Source of the DNA: a bacterium
GTDB lineage: Bacteria; Gemmatimonadota; Gemmatimonadetes; Gemmatimonadales; Gemmatimonadaceae
DNA length: 45,416 nucleotides
Assembly (NCBI GenBank): GCA_027484025.1
Contig: JAIXTI010000211.1
Span: 1-45,416 of the forward strand
Direction: 5' to 3'
The notes under the pieces are model-generated. The model saw only the letters and a program-made list of their open reading frames with translations. It was not told where the DNA came from and ran no database searches. Positions 1 through 45,416 of this stretch are shown in pieces; positions within the stretch are counted from its first letter, which is position 1, and the number at the start of each line of letters is the position of its first letter. The position numbers were made by a program, and so were the translations under genes.

Positions 1-49
1 GCAGCAGGGCGAGGGCGCCGGCGGCGAACCGGTCGCGAGTTCTGGTCAT
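1..49 (-). CDS. N-terminal fragment of an exported protein (cut by window edge)
   Basis: An ATG on the minus strand at 49-47 opens a reading frame that runs off the left edge. The 16 visible codons read MTRTRDRFAAGALALL, a positively charged start followed by a hydrophobic run, as expected for the beginning of a signal peptide. Product and length cannot be known. It would be divergent from the DUF1028 gene, leaving about 130 bases of shared upstream region. The support is only the start codon and the signal-like composition. Confidence 0.35.
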   Translation of the reverse strand, partial: MTRTRDRFAAGALALL

Positions 50-178
50 GTGGGCTCCGGGGAGTGAAGTGGCTCTCACATGCTACGCGCGAGAGGCGCC
101 GGATGCTCGGAAACGCGCGGGGGCGAGCACCCCACCCATCATCGAGCGAACTCGGCGCGCGCGCACCACATTTCGAGC

Positions 179-961
179 ATGCGTCCAACCATCATCGCCC
201 TGCTCGCGAGCCTCGCGCTCGCCCCCGTGCTTCTCGCGCAATCTTCGCCCGGAAGCGCCGCTACCACCTTCTCCAGCATGCCGCCCGCGCCTTGGCCGCC
301 GGTGGCGACCTTCTCCATCCTCGGCTACGACCCCGCGACCGGTGAAGTGGGGGGCGCGGTGCAGAGCCGCGTGTTCTCCGTAGGCAACGGCGTGCTGTGG
401 GCCGAGGCCGGCGTGGGCGTGGCGGCGACGCAGGCCATTGTGGATGTGTCGTACGGGCCGCAGGCCATTGCGTTGCTGCGCGGCGGTATGAAGCCGGCCG
501 ATGTGATCAAGAAGGTGTGGGAGAGCGACCCCGATCCGCGTCCGACCGACTGGACCAAGTTCGGCCGACAGTTTGCCGTGATCGACATGCAGGGCAATGT
601 GGCCGCGTATACGGGCCCCAAGGCCAGCGAGTGGGCCGGTGACAAGCAGGGGAAGTTCTGCACGGCGCAGGGCAATATTCTCGCCGGGCCCGACGTGGTG
701 AGCGGGATGGTGAAGGCGTTCGAGGAAACGCAGGGGCATCTGTCACTGCGATTGCTCGCCGCATTGGAAGCGGGGCAGCTGGCGGGTGGTGACAAGCGCG
801 GCATGCAGAGCGCCGCGATGCTCATCGTGAAGAAGGACGGCGGTGTGTGGCTGCACAACGATGTCGTATTGCGCCTGCAGGTCGACGACAATCCAGAACC
901 GATCAAGGAGCTCCGTCGACTGGTGGAGAAGGCGGCCACGCAGCGGCGGCCGCGGCGGTGA
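179..961 (+). CDS. Secreted DUF1028 family protein (Ntn-hydrolase-like fold)
   Basis: 260 residues. The start at 179 is chosen because it gives a clean signal peptide (MRPTIIALLASLALAPVLLAQ); an in-frame ATG at 80 would add 33 arginine-rich residues without such a signal. After the signal, the motif FSILGYDPATGEVGGAVQSR and the later GVGVAATQA and YGPQAIALL segments are typical of DUF1028. That family is thought to adopt an Ntn-hydrolase fold and often sits beside peptidases or amidohydrolases. No substrate is established for the family. The stop overlaps the start of the next gene (TGATG at 959-963), so the two are probably translated together. Family assignment is confident; the catalytic role is not. 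Confidence 0.85.
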   Translation: MRPTIIALLASLALAPVLLAQSSPGSAATTFSSMPPAPWPPVATFSILGYDPATGEVGGAVQSRVFSVGNGVLWAEAGVGVAATQAIVDVSYGPQAIALLRGGMKPADVIKKVWESDPDPRPTDWTKFGRQFAVIDMQGNVAAYTGPKASEWAGDKQGKFCTAQGNILAGPDVVSGMVKAFEETQGHLSLRLLAALEAGQLAGGDKRGMQSAAMLIVKKDGGVWLHNDVVLRLQVDDNPEPIKELRRLVEKAATQRRPRR

Positions 962-2064
962 TGCTCCAGGCACGGTGGCTGTTGCCAGCGATGGCCCTCT
1001 TGGTGGGAACGACCGCGTCTGCGCAGTCGTCCACGCCACCGGCGGCGCCTGCGTCCGAATACGTCGTGCTGGTGATCACCGACGGCCTGCGCTGGCAGGA
1101 AGTGTTTCGCGGGGCCGACAACTCGCTGCTGCAGCGCAAGTATGTGAACGACACCACGGCGCTCCGTCGCGACTTCTGGCGCGATACACCTGAAGCACGC
1201 CGGGAAACGCTGCTGCCGTTCATCTGGGGGACGGTCGCGAAACAGGGACAGATATTCGGCGACAGCGCTGCCCAGAGCGCGGCCCGCGTGGTGAACCGCT
1301 TCCGCTTTTCGTATCCCGGCTACAGCGAAACGTTCACGGGGTTCTTCGACCCGCAGATCAACAGCAATGGGTTCAAGCCCAACCCCAACACAACGGTCTT
1401 CGAGTGGCTCAACAAAGACTCGGCGTATCGTGGACGGGTGGCCGCCTATGCCACGTGGAATGCCTTCCGCCGCATCATCAACACCGAGCGCAGTGGCGTT
1501 CCCGTGTATGACGGCTGGGACAAGGGCGCCGCGCCGTTCGCCGACGACAGGAGCACACTGTTGCAGGAACTATATCGCACGACGACACAGCTGTGGCCTG
1601 ACGTCGCGTTCGATGCGCTCATGCAGCAATCAGTCGTCGTCCAGATGAACACCGCCCTGCCCAAGGTGCTGTTCATCGGCTACGGCGAAACCGACGAATA
1701 CGCGCACAGTGGCCGCTACGATCTCTATCTGCGCAGCGCGCAGCAGGTCGATCGTTATCTGTCACAGCTCTGGTCGCGCTTTCAGGCCGATCCGCGCACG
1801 CGCAATAAAGTCACGCTGCTGATCAGCACCGACCATGGTCGCGGCTGGGGCGCCGAGTGGACCGATCATGGCGAAGAGGTGAATGGCGCCGAGTATATCT
1901 GGAGTGCGGTGATCGGCCCCGATATCGCGGCGCTGGGCGTGAGGCGGAATACTCCGACGCAGCAGGCGCAAATGGCCGCCACTATCGCGGCCGTCCTGGG
2001 CAAGGACTGGCGCGGTGCTGAGCCGCGGGCGGCGGCGGCGTTGCCAGTCTTCAAGAACCGATAG
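961..2064 (+). CDS. Secreted alkaline-phosphatase-superfamily hydrolase
   Basis: 367 residues with a signal peptide (cleavage near ASA-Q, residue 22). The first strand VVLVITDGLRW places a metal-ligand Asp near residue 41. The middle of the protein has GETDEYAH, and the C-terminal third has STDHGRG followed by DHGEE, the Asp/His metal-binding pattern of the two-metal alkaline phosphatase, sulfatase and phosphodiesterase superfamily. The enzyme would hydrolyse a phosphate or sulfate ester in the periplasm or outside the cell; the substrate cannot be read from the sequence. The start is fixed by overlap with the upstream stop codon. A long hairpin begins at the base after the stop. Confidence 0.8.
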   Translation: MLQARWLLPAMALLVGTTASAQSSTPPAAPASEYVVLVITDGLRWQEVFRGADNSLLQRKYVNDTTALRRDFWRDTPEARRETLLPFIWGTVAKQGQIFGDSAAQSAARVVNRFRFSYPGYSETFTGFFDPQINSNGFKPNPNTTVFEWLNKDSAYRGRVAAYATWNAFRRIINTERSGVPVYDGWDKGAAPFADDRSTLLQELYRTTTQLWPDVAFDALMQQSVVVQMNTALPKVLFIGYGETDEYAHSGRYDLYLRSAQQVDRYLSQLWSRFQADPRTRNKVTLLISTDHGRGWGAEWTDHGEEVNGAEYIWSAVIGPDIAALGVRRNTPTQQAQMAATIAAVLGKDWRGAEPRAAAALPVFKNR

Positions 2065-2143
2065 CACGAAGGCATCCGAGACAACAAAGGCATCCAAGAG
2101 AATTCTGTTCTTGGATGCCTTTGTTGTCCTGGATGCCTTCGTG
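2065..2143. terminator. 79-nt nested hairpin between convergent genes
   Basis: The outer arms CACGAAGGCATCC (2065-2077) and GGATGCCTTCGTG (2131-2143) are perfect complements. The inner arms 2081-2099 and 2109-2127 are another 19 perfect pairs, with only a three-base interruption (GAG/CCT) between the two stems. The loop carries GAATTCTGT. The element sits immediately after the phosphatase stop and 20 bases before the end of the convergent sortilin-like gene, so it can act as a bidirectional terminator. GGCATCC occurs twice in the left arm, as if the hairpin was built by internal duplication. Confidence 0.75.
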
Positions 2144-2163
2144 TGATCAGTTCAACCCAACGA

Positions 2164-2619
2164 TCAGGGCACCTTGACCCCGGCCGCCGCGAGCGCCGAC
2201 GAGAGCGCCGGCAACGAGGTGGCCTTGACCTTGGCCACTGCCGCCGACTGCGCGTCGAGTTCCTTGCCGAGCTTCTGCAGCAGCGCGCGCTGCGCCGACG
2301 AGACCGGGAAGTTGGAACCGATCACGCTGTTGAGCGTGCCCGAACGACCGGAGAAGGACATGTCGGGCGCCCCCGAGGCGCCGCGGTTTTCGTCTTCCAT
2401 GTCATCCGGCGGCGGCGCGGCCGCACCGGCACCGGCGGGACGGCCGGCGAACTGCGCGGCGCGCGCGGCGGGCGTGGCGCCGATTTCCGACGTGAACGTC
2501 GAGAGTACCTTGTCCACCTCGGCCATCTGCGCCTTCAGTGCGGGTGTCAGCTTCGCGCTGTCAGCCGAGGCGGCCTTCTTCACGTCGGCGAACTTCCGCA
2601 TCGTGCTGTCGGCCGCCGT
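2164..2619 (-). pseudogene. Detached C-terminal part of the sortilin-like protein
   Basis: These 151 codons continue, in the same frame, from the TAG at 2622-2620 that ends the upstream gene. Codons after the stop read TAADST then MRKFADVKK, an Ala/Lys-rich, probably helical region ending at TGA (2166-2164). There is no ribosome-binding site of its own, but an ATG lies six codons after the stop (2601), so re-initiation is possible. The helical C-terminal tail fits the end of the sortilin-like hydrolase, so I read this as one gene split by a nonsense codon. A C-to-T change of CAG (Gln) would produce the TAG. Confidence 0.7.
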
Positions 2620-5448
2620 CTACGCATCGGTCACACGCTTCTGGAAGCGCACGACCTCGAGACGGAAGGCGTCGAGCGACTGCAGCTCACCCTGCGACAT
2701 CGTCTGCTCGGGGTCTTTGAGCAGCGTGAACTTGCGCGTCAGCACTGTCGCAGCGCCCGAGGCGGGCGTGATGGTGAGGCGCGCGGTATAGCTGCCCGGC
2801 ACCGCCGAATAGCTGCGGGCACCGCCGCCGCCGCCGAACCCACCGAAACCACCACCGCCGCCGCCCTGGCCACGTCCACCAGCTGGCGCTCCGGCCGTCA
2901 CGGCGCCTGTCAGCGGCGCACCAACGCGCATATCCCACACCGGGCGATAGAGACCGGCCTTGGCGTTCGCGGGGAGCTCACGAACGACACGTCCGGCAGC
3001 ATCGATGATCTCGAGCTTTGCCTTCGCGTCGGCAGGCGCGTTGTTCACCAGATACGCGAGACGCACGCCATGCTCGGGGTTCTGCCCGGTGAAGCCGGTG
3101 GAGCCCATGCCCGAGTTGCGGCTGCCGTCGAGCTGGAACGCAATTTCGTTGCGCGCCGGGAAGAGGTAGGCGACGCTTTCCCGCTTTGCCGCCGCGAGAT
3201 GTTCGAGCGCCGACAGATCGTCGAGGATGAACACGCCACGACCGTGCGTACCCACCACGAGATCGTTCCACCGCTCCTGAATGGCCAGATCCCACACCGG
3301 CACGCCCGGCATCCCCGTCTTGAGCGCGGTCCACGTGGTGCCGCCGTCAATCGTGAAGAACACACCGAACTCGGTCCCGACAAAGAGCAGGTTGGGCTCG
3401 CGATGATGTTCGCGGATGACCTGCACCGGGCCGAGCGCCGGCAAGTTGCCCGTGATGCTCGTCCACGTCGCACCGAAGTCGGTGCTCTTGTAGACGTAGG
3501 GCTTCATGTCGTTGCTGCGGTGGCCGTCGAACGTGGCGTACACCGTGCCGTCGGCATGCTTGGACAGCTGCACGCCGCTGACGTACGTGGTGTCGGGGAC
3601 ACCCGCGAAGCTCGTGATGCGGTTCCACGACTGGCCATCGTTGCGCGTGACGGCAATGACACCGTCGTCGGTGCCCACCGCCAGAATGCCGGCGCGACGC
3701 GGGGATTCACTCACGGCGCTGATGTTGCCGAACGCCGCAGTGCCTTCGTGCAGCCCGAGTGCATCACGCGGCGGCACGCTACCGCGCATGGGCAGCTGGT
3801 TGCGGTTCAGGTTGCGCGTTAGATCGGGGCTGATCGTCTTCCACGAATCGCCACGATCGTTGCTCTTGAAGACGTAGTTGGCCGCGAAGTACACCGTACC
3901 CCCCGTGTGCCGCGACGGCACGATGGGGGCGCTCCAGTTGTAGCGGTGCTTCTCGCCTTCTTTGGCCAACGGTTTGATGCCCTTGGTCTGGCCCGTCTTC
4001 GCGTTGTAGCGCTGAATGCCACCGTTCTGCGATTCGGCGTACACCACGTCCGCATCGAACTTGTCGGCCACGTTGAAGAAACCGTCGCCACCGGCCATGC
4101 GTACCCAGTCGGCGTTGGTCGGGCCGTACGTGTTGCGCGTGCGGTTGGGGCCGCCCCACGTCTGGTTGTCCTGCAAGCCGCCGTACACGTGGTAGAACGG
4201 CCATTGATCATCGACGGAAATGGCGTAAAACTGCGCACCGACGATGTTCTCGTTGTTGTACCACGAGCGGCCGCGATCGTACGTGATATCGAGCCCGCCG
4301 TCGTTCCCCATCACATGATGATCGGGATCTTCCGGGTTGATCCACAGCGCGTGGTGATCGCTGTGCACGCCGCCGCCACCCGCGTAGCCGCGCCAGGTCT
4401 TGCCGCCGTCATACGACTCGGTGCTGCCCACATTGAGGCGCACGACATGCTCGGCGTCCGACGGATCGCAGCGCACCTGCGAGTAGTACCACGCGGTGCC
4501 GTTGCTGCGATCGGTCTGACGCCAGGTCGCTCCGGCATCGTCGCTGCGATAGAAGCCGTTCTGCGTGCCCGAGGCGTGTACGCTGGCGTACAGCGTATTG
4601 GGGCGAGAGCGGCACACCGCAAGCCCGATGCGGCCCGCATCACCGGTGGGTAGACCACTCGTGAGGCGATTCCACGTCTTGCCGGCATCGGTCGTCTTCC
4701 AGATGCCGCTCTCCGGGCCGCTGGGCAGGAAGCCATACGCGCGACGCTCGCGCTGATACGACGCGGCGTAGAGCACGTCGGGGTTGTTGGGATCCATCAC
4801 CAGTTCGGTGAAGCCCGTGTGCTGCGAGAGGCTCTTCGTGTTCGTCCACGTCTTGCCGCCGTCGACGGTCTTGAAGATGCCGCGATCACCACCGGGCGCC
4901 CACAGCGGGCCCATGGCGGCGACGTACACGATGTCCGGATCGCGCGGATCGATGACGATGCGGCTGATGTGCTGCGTCTTGGGGAGCATGGCCTTCGACC
5001 ACGTCTTGCCGCCGTCGGTGCTCTTGAAGGCACCCACGCCCCACGAGGAGCTGCGCATGTTGTTCGATTCACCGCTCCCCGCCCACACGACATCGCCGTT
5101 GGATGGGGCGACCGCGACGGCGCCAATGGAGCCGACGCCGATGGAGTCGGAGACGGGAGCCCATGTGAGCCCCGCGTTGGTCGACTTCCAGATACCGCCC
5201 GTGGCGACGGCCACGTACATCGTGGTGCCAAGGCGGCCGCCGCGCACGGAGCGCGGCCCCTCGACGACGGCGATATCGGTAATACGCCCGCTCATCGACG
5301 CCGGGCCGATGTTGCGATAGGAGAGCGAGCGAACGAGCTGCGAGTCGGGGAGTGCGCCCTGCGCCGGAAGCACGGACGGCAATAGCAGTCCGGCGGCGAG
5401 GGAGGCGAGCGCCCGGCCACGGCCGGTACGCAGAACAGATGGGGACAT
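2620..5448 (-). CDS. Secreted VPS10/sortilin-type beta-propeller protein, truncated by an amber codon
   Basis: 942 residues up to an in-frame TAG; the intact gene would encode 1094 residues and end at 2164. The start at 5448 gives a signal peptide (RALASLAAGLLLPSVLPAQ); an upstream in-frame ATG at 5496 only adds a long N-terminus. Most of the protein is BNR/VPS10-like propeller: GIWKST, FKSTDGGKTW, IFKTVDGGKTW, GIWKTTDAGKTW, FKSNDRGDSW, YKSTDFGATW. A domain with WDMR and VPGSYTARLT follows, interrupted by a glycine-rich linker of about 20 residues near residue 860, then a helical tail. Proteins of this layout are annotated as glycosyl hydrolases or sortilin-like, and their substrates are largely unknown. 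The truncation removes only the helical tail, so the propeller may still fold. Confidence 0.8.
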   Translation of the reverse strand: MSPSVLRTGRGRALASLAAGLLLPSVLPAQGALPDSQLVRSLSYRNIGPASMSGRITDIAVVEGPRSVRGGRLGTTMYVAVATGGIWKSTNAGLTWAPVSDSIGVGSIGAVAVAPSNGDVVWAGSGESNNMRSSSWGVGAFKSTDGGKTWSKAMLPKTQHISRIVIDPRDPDIVYVAAMGPLWAPGGDRGIFKTVDGGKTWTNTKSLSQHTGFTELVMDPNNPDVLYAASYQRERRAYGFLPSGPESGIWKTTDAGKTWNRLTSGLPTGDAGRIGLAVCRSRPNTLYASVHASGTQNGFYRSDDAGATWRQTDRSNGTAWYYSQVRCDPSDAEHVVRLNVGSTESYDGGKTWRGYAGGGGVHSDHHALWINPEDPDHHVMGNDGGLDITYDRGRSWYNNENIVGAQFYAISVDDQWPFYHVYGGLQDNQTWGGPNRTRNTYGPTNADWVRMAGGDGFFNVADKFDADVVYAESQNGGIQRYNAKTGQTKGIKPLAKEGEKHRYNWSAPIVPSRHTGGTVYFAANYVFKSNDRGDSWKTISPDLTRNLNRNQLPMRGSVPPRDALGLHEGTAAFGNISAVSESPRRAGILAVGTDDGVIAVTRNDGQSWNRITSFAGVPDTTYVSGVQLSKHADGTVYATFDGHRSNDMKPYVYKSTDFGATWTSITGNLPALGPVQVIREHHREPNLLFVGTEFGVFFTIDGGTTWTALKTGMPGVPVWDLAIQERWNDLVVGTHGRGVFILDDLSALEHLAAAKRESVAYLFPARNEIAFQLDGSRNSGMGSTGFTGQNPEHGVRLAYLVNNAPADAKAKLEIIDAAGRVVRELPANAKAGLYRPVWDMRVGAPLTGAVTAGAPAGGRGQGGGGGGFGGFGGGGGARSYSAVPGSYTARLTITPASGAATVLTRKFTLLKDPEQTMSQGELQSLDAFRLEVVRFQKRVTDA

Positions 5449-5538
5449 GGCAGGGCGTAGCAGGAAAGGGCGGGACCACCGCGGTCCCGAGCCCATGCAA
5501 GTTACGCTGCGGTCGGGGTTGCCGTTGCCCCGTCGGCC

Positions 5539-6135
5539 TCAGTGCCCGCCGTGATCGGGCATCGCCTCGCCGCGGGCGAGCATCAGGTGGTGCATCTGGT
5601 GGTGATCGCCGCTGGCCATCAGGCCAATGAACCCCAGCCCGCGAATGCGGGCCGCCCCCGCTGCCGGATCACCGTCACGGGCGGTGACGACGAGTCGTAC
5701 CCCGTCAGGAAGCACCGTCCGTACCACGCGGGGGCCACCCATCATCTCCACCATCGCCACGTGGGCGCCGGTCAGCCGCTTGATCGCCCCGACCACCTCA
5801 CCCGTACCGCGCACCTCGAAGGTCGCGCCGCCGGCGGACGGCGTGGTGGTCACCGCGCTGCGCAACGTGACCATATCCATGTCGCGCAGATGCTGGCGCA
5901 GGCGCTCGAGATTGACCTTGCGCCAATCGGTGTTGGGGTCGGCCTCGAGCAGCTTCACGATTTCGGCGATCGCCGCGAACGCCGACTGGCCGCCCTCGAC
6001 GGGCATGGTGGTCTGCGCTCCACCCTGCGTGTGGGCCAGCGCCTGTGCACGAAGAGGCAGGCCGACCACCGCGCTCAACGTCAGCGCCAGTGCCAGCCTG
6101 CCCCGTGTGACCATCGAAAGAAGTGTGCGAGTCAT
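5539..6135 (-). CDS. Exported protein of unknown function with His/Met-rich C-terminus
   Basis: 198 residues with an N-terminal signal (RLALALTLSAVVGLPLRAQA). I do not recognise a named family. After the signal, a helical region contains EIVKLLEADPNTDWRKVNLERLRQHLRDMDMV, split here as an acidic/basic amphipathic segment. An alpha/beta-like part follows (VRGTGEVVGAIKRL, GAHVAMVEMMGG), and the C-terminus ends with clustered histidines and methionines (GDHHQMHHLM, DHGGH) that could bind a metal. It lies between the sortilin-like gene and the phosphate-binding-like gene, all on the minus strand; about 60 bases separate it from the latter. The metal-binding idea is inference from composition only. 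Confidence 0.7.
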   Translation of the reverse strand: MTRTLLSMVTRGRLALALTLSAVVGLPLRAQALAHTQGGAQTTMPVEGGQSAFAAIAEIVKLLEADPNTDWRKVNLERLRQHLRDMDMVTLRSAVTTTPSAGGATFEVRGTGEVVGAIKRLTGAHVAMVEMMGGPRVVRTVLPDGVRLVVTARDGDPAAGAARIRGLGFIGLMASGDHHQMHHLMLARGEAMPDHGGH

Positions 6136-6195
6136 AGCCCCAAAGTAGCAGCCTGCTCGCGTCGGGGCAGGCAGGAAGTGCCCGACCCTGACGGC

Positions 6196-6633
6196 TTACT
6201 TGATCTTGACCACTTTGACGCCGTCGACCGACGCGCCGTCGCTCACGTAGCCAATGGCGCCGGGCGTGCTCTTCACGAACGCGACGACGGCGTCATCGGT
6301 GGCCTTCGACGGCGGCGGCGTGTCCTTGCCCGAAAACACCTGCTGCTGCCAGTACGTCACGACGGCCGAAGTCGAGCGGCCGTGAACGGCCTTGGAGAAG
6401 GATTCGCGCACCGGCGAGCTGGCCGGCAGATCGAGCGGCGTGGCCTCACCGCCGCCCGGATACTTGCGATCCTTCTTGAGGAAGAGATTCGACACGGCAG
6501 CGGCCGGCAGTTCTGCCGTTGCCACATCGTTGTTGGCGATGACCTTGAACCCCTGAGCCGACGCGCGCGCTGGCAGGAGGAACGCGCCGGCCACGAACGC
6601 GGCGGCAATCACGCGGGACATGCGCATGTGCAT
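6196..6633 (-). CDS. Small PstS-like periplasmic phosphate-binding protein
   Basis: 145 residues with a signal peptide (RVIAAAFVAGAFLLPARASAQ). The mature part resembles the single-lobe PBP-like proteins annotated as phosphate ABC transporter substrate-binding: FKVIANNDV, a LFLKKDRKYPGG segment, RESFSKAVHGRS, and GAIGYVSDGA near the end, where PstS has its TPGAIGY phosphate loop. At under half the length of true PstS it probably does not form the two-lobed clamp. GAGG seven bases before the ATG supports the start. It follows the porin-like gene by nine bases and so is probably cotranscribed with it. No ABC permease or ATPase is nearby, so a transport role is uncertain. Confidence 0.72.
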   Translation of the reverse strand: MHMRMSRVIAAAFVAGAFLLPARASAQGFKVIANNDVATAELPAAAVSNLFLKKDRKYPGGGEATPLDLPASSPVRESFSKAVHGRSTSAVVTYWQQQVFSGKDTPPPSKATDDAVVAFVKSTPGAIGYVSDGASVDGVKVVKIK

Positions 6634-6642
6634 GGGAGTTCC

Positions 6643-7773
6643 TCAGAAGGCGGTCGCGAGGCTGACCAGCCAGTAGCGCGTGCTGCGCTCCGGCGCGAGG
6701 ACGACACCGGCCGCCGACTGCGAGCGAATGGTGGGGACGTTGGCGTCGAACACGTACCCGGCACGCCAATGGTGTTCGAACTTGAGCAGCGTCCCCGGGA
6801 CGAGCTGCAGGATGGCGGCGCCACCAGTGCTCGTCACGCTGGGCAACACGGACCGCACGCCAGGCGTCGTCACGAACAAGCGGCTGCGCGAGATGGTGTG
6901 TTCACCGGCGAGCTGCAGGCGATCGGTCACCTGCGCGATCCCCTGGAAGTACTTGTGGTGATTGTCGCGCGCGGGCGAGAATCCGTTCAGGTTCGACTGT
7001 TCCGCCCGCAGCGTGAAGCGCGAGAACTGCGACTGCGCACTGAGGAACGTGTTGGTCATCATGCCGCGCGACGTCGACGTGCGCACTTCCATACGCGCGG
7101 CATGGGCGCCGAGACGGATGTTCGCGAACGGGACGTCGAGATAGAGCTGCGAGCCGTAGTAGTTCTCCATCCGCTGAATGCGCACGTCCTGACCGGTGGC
7201 CGTACTGACGACGGAACGCCAGTCGCTGCCGCCGAAGAATCCATGGCCTTCGAGCGCGAACTTGCCCAGCGGCTTGCGCAGGCTGACGGTAGCGCCATCG
7301 AGGGCATCGAACGCGTCGCTGTACGCTTCCATGGAGGGACGGAAGAAGGGCAAGACGGACCCGATGTAGCGCACTTCGTTGAGGAGACCGCGCGGCAGTG
7401 GCGTGCGGCCAACTTTCAGGTTGCCGGTCGCATCACCGGCGTCGAAGCGGTGATTCCAATACGCCCACTGGGCCGTGACGTCGTTGATGGCGCCGGCGAG
7501 CGGACTCGCTCCGAAGCGACGGTTGAGCAGCTGGCCGACGAATTCATCCTTGTCGTTCAGCTTGTAGCGCGTCTGGAGCGTGAAAATGCGATAGTCGGAC
7601 GTGCCCTTGACCGGGACGCCGAGCGTTGGCAGATCGGAGGAGCGACCGTAACCGGCGTTGAGTGACGCGTGCCAGGTGATGCGGTCGGCGATTTCCTGTG
7701 CCGACAAAGAGGCGGCGCAGACGGAAACAAGAGTCGCCACGGAGGCGAGGCGGGCAATGCGGAGCGCCGGCAT
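6643..7773 (-). CDS. Outer-membrane beta-barrel porin-like protein
   Basis: 376 residues. The signal peptide runs to about residue 25 (VSVCAASLSAQ). The rest alternates hydrophobic and polar residues in strand-sized pieces with many aromatic girdle residues, for example YRIFTLQTRYKLN, AQWAYWNHRF, and it ends in LVSLATAF, the C-terminal aromatic signature recognised by the BAM complex. It has no strong named-family signature beyond porin-like. It is the first gene of a two-gene unit with the phosphate-binding-like protein. The pair resembles arrangements in which a porin (OprO/OprP-like role) is paired with a phosphate-binding protein, but specificity is inference. Confidence 0.7.
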   Translation of the reverse strand: MPALRIARLASVATLVSVCAASLSAQEIADRITWHASLNAGYGRSSDLPTLGVPVKGTSDYRIFTLQTRYKLNDKDEFVGQLLNRRFGASPLAGAINDVTAQWAYWNHRFDAGDATGNLKVGRTPLPRGLLNEVRYIGSVLPFFRPSMEAYSDAFDALDGATVSLRKPLGKFALEGHGFFGGSDWRSVVSTATGQDVRIQRMENYYGSQLYLDVPFANIRLGAHAARMEVRTSTSRGMMTNTFLSAQSQFSRFTLRAEQSNLNGFSPARDNHHKYFQGIAQVTDRLQLAGEHTISRSRLFVTTPGVRSVLPSVTSTGGAAILQLVPGTLLKFEHHWRAGYVFDANVPTIRSQSAAGVVLAPERSTRYWLVSLATAF

Positions 7774-7800
7774 GAATGAGGGGGCTGGCTCTCAAAGTGT

Positions 7801-7818
7801 CGTGACCACACGGTCACG
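7801..7818. promoter_or_regulatory. Inverted repeat upstream of the porin operon
   Basis: CGTGACC and GGTCACG (7-bp arms) flank the four bases ACAC, 27 bases upstream of the porin-like start on the minus strand. The position fits an operator or a small leader hairpin. No matching regulator is evident in the window. A second perfect 14-bp palindrome, CATCAGCGCTGATG, lies at 7943-7956 on the peptidase side of the same divergent interval. Confidence 0.3.
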
Positions 7819-8032
7819 CTGGCCGCACGACGTCGAACGGCACGCTGTCATTGTCGGAGTTTCCGGCACTTTCCTTGAGCGGATTCGTCCCAGAAAGTTT
7901 GCGAGGCCGCATATTCCCGGGCATTCGGACCTCCTGGTGCGACATCAGCGCTGATGCCCACTGGCCCGTACACGAAGCATGCTTCATCGACGTCTCCGCG
8001 TCGTTCACCCTCTCGCCGTGTGTCGCCATCCC

Positions 8033-9118
8033 ATGCCTACACTCCGTCCGCTGGCTTCGGCTTCCTTGCTCCTGCTCTGTGCGGTCACCCCGCTGCTCGC
8101 CCAGGACGACGATCCCCCAGGGCGTCGGCAAGTCGTCCCCATGGATTCCGCCCGCGCGGCTCGACTGTACGTGAGCAACCGCCCGGAGGATCACCCGCTG
8201 GCGGACTACGATCGCGCCATGAAGAGCAAGGCGGCGACCGATAGCATTTTTGCGGCGCGCGCCAAGGGCGTGGTGAAGTTTTCCAAGGTGACGTACAAGA
8301 GTCAGGCTGGCGGGATGGACATTCCGGCGTACCTGTTCGAGCCGCTCACGCCCAAAGGGGCGAAGCAGCATGCCGCCCTGGTGTGGGTGCACGGCGGGGT
8401 GCACGGCAACATGGACCAGAACTACTGGCCGTTCATCCGTGAAGCCGTCCAGCGCGGCTATGCCATCATCACGCCCGACTATCGCGGCAGCACAGGCTAC
8501 GGCGCCGCGCACCACAACGCGATCGATTACGGCGGCATGGAAGTCGACGACGTGGAGTCGGCCGCCGAGGTGCTCAAGGCGCTCCCCTATGTAAACCCCG
8601 AACGGCTTGGCGTAATGGGCTGGAGCCACGGCGGGTACATCACCGCGCTGCTGCTCACGCGGGAAGCCAAGGGCTCGCCGTTCAAGTCGGGGGCGGCGAT
8701 CGTGCCGGTCACCAACCTGCTCTTCCGGTTGTCATTCAAGGGCCCGTCGTATCAGCGCTCATTCAGCACGATGGCCACAGTGCGCGGCCTGCCGTTCGAG
8801 AAGCGCGAGGAGTACATCCGCCGCTCCCCGTACTACTGGGTGGATAGCCTCAAGACGCCGCTGCTCGTGCATGTCGCCACGAACGACGAAGATGTGAACT
8901 TCGAGGAGGCGCGGCCGCTCATCGATGCGCTGCAGGCCCGTCAGCCCAAGCTGTCGGAGACCAAGGTGTACGTGAACCCGACGCCTGGACCGGCGAGTGT
9001 GGGACACACCTTCAGCCGGCGGGTGAACCGCCAGACGCTCGAGCGCGAAGACTCGCCCGAGCAGGTCGACAGCTGGAACCGCGTGTGGGCGTTCTTCGAG
9101 CGGACGCTGGGGAAGTAG
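8033..9118 (+). CDS. Secreted S9-family peptidase (prolyl oligopeptidase-type alpha/beta hydrolase)
   Basis: 361 residues. The start at 8033 gives the signal peptide MPTLRPLASASLLLLCAVTPLLAQ. An alpha/beta-hydrolase domain follows: WVHGGVHGN (oxyanion-hole region), DYRGSTGYG, and nucleophile elbow GWSHGGY with Ser near residue 198. The acid lies in HVATNDEDV and the histidine in VGHTF near the C-terminus, so the Ser/Asp/His triad is complete. There is no N-terminal propeller, so it is the catalytic domain alone, like dienelactone-hydrolase or acylaminoacyl-peptidase-like S9 members. It is monocistronic, with a strong hairpin 47 bases after the stop. Confidence 0.85.
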   Translation: MPTLRPLASASLLLLCAVTPLLAQDDDPPGRRQVVPMDSARAARLYVSNRPEDHPLADYDRAMKSKAATDSIFAARAKGVVKFSKVTYKSQAGGMDIPAYLFEPLTPKGAKQHAALVWVHGGVHGNMDQNYWPFIREAVQRGYAIITPDYRGSTGYGAAHHNAIDYGGMEVDDVESAAEVLKALPYVNPERLGVMGWSHGGYITALLLTREAKGSPFKSGAAIVPVTNLLFRLSFKGPSYQRSFSTMATVRGLPFEKREEYIRRSPYYWVDSLKTPLLVHVATNDEDVNFEEARPLIDALQARQPKLSETKVYVNPTPGPASVGHTFSRRVNRQTLEREDSPEQVDSWNRVWAFFERTLGK

Positions 9119-9165
9119 GCCGAGGCGCGGCCACCGCGCCACCAATACCCACACCCCACCACCCG

Positions 9166-9205
9166 AACCCGGGACTCGGAACTGATCAGTTCCGGGTTCC
9201 GGGTT
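9166..9205 (+). terminator. Hairpin terminator after the S9 peptidase
   Basis: Two 20-base arms (9166-9185, 9186-9205) pair at all but two positions around a central TGATCA. The stem is GC-rich (AACCCGG and CCGGGTT ends). The sequence after it is only weakly T-rich, so it may work with Rho or simply as a 3' stabiliser. Confidence 0.6.
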
Positions 9206-9242
9206 TGTGCTTGGGGGTCAAGAGCTCCCGGCTTGCGCTCCC

Positions 9243-9274
9243 GCATATGCGTATTTATGTATATATGCATATGC
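9243..9274. promoter_or_regulatory. 32-bp AT-rich palindrome over the start of the efflux operon
   Basis: Bases 9243-9274 form a palindrome with 13 of 16 positions paired. The outer eight pairs are perfect (GCATATGC at both ends). It is strikingly AT-rich against the surrounding DNA and covers the possible start codons at 9247 and 9265 and touches the one at 9271. SmtB/ArsR-family repressors bind AT-rich palindromes of this kind, and an ArsR gene closes the operon cluster at 15679-16011. Binding by that protein is inference. The -10 element is probably inside or just ahead of the palindrome. Confidence 0.6.
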
Positions 9275-10698
9275 GAACCACACACTATTCTTTGGTCGCC
9301 GCCGCGGCGCTCGCCCTCCCCGGGATCGCCGTGGCGCAGTCGCCCCTCCGCCTCGCTGATGCGCTGGCGGAGGCCGACCGCCGCGCCTTTGGCAATCGCC
9401 AGGCTGCGGCCAATGTCGCGAGTGACCGCGCCCGCGCGGCGCTCCCCCTCAAGGGCATTCTCCCCTCGGCACGCGTCGAAGGCGGGTTTGTCCGGACCAC
9501 TGACCCCATTGGCGCCTTCGGTACCACGCTGCGCCAACGGGCTGTTACCCCCGCTGCCTTCGATCCGGCCCGACTCAACGATCCGGCGCCGGTGAACAAC
9601 ATGACCGGCGGCCTCGTGCTGGAAGTGCCAGTCTTCAACGCCGATGCCCTCACCGGCTGGCGCGCCGCGCGATCGGCCGCCAACGCCAGCGCGGCCATGG
9701 CCGACTGGACCACCGTGACCACGCGCGCCATGGTCGTGAAGGCCTACTACGGCGCCGTGCTGGCCCAGGAAAAGGTGGCCATGCTCATACAGGCCCAGCG
9801 CGCCGCCACGGCGGCCGTGAAGCAGGTGGAGAGCATGGTGCGGCAAGGACTGGTCACCAAGGCCGATCAGCTGCAGGCCAACGTGCGGGCCGGCGACGTG
9901 TCGGCGCAGCTGTTGTCGGCCAGCAACGATGCCGTCACCGCCCGCGCGCAGTTGGCACTGCTGCTCGGGCGCACCGAGCCAGGCACCCTGCTCCTCCCCG
10001 CGCAGCTCCCCACCGATAGTGCGGTGCGCGAGTTCGCGGCGCCGGACACGGCGGGCGCGAGTGCAATAGCCGCCGGGCAGCGGGACGACGTGCGTGCCGC
10101 GCAGTTGGGAGCGAGCGCCGCGCTGGCCGATCGCCAGCGCGCCGCCGCCACCATGCTGCCGCGCGTGAACGGCTTTGCCCGCTACGACTACAACTCGCCC
10201 ACGACACTGTACGCCGGCAAGCCCAACTGGACCGTCGGCGTGATGGGGTCGTGGTCGCTCTTTGGCGGCGGCAGTGAGCTGGCCGATGTGGCCGGTGCCG
10301 ATGCCCGCGCTCGCGGAGCCCGTGCCGGTGAAGAAGCGGCGCGAGCCAACGCCCGCGTGGAAGCCGATGCCGCCACGCGGCTGGTGACCCTGACACTGCA
10401 GCGACTCACACTGGCGGCGCAGGCGGCCGCGCAAAGCACCGAAGCGCATCGGCTGGTGGAGAAGCGCTACGCCGGCGGACTGGCCACGGTGGCCGAACTG
10501 CTGGGCGCGGAGACGGCCGCCACCGGGGCCGCGCTGGCCCATGCGGCCGCCCGCTTCGAGGTCATCGATGCCCTCGCGCAATACCGCAAAGCCGTGGGCG
10601 CCGATCCCGGCGCCCTGGCCCGTTTCGATACGCTCTCACCCGCTGCATCCACCGGCGCCGCTCCGGCAGGCGCCACCCATGAGGAACCGACTCGATGA
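9271..10698 (+). CDS. TolC-family outer-membrane efflux protein
   Basis: 475 residues from the start at 9271, chosen because it gives a normal signal peptide (MRTTHYSLVAAAALALPGIAVAQ). ATG codons at 9247 and 9265 in the same frame are alternatives, and none has a clear Shine-Dalgarno. The mature protein has the long alpha-helical, alanine-rich organisation of OEP/TolC proteins in two repeats: LRLADALAEADRRA at the N-terminus and the coiled-coil segments AVKQVESMVRQGLVTKADQLQA and HRLVEKRYAGGLATVAELLGAE at equivalent places in each half. It is the outer-membrane channel for the MFP and RND proteins encoded next. The stop overlaps the next start (ATGA at 10695). Confidence 0.88.
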   Translation: MRTTHYSLVAAAALALPGIAVAQSPLRLADALAEADRRAFGNRQAAANVASDRARAALPLKGILPSARVEGGFVRTTDPIGAFGTTLRQRAVTPAAFDPARLNDPAPVNNMTGGLVLEVPVFNADALTGWRAARSAANASAAMADWTTVTTRAMVVKAYYGAVLAQEKVAMLIQAQRAATAAVKQVESMVRQGLVTKADQLQANVRAGDVSAQLLSASNDAVTARAQLALLLGRTEPGTLLLPAQLPTDSAVREFAAPDTAGASAIAAGQRDDVRAAQLGASAALADRQRAAATMLPRVNGFARYDYNSPTTLYAGKPNWTVGVMGSWSLFGGGSELADVAGADARARGARAGEEAARANARVEADAATRLVTLTLQRLTLAAQAAAQSTEAHRLVEKRYAGGLATVAELLGAETAATGAALAHAAARFEVIDALAQYRKAVGADPGALARFDTLSPAASTGAAPAGATHEEPTR

Positions 10699-11771
10699 CG
10701 ACGATCATTTCGCGCCGCGCGTCGGCGCTGCTGCTGACCGGCCTGGCGGCGTCCACGCTGGTCCTGGGCGCCTGCGGCGACAAGACCGCTGAACACACCG
10801 CAGCAACCGCTACGCCGGCGCCCGTGAGCGGCACCCCTCTTTCACTGGCCGACACGACGCTGACCACCACGTATGACGCCAACGGCGTGGCAGAGCCCAT
10901 GCAGCAGGCGATGGTGAGCACGAAGCTCATGGGCACCGTGACCGCGGTCTTGGTACATGAGGGCGATGCCGTCCGCAGCGGGCAGCTGCTCGTGCAGATC
11001 GACGCACGCGACTTGACGGCCAAGGCCACTCAGGTGGCGGCCGCCATTGCCGACGCCGACGCCATGCAGCGGGAGGCCGCGACGCACGCCGCGAGATTTA
11101 CGGCGCTCTACAACGACAGTGCCGCCACCAAGGCGCAGTATGACGCCGCGCAGACCGGCCTCGCTCGCGCGAACGCCGGTTTGCAGGCGGCCCGCGCCGG
11201 CGCCTCGGAGTTGGACGCGGTGCGCAGCTACGCCTCGGTGCGGGCGCCGTTCGCCGGCATCGTGACCATGCGCCACGCCGACCCCGGCACCTTTGCGGCG
11301 CCCGGTGCACCGCTGATCACGGTGCAGGATGTCTCCAGCCTTCGACTCACCGTGACGGCGCCAGCGAATGCCATTGGCACCCTCACCCGTGGCCAGTCGA
11401 TTACCGCCACGGTGGACGGCCGAGTGGTGCAGGCGCGGGTGGAGGGCATCGTGCCAGCAGGGGCGGGCAACCTGTACACGGTCAACGCCATTCTCGGCAA
11501 TCGCGATGGCGCGCTACGCGCCGGTAGCACGGTCACGCTCTCGCTGCCGCAGGGCACGACCACCGGCCTTGTGGTGCCGCTCGCGGCGCTCGTGCGCGAT
11601 GGCGATCTGGTGGGCGTGATCGTGCGCGCCAACGGCGTAGACGACCGGCGCTGGATCCGGCTGGGCACCGTGACCGCCACGCACGCCGAAGTCACCGCGG
11701 GTCTCAAGGCGGGTGAAACGATCGTGATTCCCAACACGGCGACGACTCCGTCGCCGAAGGCGGGCGCATGA
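10695..11771 (+). CDS. RND efflux periplasmic adaptor (MFP/HlyD family) lipoprotein
   Basis: 358 residues. The lipobox LVLGAC puts the lipidated cysteine at residue 27, so the adaptor is anchored in the inner membrane from the periplasmic side. The domain order is typical: a first lipoyl half (GTVTAVLVHEGDAVRSGQLLVQID), a short helical hairpin of about 80 residues containing YNDSAATKAQYDAA, the second lipoyl half (VRAPFAGIVTMRHADPGTF), then beta-barrel and membrane-proximal domains. It bridges the TolC protein and the RND pump. Both ends overlap neighbours by four bases, which implies coupled translation. Confidence 0.9.
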   Translation: MTTIISRRASALLLTGLAASTLVLGACGDKTAEHTAATATPAPVSGTPLSLADTTLTTTYDANGVAEPMQQAMVSTKLMGTVTAVLVHEGDAVRSGQLLVQIDARDLTAKATQVAAAIADADAMQREAATHAARFTALYNDSAATKAQYDAAQTGLARANAGLQAARAGASELDAVRSYASVRAPFAGIVTMRHADPGTFAAPGAPLITVQDVSSLRLTVTAPANAIGTLTRGQSITATVDGRVVQARVEGIVPAGAGNLYTVNAILGNRDGALRAGSTVTLSLPQGTTTGLVVPLAALVRDGDLVGVIVRANGVDDRRWIRLGTVTATHAEVTAGLKAGETIVIPNTATTPSPKAGA

Positions 11772-14700
11772 CCAGCATCAAGTCCTGGGGGATCTCGGGA
11801 CGCGTCGCCCAAGCCTTTCTCAACAGCAAGCTCACGCCGCTCATTACGGTGGCGTCGCTGGCGCTGGGCGTACTGGGCATCATGGCCACACCACGTGAAG
11901 AGGAACCGCAGATCTCGGTCCCCATGATCGATGTGATCATGGCCATGCCCGGCGCATCACCGGCAGAGGCGGAGAATTTGCTGGGGCGCCCGGTGGAGCA
12001 GCGCATGCTCGAGATTCCCGGCGTGGACCATGTGTACACCATGTCCGGTGACGGCTATGCCATGGTCACCGTGCGCTTCAAGGTGGGCGAAGATCAGGAG
12101 CGCAGCGTGACGAGGGTGCAGGCCAAACTGGCTGGCGCCATGGACCAGGCGCCCAGCGGCGCGCTGCCGCCCATTGTGAAGTCGCACAGCATCGATGATG
12201 TGCCGGTGTTGGCGCTTACGCTGCACGGCGCTGGCAGCGATGCCAACGCGCTGCGTCAGCTCGCGGTGCATCTCGAAGACGAAATTCGCACCGTCCCGGA
12301 GGTCGGGGAAACGTTCGTGACCGGTGGATCGCCGCGGCAGATCAAGGTGGAACTCGACGCCGCCCGGCTCGCCGCCAGCGGCGTCACGCCGGGTGAAGTG
12401 GCGATGGCGTTGCGGCAGGCCAACGCGCGTCTCGACGCCGGTGAGCTCACCATGCGCGACAGTGTGGTGCAGATCGCCGTAGGCGCCCCGTTGCTCAACG
12501 CCCGCGAGGTGGGAAGTGTGGTGGTGTCCAACCGCGGCGGCACGCCCGTATATCTGCGAGCGGTGGCCAATGTGCGCGACGACTTTGGTGACGTGAACAG
12601 TTACGTGTCGCATCGCAGCGGCACGGGCGCCGCCGAAGCGGCGGTGACCATTGCCGTGGCCAAGCGCAAAGGCGCCAACGCCACCAGGGTGACGCACGCC
12701 GTGCTTGAGCGCGTGAATCAGGCCAAGGGACGGTTGCTGCCGGCGAGTGTCCACCTCGATGTCACGCGCGACTACGGCGAAACGGCGGGCGAGAAGGCGC
12801 AGGAGCTCATTTTGCACCTCATCATCGCCACGCTCAGCGTAACCGCACTCATCTGGCTGTTTCTGGGCTGGCGCGAAGCGCTGGTGGTGCTGGTGGCCGT
12901 GCCCGTCACGCTCGCCCTCACGCTGTTCGTGTACTACGCGCTGGGCTACACACTCAACCGTATCACGCTCTTCGCGCTCATCTTCTCGATTGGCATTCTG
13001 GTGGACGATGCCATCGTGGTGGTGGAGAACATCTACCGTCACTTGGCCATGGGCAATCGGCCGGCGCACATCGCGGCCATTGACGCGGTCGATGAAGTGG
13101 GCAACCCCACCATTCTGGCCACGTTCACCGTCATTGCGGCCATTGTGCCCATGGCGTTCGTGAGCGGCATGATGGGGCCGTACATGCGTCCCATTCCGGT
13201 GGGCGCCTCGGTCGCCATGCTGGCGTCGCTGGCGGTGGCGTTCATCGTCACGCCGTATCTGGCGTATCGTCTGCTCAAGGGGCATGTGGTGGCGCACCAG
13301 GGCTCCATTCAGCATCCGCCCGAAGCAGGGTCCCGAACGGACAAGCTGTACCACCGCATCATGTCGCCGCTCATCGAGCGCAAGAACACGCGCTACACGT
13401 TCTACGGCGTGGTGGTGGCGCTGCTGTTGGGCAGCGTGGGGCTGGTGGGGCTCAAGGCGGTGCAGGTCAAGATGCTCCCGTTCGACAACAAGAGTGAGTT
13501 CCAGGTGGTGCTCGACTTGCCCGAAGGCACGTCGTTGGAAACGTCCAACCGCGCGGCGTCGGAGATTGCGGCGTATCTGGGCACCGTCCCCGAAGTGGTG
13601 AGTACGCAGGTGTATGCCGGCACGGCCGCGCCGTTCAACTTCAACGGACTCGTGCGGCACTACTTCCTGCGCAGCGGCGCCAACGTGGCCGATGTGCAGG
13701 TGAACCTCAAAGCGAAAGGCGAACGCGAACGGCAGAGTCACGCCATTGCGGTGGCGGTGCGCCCCGCGGTGGACTCCATTGCCCGACGCTACGGCGCGTC
13801 GGCCAAGGTGGCGGAGATTCCGCCAGGCCCGCCGGTGCTCTCCACGCTCGTGGCCGAAGTGTATGCGGCCGATGATGCGTCCCGTCTCGAGGCGGCCAAG
13901 GCCGTCAAGACGGTATTCGAACAGACGCCTGGCGTCGTCGACGTGGACTGGACGGTGGAAGCCCCGCAGCAGAAGCGCTCGTTCCGTGTGGACCGTGTGC
14001 GGGCCGCCGAAGTGGGAGCCAGCGTGGAACAGATCACGCAGACGCTGTACCTCGCGTTGTCAGGGGCGCCGGCCGGAATAGCCAGCTCACCAACGGCGAA
14101 GGAAGCGGTGGCGATTGTGCCGCGGCTGCCGCTGTCGCAGCGGTCGTCGGTGGACGCACTGTTGGCGCTCCCCATGGCCACCATGCAGGGACCGCAGCCG
14201 CTCGGCCGCTTCGTCACGGTCGTCGAGGGCACGCGTGAAGGGGTGCGGGTACGCAAGGATCTGCGACCGGCCATTTACGTGACTGGCGACGTCGCGCGTG
14301 AGATCGAAAGCCCGGTATACGCCATTCTCGACATGAACCGCCAGATCGAAGCCATTCGCGTGAACGGCGCCAGTGTAGGCATCTACAACGCGGTGCAGCC
14401 CACGTCACTGAGCGAAACGGCCATCAAGTGGGATGGCGAGTGGCAAGTCACGATCGAGGTGTTCCGCGACCTCGGGTTGGCCTTTGCCATCGTGCTGCTG
14501 CTCATCTACGTGCTGGTCGTGGGGTGGTTCCAGAGCTTCACCATTCCGCTGGTCATCATGGCGCCCATTCCGCTCACGCTCATTGGCATTCTGCCGGGGC
14601 ACGCCATGGGTGGCGCGTTCTTTACCGCCACCAGCATGATCGGCATGATCGCGCTGGCCGGCATCATCGTGCGCAATTCCATTCTGCTAGTGGACTTCAT

Positions 14701-14980
14701 TCAGCTGGAAGAAGCGCGCGGTCGCAATCTGGTGGACGCGGTGCTCGAAGCGGGTGCCGTGCGCTTCCGCCCCATCGCACTCACGGCCGCGGCCGTCGTC
14801 GTCGGGGGGCTGGTGATGGTGCTCGATCCCATCTTCCAGGGGCTCGCGGTCGCGCTCATGAGCGGCGCCGTCGTGGCTACGCTGCTCACCATGGTGGTGG
14901 TGCCCCTGCTCTACTGGGAGCTGCGCAAGAACGCGCCGCCCCTCGTTGACTCCCCCCTCCATACGGAGACTCTCAACTGA
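11768..14980 (+). CDS. RND-family efflux permease (AcrB/HAE1-like)
   Basis: 1070 residues, full length for the family. TM1 is near residue 25. The first periplasmic loop carries the porter-domain patterns MPGASPAEAENLLGRPVE and IPGVDHVYTMSGDG. The conserved TM4 motif SIGILVDDAIVVVENIYRH contains the Asp pair of the proton relay. The second half repeats the fold, with TM segments around FAIVLLLIYVLVVGWF and MIGMIALAGIIVRNSILLVDF. It pumps a substrate outward using the proton gradient. The specificity is unknown: the heavy-metal HME signatures are not obvious, so an organic or thiol-type substrate is as likely. It overlaps the adaptor upstream and the DUF2892 gene downstream. Confidence 0.92.
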   Translation: MTSIKSWGISGRVAQAFLNSKLTPLITVASLALGVLGIMATPREEEPQISVPMIDVIMAMPGASPAEAENLLGRPVEQRMLEIPGVDHVYTMSGDGYAMVTVRFKVGEDQERSVTRVQAKLAGAMDQAPSGALPPIVKSHSIDDVPVLALTLHGAGSDANALRQLAVHLEDEIRTVPEVGETFVTGGSPRQIKVELDAARLAASGVTPGEVAMALRQANARLDAGELTMRDSVVQIAVGAPLLNAREVGSVVVSNRGGTPVYLRAVANVRDDFGDVNSYVSHRSGTGAAEAAVTIAVAKRKGANATRVTHAVLERVNQAKGRLLPASVHLDVTRDYGETAGEKAQELILHLIIATLSVTALIWLFLGWREALVVLVAVPVTLALTLFVYYALGYTLNRITLFALIFSIGILVDDAIVVVENIYRHLAMGNRPAHIAAIDAVDEVGNPTILATFTVIAAIVPMAFVSGMMGPYMRPIPVGASVAMLASLAVAFIVTPYLAYRLLKGHVVAHQGSIQHPPEAGSRTDKLYHRIMSPLIERKNTRYTFYGVVVALLLGSVGLVGLKAVQVKMLPFDNKSEFQVVLDLPEGTSLETSNRAASEIAAYLGTVPEVVSTQVYAGTAAPFNFNGLVRHYFLRSGANVADVQVNLKAKGERERQSHAIAVAVRPAVDSIARRYGASAKVAEIPPGPPVLSTLVAEVYAADDASRLEAAKAVKTVFEQTPGVVDVDWTVEAPQQKRSFRVDRVRAAEVGASVEQITQTLYLALSGAPAGIASSPTAKEAVAIVPRLPLSQRSSVDALLALPMATMQGPQPLGRFVTVVEGTREGVRVRKDLRPAIYVTGDVAREIESPVYAILDMNRQIEAIRVNGASVGIYNAVQPTSLSETAIKWDGEWQVTIEVFRDLGLAFAIVLLLIYVLVVGWFQSFTIPLVIMAPIPLTLIGILPGHAMGGAFFTATSMIGMIALAGIIVRNSILLVDFIQLEEARGRNLVDAVLEAGAVRFRPIALTAAAVVVGGLVMVLDPIFQGLAVALMSGAVVATLLTMVVVPLLYWELRKNAPPLVDSPLHTETLN

Positions 14981-15195
14981 TGTGCAACGACAACGTCATT
15001 CGTCGCTTTGCCGGCGTCTTCATCCTGCTGTCAGTCGCGCTCGGCTTCCTAGTATCGCACAACTTCTTCTACTTCACGGCGTTCGTGGGCTTCAACCTGC
15101 TGCAGTCGAGCGTCACCAACTTCTGCCCGCTGGAGAAAGTTCTGGGGCGGTTTGGACTCTTCGGCTGTCGTGCATCGGGATCGCCAACGCGATAA
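14980..15195 (+). CDS. DUF2892 (YgaP-like) small membrane protein
   Basis: 71 residues, translationally coupled to the RND gene (TGATG overlap at 14978-14982). It matches the DUF2892 pattern: NVIRRFAGVFILLSVALGF as a first membrane helix, a second hydrophobic stretch through FFYFTAFVGFNLLQSSVTNF, and then the conserved CPLEKVLGRFGL. In other bacteria this domain is fused to or encoded beside rhodaneses, RND pumps and ArsR regulators. Its biochemical role is not established. Three cysteines (residues 2, about 49 and 63) could be redox active, which would agree with the thioredoxin next door. Confidence 0.8.
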   Translation: MCNDNVIRRFAGVFILLSVALGFLVSHNFFYFTAFVGFNLLQSSVTNFCPLEKVLGRFGLFGCRASGSPTR

Positions 15196-15223
15196 GCTTC
15201 AGCATACCCTTGTGGAGTCGAGT

Positions 15224-15673
15224 ATGGACACAACGAACAGCCCCGTACGGCACGCAATCATGCCGTGCGGGGCCTGCGGAAAGCTGAACCGCATCAACAT
15301 GGACCGCGCCGATGCGCCGGCCCGCTGTGGGACATGCAAGGCGGTCATCGCAGTGGATTCTCCGGTAACACTCACGGATGCCAACTTCGATGTCGTGGTG
15401 GGCAAGTCCACCGTGCCGGTGATGATCGATTTCTACGCCGACTGGTGCGGGCCCTGCAAAATGATGGCCCCGGTCTTCGCCGACTTCGCGCGCCGGCAGA
15501 AGGGGCGCGTATTGGTGGCCAAGGTCAACACCGATGAGAACCCACAGGTGTCGTTGCGCTTCGGCATTCGCAGCATCCCTACGCTCACCGTGATGGCCGG
15601 AGGCCGCGAAGTCGCGCGTCAGGTTGGCGCCGTCCCCATGGCTGCGTTGGAAAGCATGGTGGCCGGCCTCTAA
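15224..15673 (+). CDS. trxC: Thioredoxin 2 (TrxC type) with N-terminal zinc ribbon
   Basis: 149 residues. The N-terminus has two CxxC pairs (Cys 15/18 and 35/38, CGAC and CGTC), the zinc ribbon that separates TrxC from TrxA. The thioredoxin domain follows with active site WCGPC at residues 74-78, the buried Asp in MIDFYADW, and the cis-Pro loop SIPTLTV. It is a cytosolic disulfide reductase. The start at 15224 has GGAG about eight bases upstream and is preferred to an earlier ATG at 15152 inside the DUF2892 gene. It is the last gene of the efflux operon, 28 bases after DUF2892, suggesting that the operon responds to thiol or oxidative stress. Confidence 0.9.
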   Translation: MDTTNSPVRHAIMPCGACGKLNRINMDRADAPARCGTCKAVIAVDSPVTLTDANFDVVVGKSTVPVMIDFYADWCGPCKMMAPVFADFARRQKGRVLVAKVNTDENPQVSLRFGIRSIPTLTVMAGGREVARQVGAVPMAALESMVAGL

Positions 15674-15678
15674 CGCCG

Positions 15679-16011
15679 CTAGCGCCGCCCGAGCACCTTG
15701 CGGCGTTCGGTGAGTTCCGATTCGAGGCGACCGCAGACCAGCTCGCAGAGCTTCAGGACATCCTGATCGGCCAGCTCGTAGCGCACGAAGACCCCATCAC
15801 GCTCACGCGCTACGAGCCCGTTGGCAAACAGCTGCGACAAATGGCGGGAGACGTTGGCCTGACCCATCCCGGTGGCGTCGACCAATTCGTTCACCGTGCG
15901 CGATCCACCGCGCAGCTCTTGCAACAGGCTCAGTCGCGCCCGGTCGCTGAGCGCCTTGAAGCGTTCCGCCACCATTTCCAGCAGTTCCGGACTCATACGC
16001 TTCGTTGCCAT
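15679..16011 (-). CDS. ArsR/SmtB-family winged-helix repressor
   Basis: 110 residues. The fold is canonical: FKALSDRARLSLLQEL, then recognition helix region TGMGQANVSRHLSQLFANGLV, and the wing RERDGVFVRYEL. The classic alpha-3 CxC metal site of ArsR is absent. Two cysteines stand in the last helix instead (Cys89 and Cys93, KLCELVCGRL), so a metal or reactive-sulfur/thiol sensor is plausible. The gene is convergent with trxC, with only five bases between the stop codons. It is the likely regulator of the efflux operon and of itself. Confidence 0.85.
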   Translation of the reverse strand: MATKRMSPELLEMVAERFKALSDRARLSLLQELRGGSRTVNELVDATGMGQANVSRHLSQLFANGLVARERDGVFVRYELADQDVLKLCELVCGRLESELTERRKVLGRR

Positions 16012-16029
16012 CGATCGCCTCAGCCTCGG

Positions 16030-16075
16030 TTGGACATGCAGACATACACAACAATGAATATATACGACACACGAA
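16030..16075 (-). promoter_or_regulatory. Probable arsR promoter/operator region
   Basis: The 50-70 bases upstream of the ArsR start are abruptly AT-rich. On the minus strand they hold TCGTATATATTCATTG, with TATATT as a candidate -10, followed by TGTGTATGTCTGCATG. The region loosely resembles the 32-bp palindrome at 9243-9274 (shared GTAT and ATATAT and ATGC pieces) but is not a clean palindrome. Autoregulation is likely for this family; the exact site is uncertain. Confidence 0.4.
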
Positions 16076-16126
16076 CGGGCGCGCCACCGTGACCGGTTAC
16101 GCGCCCGCTTGATTGCCTCTTCCGCG

Positions 16127-16558
16127 TCAGCCGAGCGACGCCGTGAGGGTGATCTCCGCGTTCAGCACCTTCGACACCGGACATCCGGCCTTCGCCGCCG
16201 CCGCCAGCTCCTGGAACTGCTCCGGCGAAATCCCCGGCACCTTCGCATCGAGCGTGAGATGCACTTTCGTGATGGCGAACCCGCCGTCCTTCTGCTCCAG
16301 CGTCAACGCTGCCGACGTGGCCAGCGATTCGGCCGTGAAGCCGGCGCGCGTGAGCTGGCCCGACAGCGCCATCGAGAAGCAGCCGGCGTGCGCCGCGGCG
16401 ATGAGCTCTTCCGGATTGGTTCCGTTGGTGCCGGATTCATCCTCGAAACGCAGCTTGAACGAGTAGGGCGTGTTGTTGAGCACGCCGCTCGGCGTCGTGA
16501 CCGTGCCGCTGCCGTCTTTGATCGTGCCGTTCCAGACGGCTGAACCGTGGCGAATCAT
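16127..16558 (-). CDS. osmC: OsmC/Ohr-family peroxiredoxin
   Basis: 143 residues. The sequence carries both OsmC cysteine sites: the peroxidatic Cys in AAAHAGCFSMALSGQL and the second in AAKAGCPVSKVL. They are preceded by the conserved GTNPEELIAAAH. The protein reduces organic hydroperoxides in the cytosol. The start at 16558 (MIRHGSAVWNG) matches the usual OsmC N-terminus; a longer frame exists but reads as non-coding. It faces away from the amidohydrolase gene and is separated from arsR by about 115 bases on the same strand. Confidence 0.9.
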   Translation of the reverse strand: MIRHGSAVWNGTIKDGSGTVTTPSGVLNNTPYSFKLRFEDESGTNGTNPEELIAAAHAGCFSMALSGQLTRAGFTAESLATSAALTLEQKDGGFAITKVHLTLDAKVPGISPEQFQELAAAAKAGCPVSKVLNAEITLTASLG

Positions 16559-16705
16559 GAGATCCTCGATGAGGTGACAAGTCGTGAGGACGGTCCCGGC
16601 GCGCAACCGACCATTCTGCAGACTGTCAGGGCGGTCACCGATTTGCAAGCGCACGCACCGGTCCCTGCCTTGCCGTCGCGGCTCCCGCGAAGTCACTTCT
16701 GCGGC

Positions 16706-18037
16706 ATGTCTTCTCTCCCGAAACTGCCCCGGTCCGCCAGCGTGCGACGCGGGCTGCACCGCCATGCGCTCGCGGTTGTCGCGCTGCTGGGTTCCGTGGT
16801 CCCGTCACCGGCGGCCGCCCAATCGGCCGTGCGCCCACTGGTCTTGCGTGCCGCCCGCGTACTCGACGGCACCGGCAAGGTGCTCACCAACCAGGACGTC
16901 GTCGTCGAACGTGGGCGTATCGTCGTCGTGCGCCCCGCTCGCGGTCCGCTCCCAGCCGGCGGCATCGATCTCGGCGCGCGCACGCTGTTGCCAGGCTTCA
17001 TCGACACGCATGTGCACCTTGGCTGGTATATCAACGGCCATGATCGCATGCACACCGACGATGATGGGGACACGCCGGCGGTGAGCGCGCTCGCGCACGC
17101 GGGGAACGCGTGGGCGACACTGCGCGCCGGGTTCACGACCGTGCAAAGCATTGGTGAAGCCGATAACGCCGCGTTGCGAGATGCCATTGCCCGGGGCTGG
17201 ATTCCCGGCCCGCGCGTCCTCACCTCGCTCGGATCGCTGAATGAACGGACACGCGGTGGGTCGCCCGATTCGCTGCGAGCCGTCGTACGACGGTTCAAGC
17301 AACAGGGCGCCGATGTCATCAAGATCTTTGCGTCGAAGAGCATTCGCGACGGCGGTGAAGCGACCATGTCGCCAGAACAATTGCAGGCGGCATGCGGTGA
17401 AGCTACGGCGCAGGGGCTGCGCTCGGTGGTGCACGCGCACTCCGCCGACGCGGCGCAGCGGGCGGCCAACGCCGGCTGCACGCAGGTCGAACACGGCGTG
17501 TTTGCCGACAACGCCACGCGCACGGCCTTGGTGCAGCACCGAACGTTCTTCGATCCGCAGTGCGGACTGGTGTTCCGCAACTACCTCGACAACAAGCGGT
17601 GGTTCGAGGGGATCGGCAACTACAACGCGGTGGGCTTCGCGTCCATGGAGCAGGCGCTGCCGCTCGCGGAAGCGGGGATTGGATTGGCGGCGCGCACGCC
17701 GGGGCTCAAGCTCGTCTTCGGCACCGACGCCGTCGCCGGCGCGCATGGGCGCAACGCCGAAGAACTCGTCTGTCGCGTGCGACGGGGGAAGCAGGACCCG
17801 ATGGATGCAATCGTGAGTGCCACCAGCCGCGCCGCCGAGTCGCTGCGTCTCGAGAAGGAGATTGGTCGTGTGGCCGCAGGGTTTGCCGCCGATCTCATCG
17901 CCACCGACGGCGATCCCTCGCAGGAGATCCAAGCCTCCCAGCGCGTGTCGTTCGTGATGCGCCTGGGTACGGTGTACCGAAACGATGGTGCGAACGCGAC
18001 TGCCGCGCGACGTGCCGCAGGAGCGTCCCGCCAATGA
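16706..18037 (+). CDS. Secreted metal-dependent amidohydrolase (imidazolonepropionase-like)
   Basis: 443 residues with an N-terminal signal (ALAVVALLGSVVPSPAAAQ). The amidohydrolase motifs are in order: PGFIDTHVHLGW (metal HxH), then VIKIFASKS (Lys that is carbamylated in binuclear members), VVHAHS, VEHGVF, and FGTDAVAG with the catalytic Asp. N- and C-terminal strands make the composite beta-sandwich (ARVLDGTGKVL at the start). The likely substrate class is cyclic amides or dipeptide-like compounds, as in secreted Xaa-Pro or aryl dipeptidase relatives, but this cannot be fixed. The last codon overlaps the next start (ATGA at 18034), coupling it to the GMC dehydrogenase pair. Confidence 0.85.
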   Translation: MSSLPKLPRSASVRRGLHRHALAVVALLGSVVPSPAAAQSAVRPLVLRAARVLDGTGKVLTNQDVVVERGRIVVVRPARGPLPAGGIDLGARTLLPGFIDTHVHLGWYINGHDRMHTDDDGDTPAVSALAHAGNAWATLRAGFTTVQSIGEADNAALRDAIARGWIPGPRVLTSLGSLNERTRGGSPDSLRAVVRRFKQQGADVIKIFASKSIRDGGEATMSPEQLQAACGEATAQGLRSVVHAHSADAAQRAANAGCTQVEHGVFADNATRTALVQHRTFFDPQCGLVFRNYLDNKRWFEGIGNYNAVGFASMEQALPLAEAGIGLAARTPGLKLVFGTDAVAGAHGRNAEELVCRVRRGKQDPMDAIVSATSRAAESLRLEKEIGRVAAGFAADLIATDGDPSQEIQASQRVSFVMRLGTVYRNDGANATAARRAAGASRQ

Positions 18038-18681
18038 GTACCGGAGAGTTTTCGCCCACCGCGCGTCGCACGTTTCTCAAGACGGCTGGCGTGTTGGCGG
18101 TAGGCGCCGCGACCGCAGGCACGACGACGGGCTGCGATGTAAAAGAACCATCCGTCAACACGGCCGACGATCCGGGGCTCGAGCGCGTGCGCGGTTTCGA
18201 TCGCACCACGCTCGACGCGGTCGCCACCGCCGTGCTTCCGGAGTCACTCGGCGCCGCGGGCATTCGTGGCGCAACCGATCGCTTCATCGCGTGGGCCGAT
18301 GGCTATGATCCCGTAGCGGAGGAGATGCACGGGTACGGCTACTCGGACGTGCGTTATCTGCCCGCCGATCCGGCACCAGCATGGCGAGCGCAGTTGCAGG
18401 CTCTCGATTTGCTGGCGCAGAAGACCGCACGTACCACGTTCGCCCAATTGCCGCTGGAGCGTCGTCGCGAGTTGTTGCGCGCGGTGCTGCGCAGTGAACG
18501 CAGTGAGCGATTACCCGCACCGCTTGGCGCCAAACATGTGGCACTGGCCCTGCTGTCGCATTGGAGCAGCGGGCCTGATGCGTGGAACCTCGCGTTAGGC
18601 GCTCAAGTCAATCCGATGACGTGCCGCACACTCGGCGACGCCGTGAAGCGCCCGCTGCCGCTCGCTGGAGGCGCCGCATGA
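18034..18681 (+). CDS. Gluconate 2-dehydrogenase subunit 3-family protein (Tat signal)
   Basis: 215 residues. The N-terminus carries a twin-arginine signal (RRTFLKTAG, Arg 11-12) followed by a hydrophobic stretch and a Cys (TTGCD). The rest matches the small subunit family of membrane-bound GMC dehydrogenases: DRTTLDAVATAVLPE near residue 55, and VKRPLPLAGG at the end. In such enzymes this subunit helps export the flavoprotein, which has no signal of its own, and may shield the active site. It overlaps both neighbours by four bases. A cytochrome c subunit, usual in gluconate or fructose dehydrogenases, is not encoded next to it. Confidence 0.8.
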   Translation: MSTGEFSPTARRTFLKTAGVLAVGAATAGTTTGCDVKEPSVNTADDPGLERVRGFDRTTLDAVATAVLPESLGAAGIRGATDRFIAWADGYDPVAEEMHGYGYSDVRYLPADPAPAWRAQLQALDLLAQKTARTTFAQLPLERRRELLRAVLRSERSERLPAPLGAKHVALALLSHWSSGPDAWNLALGAQVNPMTCRTLGDAVKRPLPLAGGAA

Positions 18682-20294
18682 TCATTCAGTCCGACGAGAC
18701 GGCTGTGCACGAGGCGGACATCTGCATTGTGGGAAGTGGCATCACGGCGGCGCTCATGGCCGCGCATTTCGCGGAGCACACCACGCAGTCGATTCTGGTG
18801 GTGGAGGCCGGCAAACCGACGACCGCGTTTCGCGATCGCACACGTGCGCGCGAACGGTTTCTGGCGTACGGCGAGAGCCCGTGGAAGTCGGATCATCTCG
18901 ACGACCAGAACGCGTATGGCAACACCTGGGGCTTCTCGCCCAGTATGCACGTCGGCGGGTTGGCGATGCACTGGGGTGGTGTCTCGCCGCGCTATTCTCC
19001 CGAAGACTTTCAACTCAGATCGTTGCACGGTGTGGGCACCGATTGGCCGTTCACCTACGACACCCTCGATCCGTTCTATCAGGAAGCTGAGGAGCGAATG
19101 GGCGTGGCCGGTGAACAGGGGCCACCGGCACTCGATCCGCGGGGCAAGCCGTATCCGTTGCCGCCGCTCCCCATCAACTACAATCTGGCGCAGCTCCAGC
19201 AATGGGCCGGCAAGGCAGACATCGCCACGTGGAGCACACCGTCGGCGAAGAACTCGGTGGAGCACGACGGCCGGGCGCAGTGTCAGCGGTGCGACAGCTG
19301 CTACCCGGTCTGCCCGTCAGGGGCGAAGTACTCTCCCGACTTCACGTGGGACGCATTGATGGCCGCGAAGAAAATCACGATGCTCACGGAAACGCTCGTG
19401 CGGCGTCTCGAGGCCGACTCCAAGACCGGACGCATTACGCGCGCGACGGGAAATCGCACGGACGCACGTGGCACGCCGGTCGAGATTCGCGCCAAGACGT
19501 TCGTGTTGGCGGCAGGCTTTACCTGGTCGCCGCACCTGTTGCTCCTGTCGCGTAGCACGGCGTTCCCGAACGGGCTCGCCAATCGCAGCGGCCTCGTGGG
19601 GAAGTATCTGGCGGGGCATCGCAATGTGAACGCCTATCTGCGGCTCCCCATGGAGCTGGTGCCGGGCATCAACGTGCAGCATTCGCTCGTGAGCAAGCAG
19701 TTCATGCGTGTAGGCCGGCAATCGCGCTATCTGCGTCACGATCTGCGCATCTGGGAGTCGAGCGTGGGGCGCGAACCACGTCTGCGCGACGACACGGATA
19801 CATTGCTCTTTGGTGACGCGATGCTGAAGGATTGGCAGCAGCGTGCCAAGGGCGCGACGGCGCGCGTGCGTGGCTATTACGACGTGCTCCCCGACAAGGA
19901 GAGCAAGCTGTGGCTCGACGACACGCGCACGAATCGCTTTGGCGATCCCATGCCGCGCATGGCCTTCAAGGACGCGCCAGAGAGTGCGGCGCTGCGCGAG
20001 TATCAGGAGGAGTCGTTGCGCGACTTGTTCCGCCGGATGGCCAAGGCCGGCGGCGGCGAAATTCTCCGCATGGAGAACAGCGCGAACGATCTCGGGCAGG
20101 AGCACCCGACTGGCGGTTGCCGCATGGGCACGGACCCGACGGACAGCGTTGTCGATGGCGACGGGCGGGCGCACGATCACGAGAACCTGTGGGTGGCGGG
20201 GGCGCCGACGCAGCCGACGGCGAGTTGCTGCAACGGGACGCTCACCTTTGTCGCGGTCGGCCTCAAGACGGCGGCTGCCATTGTGAAGGCCTAG
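18678..20294 (+). CDS. GMC-family FAD oxidoreductase with an Fe-S cysteine motif
   Basis: 538 residues. The FAD-binding GxGxxA-type motif is at the N-terminus (ICIVGSGITAALMAAHF) with VVEAG at the end of the second strand. HWGG appears near residue 98. Cysteines 202, 205, 208 and 212 form CxxCxxCxxxCP, at the place where FAD-glucose dehydrogenase-type enzymes carry a 3Fe-4S cluster. The C-terminal half has the GMC active-site region EHPTGGCRMG and CCNGTLTFVAVGLKTA. It probably oxidises a sugar or alcohol in the periplasm after Tat co-export with the preceding subunit. The spacing of four cysteines is also that of a 4Fe-4S site. The substrate is unknown. Confidence 0.85.
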   Translation: MIIQSDETAVHEADICIVGSGITAALMAAHFAEHTTQSILVVEAGKPTTAFRDRTRARERFLAYGESPWKSDHLDDQNAYGNTWGFSPSMHVGGLAMHWGGVSPRYSPEDFQLRSLHGVGTDWPFTYDTLDPFYQEAEERMGVAGEQGPPALDPRGKPYPLPPLPINYNLAQLQQWAGKADIATWSTPSAKNSVEHDGRAQCQRCDSCYPVCPSGAKYSPDFTWDALMAAKKITMLTETLVRRLEADSKTGRITRATGNRTDARGTPVEIRAKTFVLAAGFTWSPHLLLLSRSTAFPNGLANRSGLVGKYLAGHRNVNAYLRLPMELVPGINVQHSLVSKQFMRVGRQSRYLRHDLRIWESSVGREPRLRDDTDTLLFGDAMLKDWQQRAKGATARVRGYYDVLPDKESKLWLDDTRTNRFGDPMPRMAFKDAPESAALREYQEESLRDLFRRMAKAGGGEILRMENSANDLGQEHPTGGCRMGTDPTDSVVDGDGRAHDHENLWVAGAPTQPTASCCNGTLTFVAVGLKTAAAIVKA

Positions 20295-20299
20295 CGGGT

Positions 20300-20652
20300 C
20301 TTGGTCGGGGTTGTGGGTGGTGGTCGGGGTACAGCCACTACAGTCGGGGCACAGCTACCACAGTCGGGGCACTGCCACGACGGTCGGGGTCTACGAACAG
20401 TCGGGGTCCCGGTCGGGTCTCGCGCGGCGCTGCGCTGGCGCGTCGGGGTCGGGGATAAACTGTCGGGGCTGCCCCGACCCCGACCGCGACATTTGGGCCC
20501 CGACCAAGACGCGCCAGCGCAGCGAAGCGCAAGACCCGACCAGGACCCCGACTGCTGGTAGACCCCGACTGTCGTGGCAGTGCCCCGACCGTGGTGGCTG
20601 TACCCCGACTGTGGTGGCTGTGCCCCGACTACCACCGCCAACCCCGACCAAG
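20300..20652. repeat. Long inverted repeat: two 145-bp arms of ~20-bp GTCGGGG units
   Basis: Arms 20300-20444 and 20508-20652 align to each other's reverse complement with no gaps and, by my count, 15 mismatches, mostly transitions. Each arm is itself repetitive: GTCGGGG starts at 20304, 20323, 20343, 20363, 20383 and 20400, and CCCCGAC starts at 20546, 20563, 20583, 20603, 20623 and 20642, giving mirror-image spacings of 19, 20, 20, 20, 17. A unit reads GTCGGGGTACAGCCACTACA. The inner ends share a block containing CGCTGCGCTGGCGCGTC. The 63-base loop has its own hairpin (GTCGGGG/CCCCGAC at 20462-20478). Reading frames through it are repeat artefacts. It fills almost the whole gap between the GMC and DPP-IV-like genes, which are on the same strand. 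Confidence 0.9.
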
Positions 20653-20680
20653 CCCCCACGCCACTGGTGCCTCCCAGCCT

Positions 20681-20698
20681 CCTCAACGCAAGTTGAGG
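20681..20698 (+). other. Small GNRA-loop hairpin upstream of the peptidase gene
   Basis: CCTCAAC and GTTGAGG pair perfectly around a GCAA tetraloop, a stable GNRA hairpin. It ends 28 bases before the peptidase ATG at 20727, so it may be part of its 5' leader or the end of the preceding transcript. Confidence 0.45.
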
Positions 20699-20726
20699 GG
20701 TGGTCTTCCTCTACCCTTCCCTGCCG

Positions 20727-22904
20727 ATGCGACGTTCCGCATTCCTGATCGCCATCTCCGCGGTCTCCCCCTTCGCGACGCTTTCCGCTCAGCCACGCGC
20801 CCTCACCGCCGCCGACTACGCGCGCGCCGAGAAGTTCCTCGGCTTCAACACGCAGCCGCTGGTCTCAAACACCGGCGTGCAACCCAACTGGTTGCCTGAC
20901 GGCCGCTTCACCTACCGCGTGCGCCAGCCTGACGGGTCGCAGCCCACGTTCGTCGTGAACGCCAAGGGCGTCAAAACCAACTGCGCCGCCACCGGTGCGT
21001 CGTGCCCCGCCGCCGAAGCCGCGCGCCCGGCGGCGCGAAACCGCACGCGGTCGCCGGAGTCGATGTCGCCCGACGGCACGAAGGCCGCGTTCATTCGCGA
21101 CTGGAACCTCTGGGTGCGCGATGTCGCGAGCAATCAGGAGACCAAGCTCACCACCGACGGCGTGAAGGACTACGGCTATGCCACCGACAACGCCGGCTGG
21201 GTGCACAGCGACCGCGCCATTCTGCTCTGGTCGCCCGACTCCAAGAAGATTGCGACCTTCCAGCAAGACCAGCGAAAGGTCGGCGACATGTATCTGGTGC
21301 GCACCAAGGTTGGCCATCCTGAGCTCCTCGCGTGGAAGTACCCGCTCCCTGGCGACAGCGTCGTCTCCATGATCGAGCGCGTGGTGGTGGATCTGTCGAG
21401 CACCGCGCCGCGCGTAGTGCGCTTCAAGATGCCGGCCGACCAGCATCGCAGCTCGGTGTGCGACCACATCGCCTTCGGCGGCAAGCTGGCCGATGTCGAG
21501 TGGTTCCCCGACGGCAGCAAGGTGGCGTTTCTCTCCAACTCGCGCGACCACAAGGTGGCAACGCTGCGGGTGGCTGATGCTACCACTGGCGACGTGCGCG
21601 ATGTGCTCCGCGAAGAAGTGAAGACGCAGTTCGAAAGCGGCGACGGCGATCAGAACTGGCGCCTGCTCCCCGCCTCGAACGAAGTGCTCTGGTTTTCGGA
21701 GCGCGACGACTGGGGACAGCTGTACCTCTACGATCTTAGCACCGGCGCGCTCAAGAATCAGATCACGACCGGCGAAGGCACCGTGCTCTCCATCGAGCGC
21801 CTCGACGAGAAGAACCGCATGGTGTGGTTCACTGCCGCCGGCAAGGAAAAGGGGCGCGACCCGTACTTCCGTCACCTCTACCGCATCGGATTCAACGGCA
21901 AAGGGCTCACGCTGCTCACGCCGGAAGACGGTGACCACAACGTGTCCCTCTCCCCCGATGGTGCGCGATTTGTAGACAGCTGGTCACGGCCTGACTTGCC
22001 GCAGACAGCAGTGCTGCGCGACGCAAAGTCGGGCGCACTCATCGCCACGCTCGAAAAGGGAGACATCTCCAAGCTCGTCGCCACCGGCTGGAAGCCCCCC
22101 ACGCGCATCACGGTCAAGGATCGCGATGGCAAGTGGGACCTGTACGGCCTCATGTGGACGCCGACGCAGCTCGACTCCACGAAGAAGTATCCCATCATCA
22201 ACTACATCTACCCGGGGCCGCAGGGTGGCTCCGTGGGCAGTCGGCAGTTCACGCCATCCACGCGCGACAACCAGGCGCTGGCCGAGCTGGGGTTCATTGT
22301 GGTGGCCATTGATGGCACGGGCAACCCGACGCGCTCCAAGTCCTTCCATGACGCGTACTACGCGCGCATGGGCGACAACACGCTCCCCGACCAGATCACC
22401 GGCATGAAGCAGCTCGCGGCGCGCTACGCGTTCATCGACATCGATCGCGCTGGCATCTGGGGGCACTCGGGCGGTGGGTTTGCGACGGCCGGCGCGATGT
22501 TCCGGTATCCCGATTTCTTCAAGGTGGGCATCTCGGAATCGGGCAACCACGAGAACCGCAACTACGAAGACGATTGGGGTGAGCGCTATCACGGCCTCCT
22601 CGTGAAGAGCGGCAGCGGTGACAACTACGATGCCGAGGCCAATCAGAACTTTGCCAAGAACCTCAAGGGCAAGCTGCTGTTGGCGCATGGCACGCTCGAC
22701 GACAACGTACCGCCCGACAACACGTATCTCGTGGTCGATGCGCTCATCAAAGCGGGCAAAGATTTCGATCTCCTCATGATTCCGAACGCCGCGCACGGTT
22801 ACGGTGGGGCGTCGAACTACATGATGCGGCGTCGCTGGGACTATTTCGTGCAGCACCTGCTCGGTGCGACACCTCCGAAGGAATACCAGATCGGCCCCAA
22901 GTAA
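20727..22904 (+). CDS. Secreted S9 peptidase, dipeptidyl-peptidase-IV-like
   Basis: 725 residues. The ATG at 20727 gives a signal peptide (AFLIAISAVSPFATLSAQ); a GTG at 20700 is an alternative. Residues about 60-450 form the DPP-IV N-terminal propeller, with SPDGTKAAFIRDWNLWV, KDYGYATDNAGW, LLWSPDSKKIATFQQD and later SLSPDGARFVDSW. The C-terminal catalytic domain has VVAIDGTGNPTRSKSFHD, nucleophile elbow GHSGGGF (Ser about residue 581), acid in GTLDDNVPPDN (about 658) and His in AAHGYGG. DPP-IV usually has GWSYGG at the elbow, so this is a divergent member. It probably removes dipeptides from peptide N-termini outside the cytoplasm. A terminator follows. Confidence 0.88.
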   Translation: MRRSAFLIAISAVSPFATLSAQPRALTAADYARAEKFLGFNTQPLVSNTGVQPNWLPDGRFTYRVRQPDGSQPTFVVNAKGVKTNCAATGASCPAAEAARPAARNRTRSPESMSPDGTKAAFIRDWNLWVRDVASNQETKLTTDGVKDYGYATDNAGWVHSDRAILLWSPDSKKIATFQQDQRKVGDMYLVRTKVGHPELLAWKYPLPGDSVVSMIERVVVDLSSTAPRVVRFKMPADQHRSSVCDHIAFGGKLADVEWFPDGSKVAFLSNSRDHKVATLRVADATTGDVRDVLREEVKTQFESGDGDQNWRLLPASNEVLWFSERDDWGQLYLYDLSTGALKNQITTGEGTVLSIERLDEKNRMVWFTAAGKEKGRDPYFRHLYRIGFNGKGLTLLTPEDGDHNVSLSPDGARFVDSWSRPDLPQTAVLRDAKSGALIATLEKGDISKLVATGWKPPTRITVKDRDGKWDLYGLMWTPTQLDSTKKYPIINYIYPGPQGGSVGSRQFTPSTRDNQALAELGFIVVAIDGTGNPTRSKSFHDAYYARMGDNTLPDQITGMKQLAARYAFIDIDRAGIWGHSGGGFATAGAMFRYPDFFKVGISESGNHENRNYEDDWGERYHGLLVKSGSGDNYDAEANQNFAKNLKGKLLLAHGTLDDNVPPDNTYLVVDALIKAGKDFDLLMIPNAAHGYGGASNYMMRRRWDYFVQHLLGATPPKEYQIGPK

Positions 22905-22921
22905 CCGTAAGCGCCGATTCA

Positions 22922-22951
22922 GAAAGGCCTCGGCTCGCGCCGGGGCCTTTC
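22922..22951 (+). terminator. Intrinsic-type terminator after the DPP-IV-like gene
   Basis: The 12-base arms AAAGGCCTCGGC (22923-22934) and GCCGGGGCCTTT (22939-22950) pair with one G-U wobble around a TCGC loop. The A-rich left edge and T-rich right edge make it bidirectional in form. It starts 18 bases after the stop codon. Confidence 0.8.
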
Positions 22952-23055
22952 ACTTTGGCGAGACACCCGCATGAAGTCTCCCGTATTCCAGTACCGGAAT
23001 ACGTGACCAGATGACAAGTTATGTGTTCGCTACAGCCCGCCCTTAGCCCCATCGT

Positions 23056-24558
23056 GTGCCCACAACGTTTGTCCTGCCGCTGCTCCAGCAGGCGCTCTCC
23101 CGCCTGAACGATGTCGTGCTCATCACCGAAGCCGAGCCCACCTCGTTCCCAGGTCCGCGCATCCAGTACGTGAATGAGGTGTTCGAGCGCACGACTGGCT
23201 TTACCGCCGAGGAGGTCATCGGCAAGACGCCCCGCATATTGCAGGGAGCACGCACCGACCAGGAAGTGCTCGCGCGGTTACGCGACTCGCTATGCGCGTG
23301 GAAGTCGGAGCGTGTGATGCTCACGAACTATCGCAAGGACGGGACGCCGTTCGACGTAGAGTTCGAGGTCGTGCCCATCGCCAACGAGCAGGGATGGTAC
23401 ACGCATTGGGTGTCGGTGCAACGGGACGTGACCAAGAGCACATTGGCCGCCGAGGTCATCCGCACGGCCTCGACGCTCGACGAGCTCGGTTCCGGCATCT
23501 GTTTCGAACTGCGCGAATATGTGGCAGCCACCACCGTGGTCTGGCGTATGCGCCCCCATGGACAGCGCCATTGGCATGTCTTGCAGGCGGGGGAAACGCT
23601 ACCGTTCGACGCGCAGCTCATGATGCCTGGAGAGCACTGCGTGCTCGTGCCGCTGCAAACGTCCGGCGATCTCGAAGTGGAACTCCTGCTGTGGCACGAA
23701 TCACGGCCGTTCAGTGAGGCGCAGCAGGCACTGGCCGAAGCGGTCGCCCGACGTGCAGCACCGGCCACCGAGAAACTGTATGCGCTGCTGCAGCAGCAGC
23801 GGCTCATCGCGGCGTTGCATCAGTCGGAAAAGCTCGAAGCGATCGGCCGCCTGGCCGGTGGCATCGCGCACGACTTCAACAATCTCCTCACCATTGTGGT
23901 GGGGAACGTCGAGTATCTGCAAAGCATCGTTCCCGCGGTCGATGAAGTTTCGAACGTGTGTACCGACATCACCCGTGCCACCACGCGCGCGAGCGCGCTG
24001 GTGCAGCGGCTGCTCGACTTTGGACGTCAACGGGTCCCGTCGGCGCAACCGTTTCCCGTGGACGGCGTCATTGCATCGGCGGCGGCGCTTCTCGAACGCA
24101 CGCTCGGGGCTCCCATCGTCATCGCAACCGCGGTGGAAGCGCCGGTCCCCATCGTGCTGGGCGACCCGGCGCTGCTGGAGCAGGTCCTCGTGAGTCTCAT
24201 CCTGAACGCACGGGACGCGCTTCGCAGCATGATGCACCCCGAACGCGGCGAGATCCGCGTCGTGGCCATTCGCGACTACGTGGAGAGCTCTCGGCAGGAG
24301 GGGTATGCCGCCGCATTGCCGCCTGGTCGGTACGTGGCCATCGACATTACGGACGACGGCCCGGGAATGACCGACGACGTGCGCGATCGGGCGTTCGACC
24401 CATTCTTTACCACCAAACCACTGGGGTCGGTCGGGGCGGGCAACGGATTGGGACTCTCCACGGCCTACGGCATCGTCGCCATCATGGGTGGCACCATCCG
24501 GCTCCAGAACGTCGTACCGCACGGCCTGAATGTGCGCATCATTCTGCCGGCCGCCTGA
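23056..24558 (+). CDS. PAS-domain sensor histidine kinase (orphan, probably soluble)
   Basis: 500 residues from a GTG start at 23056. Residues about 15-125 form a PAS domain (NEVFERTTGFTAEEVIGKTPRILQG split by strands, then NYRKDGTPFDVEFEVVPI). The photoactive Cys of LOV domains is not present at GKTPRILQG. A GAF-like or linker region follows. The H-box GGIAHDFNNLLT has His272, the N-box LILNARDAL has Asn384, G1 is DDGPGM (about 433) and the F/G2 boxes are FDPFFTTKP and GNGLGLS. No transmembrane helix is evident, so sensing is probably cytosolic. There is no receiver domain and no neighbouring response regulator, so it is an orphan. The GTG start lacks a strong Shine-Dalgarno. Confidence 0.85.
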   Translation: MPTTFVLPLLQQALSRLNDVVLITEAEPTSFPGPRIQYVNEVFERTTGFTAEEVIGKTPRILQGARTDQEVLARLRDSLCAWKSERVMLTNYRKDGTPFDVEFEVVPIANEQGWYTHWVSVQRDVTKSTLAAEVIRTASTLDELGSGICFELREYVAATTVVWRMRPHGQRHWHVLQAGETLPFDAQLMMPGEHCVLVPLQTSGDLEVELLLWHESRPFSEAQQALAEAVARRAAPATEKLYALLQQQRLIAALHQSEKLEAIGRLAGGIAHDFNNLLTIVVGNVEYLQSIVPAVDEVSNVCTDITRATTRASALVQRLLDFGRQRVPSAQPFPVDGVIASAAALLERTLGAPIVIATAVEAPVPIVLGDPALLEQVLVSLILNARDALRSMMHPERGEIRVVAIRDYVESSRQEGYAAALPPGRYVAIDITDDGPGMTDDVRDRAFDPFFTTKPLGSVGAGNGLGLSTAYGIVAIMGGTIRLQNVVPHGLNVRIILPAA

Positions 24559-24612
24559 CGGTCGGCAAGGGTAGGAGCGACATCGTCCGGTCGGCTCCGC
24601 CGGCATAGATCG

Positions 24613-24630
24613 CTGGTATAGATTGCGGTC
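24613..24630 (+). promoter_or_regulatory. Candidate -10 just upstream of the DUF423 gene
   Basis: GGTATAGATTGCGGTC precedes the ATG at 24631. TATAGA is a good -10 match, about 13 bases before the start, so the transcript would have almost no leader. A similar CATAGAT lies 12 bases further upstream. No convincing -35 is visible. Confidence 0.3.
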
Positions 24631-24999
24631 ATGGAACGACTCTTTCTCACGCTGGGCGCCCTGTCAGGGGCCATTGGTGTCGGTGCCGGCGCGTTCGGGG
24701 CGCACGCGTTGCGGGCGCGGCTCGAACCGCGCATGCTCGAGGTGTTCGAAACGGGCGCGCGCTACCAGATGTACCATGCGCTGGCGCTCATCGCCGCGGC
24801 GTGGATTGCCGGCCGCTGGCCCGGTACGTGGAGCACCGCGAGTGGATGGCTGTTTCTCGCCGGCACCCTGTTCTTCAGCGGGTCACTGTACGCCATGGCA
24901 CTGACCGGCGTCCGTGCCTTGGGCGCTATCACGCCAATCGGCGGTGTGTGCTTCATCGCCGGATGGATCTGCCTCGCGCTGGCGGCCCGCACCGGCTGA
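24631..24999 (+). CDS. DUF423 family small membrane protein (YgdD-like)
   Basis: 122 residues with about four hydrophobic helices. The N-terminus LGALSGAIGVGAGAFGAHAL and the following FETGARYQMYHALALI are the signature of DUF423 (COG2363). Function is not established; E. coli YgdD is the best-known relative. Start and length are normal for the family. The downstream TSUP gene follows after about 50 bases and may be cotranscribed. Confidence 0.88.
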   Translation: MERLFLTLGALSGAIGVGAGAFGAHALRARLEPRMLEVFETGARYQMYHALALIAAAWIAGRWPGTWSTASGWLFLAGTLFFSGSLYAMALTGVRALGAITPIGGVCFIAGWICLALAARTG

Positions 25000-25048
25000 T
25001 CCCCGCAAAGGGGTGACGCTGGAACGCGATTTGGGCGATCCTTCGTCA

Positions 25049-25837
25049 ATGCTCCTCACGCAGCCCTCCGTCTCACAATTGGCCGCCATCGCCGCCGTGT
25101 CGGCGATCGGCGGCGCCGTCAATTCCATCGCCGGCGGAGGCACGCTGCTCACCTTCCCGGCTTTGCTTGGCCTCGGTGTCACGCCCGTGTCGGCGAACGC
25201 CACGAGCACCGTTGCGCTGTGGCCCGGTTCGCTCGCGAGCATGCTGGGGTATCGACGCGAGTTGGAAGGATCGGAGCGCTGGGCCATCAAGCTCGCCATT
25301 CCGAGTCTCCTCGGCGGCCTCACCGGCGCCGGCCTGCTCATGGCCACGAGTGACGACCAGTTCCGCGCCATCGTGCCGTGGCTCGTCTTCGGTGCGACCC
25401 TGCTCTTCGCGTTTCAGGCGCGGTTCATGAAATGGCTCCGGCACTACGTGACCGAAGTGCCGCACGGACCAGCGCCCATTGAACCCACGCGCGGCATGAT
25501 CATCGCCCAGTACTTCGTCGCGATCTATGGCGGCTACTTCGGCGCTGGCGCCGGCATCGTCATGCTGGCGACGTTCGGCCTCATGGGGATGACGAACATT
25601 CACCGCATGAACGGCCTCAAGAATTTCAACGGCATCTGCTTCAACGGTATCGCCGCCATCACCTTTGCGCTCAAGGGGCTCGTCAACTGGCCCATTGCGC
25701 TCGTCATGGCAATCGGCTCGAGTGCTGGCGGTTACGCGATGTCCGGGTTGGCGCAGAAGGTGCCACAGGCGTGGGTTCGCGGCGCTGTCTCCCTTATCGG
25801 AATCGGCAGCGCCGTTTGGCTCTTCCTGTCGCGGTAA
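25049..25837 (+). CDS. TSUP-family membrane transporter (TauE/SafE-like)
   Basis: 262 residues. The start at 25049 begins MLLTQPSVSQLAAIAAVSAIGG. The two-fold repeated architecture of TSUP proteins is visible: GGAVNSIAGGGTLLTFPALL with PVSANATST in the first half, and YGGYFGAGAGIVMLA with MNGLKNFNG in the second half. About seven to eight membrane helices are expected. Relatives export or import sulfite, sulfoacetate or other sulfur- or carbon-containing anions; specificity here is unknown. It is convergent with the di-cupredoxin gene, with only seven bases between the stop codons. Confidence 0.88.
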   Translation: MLLTQPSVSQLAAIAAVSAIGGAVNSIAGGGTLLTFPALLGLGVTPVSANATSTVALWPGSLASMLGYRRELEGSERWAIKLAIPSLLGGLTGAGLLMATSDDQFRAIVPWLVFGATLLFAFQARFMKWLRHYVTEVPHGPAPIEPTRGMIIAQYFVAIYGGYFGAGAGIVMLATFGLMGMTNIHRMNGLKNFNGICFNGIAAITFALKGLVNWPIALVMAIGSSAGGYAMSGLAQKVPQAWVRGAVSLIGIGSAVWLFLSR

Positions 25838-25844
25838 CCCGGAG

Positions 25845-26738
25845 CTACTTGACGGAGATCTGTTTGATCATGCCATGCGCCAAGTGTGGCTTGCCGTCCT
25901 TGGCATCGGGGTCGAAACAGATGAACGCGTATTCGCCGGCGGGTACCGTGACGGTAAGGTAAACGGTGTCGCCCGGGAGAATGTCGGTAATGCCACCCAT
26001 CGGCATGCCCGGCGGCGCACCAGCCGGCTTCTCTGCGAACGCCGCCATGTCTGCCGGCGTCTTGCCCGGCGCCAGCTTGGCGAAGAAAAACTCGTGCGGC
26101 TGCGGTCCGGCGTTCGTCACGGCAATGACATGCTTGCCCGGTGACAGCGGCTTCGAGAAGACAAAGTCGTAGTCCTTGAGCGTGAGCGTCACGTCGGCCT
26201 TGGGCGGCGCGGCCGGCGCCGTGGTCGACGGCGTCACCTGCACGTCCTTGAGCATCCCCTTCATGACGTGTGGCACGCCGTCCGGGGAAGGGATGACACA
26301 GAACGCCACGTAGCTGCCAGCCGCCAGGGTGCTCGTGAACTCGGTGACGCCAGCCGACGCGTTGGGGCCGCCCACCGGGCGCATCCACTTCGGCGGCGGA
26401 CCGCCAGCCTTCAACCACGCAATCACGTCCTTGGAGCTGCGCCCGGCCTCCACCTTCACCAGATAGACATGGTGAAGCTCCTTGCCCTTGTTGGACAGGC
26501 GCATGGTCGTGAGGCCGGCGGGAATGCTCGTCGGCATATCGAACGCGTAATCGGTCGTGACGATGTTCACGACGTTCGCGGCGGCGACGATCGCGCGCGA
26601 TGGGGCCACGACACGCGGCGAGGGCTTCGCCGCCGCCTGGGCGTCGGCACTGCTCGCTCCAAGTACAAGACTGCCGGCTACCATCGCGCGAAGCATCAAA
26701 GCGCGGGACGGCGCGATACGACGTACAGAAAGAGTCAT
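25845..26738 (-). CDS. Exported protein with two cupredoxin domains
   Basis: 297 residues with a signal peptide (MVAGSLVLGASSADAQ). The ATG at 26738 is preceded by GGAGGAAG, a strong ribosome-binding site. Two homologous halves follow, joined by a Thr/Ala/Pro linker around residues 168-180. Each half holds a potential type-1 copper ligand set: His89 or 90, Cys147, His157, Met162 in the first (ELHHVYL, FCVIP, PHVMKGM) and His215, Cys274, His285, Met290 in the second (PHEFFFA, FICFD, PHLAHGM). It may carry electrons or store copper in the periplasm. Whether both sites are occupied is not known. It is separated from the fucosidase start-end pair by about 120 bases and is probably its own transcript. 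Confidence 0.75.
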   Translation of the reverse strand: MTLSVRRIAPSRALMLRAMVAGSLVLGASSADAQAAAKPSPRVVAPSRAIVAAANVVNIVTTDYAFDMPTSIPAGLTTMRLSNKGKELHHVYLVKVEAGRSSKDVIAWLKAGGPPPKWMRPVGGPNASAGVTEFTSTLAAGSYVAFCVIPSPDGVPHVMKGMLKDVQVTPSTTAPAAPPKADVTLTLKDYDFVFSKPLSPGKHVIAVTNAGPQPHEFFFAKLAPGKTPADMAAFAEKPAGAPPGMPMGGITDILPGDTVYLTVTVPAGEYAFICFDPDAKDGKPHLAHGMIKQISVK

Positions 26739-26857
26739 GACTTCCTCCAGGGTGGTGAGTCGAACAGAGCCGCGATACGACAACAGGAATCTCCCGGATT
26801 CAATGCGCCTGTCGAGTGAAACAAACTTCAGAGTGCTCAGCCAGTGAGGCAGCTGCG

Positions 26858-28243
26858 CTACCCGGCGTAGGCGCGTACGGTCACCACGGGGGGACCATCG
26901 AGCCCGACCGTTTCGACGTACAGCTGCGATACGGTCGTGGGAGGAATCCGCCGCAGCTGCATATAGCCGATCGTCGACCCCGACGCCAGCACGGGACCAT
27001 CGCTGCGCTCGGCGCGCACCTCCCACGAAGTCACCTGTTGGCCAGTCTCAATACGCTCAGCGAGCTCTAGCACGGTGACGGCGCTCCCCGGACGCACCGG
27101 TATGCGATGAACCGAGCGACGCGCATCGACCGCCTTGCCAACTGCCGTAGCGTCCGCGAGCCGCTGCGCACGCATGCCGGTGAGCGCAGCGCGCAGCCCG
27201 CGCAACCGTTCCACATCGGTCTCGTGAAAGAGTCCGTCGCGCGTCGGCGGGACGTTCAACAGCAGTTTCGAGTTGCGCCCTACACTCGTGAAGTACAGCT
27301 GCAGGAGATTCTCCACCGAGCGGACTTTTTCGTCTTCCGCGGTATGATGGAACCAGCCAGGACGAATGGACACGTCGGTTTCCCCGGGACGCCACACGTC
27401 GCCATCAGCATGACCTTCCTGCAGCGCCGTAATGACATCATCACCACTGGCGCCAATGTACGGCACCGCCGACGAGCGAATCGTGCTCCAGCAGCGTTCA
27501 CCGGCCACTCCGCGCTCGTTCCCAATCCAGCGCACATCCGGCCCCGCGTCGGAGAAGATCACGGCATTCGGCTGCAGCTTGCGCACAAGTGCCCACGTGC
27601 GCGGCCAATCGTACACTTGCCGCTTTCCATTGGGCCCTTCGCCGTTGGCGCCGTCGAACCACACTTCGTTGAGCTCACCATATTGCGTGAACAGCTCGGT
27701 GAGTTGCGCGATGTACACGTCGTTGTAGCGCGGAGAGTCACCGTACGCCGGATGATTCCGGTCCCACGGCGAACAATAGAGTCCCACGCGTAGTCCCTCG
27801 GCCCGACAGGCATCGGCAAATTCACGCACGACGTCACCCTTGCCGTTGCGCCACGGACTCGACGCCACCGAATGCGTCGTGGTCATGGTGGGCCACAGGC
27901 AGAAACCGTCGTGGTGTTTTGCAGTGAGGATCATGGCCTTTGCGCCCGCGTCGCGCGCCGCACGTGCCCATTGCCGCGCATCGAGCCGCAGCGGATTGAA
28001 GAGCGACGGCGACTCCGTCCCGTCACCCCATTCGCGATCGGTGAAGGTGTTCATGCCGAAGTGCACGAACAGTGCGAGTTCGTCACGCTGCCAGCGCAAC
28101 TGCGCACGCGTCGGACGTGGGCGCGCGTATCTGGACAGCGCCGGCATCGCGGACAGCGCGAGTGGCGCCGTAAGCGCGCCGACCGTCCCGCTTCCGAGTA
28201 ACGTCAGGAACTCACGTCGGGTGAATGGCACAAACGGCGGCAT
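26858..28243 (-). CDS. GH29-type alpha-L-fucosidase (Tat-exported)
   Basis: 461 residues. The N-terminus is a twin-arginine signal (TRREFLTLLGSG). The GH29 domain starts with WQRDELALFVHFGMNTF, continues with KAMILTAKHHDGFCLW and GLYCSPWDR, and has the catalytic nucleophile Asp197 in NEVWFDGANG. The NSKLLLNVPP motif typical of family GH29 is near residue 318. A C-terminal beta-rich region of about 100 residues follows. The enzyme removes alpha-L-fucose from glycans after folding in the cytoplasm and Tat export. There are no sugar transporters or other glycosidases next to it, so its glycan source is unclear. Confidence 0.88.
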   Translation of the reverse strand: MPPFVPFTRREFLTLLGSGTVGALTAPLALSAMPALSRYARPRPTRAQLRWQRDELALFVHFGMNTFTDREWGDGTESPSLFNPLRLDARQWARAARDAGAKAMILTAKHHDGFCLWPTMTTTHSVASSPWRNGKGDVVREFADACRAEGLRVGLYCSPWDRNHPAYGDSPRYNDVYIAQLTELFTQYGELNEVWFDGANGEGPNGKRQVYDWPRTWALVRKLQPNAVIFSDAGPDVRWIGNERGVAGERCWSTIRSSAVPYIGASGDDVITALQEGHADGDVWRPGETDVSIRPGWFHHTAEDEKVRSVENLLQLYFTSVGRNSKLLLNVPPTRDGLFHETDVERLRGLRAALTGMRAQRLADATAVGKAVDARRSVHRIPVRPGSAVTVLELAERIETGQQVTSWEVRAERSDGPVLASGSTIGYMQLRRIPPTTVSQLYVETVGLDGPPVVTVRAYAG

Positions 28244-28340
28244 TGCAGCGTGTCAGAGGGGAATCGAGGAGCTCACCATCGCCCAAATCTGTCACCCGTG
28301 CTCGCGGCGTGCACCTCTGCGCGGCGCGAGCCCCCAGCGC

Positions 28341-29015
28341 CTACGCGGCGAGACTTGGCAGCTGCAGCACGAAGTACGGATTCCCAGGCGCGCGCTGTTC
28401 CAGGGCGAGTCGGCCACCGACCTCATCCACCATTTGGCGGATCTGCTGCAACCCCTGCTCATTGGACGCGGAGACACGAGACACCGGTGGCAGATACGAG
28501 GGGGCGTCCACTTTCCCCACCTCGATGATCGTCCACGTCCGCCGGCCGTCGCTGCGAGTCACATCGCCGAGGCCATCGTACGCCCGCATCGTCACGATCC
28601 CACCGTCCATGCCGTCTCGAACGGTAAGCGCCAGCTGTACGAGCACCTGCTCCAATCGATCCGGAGCCAGCAAGGGCCGCCCCGCCGAGGCGTTGAGCAC
28701 GTCGAGCGAAATGGCCTCGCCCAGCAGTGGCGAAAGCGACTCGTCCAAGCGGGACAGGACGGCACCGACCTCCGCCGCGGATGTCCCCAGTGGCTGAGGC
28801 GGTGCGTCGGCGGTAGCGCCCTGGCCCTCGTCGACCATCGTCCCGACGCGTGGGGACGGCGCGCTCCCGAGGGGGCGCGTCCGCGTCCGGCGAAGCAGGA
28901 GGAATGCGCCAAGCACCGCGCCAGCGACGAGCGCCGCCACAACGGGCGACACGAGCGATACTGGCGGATCGACCTCCCAAACGCGGAATACGGCGACGGG
29001 CATTGGACCGAGCAT
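28341..29015 (-). CDS. Membrane-anchored protein with degenerate histidine-kinase-like ATPase domain
   Basis: 224 residues. The ATG at 29015 gives MLGPMPVAVF, followed by one membrane helix (VVAALVAGAVLGAFLLLRR). The cytoplasmic part resembles a kinase catalytic core without its essentials. RLEQVLVQLALTVRDGMDGG aligns with the N-box of HATPase domains (LEQVLxNLxxNARDAM), but the Asn is missing, and there is no DxGxGM loop. The final part, GLQQIRQMVDEVGGRLALE, resembles the end of HATPase domains. There is no H-box with a phosphorylatable His. It may be a pseudo-kinase adaptor or a relic. The comparison is by eye, so the family call is moderate. Confidence 0.5.
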   Translation of the reverse strand: MLGPMPVAVFRVWEVDPPVSLVSPVVAALVAGAVLGAFLLLRRTRTRPLGSAPSPRVGTMVDEGQGATADAPPQPLGTSAAEVGAVLSRLDESLSPLLGEAISLDVLNASAGRPLLAPDRLEQVLVQLALTVRDGMDGGIVTMRAYDGLGDVTRSDGRRTWTIIEVGKVDAPSYLPPVSRVSASNEQGLQQIRQMVDEVGGRLALEQRAPGNPYFVLQLPSLAA

Positions 29016-29203
29016 GGTAACAAGTCTCGGATTTTTGTGTCCGCCGTTGAAGAGGGGGGCGTATGGGATCTTGGCCGTACTTGAGTCGTGGAGGGACGTG
29101 TTGGTTCGGGGTGGCGATCCCGTGAACGCGGCGGCGAGGTGGTCCCTGACGTACCTTACCCAATCTCCGGCGCACCCGTTCTTTCCATTGAGGCAGCATT
29201 CCG

Positions 29204-29512
29204 ATGTCCGACATGCAAACCGCGACTGCCGAGCATCGCTCGTGGCAGTGGGAGTTGGTCCTGCAGTACGAAGACGGCTCACTGCCGGCCTCCGCCTGGC
29301 ATGAGGCGACCCTGACCGTGGTGACGCAGTGGTACGCGCGGAACCTTCCCGAAGCGCAAGCCAAGGCGAGGTACGAGCAGTACTACCATCGCAACCGTCG
29401 GCGGCTTACCAACCGTCTCAGCGGCGCCAGCGTCGACACGGCCGGCCTGGAAGCGCTCGACGCCATTTGGGAGTCGTTGCTCGTCCGCGCGCTCGGCGCC
29501 AAGGCACCGTAA
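29204..29512 (+). CDS. Hypothetical small protein
   Basis: 102 residues, starting MSDMQTATAEHRSW. No family recognised. Composition is mixed, with several Trp and Tyr (WQWELVLQYEDGS, WYARNL, YEQYYHRNRRRL), few hydrophobic stretches and no signal, so it is probably a soluble cytosolic protein. GAGG stands about 11 bases before the ATG. Codon use is like the neighbours, with G/C at most third positions. The stop codon begins a triplicated 12-bp unit and is followed by a strong terminator. Confidence 0.65.
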   Translation: MSDMQTATAEHRSWQWELVLQYEDGSLPASAWHEATLTVVTQWYARNLPEAQAKARYEQYYHRNRRRLTNRLSGASVDTAGLEALDAIWESLLVRALGAKAP

Positions 29513-29545
29513 CGCGCCATATAACGCGCGATGTAACGCGCGTTG
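29510..29545. repeat. Three tandem 12-bp units beginning at the stop codon
   Basis: TAACGCGCCATA, TAACGCGCGATG and TAACGCGCGTTG follow one another without gaps. The first TAA is the stop of the small hypothetical gene, and each later unit keeps a TAA in the same frame, giving three in-frame stops. The last unit runs into the terminator stem. Confidence 0.8.
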
Positions 29546-29598
29546 CAAAGCACAAACGGTCAGGGCGTGATGAATACGCCCTGACCGTTTGTGTTTGC
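29545..29598. terminator. Strong bidirectional terminator between convergent genes
   Basis: An 18-bp perfect stem (29551-29568 with 29576-29593, starting CACAAACGGTCAGGGCGT) has a seven-base loop. After one bulged G it is extended by GCAAA/TTTGC. It sits between the end of the small hypothetical gene and the end of gyrA, which converge here. Confidence 0.85.
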
Positions 29599-29607
29599 CG
29601 TCCGTGC

Positions 29608-32067
29608 TTACTCCTCGGGGTTGGCGACGAACGCGACCGAGGTCAGGCTTCCCGGCCAATCTGCTGGGCGCGTGGCTTTGATGTTTCGCCCCACCACTGG
29701 CAGCTCGTCGAGGTCGACGGCCACCGTCGTACCGGCTCCGGTGATGAACGACGCCGACTGCTCCGCCGCGACCGCCACCAAACCCACGACGGCGCCAGTC
29801 CGCTCGGCGGGCGCCACCAGCTGCACGCCCTGCCCCCCGCGCCCTTGCAGCGGCATCGATTCAACGGCAACCCGCTTGAGATAGCCGCCGCTGGTGCCGA
29901 CGCAGATTTCGTCTTGCGGCCCCACCACTGCCAGCGCCACGACGCGATCGTTGTCCTTGAGCGTCATGCCACGCACGCCGCCCGCATCGCGCCCCATGTC
30001 GCGGACCTCCGACTCGTGGAAGCGGATGATCTGTCCCAACGCGGTCGCCAGACACAGCTCGTCCTGCCCGGTCGTGAGTGCGGCGCCGATGAGGCGGTCG
30101 CCCTTGTCGAGCCGGATGGCTTTGATGCCCGCCAGGCGCGCGTTCTTGAATTCCTTGATGGCGGTGCGCTTCACCTGGCCAGTCGCGGTGACCATGGTGA
30201 CGAACAGCGGATGCGCAAAATCGCGCACGATGGAACCGAGCACGGGTGTGCCCTGCCGTGGCCATTCCACCAGCTCCTTGAGCAGCGTACCGCGGCCGCT
30301 GCGTGCCGCCGGCGGGAGTTCGCTGCCGAAGATCGTGTACGCCTGCCCGTCCTGCGACAACACGAACATCGATTCCGTCTGACGCAGTCGCCCCTTCACC
30401 ATCGGCAACTCGTCGAGCGGCACGGCGCGCTCGGCGGCTTCGGCGCGGCGCGCACGGCCTGAAGGCAACGGCGCCTGCAGCACCCGTGCACCGTACGTGA
30501 CGACACCCACGACTTCGGCGTCGGCGACGGTTTCCGCGACTTCGGCCGCGGCTTCCGCGGTCACGATTTCCGTCCGACGCGCATCGCCGAACCGATCGAC
30601 GATCTGCGTGACTTCTTCGGCGAGCGCCGCCATGCGCATGGGCTGCGATGCGAGCAGGGCGACGAGCTCCTTGATTCGCGCCTTGAGTTCGCGCGCTTCG
30701 TTCTTGAGCGCGGTGACCTCGAGGCCAGTGAGGCGCGCCAATCGCAACGCGAGAATCGCGTCGGCCTGCAGCTCGGAGAGGGAGTACTCCTTGCGCAGGC
30801 GGGCGTGCGCCTGCTCACCGTCCTTGGCCGTCTTGATGAGCTGCACCACGCGATCGATGTCGTTGACCGCAATGAGCAACCCCTCGACGATGTGCAGTCG
30901 CGCTTCGGCTTTCCCCTTCTCGAACTCCGTGCGCTTGACGAGCACATCGTGCCGGTGCGCAATGAAGTGATCGATGAGCGCACGCAGGCCGAGTTCTCGC
31001 GGCACCAGGCGCCCGTGTTCCGGCACCAGCGTCAGGTTGATGACGCCGAACGTGACCTCGAGGCCGGTGAGCTTGAAGAGGCGCGCGAGCAGCTTCTTGG
31101 GCTCCGCGTCGCGCTTGAGCTCGATGACCATGCGCAGCCCTTCGCGATCGGATTCGTCGCGCAGTGCGCTGATGCCCACCAGCTTCTCTTCCTTCACCAG
31201 GTCCGCGATCTGCTCGATGATGCGCGCCTTGTTCGCCTGATACGGCAACTCGGTGACGACCAGCTGCGTGCGCGACGACCCGGGCTTGGCCTCGAGTACG
31301 ACGCGGGCGCGATTGATGAGACGCCCGCGACCCGTTTCCATGTACTGCTTGATCGCATCCTTCCCCACGATCAGTCCCGCGGTCGGGAAGTCGGGCCCCT
31401 TCACGATCTTGCGCAACTCGGCGAGGTCCACCGTCGGCTCTTCGATGACCCGAATGATCGCCTTGCCGATCTCCCGCAGGTTATGCGGTGGCATGTTCGT
31501 CGCCATACCCACCGCGATGCCACTCACCCCGTTGACGAGCAGGTTGGGGATGGCCGCTGGGAGCACCGACGGTTCTTCGAGACGATCGTCGTAATTGGGG
31601 ACGAACGCGACGGTGTTCTGATCGATGCCCTCGAGCAGTGCGACGCCGGGAGCGGCCATGCGCGCTTCGGTGTACCGATACGCTGCCGCGGGGTCGCCGT
31701 CGATGCTGCCGAAGTTGCCCTGTCCCTCGATGAGCGGATAGCGCAGCGAAAAATCCTGCACCATGCGAACGAGTGCATCGTATACGCTGCTGTCGCCATG
31801 CGGGTGGTACTTGCCGAGCACGTCGCCGACAACGGTGGCGGCTTTCTTGAACGGACGCCCCGGCGCGAGGCCGAGTTCGTTCATCGCGTACAGAATGCGA
31901 CGATTGACGGGCTTGAGGCCATCGCGTACGTCGGGCAACGCACGCGACGTGATCACGCTCATCGAATAGTTGATGAACGAATCCCGCATTTCGTCAGTGA
32001 CCTCACGTGGCATGACGCGTTCGCGTCGCGGCGTGGGGATCGAGGCAGATTTGGTGCGCGGAGGCAT
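29608..32067 (-). CDS. gyrA: Type IIA topoisomerase subunit A (GyrA-type)
   Basis: 819 residues. The breakage-reunion domain begins with [23 protein letters not shown]. The catalytic tyrosine is Tyr132 in [11 protein letters not shown]. The quinolone-binding region is [15 protein letters not shown]; residues equivalent to E. coli Ser83 and Asp87 are Ser93 and Asp97, that is, wild type. The helical arm contains [21 protein letters not shown]. The C-terminal beta-pinwheel is present, with [12 protein letters not shown] and GGYLKRV, but a canonical GyrA box (QRRGGKG) is not obvious; the nearest is QGRGGQG in the last blade. That leaves some possibility that it is a ParC-like paralogue. No gyrB or parE is adjacent. 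ATG at 32067 chosen; 32013 is possible. Confidence 0.8.
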
Positions 32068-32249
32068 TGAACCGAAGCAGAAGGGGTGGGGCCGCACGCC
32101 GGGACATCGCGGCAGCCGCGTGGTTCAATCAATAATCAGGCGGGGGGACAAAGGGCACCGCCAGCGCCAACGAGCCCTTCCGGTACCCTGTTGTTCGCCC
32201 GCCTTTCGTCGCAGCTGTCATCGTGTCGTCATCTTCCGGGTGCATATTC

Positions 32250-32268
32250 CCCTCGACTATAACGAGGG
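32250..32268 (+). promoter_or_regulatory. Candidate promoter of the TonB-type receptor
   Basis: CCCTCG and CGAGGG (6-bp arms) surround ACTATAA, so a TATAAC -10-like element lies in the loop of a small inverted repeat. The expected transcript start is about 10-25 bases ahead of the GTG start codons at 32280 and 32292. No clear -35 is visible. Confidence 0.35.
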
Positions 32269-32291
32269 CCGGAGATTCAGTGGAGATTCAC

Positions 32292-34733
32292 GTGAGACGC
32301 CGTGGTGCGCCTATGGTGGCGCTGGTGCTGCTACTGGCGATCGCGCTTGCCGGCGCGACGCCCGCGAGCGCCCGTGCCCAGGGCTCCGGGAGCGTCACGC
32401 TCTCTGGGCGGGTAACCGACGCGCCCTCGGGCATACCTATTCCGTATCTGACCGTCGAGCTACGCCGGCTGAAGGACACCAGTTTTGTCGCCGGCCGGCT
32501 TACCGATTCGGCCGGCGCCTTCATCTTCACCAGTCTCGCCAAGGGCGAGTACCAGCTCGACGTGCGGCGCATTGGCTATGCGCCACTGCGTCGCGCGGTC
32601 TTCGTTGGCGAGCTCAGTCGCTTTCTCGACCTGGGGGTGCTGAAGATGGACCCGGTGGCCCCGGCGCTCGACAAGGTTACCGTGACGGCCACTCGCGACG
32701 AGGTGGCCAACGCCATGGACCGGAAGAGCTACACCTTGGCTGACAACATTGCCCAAAGCGGCGGCTCCGTGTTGCAGGCCATGGCCTCACTCCCTGGTGT
32801 CACCGTCGGGCAAGATGGCAAGCTGCAGCTCCGCGGCAGCGACAAGGTGGCCGTGCTCATCGACGGCAAACAGTCGGCACTCACGGGCGTAGCGTCGCAG
32901 GCCGGCCTCGAAAATCTGCCGGCATCGGCGATCGCGCGTATCGAGATCATCACCAACCCCGGCGCGAAGTTCGACGCCAATGCCAGCGCGGGCATCATCA
33001 ATCTGGTGCTCAAGCAGGAGAGCCAAGACGGGTTCAACGGGTCGGTGGGATTCACGGGCGGCGCCGGTTCGCTCTGGTCGCGTCGCGACAACCTACCCGA
33101 CGTACGCGCCCAGCGGCTCTTTACGCCCAAGCTCAACCCGTCAGTGGCGTTGAACTATCGTCGAGGCGGCACGAACAGCTTCCTGCGCGCGGATTGGCTG
33201 CACTCGCCCACCATGAACAAGAACGAGTTCGCCACGCGGACGTACACCGACGGCACCGTGATTACCCAGCAGGTGCTGCGCAACCGGCGCACCGACTACG
33301 CCACGTTGAACGGCGGCGTCGATCACACGTTCGATGCGCGGAACACGCTCAGTTTCTCGGGGCTGCTCAATCGCGAAAAGATTCTCGACGATGGTGACAA
33401 TCCGTACTTCAGAGGTGGGCTCACGAACCGCTACCGGCTGTGGCAGTTCCTCGAAGACGAGGTCAAGTACACTGCCTTCGCCTCGACCGTATACACGCAC
33501 CGCTTTCTGCAGCCGGGGCATACGCTCACCGTTACCGGCAACTACTCGTTCCACCGCGAAGACGAGCGGTACTTCTTTACCAATACGTTGCCGTCCTTCA
33601 CCGGCAAGGACGCATTCAAGCTGCTCTCCGACGAACACATTGGCGACCTGAACGTCGATTACGTCCGCCCGCTGGCGCAGGGACGCCTCGAGCTGGGTTT
33701 CAAGGGACGCTATCGCTCGATTCCCGTCAACATGCAGTTCTTCCCCGGCCAACAGTCACCCATAGACAGTGGTGCCGGAGGAGCGGCCACGTATCGGGAG
33801 AAGATTCCGGCGGCGTATGCCACGTACGTATTCGAGGGACCAACGATCGAGTTGGAAAGTGGACTGCGTGTTGAACAGGTGTTGCTCGATTACGACGTGA
33901 ACCCCAATCACAACACGTACAAAAGCGACGGCTATCGCTACTTCCAGCCGTTCCCCACCATGCGACTCGCGTGGAAACCGGCGGCCAATCACAAGCTGTC
34001 GTTGTTCTTCAACCGGCGCGTGGACCGACCCAACGAAGTCGACATCCGCATCTTCCCCAAGTACGACGAGCCCGAGCTCATCAAGGTGGGGAATCCCGCG
34101 CTGCGGCCGCAGTTCACCACTTCGGTCGATCTGGGATACCGCACCTCGTGGACAAAGGGCAGTCTGTACGCGGCCGGGTATCGGCGTATCGTCGACGCCA
34201 CCATCACGCGCATCGCCACGCAGGCGCCGGGCAGCCCCATTCTGTACAACGTGTTTCAGAATGCCGGACGCAGCTGGATCACGGGTTCGGAACTGGTGTG
34301 GCAGCAGACAGTCTCGCGCAGTCTCACGCTCAGCACGAACGCCAACGTCTACCGCACGACCATCGGCGCGTTCTCGGTATTGAACCGCTATCCGGTGCCG
34401 GTCACCTACACGGCCGAGAAGGAGTCGCTCATCTCCGGCAATTTCAAGGTCAACGCGAACGTACTTCTGCCCGGGCGCGTCGACGCGCGCGTGTCGAGCA
34501 TCTACCTCGCACCAGATCTCTTCCCGCAGGGGCGCATCGGAGCGCGCTACGCGCTGGATGTCGGACTCCGGAAGGGGGTGCAGCAGGGGCGCGGTGAAGT
34601 CGTCCTCAACGCAACCGACCTGCTCAATACCAACCAGGTACGACGTACGCTCAACGGTACCGACTTTCGCTACGTGAGCACCGACTTTCTCGAAACGCAG
34701 GTCGTCCGCGTCGGCTACACGCGAAAGTTCTGA
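32292..34733 (+). CDS. TonB-dependent-receptor-like outer-membrane barrel (OMP_b-brl_3 type)
   Basis: 813 residues. GTG at 32292 is chosen because GGAG lies seven bases upstream and it gives a signal peptide (VALVLLLAIALAGATPASARAQ); GTG 32280 and ATG 32313 are alternatives. A carboxypeptidase-regulatory-like domain follows (VTLSGRVTDAPSG to about residue 110). The plug domain has GSVLQAMASLPGVTV, LQLRGSDKVAVLIDGK and IEIITNPGAKFDA, and then comes a large barrel ending in VVRVGYTRKF with a terminal Phe. This layout is that of the outer-membrane beta-barrel family frequent in Bacteroidota and Gemmatimonadota. No TonB box was identified. The ligand is unknown, and no SusD-like partner is present. 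Confidence 0.85.
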   Translation: MRRRGAPMVALVLLLAIALAGATPASARAQGSGSVTLSGRVTDAPSGIPIPYLTVELRRLKDTSFVAGRLTDSAGAFIFTSLAKGEYQLDVRRIGYAPLRRAVFVGELSRFLDLGVLKMDPVAPALDKVTVTATRDEVANAMDRKSYTLADNIAQSGGSVLQAMASLPGVTVGQDGKLQLRGSDKVAVLIDGKQSALTGVASQAGLENLPASAIARIEIITNPGAKFDANASAGIINLVLKQESQDGFNGSVGFTGGAGSLWSRRDNLPDVRAQRLFTPKLNPSVALNYRRGGTNSFLRADWLHSPTMNKNEFATRTYTDGTVITQQVLRNRRTDYATLNGGVDHTFDARNTLSFSGLLNREKILDDGDNPYFRGGLTNRYRLWQFLEDEVKYTAFASTVYTHRFLQPGHTLTVTGNYSFHREDERYFFTNTLPSFTGKDAFKLLSDEHIGDLNVDYVRPLAQGRLELGFKGRYRSIPVNMQFFPGQQSPIDSGAGGAATYREKIPAAYATYVFEGPTIELESGLRVEQVLLDYDVNPNHNTYKSDGYRYFQPFPTMRLAWKPAANHKLSLFFNRRVDRPNEVDIRIFPKYDEPELIKVGNPALRPQFTTSVDLGYRTSWTKGSLYAAGYRRIVDATITRIATQAPGSPILYNVFQNAGRSWITGSELVWQQTVSRSLTLSTNANVYRTTIGAFSVLNRYPVPVTYTAEKESLISGNFKVNANVLLPGRVDARVSSIYLAPDLFPQGRIGARYALDVGLRKGVQQGRGEVVLNATDLLNTNQVRRTLNGTDFRYVSTDFLETQVVRVGYTRKF

Positions 34734-34805
34734 CGCATCGGGCGCGCGATTGCGCTATCGTGCAGAAGCGTCTTGCTACGAAGAGTCCTCTGCGAGGAAC
34801 AGACA

Positions 34806-35504
34806 ATGCCACGACCGTCTCACCCTGAACGCCACTTTACCGAACGCATCGGGTGGCTGCGCGCCGCTGTGCTGGGGGCCAACGACGGGATTGTCTCGAC
34901 CGCGGCCTTGGTGGTGGGTGTCGCCGCCGCTGGAACGGACCGTCCCGCCATTCTGGTCGCGGGCTTGGCCGGTCTGGTGGCCGGCGCGATGTCGATGGCG
35001 GCCGGCGAGTACATCTCCGTCAGCTCGCAGGCCGACACCGAACGCGCCGACCTCGCGCGTGAGCAAAGCGAACTGGCGACCGACCCCGATGGCGAACTTC
35101 GGGAGCTCGCCGGGATCTACGAAGCACGGGGCCTCGACCCCGAACTCGCGCTGCGCGTCGCCGAGCAGCTCACCGCGCACGATGCCCTCGGCGCGCACGC
35201 CCGCGACGAACTGGGGATCAGCGAAGTGCTCTCCGCGCGCCCCGTACAGGCGGCCCTCGCGTCGGCAGCGACCTTTGCGGTTGGCGCCGCGCTTCCTTTG
35301 GTTGTCGCGGCCGTGACACCACGCGCGGCGATCATCATGGCGGTGGCGGCGAGTTCGCTCGTGTGCCTCGCGGCGTTGGGTGCGCTCGCCGCGAGCGCCG
35401 GTGGCGCGGGACGCATGCGCGGCGCCGCCCGCGTCACCTTTTGGAGTGCCCTCGCACTGCTGATGACAGCGTTGGTAGGACGCGTGTTCGGTACGGTGGT
35501 GTAG
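34806..35504 (+). CDS. VIT/CCC1-family membrane protein (iron/manganese transporter type)
   Basis: 232 residues. The first helix region IGWLRAAVLGANDGIVSTAALVVG and the second LVAGAMSMAAGEYISVSSQADTE are diagnostic for the VIT1/CCC1 family. A cytoplasmic acidic/helical segment follows (LAREQSELATDPDGELREL), then three more membrane helices. Yeast and plant relatives move Fe2+ or Mn2+ out of the cytosol into a compartment; bacterial ones probably export iron or manganese. There is no fused ferritin-like domain. The start at 34806 matches the family length. A compact hairpin spans its stop codon. Confidence 0.88.
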   Translation: MPRPSHPERHFTERIGWLRAAVLGANDGIVSTAALVVGVAAAGTDRPAILVAGLAGLVAGAMSMAAGEYISVSSQADTERADLAREQSELATDPDGELRELAGIYEARGLDPELALRVAEQLTAHDALGAHARDELGISEVLSARPVQAALASAATFAVGAALPLVVAAVTPRAAIIMAVAASSLVCLAALGALAASAGGAGRMRGAARVTFWSALALLMTALVGRVFGTVV

Positions 35505-35512
35505 CACCACCG
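35494..35512 (+). terminator. Hairpin with the stop codon in its loop
   Basis: CGGTGGTG and CACCACCG (8-bp arms) flank TAG, the stop codon of the VIT gene, which forms the entire three-base loop. A tail CTACACCACCG follows at 35522-35532 and can compete for pairing with the left arm. It could terminate or stabilise the transcript. Confidence 0.45.
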
Positions 35513-35570
35513 CAGCACCCGCTACACCACCGACCTTGCACTAAGAAGCTGCTGCGACGCGCGTTGCCCG

Positions 35571-36800
35571 CTATGATAACGTCGCGGCCTGCGCGAGAAG
35601 AAAACTTCGCACCGCGGAATCGTCACTAAGATGGATCGCGCGATCGTACGCGACGCGCGCTTCAGGCGCCCGACCGGCGTGGGCAAGCAGGTGAGCTCGC
35701 ACGGCCCAGTACGGTTGGTAGTCGGCGATGTCGGTATCATGCAGACCGTTGAGCGCCGTAAGGCCGGTGTCCGGTCCGCGGGCTTCACCAAGCGCGGCGG
35801 CCATTCCAACATAGGCGCCGACCGTCGGCGCGATGGCGACCAACGAGCCGTAAAACATCGCCACCGCATCCCAACGCACAGGTGCGCCGAAGAGGCGTTG
35901 CGCATGGACGCTCTGAATCGCTGCCTCGACTTGAAAGCGTCCCGGCGCGGACAACGCACTCGCCGTTCGCAGCGCACGCTCGGCTTCGACAATCATCGGC
36001 TCGGACCAGAGCGACACATCCTGCTTGTCGAGCGGTACGAACGCCCCCGTCGCAGAACGTCGCGCGGCGCGGCGCGATTCGCAAAAGAGCATCAGTGCGA
36101 GCAGGCCGTGTGCCTCGGCATTCTCCGGCATGGTTTCGGCGAGTACCCGGGCGAGCCAAACCGCTTCTTCAGCCACGCCGCGCCGCTTCGCATCGGTGCC
36201 AAATGCGTCATCCCACGCCGTTCCATAGGCCGCGTAGATCGCCTCCATCACCGCTTCAACACGTTCCGGAAGCTCGCGGACCGACGGAATCTCGAACGGC
36301 ACACCGGCAACTCGGATTTTCGTTTTCGCGCGCACGAGACGCTGCGACATCGCCGCCGGCGCGACGAGGAAGGCCCCGGCAATGCGCGCCGCGTCGAGCC
36401 CGAGCACCGTTTGCAGCATGAGGGGCGTGCGGGCGGCCTCGTCGATCGCGGGATGCGCGCAGCAGAAGAGCAATCCGAGTCGCTCGTCGGGAAAGTCGCG
36501 CACGGACTCGGCCGCGCGCTGGGCGTCGAGTGCGGCCAGTTCGAGTGAGGGGAATGCCGCGTCGGCGGTGGCGCGTCGGCGCGTCGCGTCGATCATGCGA
36601 CGGCGCGCCGCCGTGAGAAGCCACGCTTCGGGCTTCTGCGGTACGCCATCGCGCGGCCACTGATCGAGCGCCGCGAGAAAGGCGTCGCCGAGTGCGTCTT
36701 CGGCGGCGGCGAGATCGCGGGAGCGGGCCGCGAGATACGCGATGAGACGTCCGTACGAATTTCGCGCGACCTGCTCGACGGTCTGCTCGGCGTTCGTCAT
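35571..36800 (-). CDS. ECF42-type RNA polymerase sigma factor with long C-terminal extension
   Basis: 409 residues. The N-terminal half has region 2 (YGRLIAYLAARSRDLAAAEDALGDAFLAAL, WLLTAARRRMIDATRR) and region 4 (TPLMLQTVLGLDAARIAGAFLVAPAAMSQRLVRAKTKI). The second half, about 200 residues, is a helical TPR-like extension (DUF6596 type) with VMEAIYAAYGTAWDD and ending ARVAYDRAIHLS, typical of the ECF42 group. These sigma factors lack an anti-sigma factor; the extension controls activity, and they are encoded beside DGPF proteins, as here. The gene follows a DGPF gene after 37 bases on the same strand and is probably cotranscribed from the ECF42-like promoter at 37251-37276. Confidence 0.88.
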   Translation of the reverse strand: MTNAEQTVEQVARNSYGRLIAYLAARSRDLAAAEDALGDAFLAALDQWPRDGVPQKPEAWLLTAARRRMIDATRRRATADAAFPSLELAALDAQRAAESVRDFPDERLGLLFCCAHPAIDEAARTPLMLQTVLGLDAARIAGAFLVAPAAMSQRLVRAKTKIRVAGVPFEIPSVRELPERVEAVMEAIYAAYGTAWDDAFGTDAKRRGVAEEAVWLARVLAETMPENAEAHGLLALMLFCESRRAARRSATGAFVPLDKQDVSLWSEPMIVEAERALRTASALSAPGRFQVEAAIQSVHAQRLFGAPVRWDAVAMFYGSLVAIAPTVGAYVGMAAALGEARGPDTGLTALNGLHDTDIADYQPYWAVRAHLLAHAGRAPEARVAYDRAIHLSDDSAVRSFLLAQAATLS

Positions 36801-36837
36801 GGGGCGACCCGCTCCAGCACGATTCCCAGCCGATGTC

Positions 36838-37191
36838 TTATGACACCGACATAATCGGGCGAATCTCGACGACCGTGCCGGTATCGACGCCCGGAACTTT
36901 CGCCGCCCACTCGAGCACCGGGTCGATGCTCGGCACCTCGAGGATGAAGTAGCCGGCGAGCTGCTCTTTGGCGTCGGCGAACGGACCATCCTGCACGACG
37001 CGCTTGCCGTTCGTGAATCGTAAGGTCGTCGCCGTCGTTTTGTCTTGGAGTGCGTTGCCCTCGACCACCAGCCCGCTCTCGTTAATCGCCTTCGCAAAGG
37101 AAACCCACGCCGCCCAGTATGCGGGCGCGTCGGCTGACTGTCGCTGCGCAATATGGTGCTCGGGCTCGGCGAAAAGCATCATGTACTTCAT
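36838..37191 (-). CDS. DGPF (YCII-related) protein upstream of the sigma factor
   Basis: 117 residues. It begins MKYMMLFAEPEHH and carries VVQDGPFADAKEQLAGYFILE, with the DGPF tetrapeptide that names the group. The fold is the ferredoxin-like YCII/DGPF domain. The biochemical role is unknown; these proteins are the usual targets and neighbours of ECF42 sigma factors. The ATG at 37191 is the family start. The gene is divergent from a second, more distant DGPF protein at 37436, and each is preceded by the same promoter-like motif. Confidence 0.88.
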   Translation of the reverse strand: MKYMMLFAEPEHHIAQRQSADAPAYWAAWVSFAKAINESGLVVEGNALQDKTTATTLRFTNGKRVVQDGPFADAKEQLAGYFILEVPSIDPVLEWAAKVPGVDTGTVVEIRPIMSVS

Positions 37192-37250
37192 GGAAAACCC
37201 CGTGGAAAGAATGTCTGCGGGTTCGGCCCGTTGCCTCACCCGTGACTATA

Positions 37251-37276
37251 TCGGGCGAGGCTTCGCGATTTCGACA
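37251..37276 (-). promoter_or_regulatory. ECF42-like promoter for the DGPF-sigma operon
   Basis: On the minus strand TGTCGAA (37276-37270) is followed, after 16 bases, by CGAT (CGA at 37253-37251). Published ECF42 target promoters have TGTCGA at -35 and CGA/TC at -10. The same arrangement with the same spacing occurs on the plus strand at 37341-37367. The distance to the DGPF start at 37191 is about 60 bases. Confidence 0.7.
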
Positions 37277-37340
37277 CGCGACAGAATATCGGGGTGAGCG
37301 CGGCTCGCGGCGAGGTGATTTTCGCCGAGCGCGACGATTT

Positions 37341-37367
37341 TGTCGAATTCCGCCCTCGGTCGGCGAC
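37341..37367 (+). promoter_or_regulatory. ECF42-like promoter for the second DGPF gene
   Basis: TGTCGAA (37341-37347), 16-base spacer, CGAC (37364-37367): the motif and spacing match the divergent site at 37251-37276 and the ECF42 consensus. The ATG of the gene is about 70 bases downstream. Confidence 0.7.
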
Positions 37368-37435
37368 AACGGTATGTCCAACGTCCGCACTCCGTGGACC
37401 GGACGCCGTCCTATCCCAATTCGAGGAGTCCCGCC

Positions 37436-37810
37436 ATGAAATTCGTGTGCCTCATCTACCATGAAGAGACCAGGCTCGCGACGATGTCCGCAGAGGAGTT
37501 TGGTGCCTTGCGGGGCAGTTACGTCGCGTTCACGCAGTCCATCATCGATGGCGGGCAGCTCATCGCGGGCGAGGCGCTGCAGCCGACGCACACCGCCACG
37601 TCGGTGCGTGTTCGCCACGGCCAGCTGACGACGACCGATGGCCCATTCGTCGAGACCCGTGAGCAGGTGGGCGGCTTCTTCCTGATCGAGGCGCGCGACC
37701 TGAACGAGGCCATCCAGATCGCGGCGCGCATCCCGGACGCGAGCACGGGGGGCATCGAGGTACGCCCGGTGGTGGAGTTCAGCCCGCCCGGCACGAATGC
37801 GGTCGATTAA
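37436..37810 (+). CDS. Second DGPF (YCII-related) protein
   Basis: 124 residues, starting MKFVCLIYHEETRLATMS with GAGGAG eight bases upstream of the ATG. The motif TTTDGPFVETREQVGGFFLIEA is the DGPF centre, followed by AIQIAARIPDASTGGIEVRP. It is a paralogue of the minus-strand DGPF protein and probably forms dimers with the same ferredoxin-like fold. Function is unknown. It is transcribed away from the sigma factor from its own ECF42-like promoter. Its stop is 41 bases before the tRNA-Gln-derived direct repeat, so it marks the chromosome side of the putative insertion. Confidence 0.88.
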   Translation: MKFVCLIYHEETRLATMSAEEFGALRGSYVAFTQSIIDGGQLIAGEALQPTHTATSVRVRHGQLTTTDGPFVETREQVGGFFLIEARDLNEAIQIAARIPDASTGGIEVRPVVEFSPPGTNAVD

Positions 37811-37851
37811 GGCGCGACCTGAAGGCCCGGTTGGCGGGTATTTCCTGCAAA

Positions 37852-37924
37852 ACACAAACGCCGCCGTCACTCGTAAGTGACGGCGGTGCTTGCAGTTACT
37901 GATATATTGCCCCTCCTGGGGTCG
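37852..37924. repeat. Direct repeat copy 1: displaced tRNA-Gln 3' end with terminator (att-like)
   Basis: 73 bases matching 39268-39340 with three substitutions and no gaps; the offset is 1416. Its right end (37908-37924, TGCCCCTCCTGGGGTCG) is the last 17 bases of tRNA-Gln (acceptor arm and part of the T arm) and then breaks off into unrelated sequence. Its left part holds the hairpin CCGCCGTCACT-CGTA-AGTGACGGCGG (37861-37886), the tRNA terminator. The copy is located after the nucleotidyltransferase stop. This is the pattern left when an element inserts at the 3' end of a tRNA gene. Confidence 0.85.
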
Positions 37925-37934
37925 TCGACAACGA

Positions 37935-38639
37935 TTAGAGCGCGAGCCTCGCGATTCTTTCGCGAATACCCACGAGCACGTTTGGCAACCGCTGCGCATC
38001 CGGGAACGTGCCTTCGAGTACGTCGTCGAACCACGGTTCCGCCAGCAGCTTCTGGACGGATTCGGCAATGAAGGTGCACACGTCCACCGACAGCGACTGG
38101 AACTCGTGCGCGAGTTCGGGGCGACCGGCAACGAGCATCAGGATATCCTCAAGATCGTGACTCCCGAACGGATCGTTGCTACCACGGTCGAAGAACGCCT
38201 CCCACTTCGTCGCGAGCAACGCCGCCGGGTGCGAGGCCCGAATCACAACGCCAGCGGCCAGCTCCACTGAAACGGCGGTGTCCATGATCAGGGGATACCA
38301 TTGGTTGCTGAATCCGAGGATCTCAGCGTCGAGTGGCATGGCGTCGAGCACCACCCCATCGGTGGTGCGATATCGGCACACCGGTGCGCCGGGCGATTGA
38401 TCCACACGAAATCCGACCGCCTGCAGTCGCCGTGCGAACTCGTGGTACGCATGTCTGGTGCGGCACGCAACAACGACATCTACGTCGTCGGTGGGCCGCA
38501 GGCGATGGAGGCCGCGGTCGGTGATGAAGAACGGCACCATCTGTCCGCCGATAAAGACGACCTCGTGTACGAGATCGCCCAGCGCGACGGCCGTACGTCG
38601 AACCTGCTGCGCGTTGGGATGATCGAGGTGGACGATCAT
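37935..38639 (-). CDS. Nucleotidyltransferase resembling AbiEii-type toxins
   Basis: 234 residues. The polymerase-beta-like nucleotidyltransferase core is seen: FIGGQMV with Gly31-Gly32, TDDVD with Asp52 and Asp54 as metal ligands, and a third Asp at about 99 (VVLDAM). The following ATKWEAFFDRG and GSHDLEDI resemble the conserved Lys and Asp segment of the AbiEii/DUF1814 group. Such toxins add nucleotides to RNA acceptors such as tRNA or act as GTP-dependent transferases; here the target is unknown. The start overlaps the stop of the upstream regulator by four bases (ATGA). It is the second gene of the tRNA-Gln island and ends 10 bases before the displaced tRNA tail. An alternative is a metabolic transferase of the same superfamily. 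Confidence 0.72.
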   Translation of the reverse strand: MIVHLDHPNAQQVRRTAVALGDLVHEVVFIGGQMVPFFITDRGLHRLRPTDDVDVVVACRTRHAYHEFARRLQAVGFRVDQSPGAPVCRYRTTDGVVLDAMPLDAEILGFSNQWYPLIMDTAVSVELAAGVVIRASHPAALLATKWEAFFDRGSNDPFGSHDLEDILMLVAGRPELAHEFQSLSVDVCTFIAESVQKLLAEPWFDDVLEGTFPDAQRLPNVLVGIRERIARLAL

Positions 38640-39139
38640 GCCGCTGCGCCGAGCCGCTGCCGGAGATAGTCACGGGCGCGCTGTCGTTCGCGCGCGCGTC
38701 CGGCGCGTAGTGCGTCTACCAGTGCAAGGAGCTCGTAGAGCGCCGGATTGGTCGTCGCGGTGTGCACGGCTCCTGCATACAGGGGCTCAAGCGATTCACC
38801 GCGAACGAGCCCCTCGGCTGAGGGCCAGACGTAGGCGCCGGCCCCGGTGAAACTGACGGCCAGCGGTGGCGCGGCGTGTGCCGTGGGCACACCACGCACC
38901 TCGGCGCCTGGTGTGACTGCAAACACATAGGGGACGCCACCGAGCAGGAATTCGAGGAGCGCCTCCGGCTTCACCGTCCGCGAGCCCACACGAAGCAGCC
39001 GCGCGGCCTGCAGACGCCGCACCGCGTTGTGCGCCTCGCCATGCGAGATGCCCACGGCCCCAGCCAATTCTCGGTAGGGCGCATCGGGCGTGAGCGACAG
39101 TTGGAGGGCAACGGCGACATCAGCGGGCTTGAGCGGCAG
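38636..39139 (-). CDS. Winged-helix regulator, probable antitoxin of the AbiE-like pair (CTG start)
   Basis: About 167 residues. An HTH is clear: PLKPADVAVALQLSL, YRELAGAVGISHGEAHNAVRRLQAARLL, then VGSRTV. The C-terminal part (FLLGGVPYVFAVTPG, YELLALVDALR) is unlike common regulators. In this frame there is no ATG, GTG or TTG between the upstream TGA and a TTG at 39067 that would cut through the HTH. The frame is clearly coding above it. CTG at 39139 has GGAG six bases upstream and gives (M)PLKPADV, so I use it; CTG at 39157 is possible. The gene precedes and overlaps the nucleotidyltransferase, the order of AbiEi-AbiEii operons. It probably represses its own promoter through the palindrome just upstream. 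Confidence 0.65.
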   Translation of the reverse strand: MPLKPADVAVALQLSLTPDAPYRELAGAVGISHGEAHNAVRRLQAARLLRVGSRTVKPEALLEFLLGGVPYVFAVTPGAEVRGVPTAHAAPPLAVSFTGAGAYVWPSAEGLVRGESLEPLYAGAVHTATTNPALYELLALVDALRAGRARERQRARDYLRQRLGAAA

Positions 39140-39150
39140 AGCAGGCTCCG

Positions 39151-39176
39151 TGTCCAGTGTTCATGAACTATGGACA
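39151..39176. promoter_or_regulatory. 26-bp palindromic operator of the AbiE-like operon
   Basis: TGTCCA-GT-GTTCATGAAC-TA-TGGACA: apart from two mismatched dinucleotides the 26 bases are a perfect palindrome centred on TCATGA. It overlaps the -10 and the predicted transcription start. An autoregulatory operator is known for AbiEi antitoxins, which bind inverted repeats at their promoter. Confidence 0.7.
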
Positions 39177-39195
39177 CAATCGAACGAGCCGTCAA
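39167..39195 (-). promoter_or_regulatory. Promoter of the AbiE-like operon
   Basis: On the minus strand TTGACG (39195-39190), a 17-base spacer and CATAGT (39172-39167) form a good sigma-70-type match. Transcription would start near 39160, about 20 bases before the CTG start codon and inside the palindrome. Confidence 0.5.
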
Positions 39196-39267
39196 GTATT
39201 CCAGTCTGGTGGCATGCCAAACAGACCGTCCGAGCGAACCAGGAATCGCACCACCTTACCCCGGAAC

Positions 39268-39340
39268 ACACAAACGCCGCCATCACTCGTAAGTGACGGC
39301 GGCGCTTGCAGTTACTGATGTATTGCCCCTCCTGGGGTCG
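39268..39340. repeat. Direct repeat copy 2: tRNA-Gln 3' end with terminator
   Basis: Matches 37852-37924 at 70 of 73 positions. Here the repeat continues into the intact tRNA-Gln. The hairpin (CCGCCATCACT, CGTA, AGTGACGGCGG at 39277-39302) has one A/C mismatch compared with copy 1. On the minus strand it is followed by GTTTGTGTGTT, so it is the natural terminator of tRNA-Gln. Confidence 0.85.
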
Positions 39341-39395
39341 AACCAGGAACCTTCTGATCCAGAGTCAGACGCTCTGCCAGTTGAGCTAAGGGGCA
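39323..39395 (-). tRNA. tRNA-Gln (anticodon CUG)
   Basis: On the minus strand the acceptor arms TGCCCCT and AGGGGCA pair over seven bases, with A as discriminator. The D-arm region TAGCTCAACTGGCAGAG, the anticodon arm TCTGA-CTCTGGA-TCAGA and the T arm CCTGG-TTCGACC-CCAGG fold normally. Loop CTCTGGA gives anticodon CTG, reading CAG glutamine codons. CCA is not encoded. The gene lies about 100 bases downstream of glnS on the same strand, with its own candidate -10 (TATATT at 39437-39432, minus strand). Its 3' end is the core of a 73-bp direct repeat. Confidence 0.95.
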
Positions 39396-39493
39396 GCTGG
39401 CACACCGGGGCAGAACCCCGCTGAGCCGTCAAATATAGGGATCCGAGCCCGCGACGGTAGGGGGGACGCCGAGAATCTGACGCCCCGCTCCGC

Positions 39494-41185
39494 TTACCCC
39501 TTCTTCACTTCCTTCGCCCAGCTGTCCCGCAGCCCCACAATCCGGTTGAACACCAGCTTCTCCGGTGTGCTGCTCTCCGGCTCACTCATGAAATAGCCCG
39601 TGCGCTCGAACTGATAGCGCGACCCAATGGGATCGCTCGCCACACTCGGTTCGATCTTGGCGTCGGGAATGACCACCAGCGACGCCGGGTTGAGCGCGCT
39701 CAGAAAGTCCTGCCCCTCAGGCACATCATCGGGATCGGGCTGCGAGAACAACCGGTCGTACAACCGCACTTCGCACGACACCGCCTGCGCCGCACTCACC
39801 CAGTGAATGGTGCCCTGCACCTTGCGGCCGTCGGGCGCCTGCCCGCTGCGCGTATCCGGGTCGTAGGTGCAGCGCAACTCGATCACTTCGCCCGCGTCGT
39901 TCTTCACGACCTCGTTGCACGTGATGAGATAGCCAAAGCGCAACCGCACTTCGCGGCCCACCGACAACCGATAGAACTTCTTGGGGGCGTCTTCCATGAA
40001 GTCGTCGCGATCGACGTACAACTCACGCGAGAACGGCATGGGCCGCGAGCCCGTCTTGGGCACATCGTGCGGATAGCTCGGCGCATCGAGCATCTCCACC
40101 TGTCCTTCGGGATAGTTGGTGAGCACGACCTTGAGTGGGTTGAGCACACACAACACGCGCGGCACTTCCATGTTCAAGTCGTTGCGCACCGCATGCTCGA
40201 ACGTCGCGATCTCCACCCGCGCATCCTTGCGCGCGACGCCAATGACTTCGGCGAACGCGCGAATGGCCTCGGGGCGCACGCCACGACGACGCAGCCCCGC
40301 AATGGTAGGCATGCGGGGATCGTCCCAGCCGTTCACGTGACCATCGTTCACGAGACGTAGTAGCTTGCGCTTGCTGAGCACCGTGTAATCGAGTTCGAGA
40401 CGCGCGAACTCGATTTGCGTGGGCGGATTCACGAAACCCGCTTCGGCCACGAGCCAATCGTAAATCTCGCGCGCATCCTTGAACTCGAGCGTGCACAACG
40501 AGCGCGTGATGCCTTCAATGGCGTCGCTGAGGCCGTGCGCAAAGTCGTAGAGCGGGTAGATGCACCAGTCGTTGCCGCGCCGGTAATGATGCGCATGCCG
40601 AATGCGCAGCAGCAGCGGATCACGCATGACCATGTTGGGATGCGCCATGTCGATCTTGGCGCGCAACACCTTCGCCCCGTCAGGGAACTCACCGGCCTTC
40701 ATGCGACGCAGCAGATCGAGATTCTCGTCCGCACTGCGCTCACGCCACGGACTCGGCGTACCGGCGCTCGTGACGGTACCGCGATTCGTGCGGATCTGCT
40801 CTTCGTTCTGGTCGTCGACGTACGCCTTGCCCTTGAGCACCAGCGCTTCGGCGATGTCGTAGAGCTTCTCGAAGTAGTCGGACGCATAGTAGAGTCCGTC
40901 CCAGTTGAAGCCCAGCCACTGCACGTCGCGCTGAATCGCCTCCACGTACTTCACATCTTCCGTGGCGGGGTTGGTGTCGTCGAAGCGCAGGTTGCAGGTG
41001 CCCCCGAACTCCTGCGCGATGCCGAAGTTGAGACAGATGGACTTGGCGTGCCCCATGTGCAGAAAGCCGTTGGGCTCAGGGGGGAAGCGCGTCGCCGGCC
41101 CACGGCCAAACCGGCCGGTTGCCACATCGTCGGCGACCATCTCACGGATGAAGTCGCGACGCGGAGCCGCAGTATTTTCGGACAT
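39494..41185 (-). CDS. glnS: Glutaminyl-tRNA synthetase
   Basis: 563 residues. It is a class I synthetase: the HIGH motif is HMGH at residues 43-46 within PPEPNGFLHMGHAKS, the KMSKS-type motif is VLSKRK, and TRFPPEPNG and NLRFDDTNP are characteristic of GlnRS. The C-terminal anticodon-binding beta-barrels are present (FYRLSVGREVRLRFGYLI, YFMSEPESS). It charges tRNA-Gln directly with glutamine in the cytosol. ATG at 41185 (MSENTAAPRRDF) is chosen; a GTG at 41200 adds five residues. tRNA-Gln(CUG) lies directly downstream on the same strand, an economical pairing of enzyme and substrate. Confidence 0.94.
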   Translation of the reverse strand: MSENTAAPRRDFIREMVADDVATGRFGRGPATRFPPEPNGFLHMGHAKSICLNFGIAQEFGGTCNLRFDDTNPATEDVKYVEAIQRDVQWLGFNWDGLYYASDYFEKLYDIAEALVLKGKAYVDDQNEEQIRTNRGTVTSAGTPSPWRERSADENLDLLRRMKAGEFPDGAKVLRAKIDMAHPNMVMRDPLLLRIRHAHHYRRGNDWCIYPLYDFAHGLSDAIEGITRSLCTLEFKDAREIYDWLVAEAGFVNPPTQIEFARLELDYTVLSKRKLLRLVNDGHVNGWDDPRMPTIAGLRRRGVRPEAIRAFAEVIGVARKDARVEIATFEHAVRNDLNMEVPRVLCVLNPLKVVLTNYPEGQVEMLDAPSYPHDVPKTGSRPMPFSRELYVDRDDFMEDAPKKFYRLSVGREVRLRFGYLITCNEVVKNDAGEVIELRCTYDPDTRSGQAPDGRKVQGTIHWVSAAQAVSCEVRLYDRLFSQPDPDDVPEGQDFLSALNPASLVVIPDAKIEPSVASDPIGSRYQFERTGYFMSEPESSTPEKLVFNRIVGLRDSWAKEVKKG

Positions 41186-41234
41186 CGGAGAATCGGACAC
41201 GTGTGTACGGGTAAGGATGACCCGTCAATCTAAT

Positions 41235-41266
41235 CCCCGCGGGTATACATCGGTGTATCGCGGGGT
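41235..41266. promoter_or_regulatory. Hairpin in the glnS upstream region
   Basis: CCCCGCG...ATACA pairs with TGTATCGCGGGG around a TCGG loop, with a three-base bulge (GGT) on the left arm, 12 pairs in all. It lies 50 bases upstream of the glnS ATG and 74 bases upstream of the divergent lipoprotein gene. It could be an operator, or a leader hairpin of either transcript. Confidence 0.35.
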
Positions 41267-41339
41267 ATGCTCCGTGAACGTCGTCTTCCGGCGACGGGTA
41301 CGGGTGTTCCCCCCCGCCCTCTGTCCTTAACCTGCCAGC

Positions 41340-42641
41340 ATGCCCCGTCGCGCTGTTGCCGTCTGCCTGGCCGCCATGTGCACCCTCGCGCTCGTCTCAG
41401 GGTGCCGAGGTGCCGCGTTCGCGTATGGCCCAGAGTTGCGTGCGGCACAGGCACACTTTGACGATCTGGCGGCCGGGTTCGAGGCGCGCTTCACCAACGT
41501 CTCCCGCGCGCAAAAGGTGCAGTACGGGCGCATGCGCATTGGCCGCTACGCGTTTGCCCCCTCGAAGCTCGCCGAAGACACCGCCATCTGGACCAGCATG
41601 CGCAGCACGCGCACCGGTGCCGAACGGACCGCCGAATGGCAGGCCGGACTCGTCAACAACCAGTTCCAGTTTCTCCCGAAGCGCGACACGCCCACGCCGG
41701 CCAAGCTCGGCGACCAGCGGCATGTCATTTCGGTGGCGCAGCGCGGCAACGACGACTGGTTCTGGCATACGGTGGTCGAGCACCACGTGGGCGCCATCCC
41801 GCCGGCGCGACTCAACGACATTGCCAAGGCGCTGTTTCTGAGCGCCGAACGACCGGGCAGCGCCATGCGTGCCGACTATCGCGACGGGTTTCCCCGCACG
41901 ACCACCGCGCTGGGGCGCCTGCTCAGCATGGACACCATCATCGCCGTGTCGCAGCTGGACGGATCGACGCTGGTGAGCATGCAGATTCGCATCGATGCGC
42001 GAAACATCGCCGCCCAGTTTCCGGCCTACGCGAAGTACATCCAGAAGTACGTGGAGCCGGCCAAGTACCGCTACCGTCTGGCGGACCGTCTGGGGAACGA
42101 CTGGTTCGACGCGCAGGCCGCCAACCGGGTACTCACCCTGCGCTTTCGCACCAAGGGAGGCGCACTGCAGCCGCTGACGGGTGCGGCGCGGCCCATGCCC
42201 GACACCCTCGTGCTCAACGTCGATGCGCTCGCCAAAATCGGCTTCTTTTCCGTGGGCGTGTCGAACATGGTGGGGGAGTTCGTGCACATCAGCACCCCCC
42301 GCGAACGCGCCTGGCAGATTCGCTTTACGCGCGAGCCCAAGTGGCACCTGCCCCTCATTGCCGAACGCCTGCTCAGCTCGGCCATCCGCCATCCCTTCGA
42401 GGGGACGGGGGTCTACTTCAAGCTGGGGGTCCGCACGGGCCCCGCTGGTCAGACGATCAGCGAACGCGTCGTCGACGTGGCAGTCCAGGAAAGCGCCATC
42501 ATGCGCTGGCTGGGCAACCTGGGCTTCACCGCCATGAGCGACTTTGCCGGGAACGTGGAGGAAGAGGAGAATCGCTTCCTGGTCGAGCTATTTCGAGGCA
42601 TGCGGGCCGACATGGAACGCCTGGTGGCGACCACCCGATAG
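41340..42641 (+). CDS. Lipoprotein of unknown function
   Basis: 433 residues. The N-terminus is a lipoprotein signal with lipobox LVSGC (Cys22). I do not recognise the family. The mature part has RAAQAHFDDLAAGFEARF, a stretch rich in aromatic and charged residues (NDDWFWHTVVEHH), a QFPAYAKYIQKYVEPAKYRYRL segment, and a C-terminal helix (RFLVELFRGMRADMERLV). There are no obvious catalytic motifs. It stands alone, with a strong hairpin 27 bases after the stop. Confidence 0.7.
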   Translation: MPRRAVAVCLAAMCTLALVSGCRGAAFAYGPELRAAQAHFDDLAAGFEARFTNVSRAQKVQYGRMRIGRYAFAPSKLAEDTAIWTSMRSTRTGAERTAEWQAGLVNNQFQFLPKRDTPTPAKLGDQRHVISVAQRGNDDWFWHTVVEHHVGAIPPARLNDIAKALFLSAERPGSAMRADYRDGFPRTTTALGRLLSMDTIIAVSQLDGSTLVSMQIRIDARNIAAQFPAYAKYIQKYVEPAKYRYRLADRLGNDWFDAQAANRVLTLRFRTKGGALQPLTGAARPMPDTLVLNVDALAKIGFFSVGVSNMVGEFVHISTPRERAWQIRFTREPKWHLPLIAERLLSSAIRHPFEGTGVYFKLGVRTGPAGQTISERVVDVAVQESAIMRWLGNLGFTAMSDFAGNVEEEENRFLVELFRGMRADMERLVATTR

Positions 42642-42667
42642 GCACGACGCGACGGCTGAAAGCACGG

Positions 42668-42700
42668 AAGCCCTGATAAGTCAGAGACTTACCAGGGCTT
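42668..42700 (+). terminator. Terminator after the lipoprotein gene
   Basis: Two 15-base arms (AAGCCCTGATAAGTC and GACTTACCAGGGCTT) pair with one A/C mismatch around AGA; CTTAG follows. From here to the photolyase gene (42642-43077) the DNA holds only this hairpin, tRNA-Ala and one more hairpin. Confidence 0.75.
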
Positions 42701-42871
42701 CTTAGACTGCCACGCGCACCGTCATTGGAACTCTCCGTCCTACCGAACGGCGGCGGGCTTACGTCGTTATACACTGGACGATGCACCATGTTCCGGCGTC
42801 ACACCAGCGCCGGATCCGTCACAATCCGGTACCTGCCGGGCGACTGTTCTGCCACGTCAGGTGCTACCAAG

Positions 42872-42944
42872 TGGAGCTGCGGGGGCTCGAACCCCTGACC
42901 TCTGCAATGCGAATGCAGCGCTCTCCCAGCTGAGCTACAGCCCC
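42872..42944 (-). tRNA. tRNA-Ala (anticodon CGC)
   Basis: Minus strand. The 5' end GGGGCTG pairs with CAGCTCC at the 3' end (one G-U), with A as discriminator; CCA is not encoded. The D-arm TAGCTCAGCTGGGAGAG, anticodon arm CTGCA-TTCGCAT-TGCAG and T arm GGGGG-TTCGA-type CGAGCCCCC are normal. Loop TTCGCAT gives anticodon CGC, reading GCG alanine codons. Confidence 0.95.
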
Positions 42945-42962
42945 AGTGACCCGGATAACAAA

Positions 42963-42987
42963 GGCCCCGCTCCTGTGGCGCGGGGCC
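42963..42987. terminator. GC-rich hairpin upstream of tRNA-Ala
   Basis: GGCCCCGC (42963-42970) and GCGGGGCC (42980-42987) pair perfectly. On the minus strand the stem is followed by TTTGTTA, as in an intrinsic terminator that would stop minus-strand transcription just ahead of the tRNA gene. On the plus strand it would lie in the photolyase 5' region. Confidence 0.45.
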
Positions 42988-43077
42988 CATCGGGTAACGG
43001 ATGGGAAGCTAGCCGGTGCGAGTGCCCTGTCAAGGTGGAGGGCACCACGGGCGCGCACCGCGCGTTTCCTGCGGGTC

Positions 43078-44565
43078 ATGACCAATATCCGCAGCGCACC
43101 GCCGCACGCCCATTCGCTCGACGCCGACTACGTGCGCGACCAACTCGTTCCGCGCACCGTCGACATCAACGGAAAGACGTACAACCCCGATGGCGAGTAC
43201 GTGCTGTACTGGATGCAGTCCACGCACCGACTCGACGAAAACTGGGGACTGCGCGCCGCCATTCGTACGGCGAATCGCGTGAACCTGCCGTTGGTCATCC
43301 ATCAGGGGCTCGATCCCACGTACCCGCACGCGAGCGACCGGCACCACACGTTCATTCTGCAGGGCGCGCGCGATACGGCGCGTCGTGCCGATGCGTTGGG
43401 GCTGCACTATCAGTTCGTGCTGCGCCGTCGTCGCGATGACGATCGGCGCGTGGTGGACCGTATTGCTGCGCGCGCGTACGTCGTGTTTACCGATCTTTTC
43501 CCCACGGCCGGCATTCGCGAGCGCGTTGCGCGATTCGGCGAACGCGCCAACTGCCGCGTGCTCGCCGTCGACGGCGTGTGCACGGTGCCGAGTGGTGCGT
43601 TTGTCAAAGCGGAATTCGCGGCGCGCACGATTCGCCCCAAGCTCGCGAAGCTGCTCGACCACGCTATCGAACCCGTCGCTGATGACGTGCCGCGCCTCCC
43701 GCTCTCCGACGCCTTGCGCGCGTCGCTGCGCGCCACGATTGCCGAGCACGGCGGTCTGACGCCGCTGTCCATCGCCACGATGACCGATGAGGACATCGCC
43801 CGCGAAGTGGCCGCGTGCGAGATCGATCACTCCGTTGGCGCCGTCGCACTCACCGGTGGCTCCGTGGCGGCGCACACACGCTTTTCGCATTTCCTGCGGC
43901 ACACGCTGCCGCGGTACGGCGAACAGCGCAACGAAGCCGCCGATGGTGACGGCACGTCGCGCCTGTCGCCATATCTGCACTACGGACAGATCGCGTCGGC
44001 GCAGGTGGTGCGCGAGGCGCGCGCAGCGGGCGTGGGAGCCGACGATCTCGATGCGTTCGTGCAGCAGGTCACCACCTGGCGCGAGCTGGCGTACAACTGG
44101 TGCGTGCGCACGCCCAACTTCGATCAACTGTCCGCGCTCCCCGACTGGGTGCAGCGCACGATGGCGGAGCATGTGAACGACCCGCGCCCGGCGTTGTACG
44201 ACCTCGAGGATCTCGAGGCGGGGCGCACCAGCGACCGGCTATGGAATGCGTCGCAACATGAGTTGGTGACGCAGGGCATCATCCACAACTACCCCCGCAT
44301 GCTCTGGGGAAAGACGCTGCTGCTCTGGACGGAGAGCTACGAGCAGGCCCGCAGCGTCATGTTTCACCTGAACGACAAATACGCGCTCGACGGACGCGAC
44401 CCGAACAGCGTGGGCGGCATCATGTGGTGCCTTGGCCTGTGGGATCGCCCGTGGGGCAACAAGGCGGTATGGGGCGGCATTCGCCCCATGGTTACACACC
44501 GGGCAAAAATGAAGTTCGACGTGGAAGGCTACGTGGCGCGCGTGCGCGGCAGCCGGTTGCTCTAG
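43078..44565 (+). CDS. phr: Class II CPD photolyase
   Basis: 495 residues. The start at 43078 (MTNIRSAPPHAHS) is chosen because the upstream in-frame region overlaps the tRNA gene and reads as non-coding. The N-terminal Rossmann domain begins YVLYWMQSTHRLDENWGLRAA. The C-terminal FAD domain has RLSPYLHYGQIASAQVV, WRELAYNWC, and the class II signature region MLWGKTLLLWTESYEQA and LNDKYALDGRDPN. The enzyme uses blue light and reduced FAD to split cyclobutane pyrimidine dimers. Gene symbol is the generic photolyase name. There are no carotenoid or other light genes near it. The next gene on the same strand starts after about 50 bases. Confidence 0.9.
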   Translation: MTNIRSAPPHAHSLDADYVRDQLVPRTVDINGKTYNPDGEYVLYWMQSTHRLDENWGLRAAIRTANRVNLPLVIHQGLDPTYPHASDRHHTFILQGARDTARRADALGLHYQFVLRRRRDDDRRVVDRIAARAYVVFTDLFPTAGIRERVARFGERANCRVLAVDGVCTVPSGAFVKAEFAARTIRPKLAKLLDHAIEPVADDVPRLPLSDALRASLRATIAEHGGLTPLSIATMTDEDIAREVAACEIDHSVGAVALTGGSVAAHTRFSHFLRHTLPRYGEQRNEAADGDGTSRLSPYLHYGQIASAQVVREARAAGVGADDLDAFVQQVTTWRELAYNWCVRTPNFDQLSALPDWVQRTMAEHVNDPRPALYDLEDLEAGRTSDRLWNASQHELVTQGIIHNYPRMLWGKTLLLWTESYEQARSVMFHLNDKYALDGRDPNSVGGIMWCLGLWDRPWGNKAVWGGIRPMVTHRAKMKFDVEGYVARVRGSRLL

Positions 44566-44613
44566 GGGCGCGCACCAGTAGGCGCACCACGCGTGCGGTG
44601 TTACAATCTGCGC

Positions 44614-45416
44614 ATGGCAACCCTCAATCCTGCGATCCTTCCCGCAGTCTCCGCGGTGCGCGACGCCGCCCAACGGCTGCGCTCGTTTCTGCCGCCGAGC
44701 CGTCTGGTGCGCAGCGACGCACTCTCCGACGCGATCGGCGTCGAGGTCTGGTTCAAGCTCGAACTCGAAAATCCCACGGGGTCGTTCAAAGTGCGCGGCG
44801 CGTACAACGTCCTCGCGGGACTCTCCGACGCCGAGCGCGCTCGCGGTGTCGTCGCGTCGAGCGCCGGCAACCACGGACTGGGGGTCGCCTATGCCGCCAA
44901 GGCATTCAACACGCCGGCGATGCTCTACGTGCCGAGCAACGCCCCGCAGGTGAAGAAAGACGGTATTCGTGCGCTGGGAGCGATCGTCAACGACGAAGCG
45001 CCCGACTACGACGCCGCGATGGTGGTGGCCAAGGCGCACGCCGCACGCGAAGGCATTCGCTACATCAATCCGTGCCTCGGGCTTGATCTGTTGGCTGGCC
45101 AGGGCACCGTGGCGCTCGAAGTGCTGGAGCAGCTGCCGTCGGTCCAGACGATCATGATCTGCACGGGCGGCGGTGGGCTGCTGGGCGGCATGGGCGCCGT
45201 GCTCCGTGCGCTCGCGCCTACCGTGCGCGTGGTCGGCGTACAGACGGTGGAGACCGCGGCGATGTCCACGAGCGTGCAGGCTGGCCACGTTGTGGATTGG
45301 CCGTCGACGCCCACACTCGCCGATGGGCTGGCCGGCCAGATCGACGATGATGCGCTGCACATCGGCCAGGTGTGCGCCGACGAGCTGCTCGTCGTCTCCG
45401 AAGAGGAACTCGGCGA
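44614..45416 (+). CDS. Threonine dehydratase-like PLP enzyme (C-terminus beyond window)
   Basis: The frame opens at ATG 44614 and is open to the right edge (267 complete codons). PLP lysine Lys59 lies in ENPTGSFKVRGA, followed by VASSAGNHGLGVAYAA (substrate loop) and ICTGGGGLLGG, the glycine-rich phosphate-binding loop. This is fold type II, as in threonine or serine ammonia-lyases. Whether a C-terminal ACT domain exists (biosynthetic ilvA type) or not (catabolic tdcB or serine racemase type) cannot be seen. Confidence 0.85.
   Translation, partial: MATLNPAILPAVSAVRDAAQRLRSFLPPSRLVRSDALSDAIGVEVWFKLELENPTGSFKVRGAYNVLAGLSDAERARGVVASSAGNHGLGVAYAAKAFNTPAMLYVPSNAPQVKKDGIRALGAIVNDEAPDYDAAMVVAKAHAAREGIRYINPCLGLDLLAGQGTVALEVLEQLPSVQTIMICTGGGGLLGGMGAVLRALAPTVRVVGVQTVETAAMSTSVQAGHVVDWPSTPTLADGLAGQIDDDALHIGQVCADELLVVSEEELG

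Follow-up and report, generated by a model that had tools for sequence, protein, structure and literature searches.

The question raised by this locus is how a two-gene module comes to lie between direct repeats at a tRNA-Gln gene when the unit that carries it has no recombinase. The window, the whole stretch of 45,416 nucleotides that was analysed, is a contig from a bacterium of the Gemmatimonadaceae (JAIXTI010000211.1, assembly GCA_027484025.1). Comparison with relatives argues that the unit is very probably a decayed, integrase-less insertion into the anticodon loop of a tRNA-Gln (CTG) gene, with AbiE-type cargo, and that it belongs to tandem arrays found in part of the genus.

The elements that bound the unit are as follows.

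37844..37924, no strand assigned: distal displaced copy, cut off in the T loop, with 18 tRNA bases against 44 in the units of relatives
39260..39340, no strand assigned: proximal copy, consisting of a terminator hairpin and the tRNA 3' end
39323..39395, minus strand: tRNA-Gln (CTG), the integration target, called by ARAGORN; anticodon-loop boundary after 39366, placed from the displaced copies of relatives

The preliminary description of this DNA reported a 73-bp repeat containing the last 17 bases of the tRNA. The repeat itself stands, 37852-37924 and 39268-39340 being identical at 70 of 73 positions without gaps and 1416 bp apart; the tRNA share has to be corrected, since the ARAGORN coordinates put 18 tRNA bases inside the repeat. 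The match can be extended to 37844-37924 and 39260-39340 (75 of 81 identical, at the same spacing). Because the 81-nt repeat matches exactly two places in the whole assembly (4.74 Mb, 93% complete; E 2.2e-36 and 2.9e-28), the pair is taken as non-chance. The hairpins of the distal and proximal copies are both strong (-31.3 and -34.3 kcal/mol; z -6.8 and -6.1, respectively); the terminator scan calls the distal copy (11 pairs), and the proximal copy, whose T tail is interrupted, is absent from its output. A short tRNA-like piece, GATTCCTGGTTCG, lies close to the right end of the unit. A viral origin was considered and rejected, the exact pattern GAACCAGGAACCTTCTGATCCAGAGTCG matching 0 times in viral_contigs.

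Between the repeats there is space for a wHTH (winged-helix) regulator gene and a nucleotidyltransferase (NTase) gene alone, in agreement with the preliminary description, which had also noted the missing recombinase: in a profile search of the genome, no PF00589 match falls on the contig of the window, and the five matches in the genome, one of them below cut-off, are all on other contigs. The genes and their putative control site are as follows.

38636..39157, minus strand: wHTH regulator, putative antitoxin (PDC-M21A; PADLOC, 1.6e-33; sub-threshold HTH matches); start uncertain, probably CTG
37935..38639, minus strand: nucleotidyltransferase, putative toxin (PDC-M21B, AbiEii/MenT-like; PADLOC, 1.4e-51; invariant motifs; MenT1 fold)
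39150..39195, minus strand: promoter-like site (-35 TTGACG) with an overlapping palindrome, a putative operator, the palindrome being conserved with few changes among seven aligned sequences

A CTG start for the regulator would be unusual; at the corresponding position the window, G009 and G006 have CTG, G026 and G003 have GTG, and G016 and G005 have ATG-GTG (G numbers denote genomes). NTase residues G31, G32, R48, D52, D54, K145, A148, F149, R152, D162, and D165 are invariant in 29 aligned sequences, hand-picked from at least 120 relatives. Motifs I-IV of AbiEii, as set out in PMC3985639, are all matched (hGG..R-x3-DhD, K-x2-A-aromatic-x2-R, and DxxD), the spacing from GG to DhD being 19 residues in this NTase versus 15 in AbiEii. 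The Pfam AbiEii profile PF08843 scores below threshold on the window NTase (14.7 versus a cut-off of 22.5 bits) and is carried by 11 of the 120 relatives listed. MenT1, of the MenAT1 system (PDB 8an4/8an5), is the best solved-structure match of the NTase profile (8an4, E 2.8e-5) and also the best Foldseek match of the AlphaFold2 model (pLDDT 92.8; E 4e-7, TM 0.50/0.62, rmsd 10.6). The gene layout resembles that of the AbiE type IV toxin-antitoxin system as described in PMC3985639: wHTH gene upstream, NTase gene overlapping it by 4 nt in a bicistronic arrangement, and inverted repeats at the promoter, present here as the putative operator. From the NTase motifs, the MenT1 fold, and the conserved promoter palindrome, the two genes are therefore probably an AbiE-like toxin-antitoxin pair, for which autoregulation is expected. 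A phage-defence role is a candidate one by label, PDC standing for phage defence candidate (PMC11514479).

The window unit is not an isolated case. Matches to the 81-nt query occur in 14 of 61 genomes, all of the same genus as the window, several having multiple copies 1-5 kb apart. GlnRS was located in 28 of 30 same-genus genomes and the adjoining tRNA-Gln side was taken where assembled, several contigs breaking there. Displaced copies at the tRNA-Gln (CTG) site are present in 12 of the 30, with one to seven copies each. In a search with a degenerate 44-nt pattern, eight genomes have displaced copies at three mismatches or fewer (G028, G021, G005, G013, G006, G019, G026, and G009), G006 being the richest with seven; divergent or truncated copies occur in G016, G010, G011, and the window. 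The second pattern match of G010 is, judged from its flanks, the first tRNA seen again where two contig ends overlap; single matches alone are found, for example, in the complete genomes G020 and G029, and three genomes without a match in the pattern search (G007, G014, and G027) are counted neither way. The window unit is thus one unit of an array that occurs in part of the genus.

Core-to-core distances within one contig, from positions entered by hand and with the outermost one of G005 an estimate, are 735, 878, 1416, 1522, 1550, 1577, 1657, 1700, 1809, 1846, 2100, 2108, 2479, 2669, 3752, 4225, 4264, 4399, 5528, and 36,447 bp. The copies therefore delimit units stacked in tandem that measure 0.7-5.5 kb and a single one of 36 kb with a 499-aa tyrosine integrase; units of 0.7-2.1 kb in several species are without PF00589 matches. 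Contigs C7 and C46 of G006 share an overlap of about 834 bp (99%), which links six units in a row, the PDC-M21 unit lying within this chain and the tRNA-Gln itself apart on C10. The units carry, by gene calls from our own codon-score caller rather than a standard program, a divergent second pair of wHTH and NTase genes, a wHTH gene with a DUF6036 nucleotidyltransferase, MarR, MerR, BlaI/M56, DUF4160, DUF2442, a MerB-like protein, an alpha/beta hydrolase, and a weakly TsiV/PDC-M20B-like protein. Two displaced copies (G019:C122:9795-9838 and G005:C18:109416-109459) have a tRNA allele unlike that of their host and nearer that of other species, so insertions may swap tRNA 3' halves between species.

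The crossover position can be read from the displaced copies, which typically consist of the tRNA 3' half and the terminator. The census comprises 48 copies from 30 oriented loci (25 displaced and 23 at tRNAs, with three contig-edge tRNA copies, L093-L095, left aside). Seventeen of the 25 displaced copies end exactly in the anticodon loop, at GATCCAGAGTC: they run TTGCCCC...GATCCAGAGTC and diverge there or within three bases beyond, the intact tRNA continuing AGACGC. Six have drifted at the boundary (G028, G016 twice, G011, G026, and G010), and two are truncated, one in the window and one in G021. The boundary falls in the anticodon stem-loop, a 7-base loop flanked by TCTGA and TCAGA; the anticodon loop is among the tRNA subsites that Islander lists (PMC4383910, subsite listing). 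The proposed insertion at tRNA-Gln is supported, with the crossover in the anticodon loop and not near the tRNA end.

The distal copy of the window ends inside the T loop, short of the anticodon loop. A comparison with the units of G005, G016, G026, and G013 shows what is missing in the window: the remaining tRNA half, the core, and about 150 bp ahead of the NTase stop, in all about 175 bp; the distal core and left arm that are absent here are present in those four (the core having drifted in G016). A separate class of T-loop crossover would fit a tRNA subsite, but the relatives' versions of the unit extend to the anticodon loop, and for this reason a deletion is preferred for the window. Because of the truncation the unit is probably immobile now. 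The last bases of the copies in both the window (37907-37924) and G021:C30 (L069 8172-8189) are GGGGTCG in the T loop, with different sequence onward; this common stop may be chance or a second crossover point.

A precise empty site is available for another element. In G009, a near relative (GlnRS 94.1% identical at the DNA level), this regulator gene and this repeat are also present, but 36,447 bp separate them from the tRNA. Window positions 38584-39366 match G009 at 92% identity up to the anticodon boundary, where the match stops, and the window is therefore the precise empty state of the 36-kb region. Int499, a tyrosine integrase of 499 aa, adjoins tRNA-Gln in G009, as does a 497-aa one in G006; both match PF00589. 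None of the loci fetched showed the corresponding empty site for the window's own unit, in which the tRNA and a single repeat would be followed by the YCII gene.

Many of the small units have end motifs in common with the elements that bear an integrase.

39235..39246, plus strand: end motif CGAACCAGGAAT, a right-end arm-like box, found at the corresponding distance from the terminator in 25 of 48 copies

At two mismatches or fewer, GGAACYRGGAAT precedes the terminator in 25 of the 48 copies (13 of the 25 displaced ones and 12 of the 23 at tRNAs), mostly at offsets of -73 to -77 or -86 to -90, and is absent from the other 23; our own 2-mer shuffles, which are not dinucleotide-exact, give 0.74 on average (maximum 3 of 300). 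Beyond the core, the 25 displaced copies contain 43 GCCAA/TTGGC boxes versus 7.8 in such shuffles (maximum 17 of 500), with offsets of 40 in eight copies, 50 in five, and 61 in seven. A spacing of about one helical turn, as between these offsets, resembles that of integrase arm sites. The right-end motif is found at integrase-bearing tRNA ends once in G009 and twice in G006.

An Int499-type integrase is intact in 2 of the 30 same-genus genomes; fragments occur in G006, inside its 4225-bp unit and beyond the outermost C46 copy, which indicates that large elements decay there. No Int499 homologue was found in the genome of the window. Across the order, 41 of 151 genomes have homologues, and the best six loci all adjoin tRNA genes. 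One of another family (G141) encodes a 36% homologue adjoining tRNA-Gln (CTG) in the same convergent layout, with no displaced tRNA-Gln copy in the 19.5 kb fetched at this locus. In G021 a different integrase and a phage-like neighbour gene lie next to a displaced copy. At another chromosomal site in G020 (L113 1057-3243), RmuC-like and sigma-like genes resembling, by eye, those of Int499 elements lie beside a further regulator copy.

The PDC-M21 genes are not present in all relatives. Had all relatives carried both genes and both repeats, insertion would have been in question; regulator matches of at least 86% occur in 8 of 30 genomes, that of G014 being a contig-edge fragment only, and relics are seen in G003 (a 53-aa remnant) and G028 (a divergent fragment). 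G009 has no NTase, and that of G016 has a broken frame; not every genome, then, keeps both genes. Apart from the window, only G005 and G016 have the unit with tRNA halves at both ends; that of G013 runs into a contig end, and that of G026 has a tRNA-side terminator without the tRNA half. A separate, widespread regulator paralogue (42-48%) has a conserved neighbourhood in six of seven loci fetched (L112, L114-L118), where a neighbour is presumably argJ-like, and the NTase partner is absent from all seven.

The PDC-M21 and GlnRS trees agree in placing G005 and G016 as sisters. Constraining G005, G016, and G013 as in GlnRS gives AU-test p values of 0.098 (joint), 0.048 (NTase), and 0.051 (regulator), and constraining G000 and G006 for the NTase gives 0.16. 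Similarity is mosaic along the unit: at the NTase end, identity of the window is 88-91% with G005 and 77-82% with G006, its near relative. Pairwise identities hint at horizontal transfer of the unit; it is not claimed here because the trees do not firmly reject vertical descent.

In the mechanism that we propose, the tyrosine integrase of another element, presumably of the Int499 type, would recombine the element core with the tRNA. The tRNA gene would be rebuilt with the 3' half and terminator that the element brings, while the former 3' half and terminator would be displaced to the far side as the distal repeat, and successive rounds of insertion in the genus would yield tandem arrays. The window would since have lost the distal core and left arm through a deletion of about 175 bp, probably leaving the unit stuck. 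The wHTH protein would repress its own promoter and neutralise the nucleotidyltransferase toxin, and the displaced terminator would close the toxin-antitoxin operon.

How the small units arose can be read in more than one way. A tandem tRNA-Gln duplication, with the second repeat as its relic, would account for the tRNA tail and the terminator both lying in the repeat, and the preliminary description had named an ancient duplication of this kind as the case against insertion; it is highly improbable and is set aside, because the displaced copies are 3' halves that diverge past the anticodon loop and ARAGORN calls at most one tRNA-Gln in each locus fetched, the array loci included. The two origins first suggested for the unit, a satellite mobilised in trans and the residue of a larger element, draw on different evidence: shared end motifs favour the satellite, and integrase fragments together with vertical descent that is not rejected favour the residue. 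We regard it as somewhat on the probable side that the unit is such a residue, reduced to an addiction-like module and then inherited vertically, with newer elements on the tRNA side. The truncated distal end, the integrase remnants within G006 units, and the sister placement of G005 and G016 in both trees are consistent with this, and tandem accretion onto decayed elements is described in PMC5704250; against it stand the compact PDC-M21 units with a distal core in G005, G016, G026, and G013, which bear no trace of a larger element, the mosaic similarity to G005 and G006, and the one AU test marginally below 0.05.

That the small units are true miniature elements, i.e., non-autonomous cassettes with matched ends, moved in trans by Int499-bearing elements into an insulated one-operon array, is a tentative alternative. 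The PF00589-free units of 0.7-2.1 kb in several species, the fixed-distance end motifs held in common with integrase-bearing units, and the variety of cargo within one frame all point that way, but the helper integrase is in only two of 30 genomes, the fragments in G006 suggest decay of large elements, the trees do not firmly show horizontal movement, and no excised form was observed. Speculative, too, is a tRNA-anchored cassette system in this genus, in which miniature integrase-less one-operon units with a host-derived terminator and matched arm motifs would be gathered in the tRNA-Gln anticodon loop by integrases acting in trans; defence and stress cargo would thereby be arrayed much as in an integron, without there being one.

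The preferred reading, a decayed integrase-less insertion within a tandem array, has precedents in kind. CIMEs, in the account of PMC5704250 (citing Pavlovic 2004), have lost their integration genes, are bounded by att sites, and form tandem stacks with more recent elements where a target gene ends. The units described here are likewise att-bounded and stacked at a target gene; unlike CIMEs they measure 0.7-5.5 kb and hold one operon or a few genes. The window unit has no integration or transfer genes, as expected of a CIME, and does not keep both attL and attR, its distal core and arm being missing. As in the tDNA islands of Islander (PMC4383910), there is a regenerated tRNA gene with a displaced 3' fragment in direct orientation, here truncated to 18 nt; the integrase gene of its own that marks islands of the tyrosine-integrase type is lacking. 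Islander, by its stated rules, requires an integrase for each island, discards candidates below 2 kb, and records four tandems of three or more (PMC4383910); runs of at least three consecutive units, mostly integrase-less, occur here in G028 and G006, the counts not being like for like. The ssrA islands of Dehalococcoides also stand several in tandem at one RNA gene with direct repeats of its 3' end, 15 of them without an integration module, but the account in PMC3146451 involves a serine recombinase, the T loop of tmRNA, and other cargo, in contrast to the present case, with its nearby tyrosine integrase and insertion in the tRNA-Gln anticodon loop. Accretion in tandem at a tRNA gene is thus already known in kind, and it is the small size, the number, and the shared ends of the units that are unusual; among top-ranked titles on tandem and tRNA islands, Gemmatimonas islands, AbiE, and PDC-M21, none describes the tRNA-Gln array reported here.

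To the left of the distal repeat (window 35571-37810) lie a sigma-factor-like gene and two YCII-domain genes, as in G021:C30. G029 has the sigma gene in copy, with one YCII gene, at another place, so this block may itself be cargo. Many of the relatives examined have a gene of about 190-220 aa, which we take to be Uma2-like, between tRNA-Gln and glnS; it is absent from the window (39395-39494).

A terminator comes with every insertion, so the cargo arrives transcriptionally closed, and each insertion swaps the 3' half of the tRNA gene. If the small units move, a tRNA-targeting element would need as little as one operon, a core, and two ends, and a single site in a natural system would bring together helpers, satellites, and the products of decay. 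If the units are immobile, the array would be a legible record of past insertions and of the cargo that survives decay, AbiE-like pairs included.
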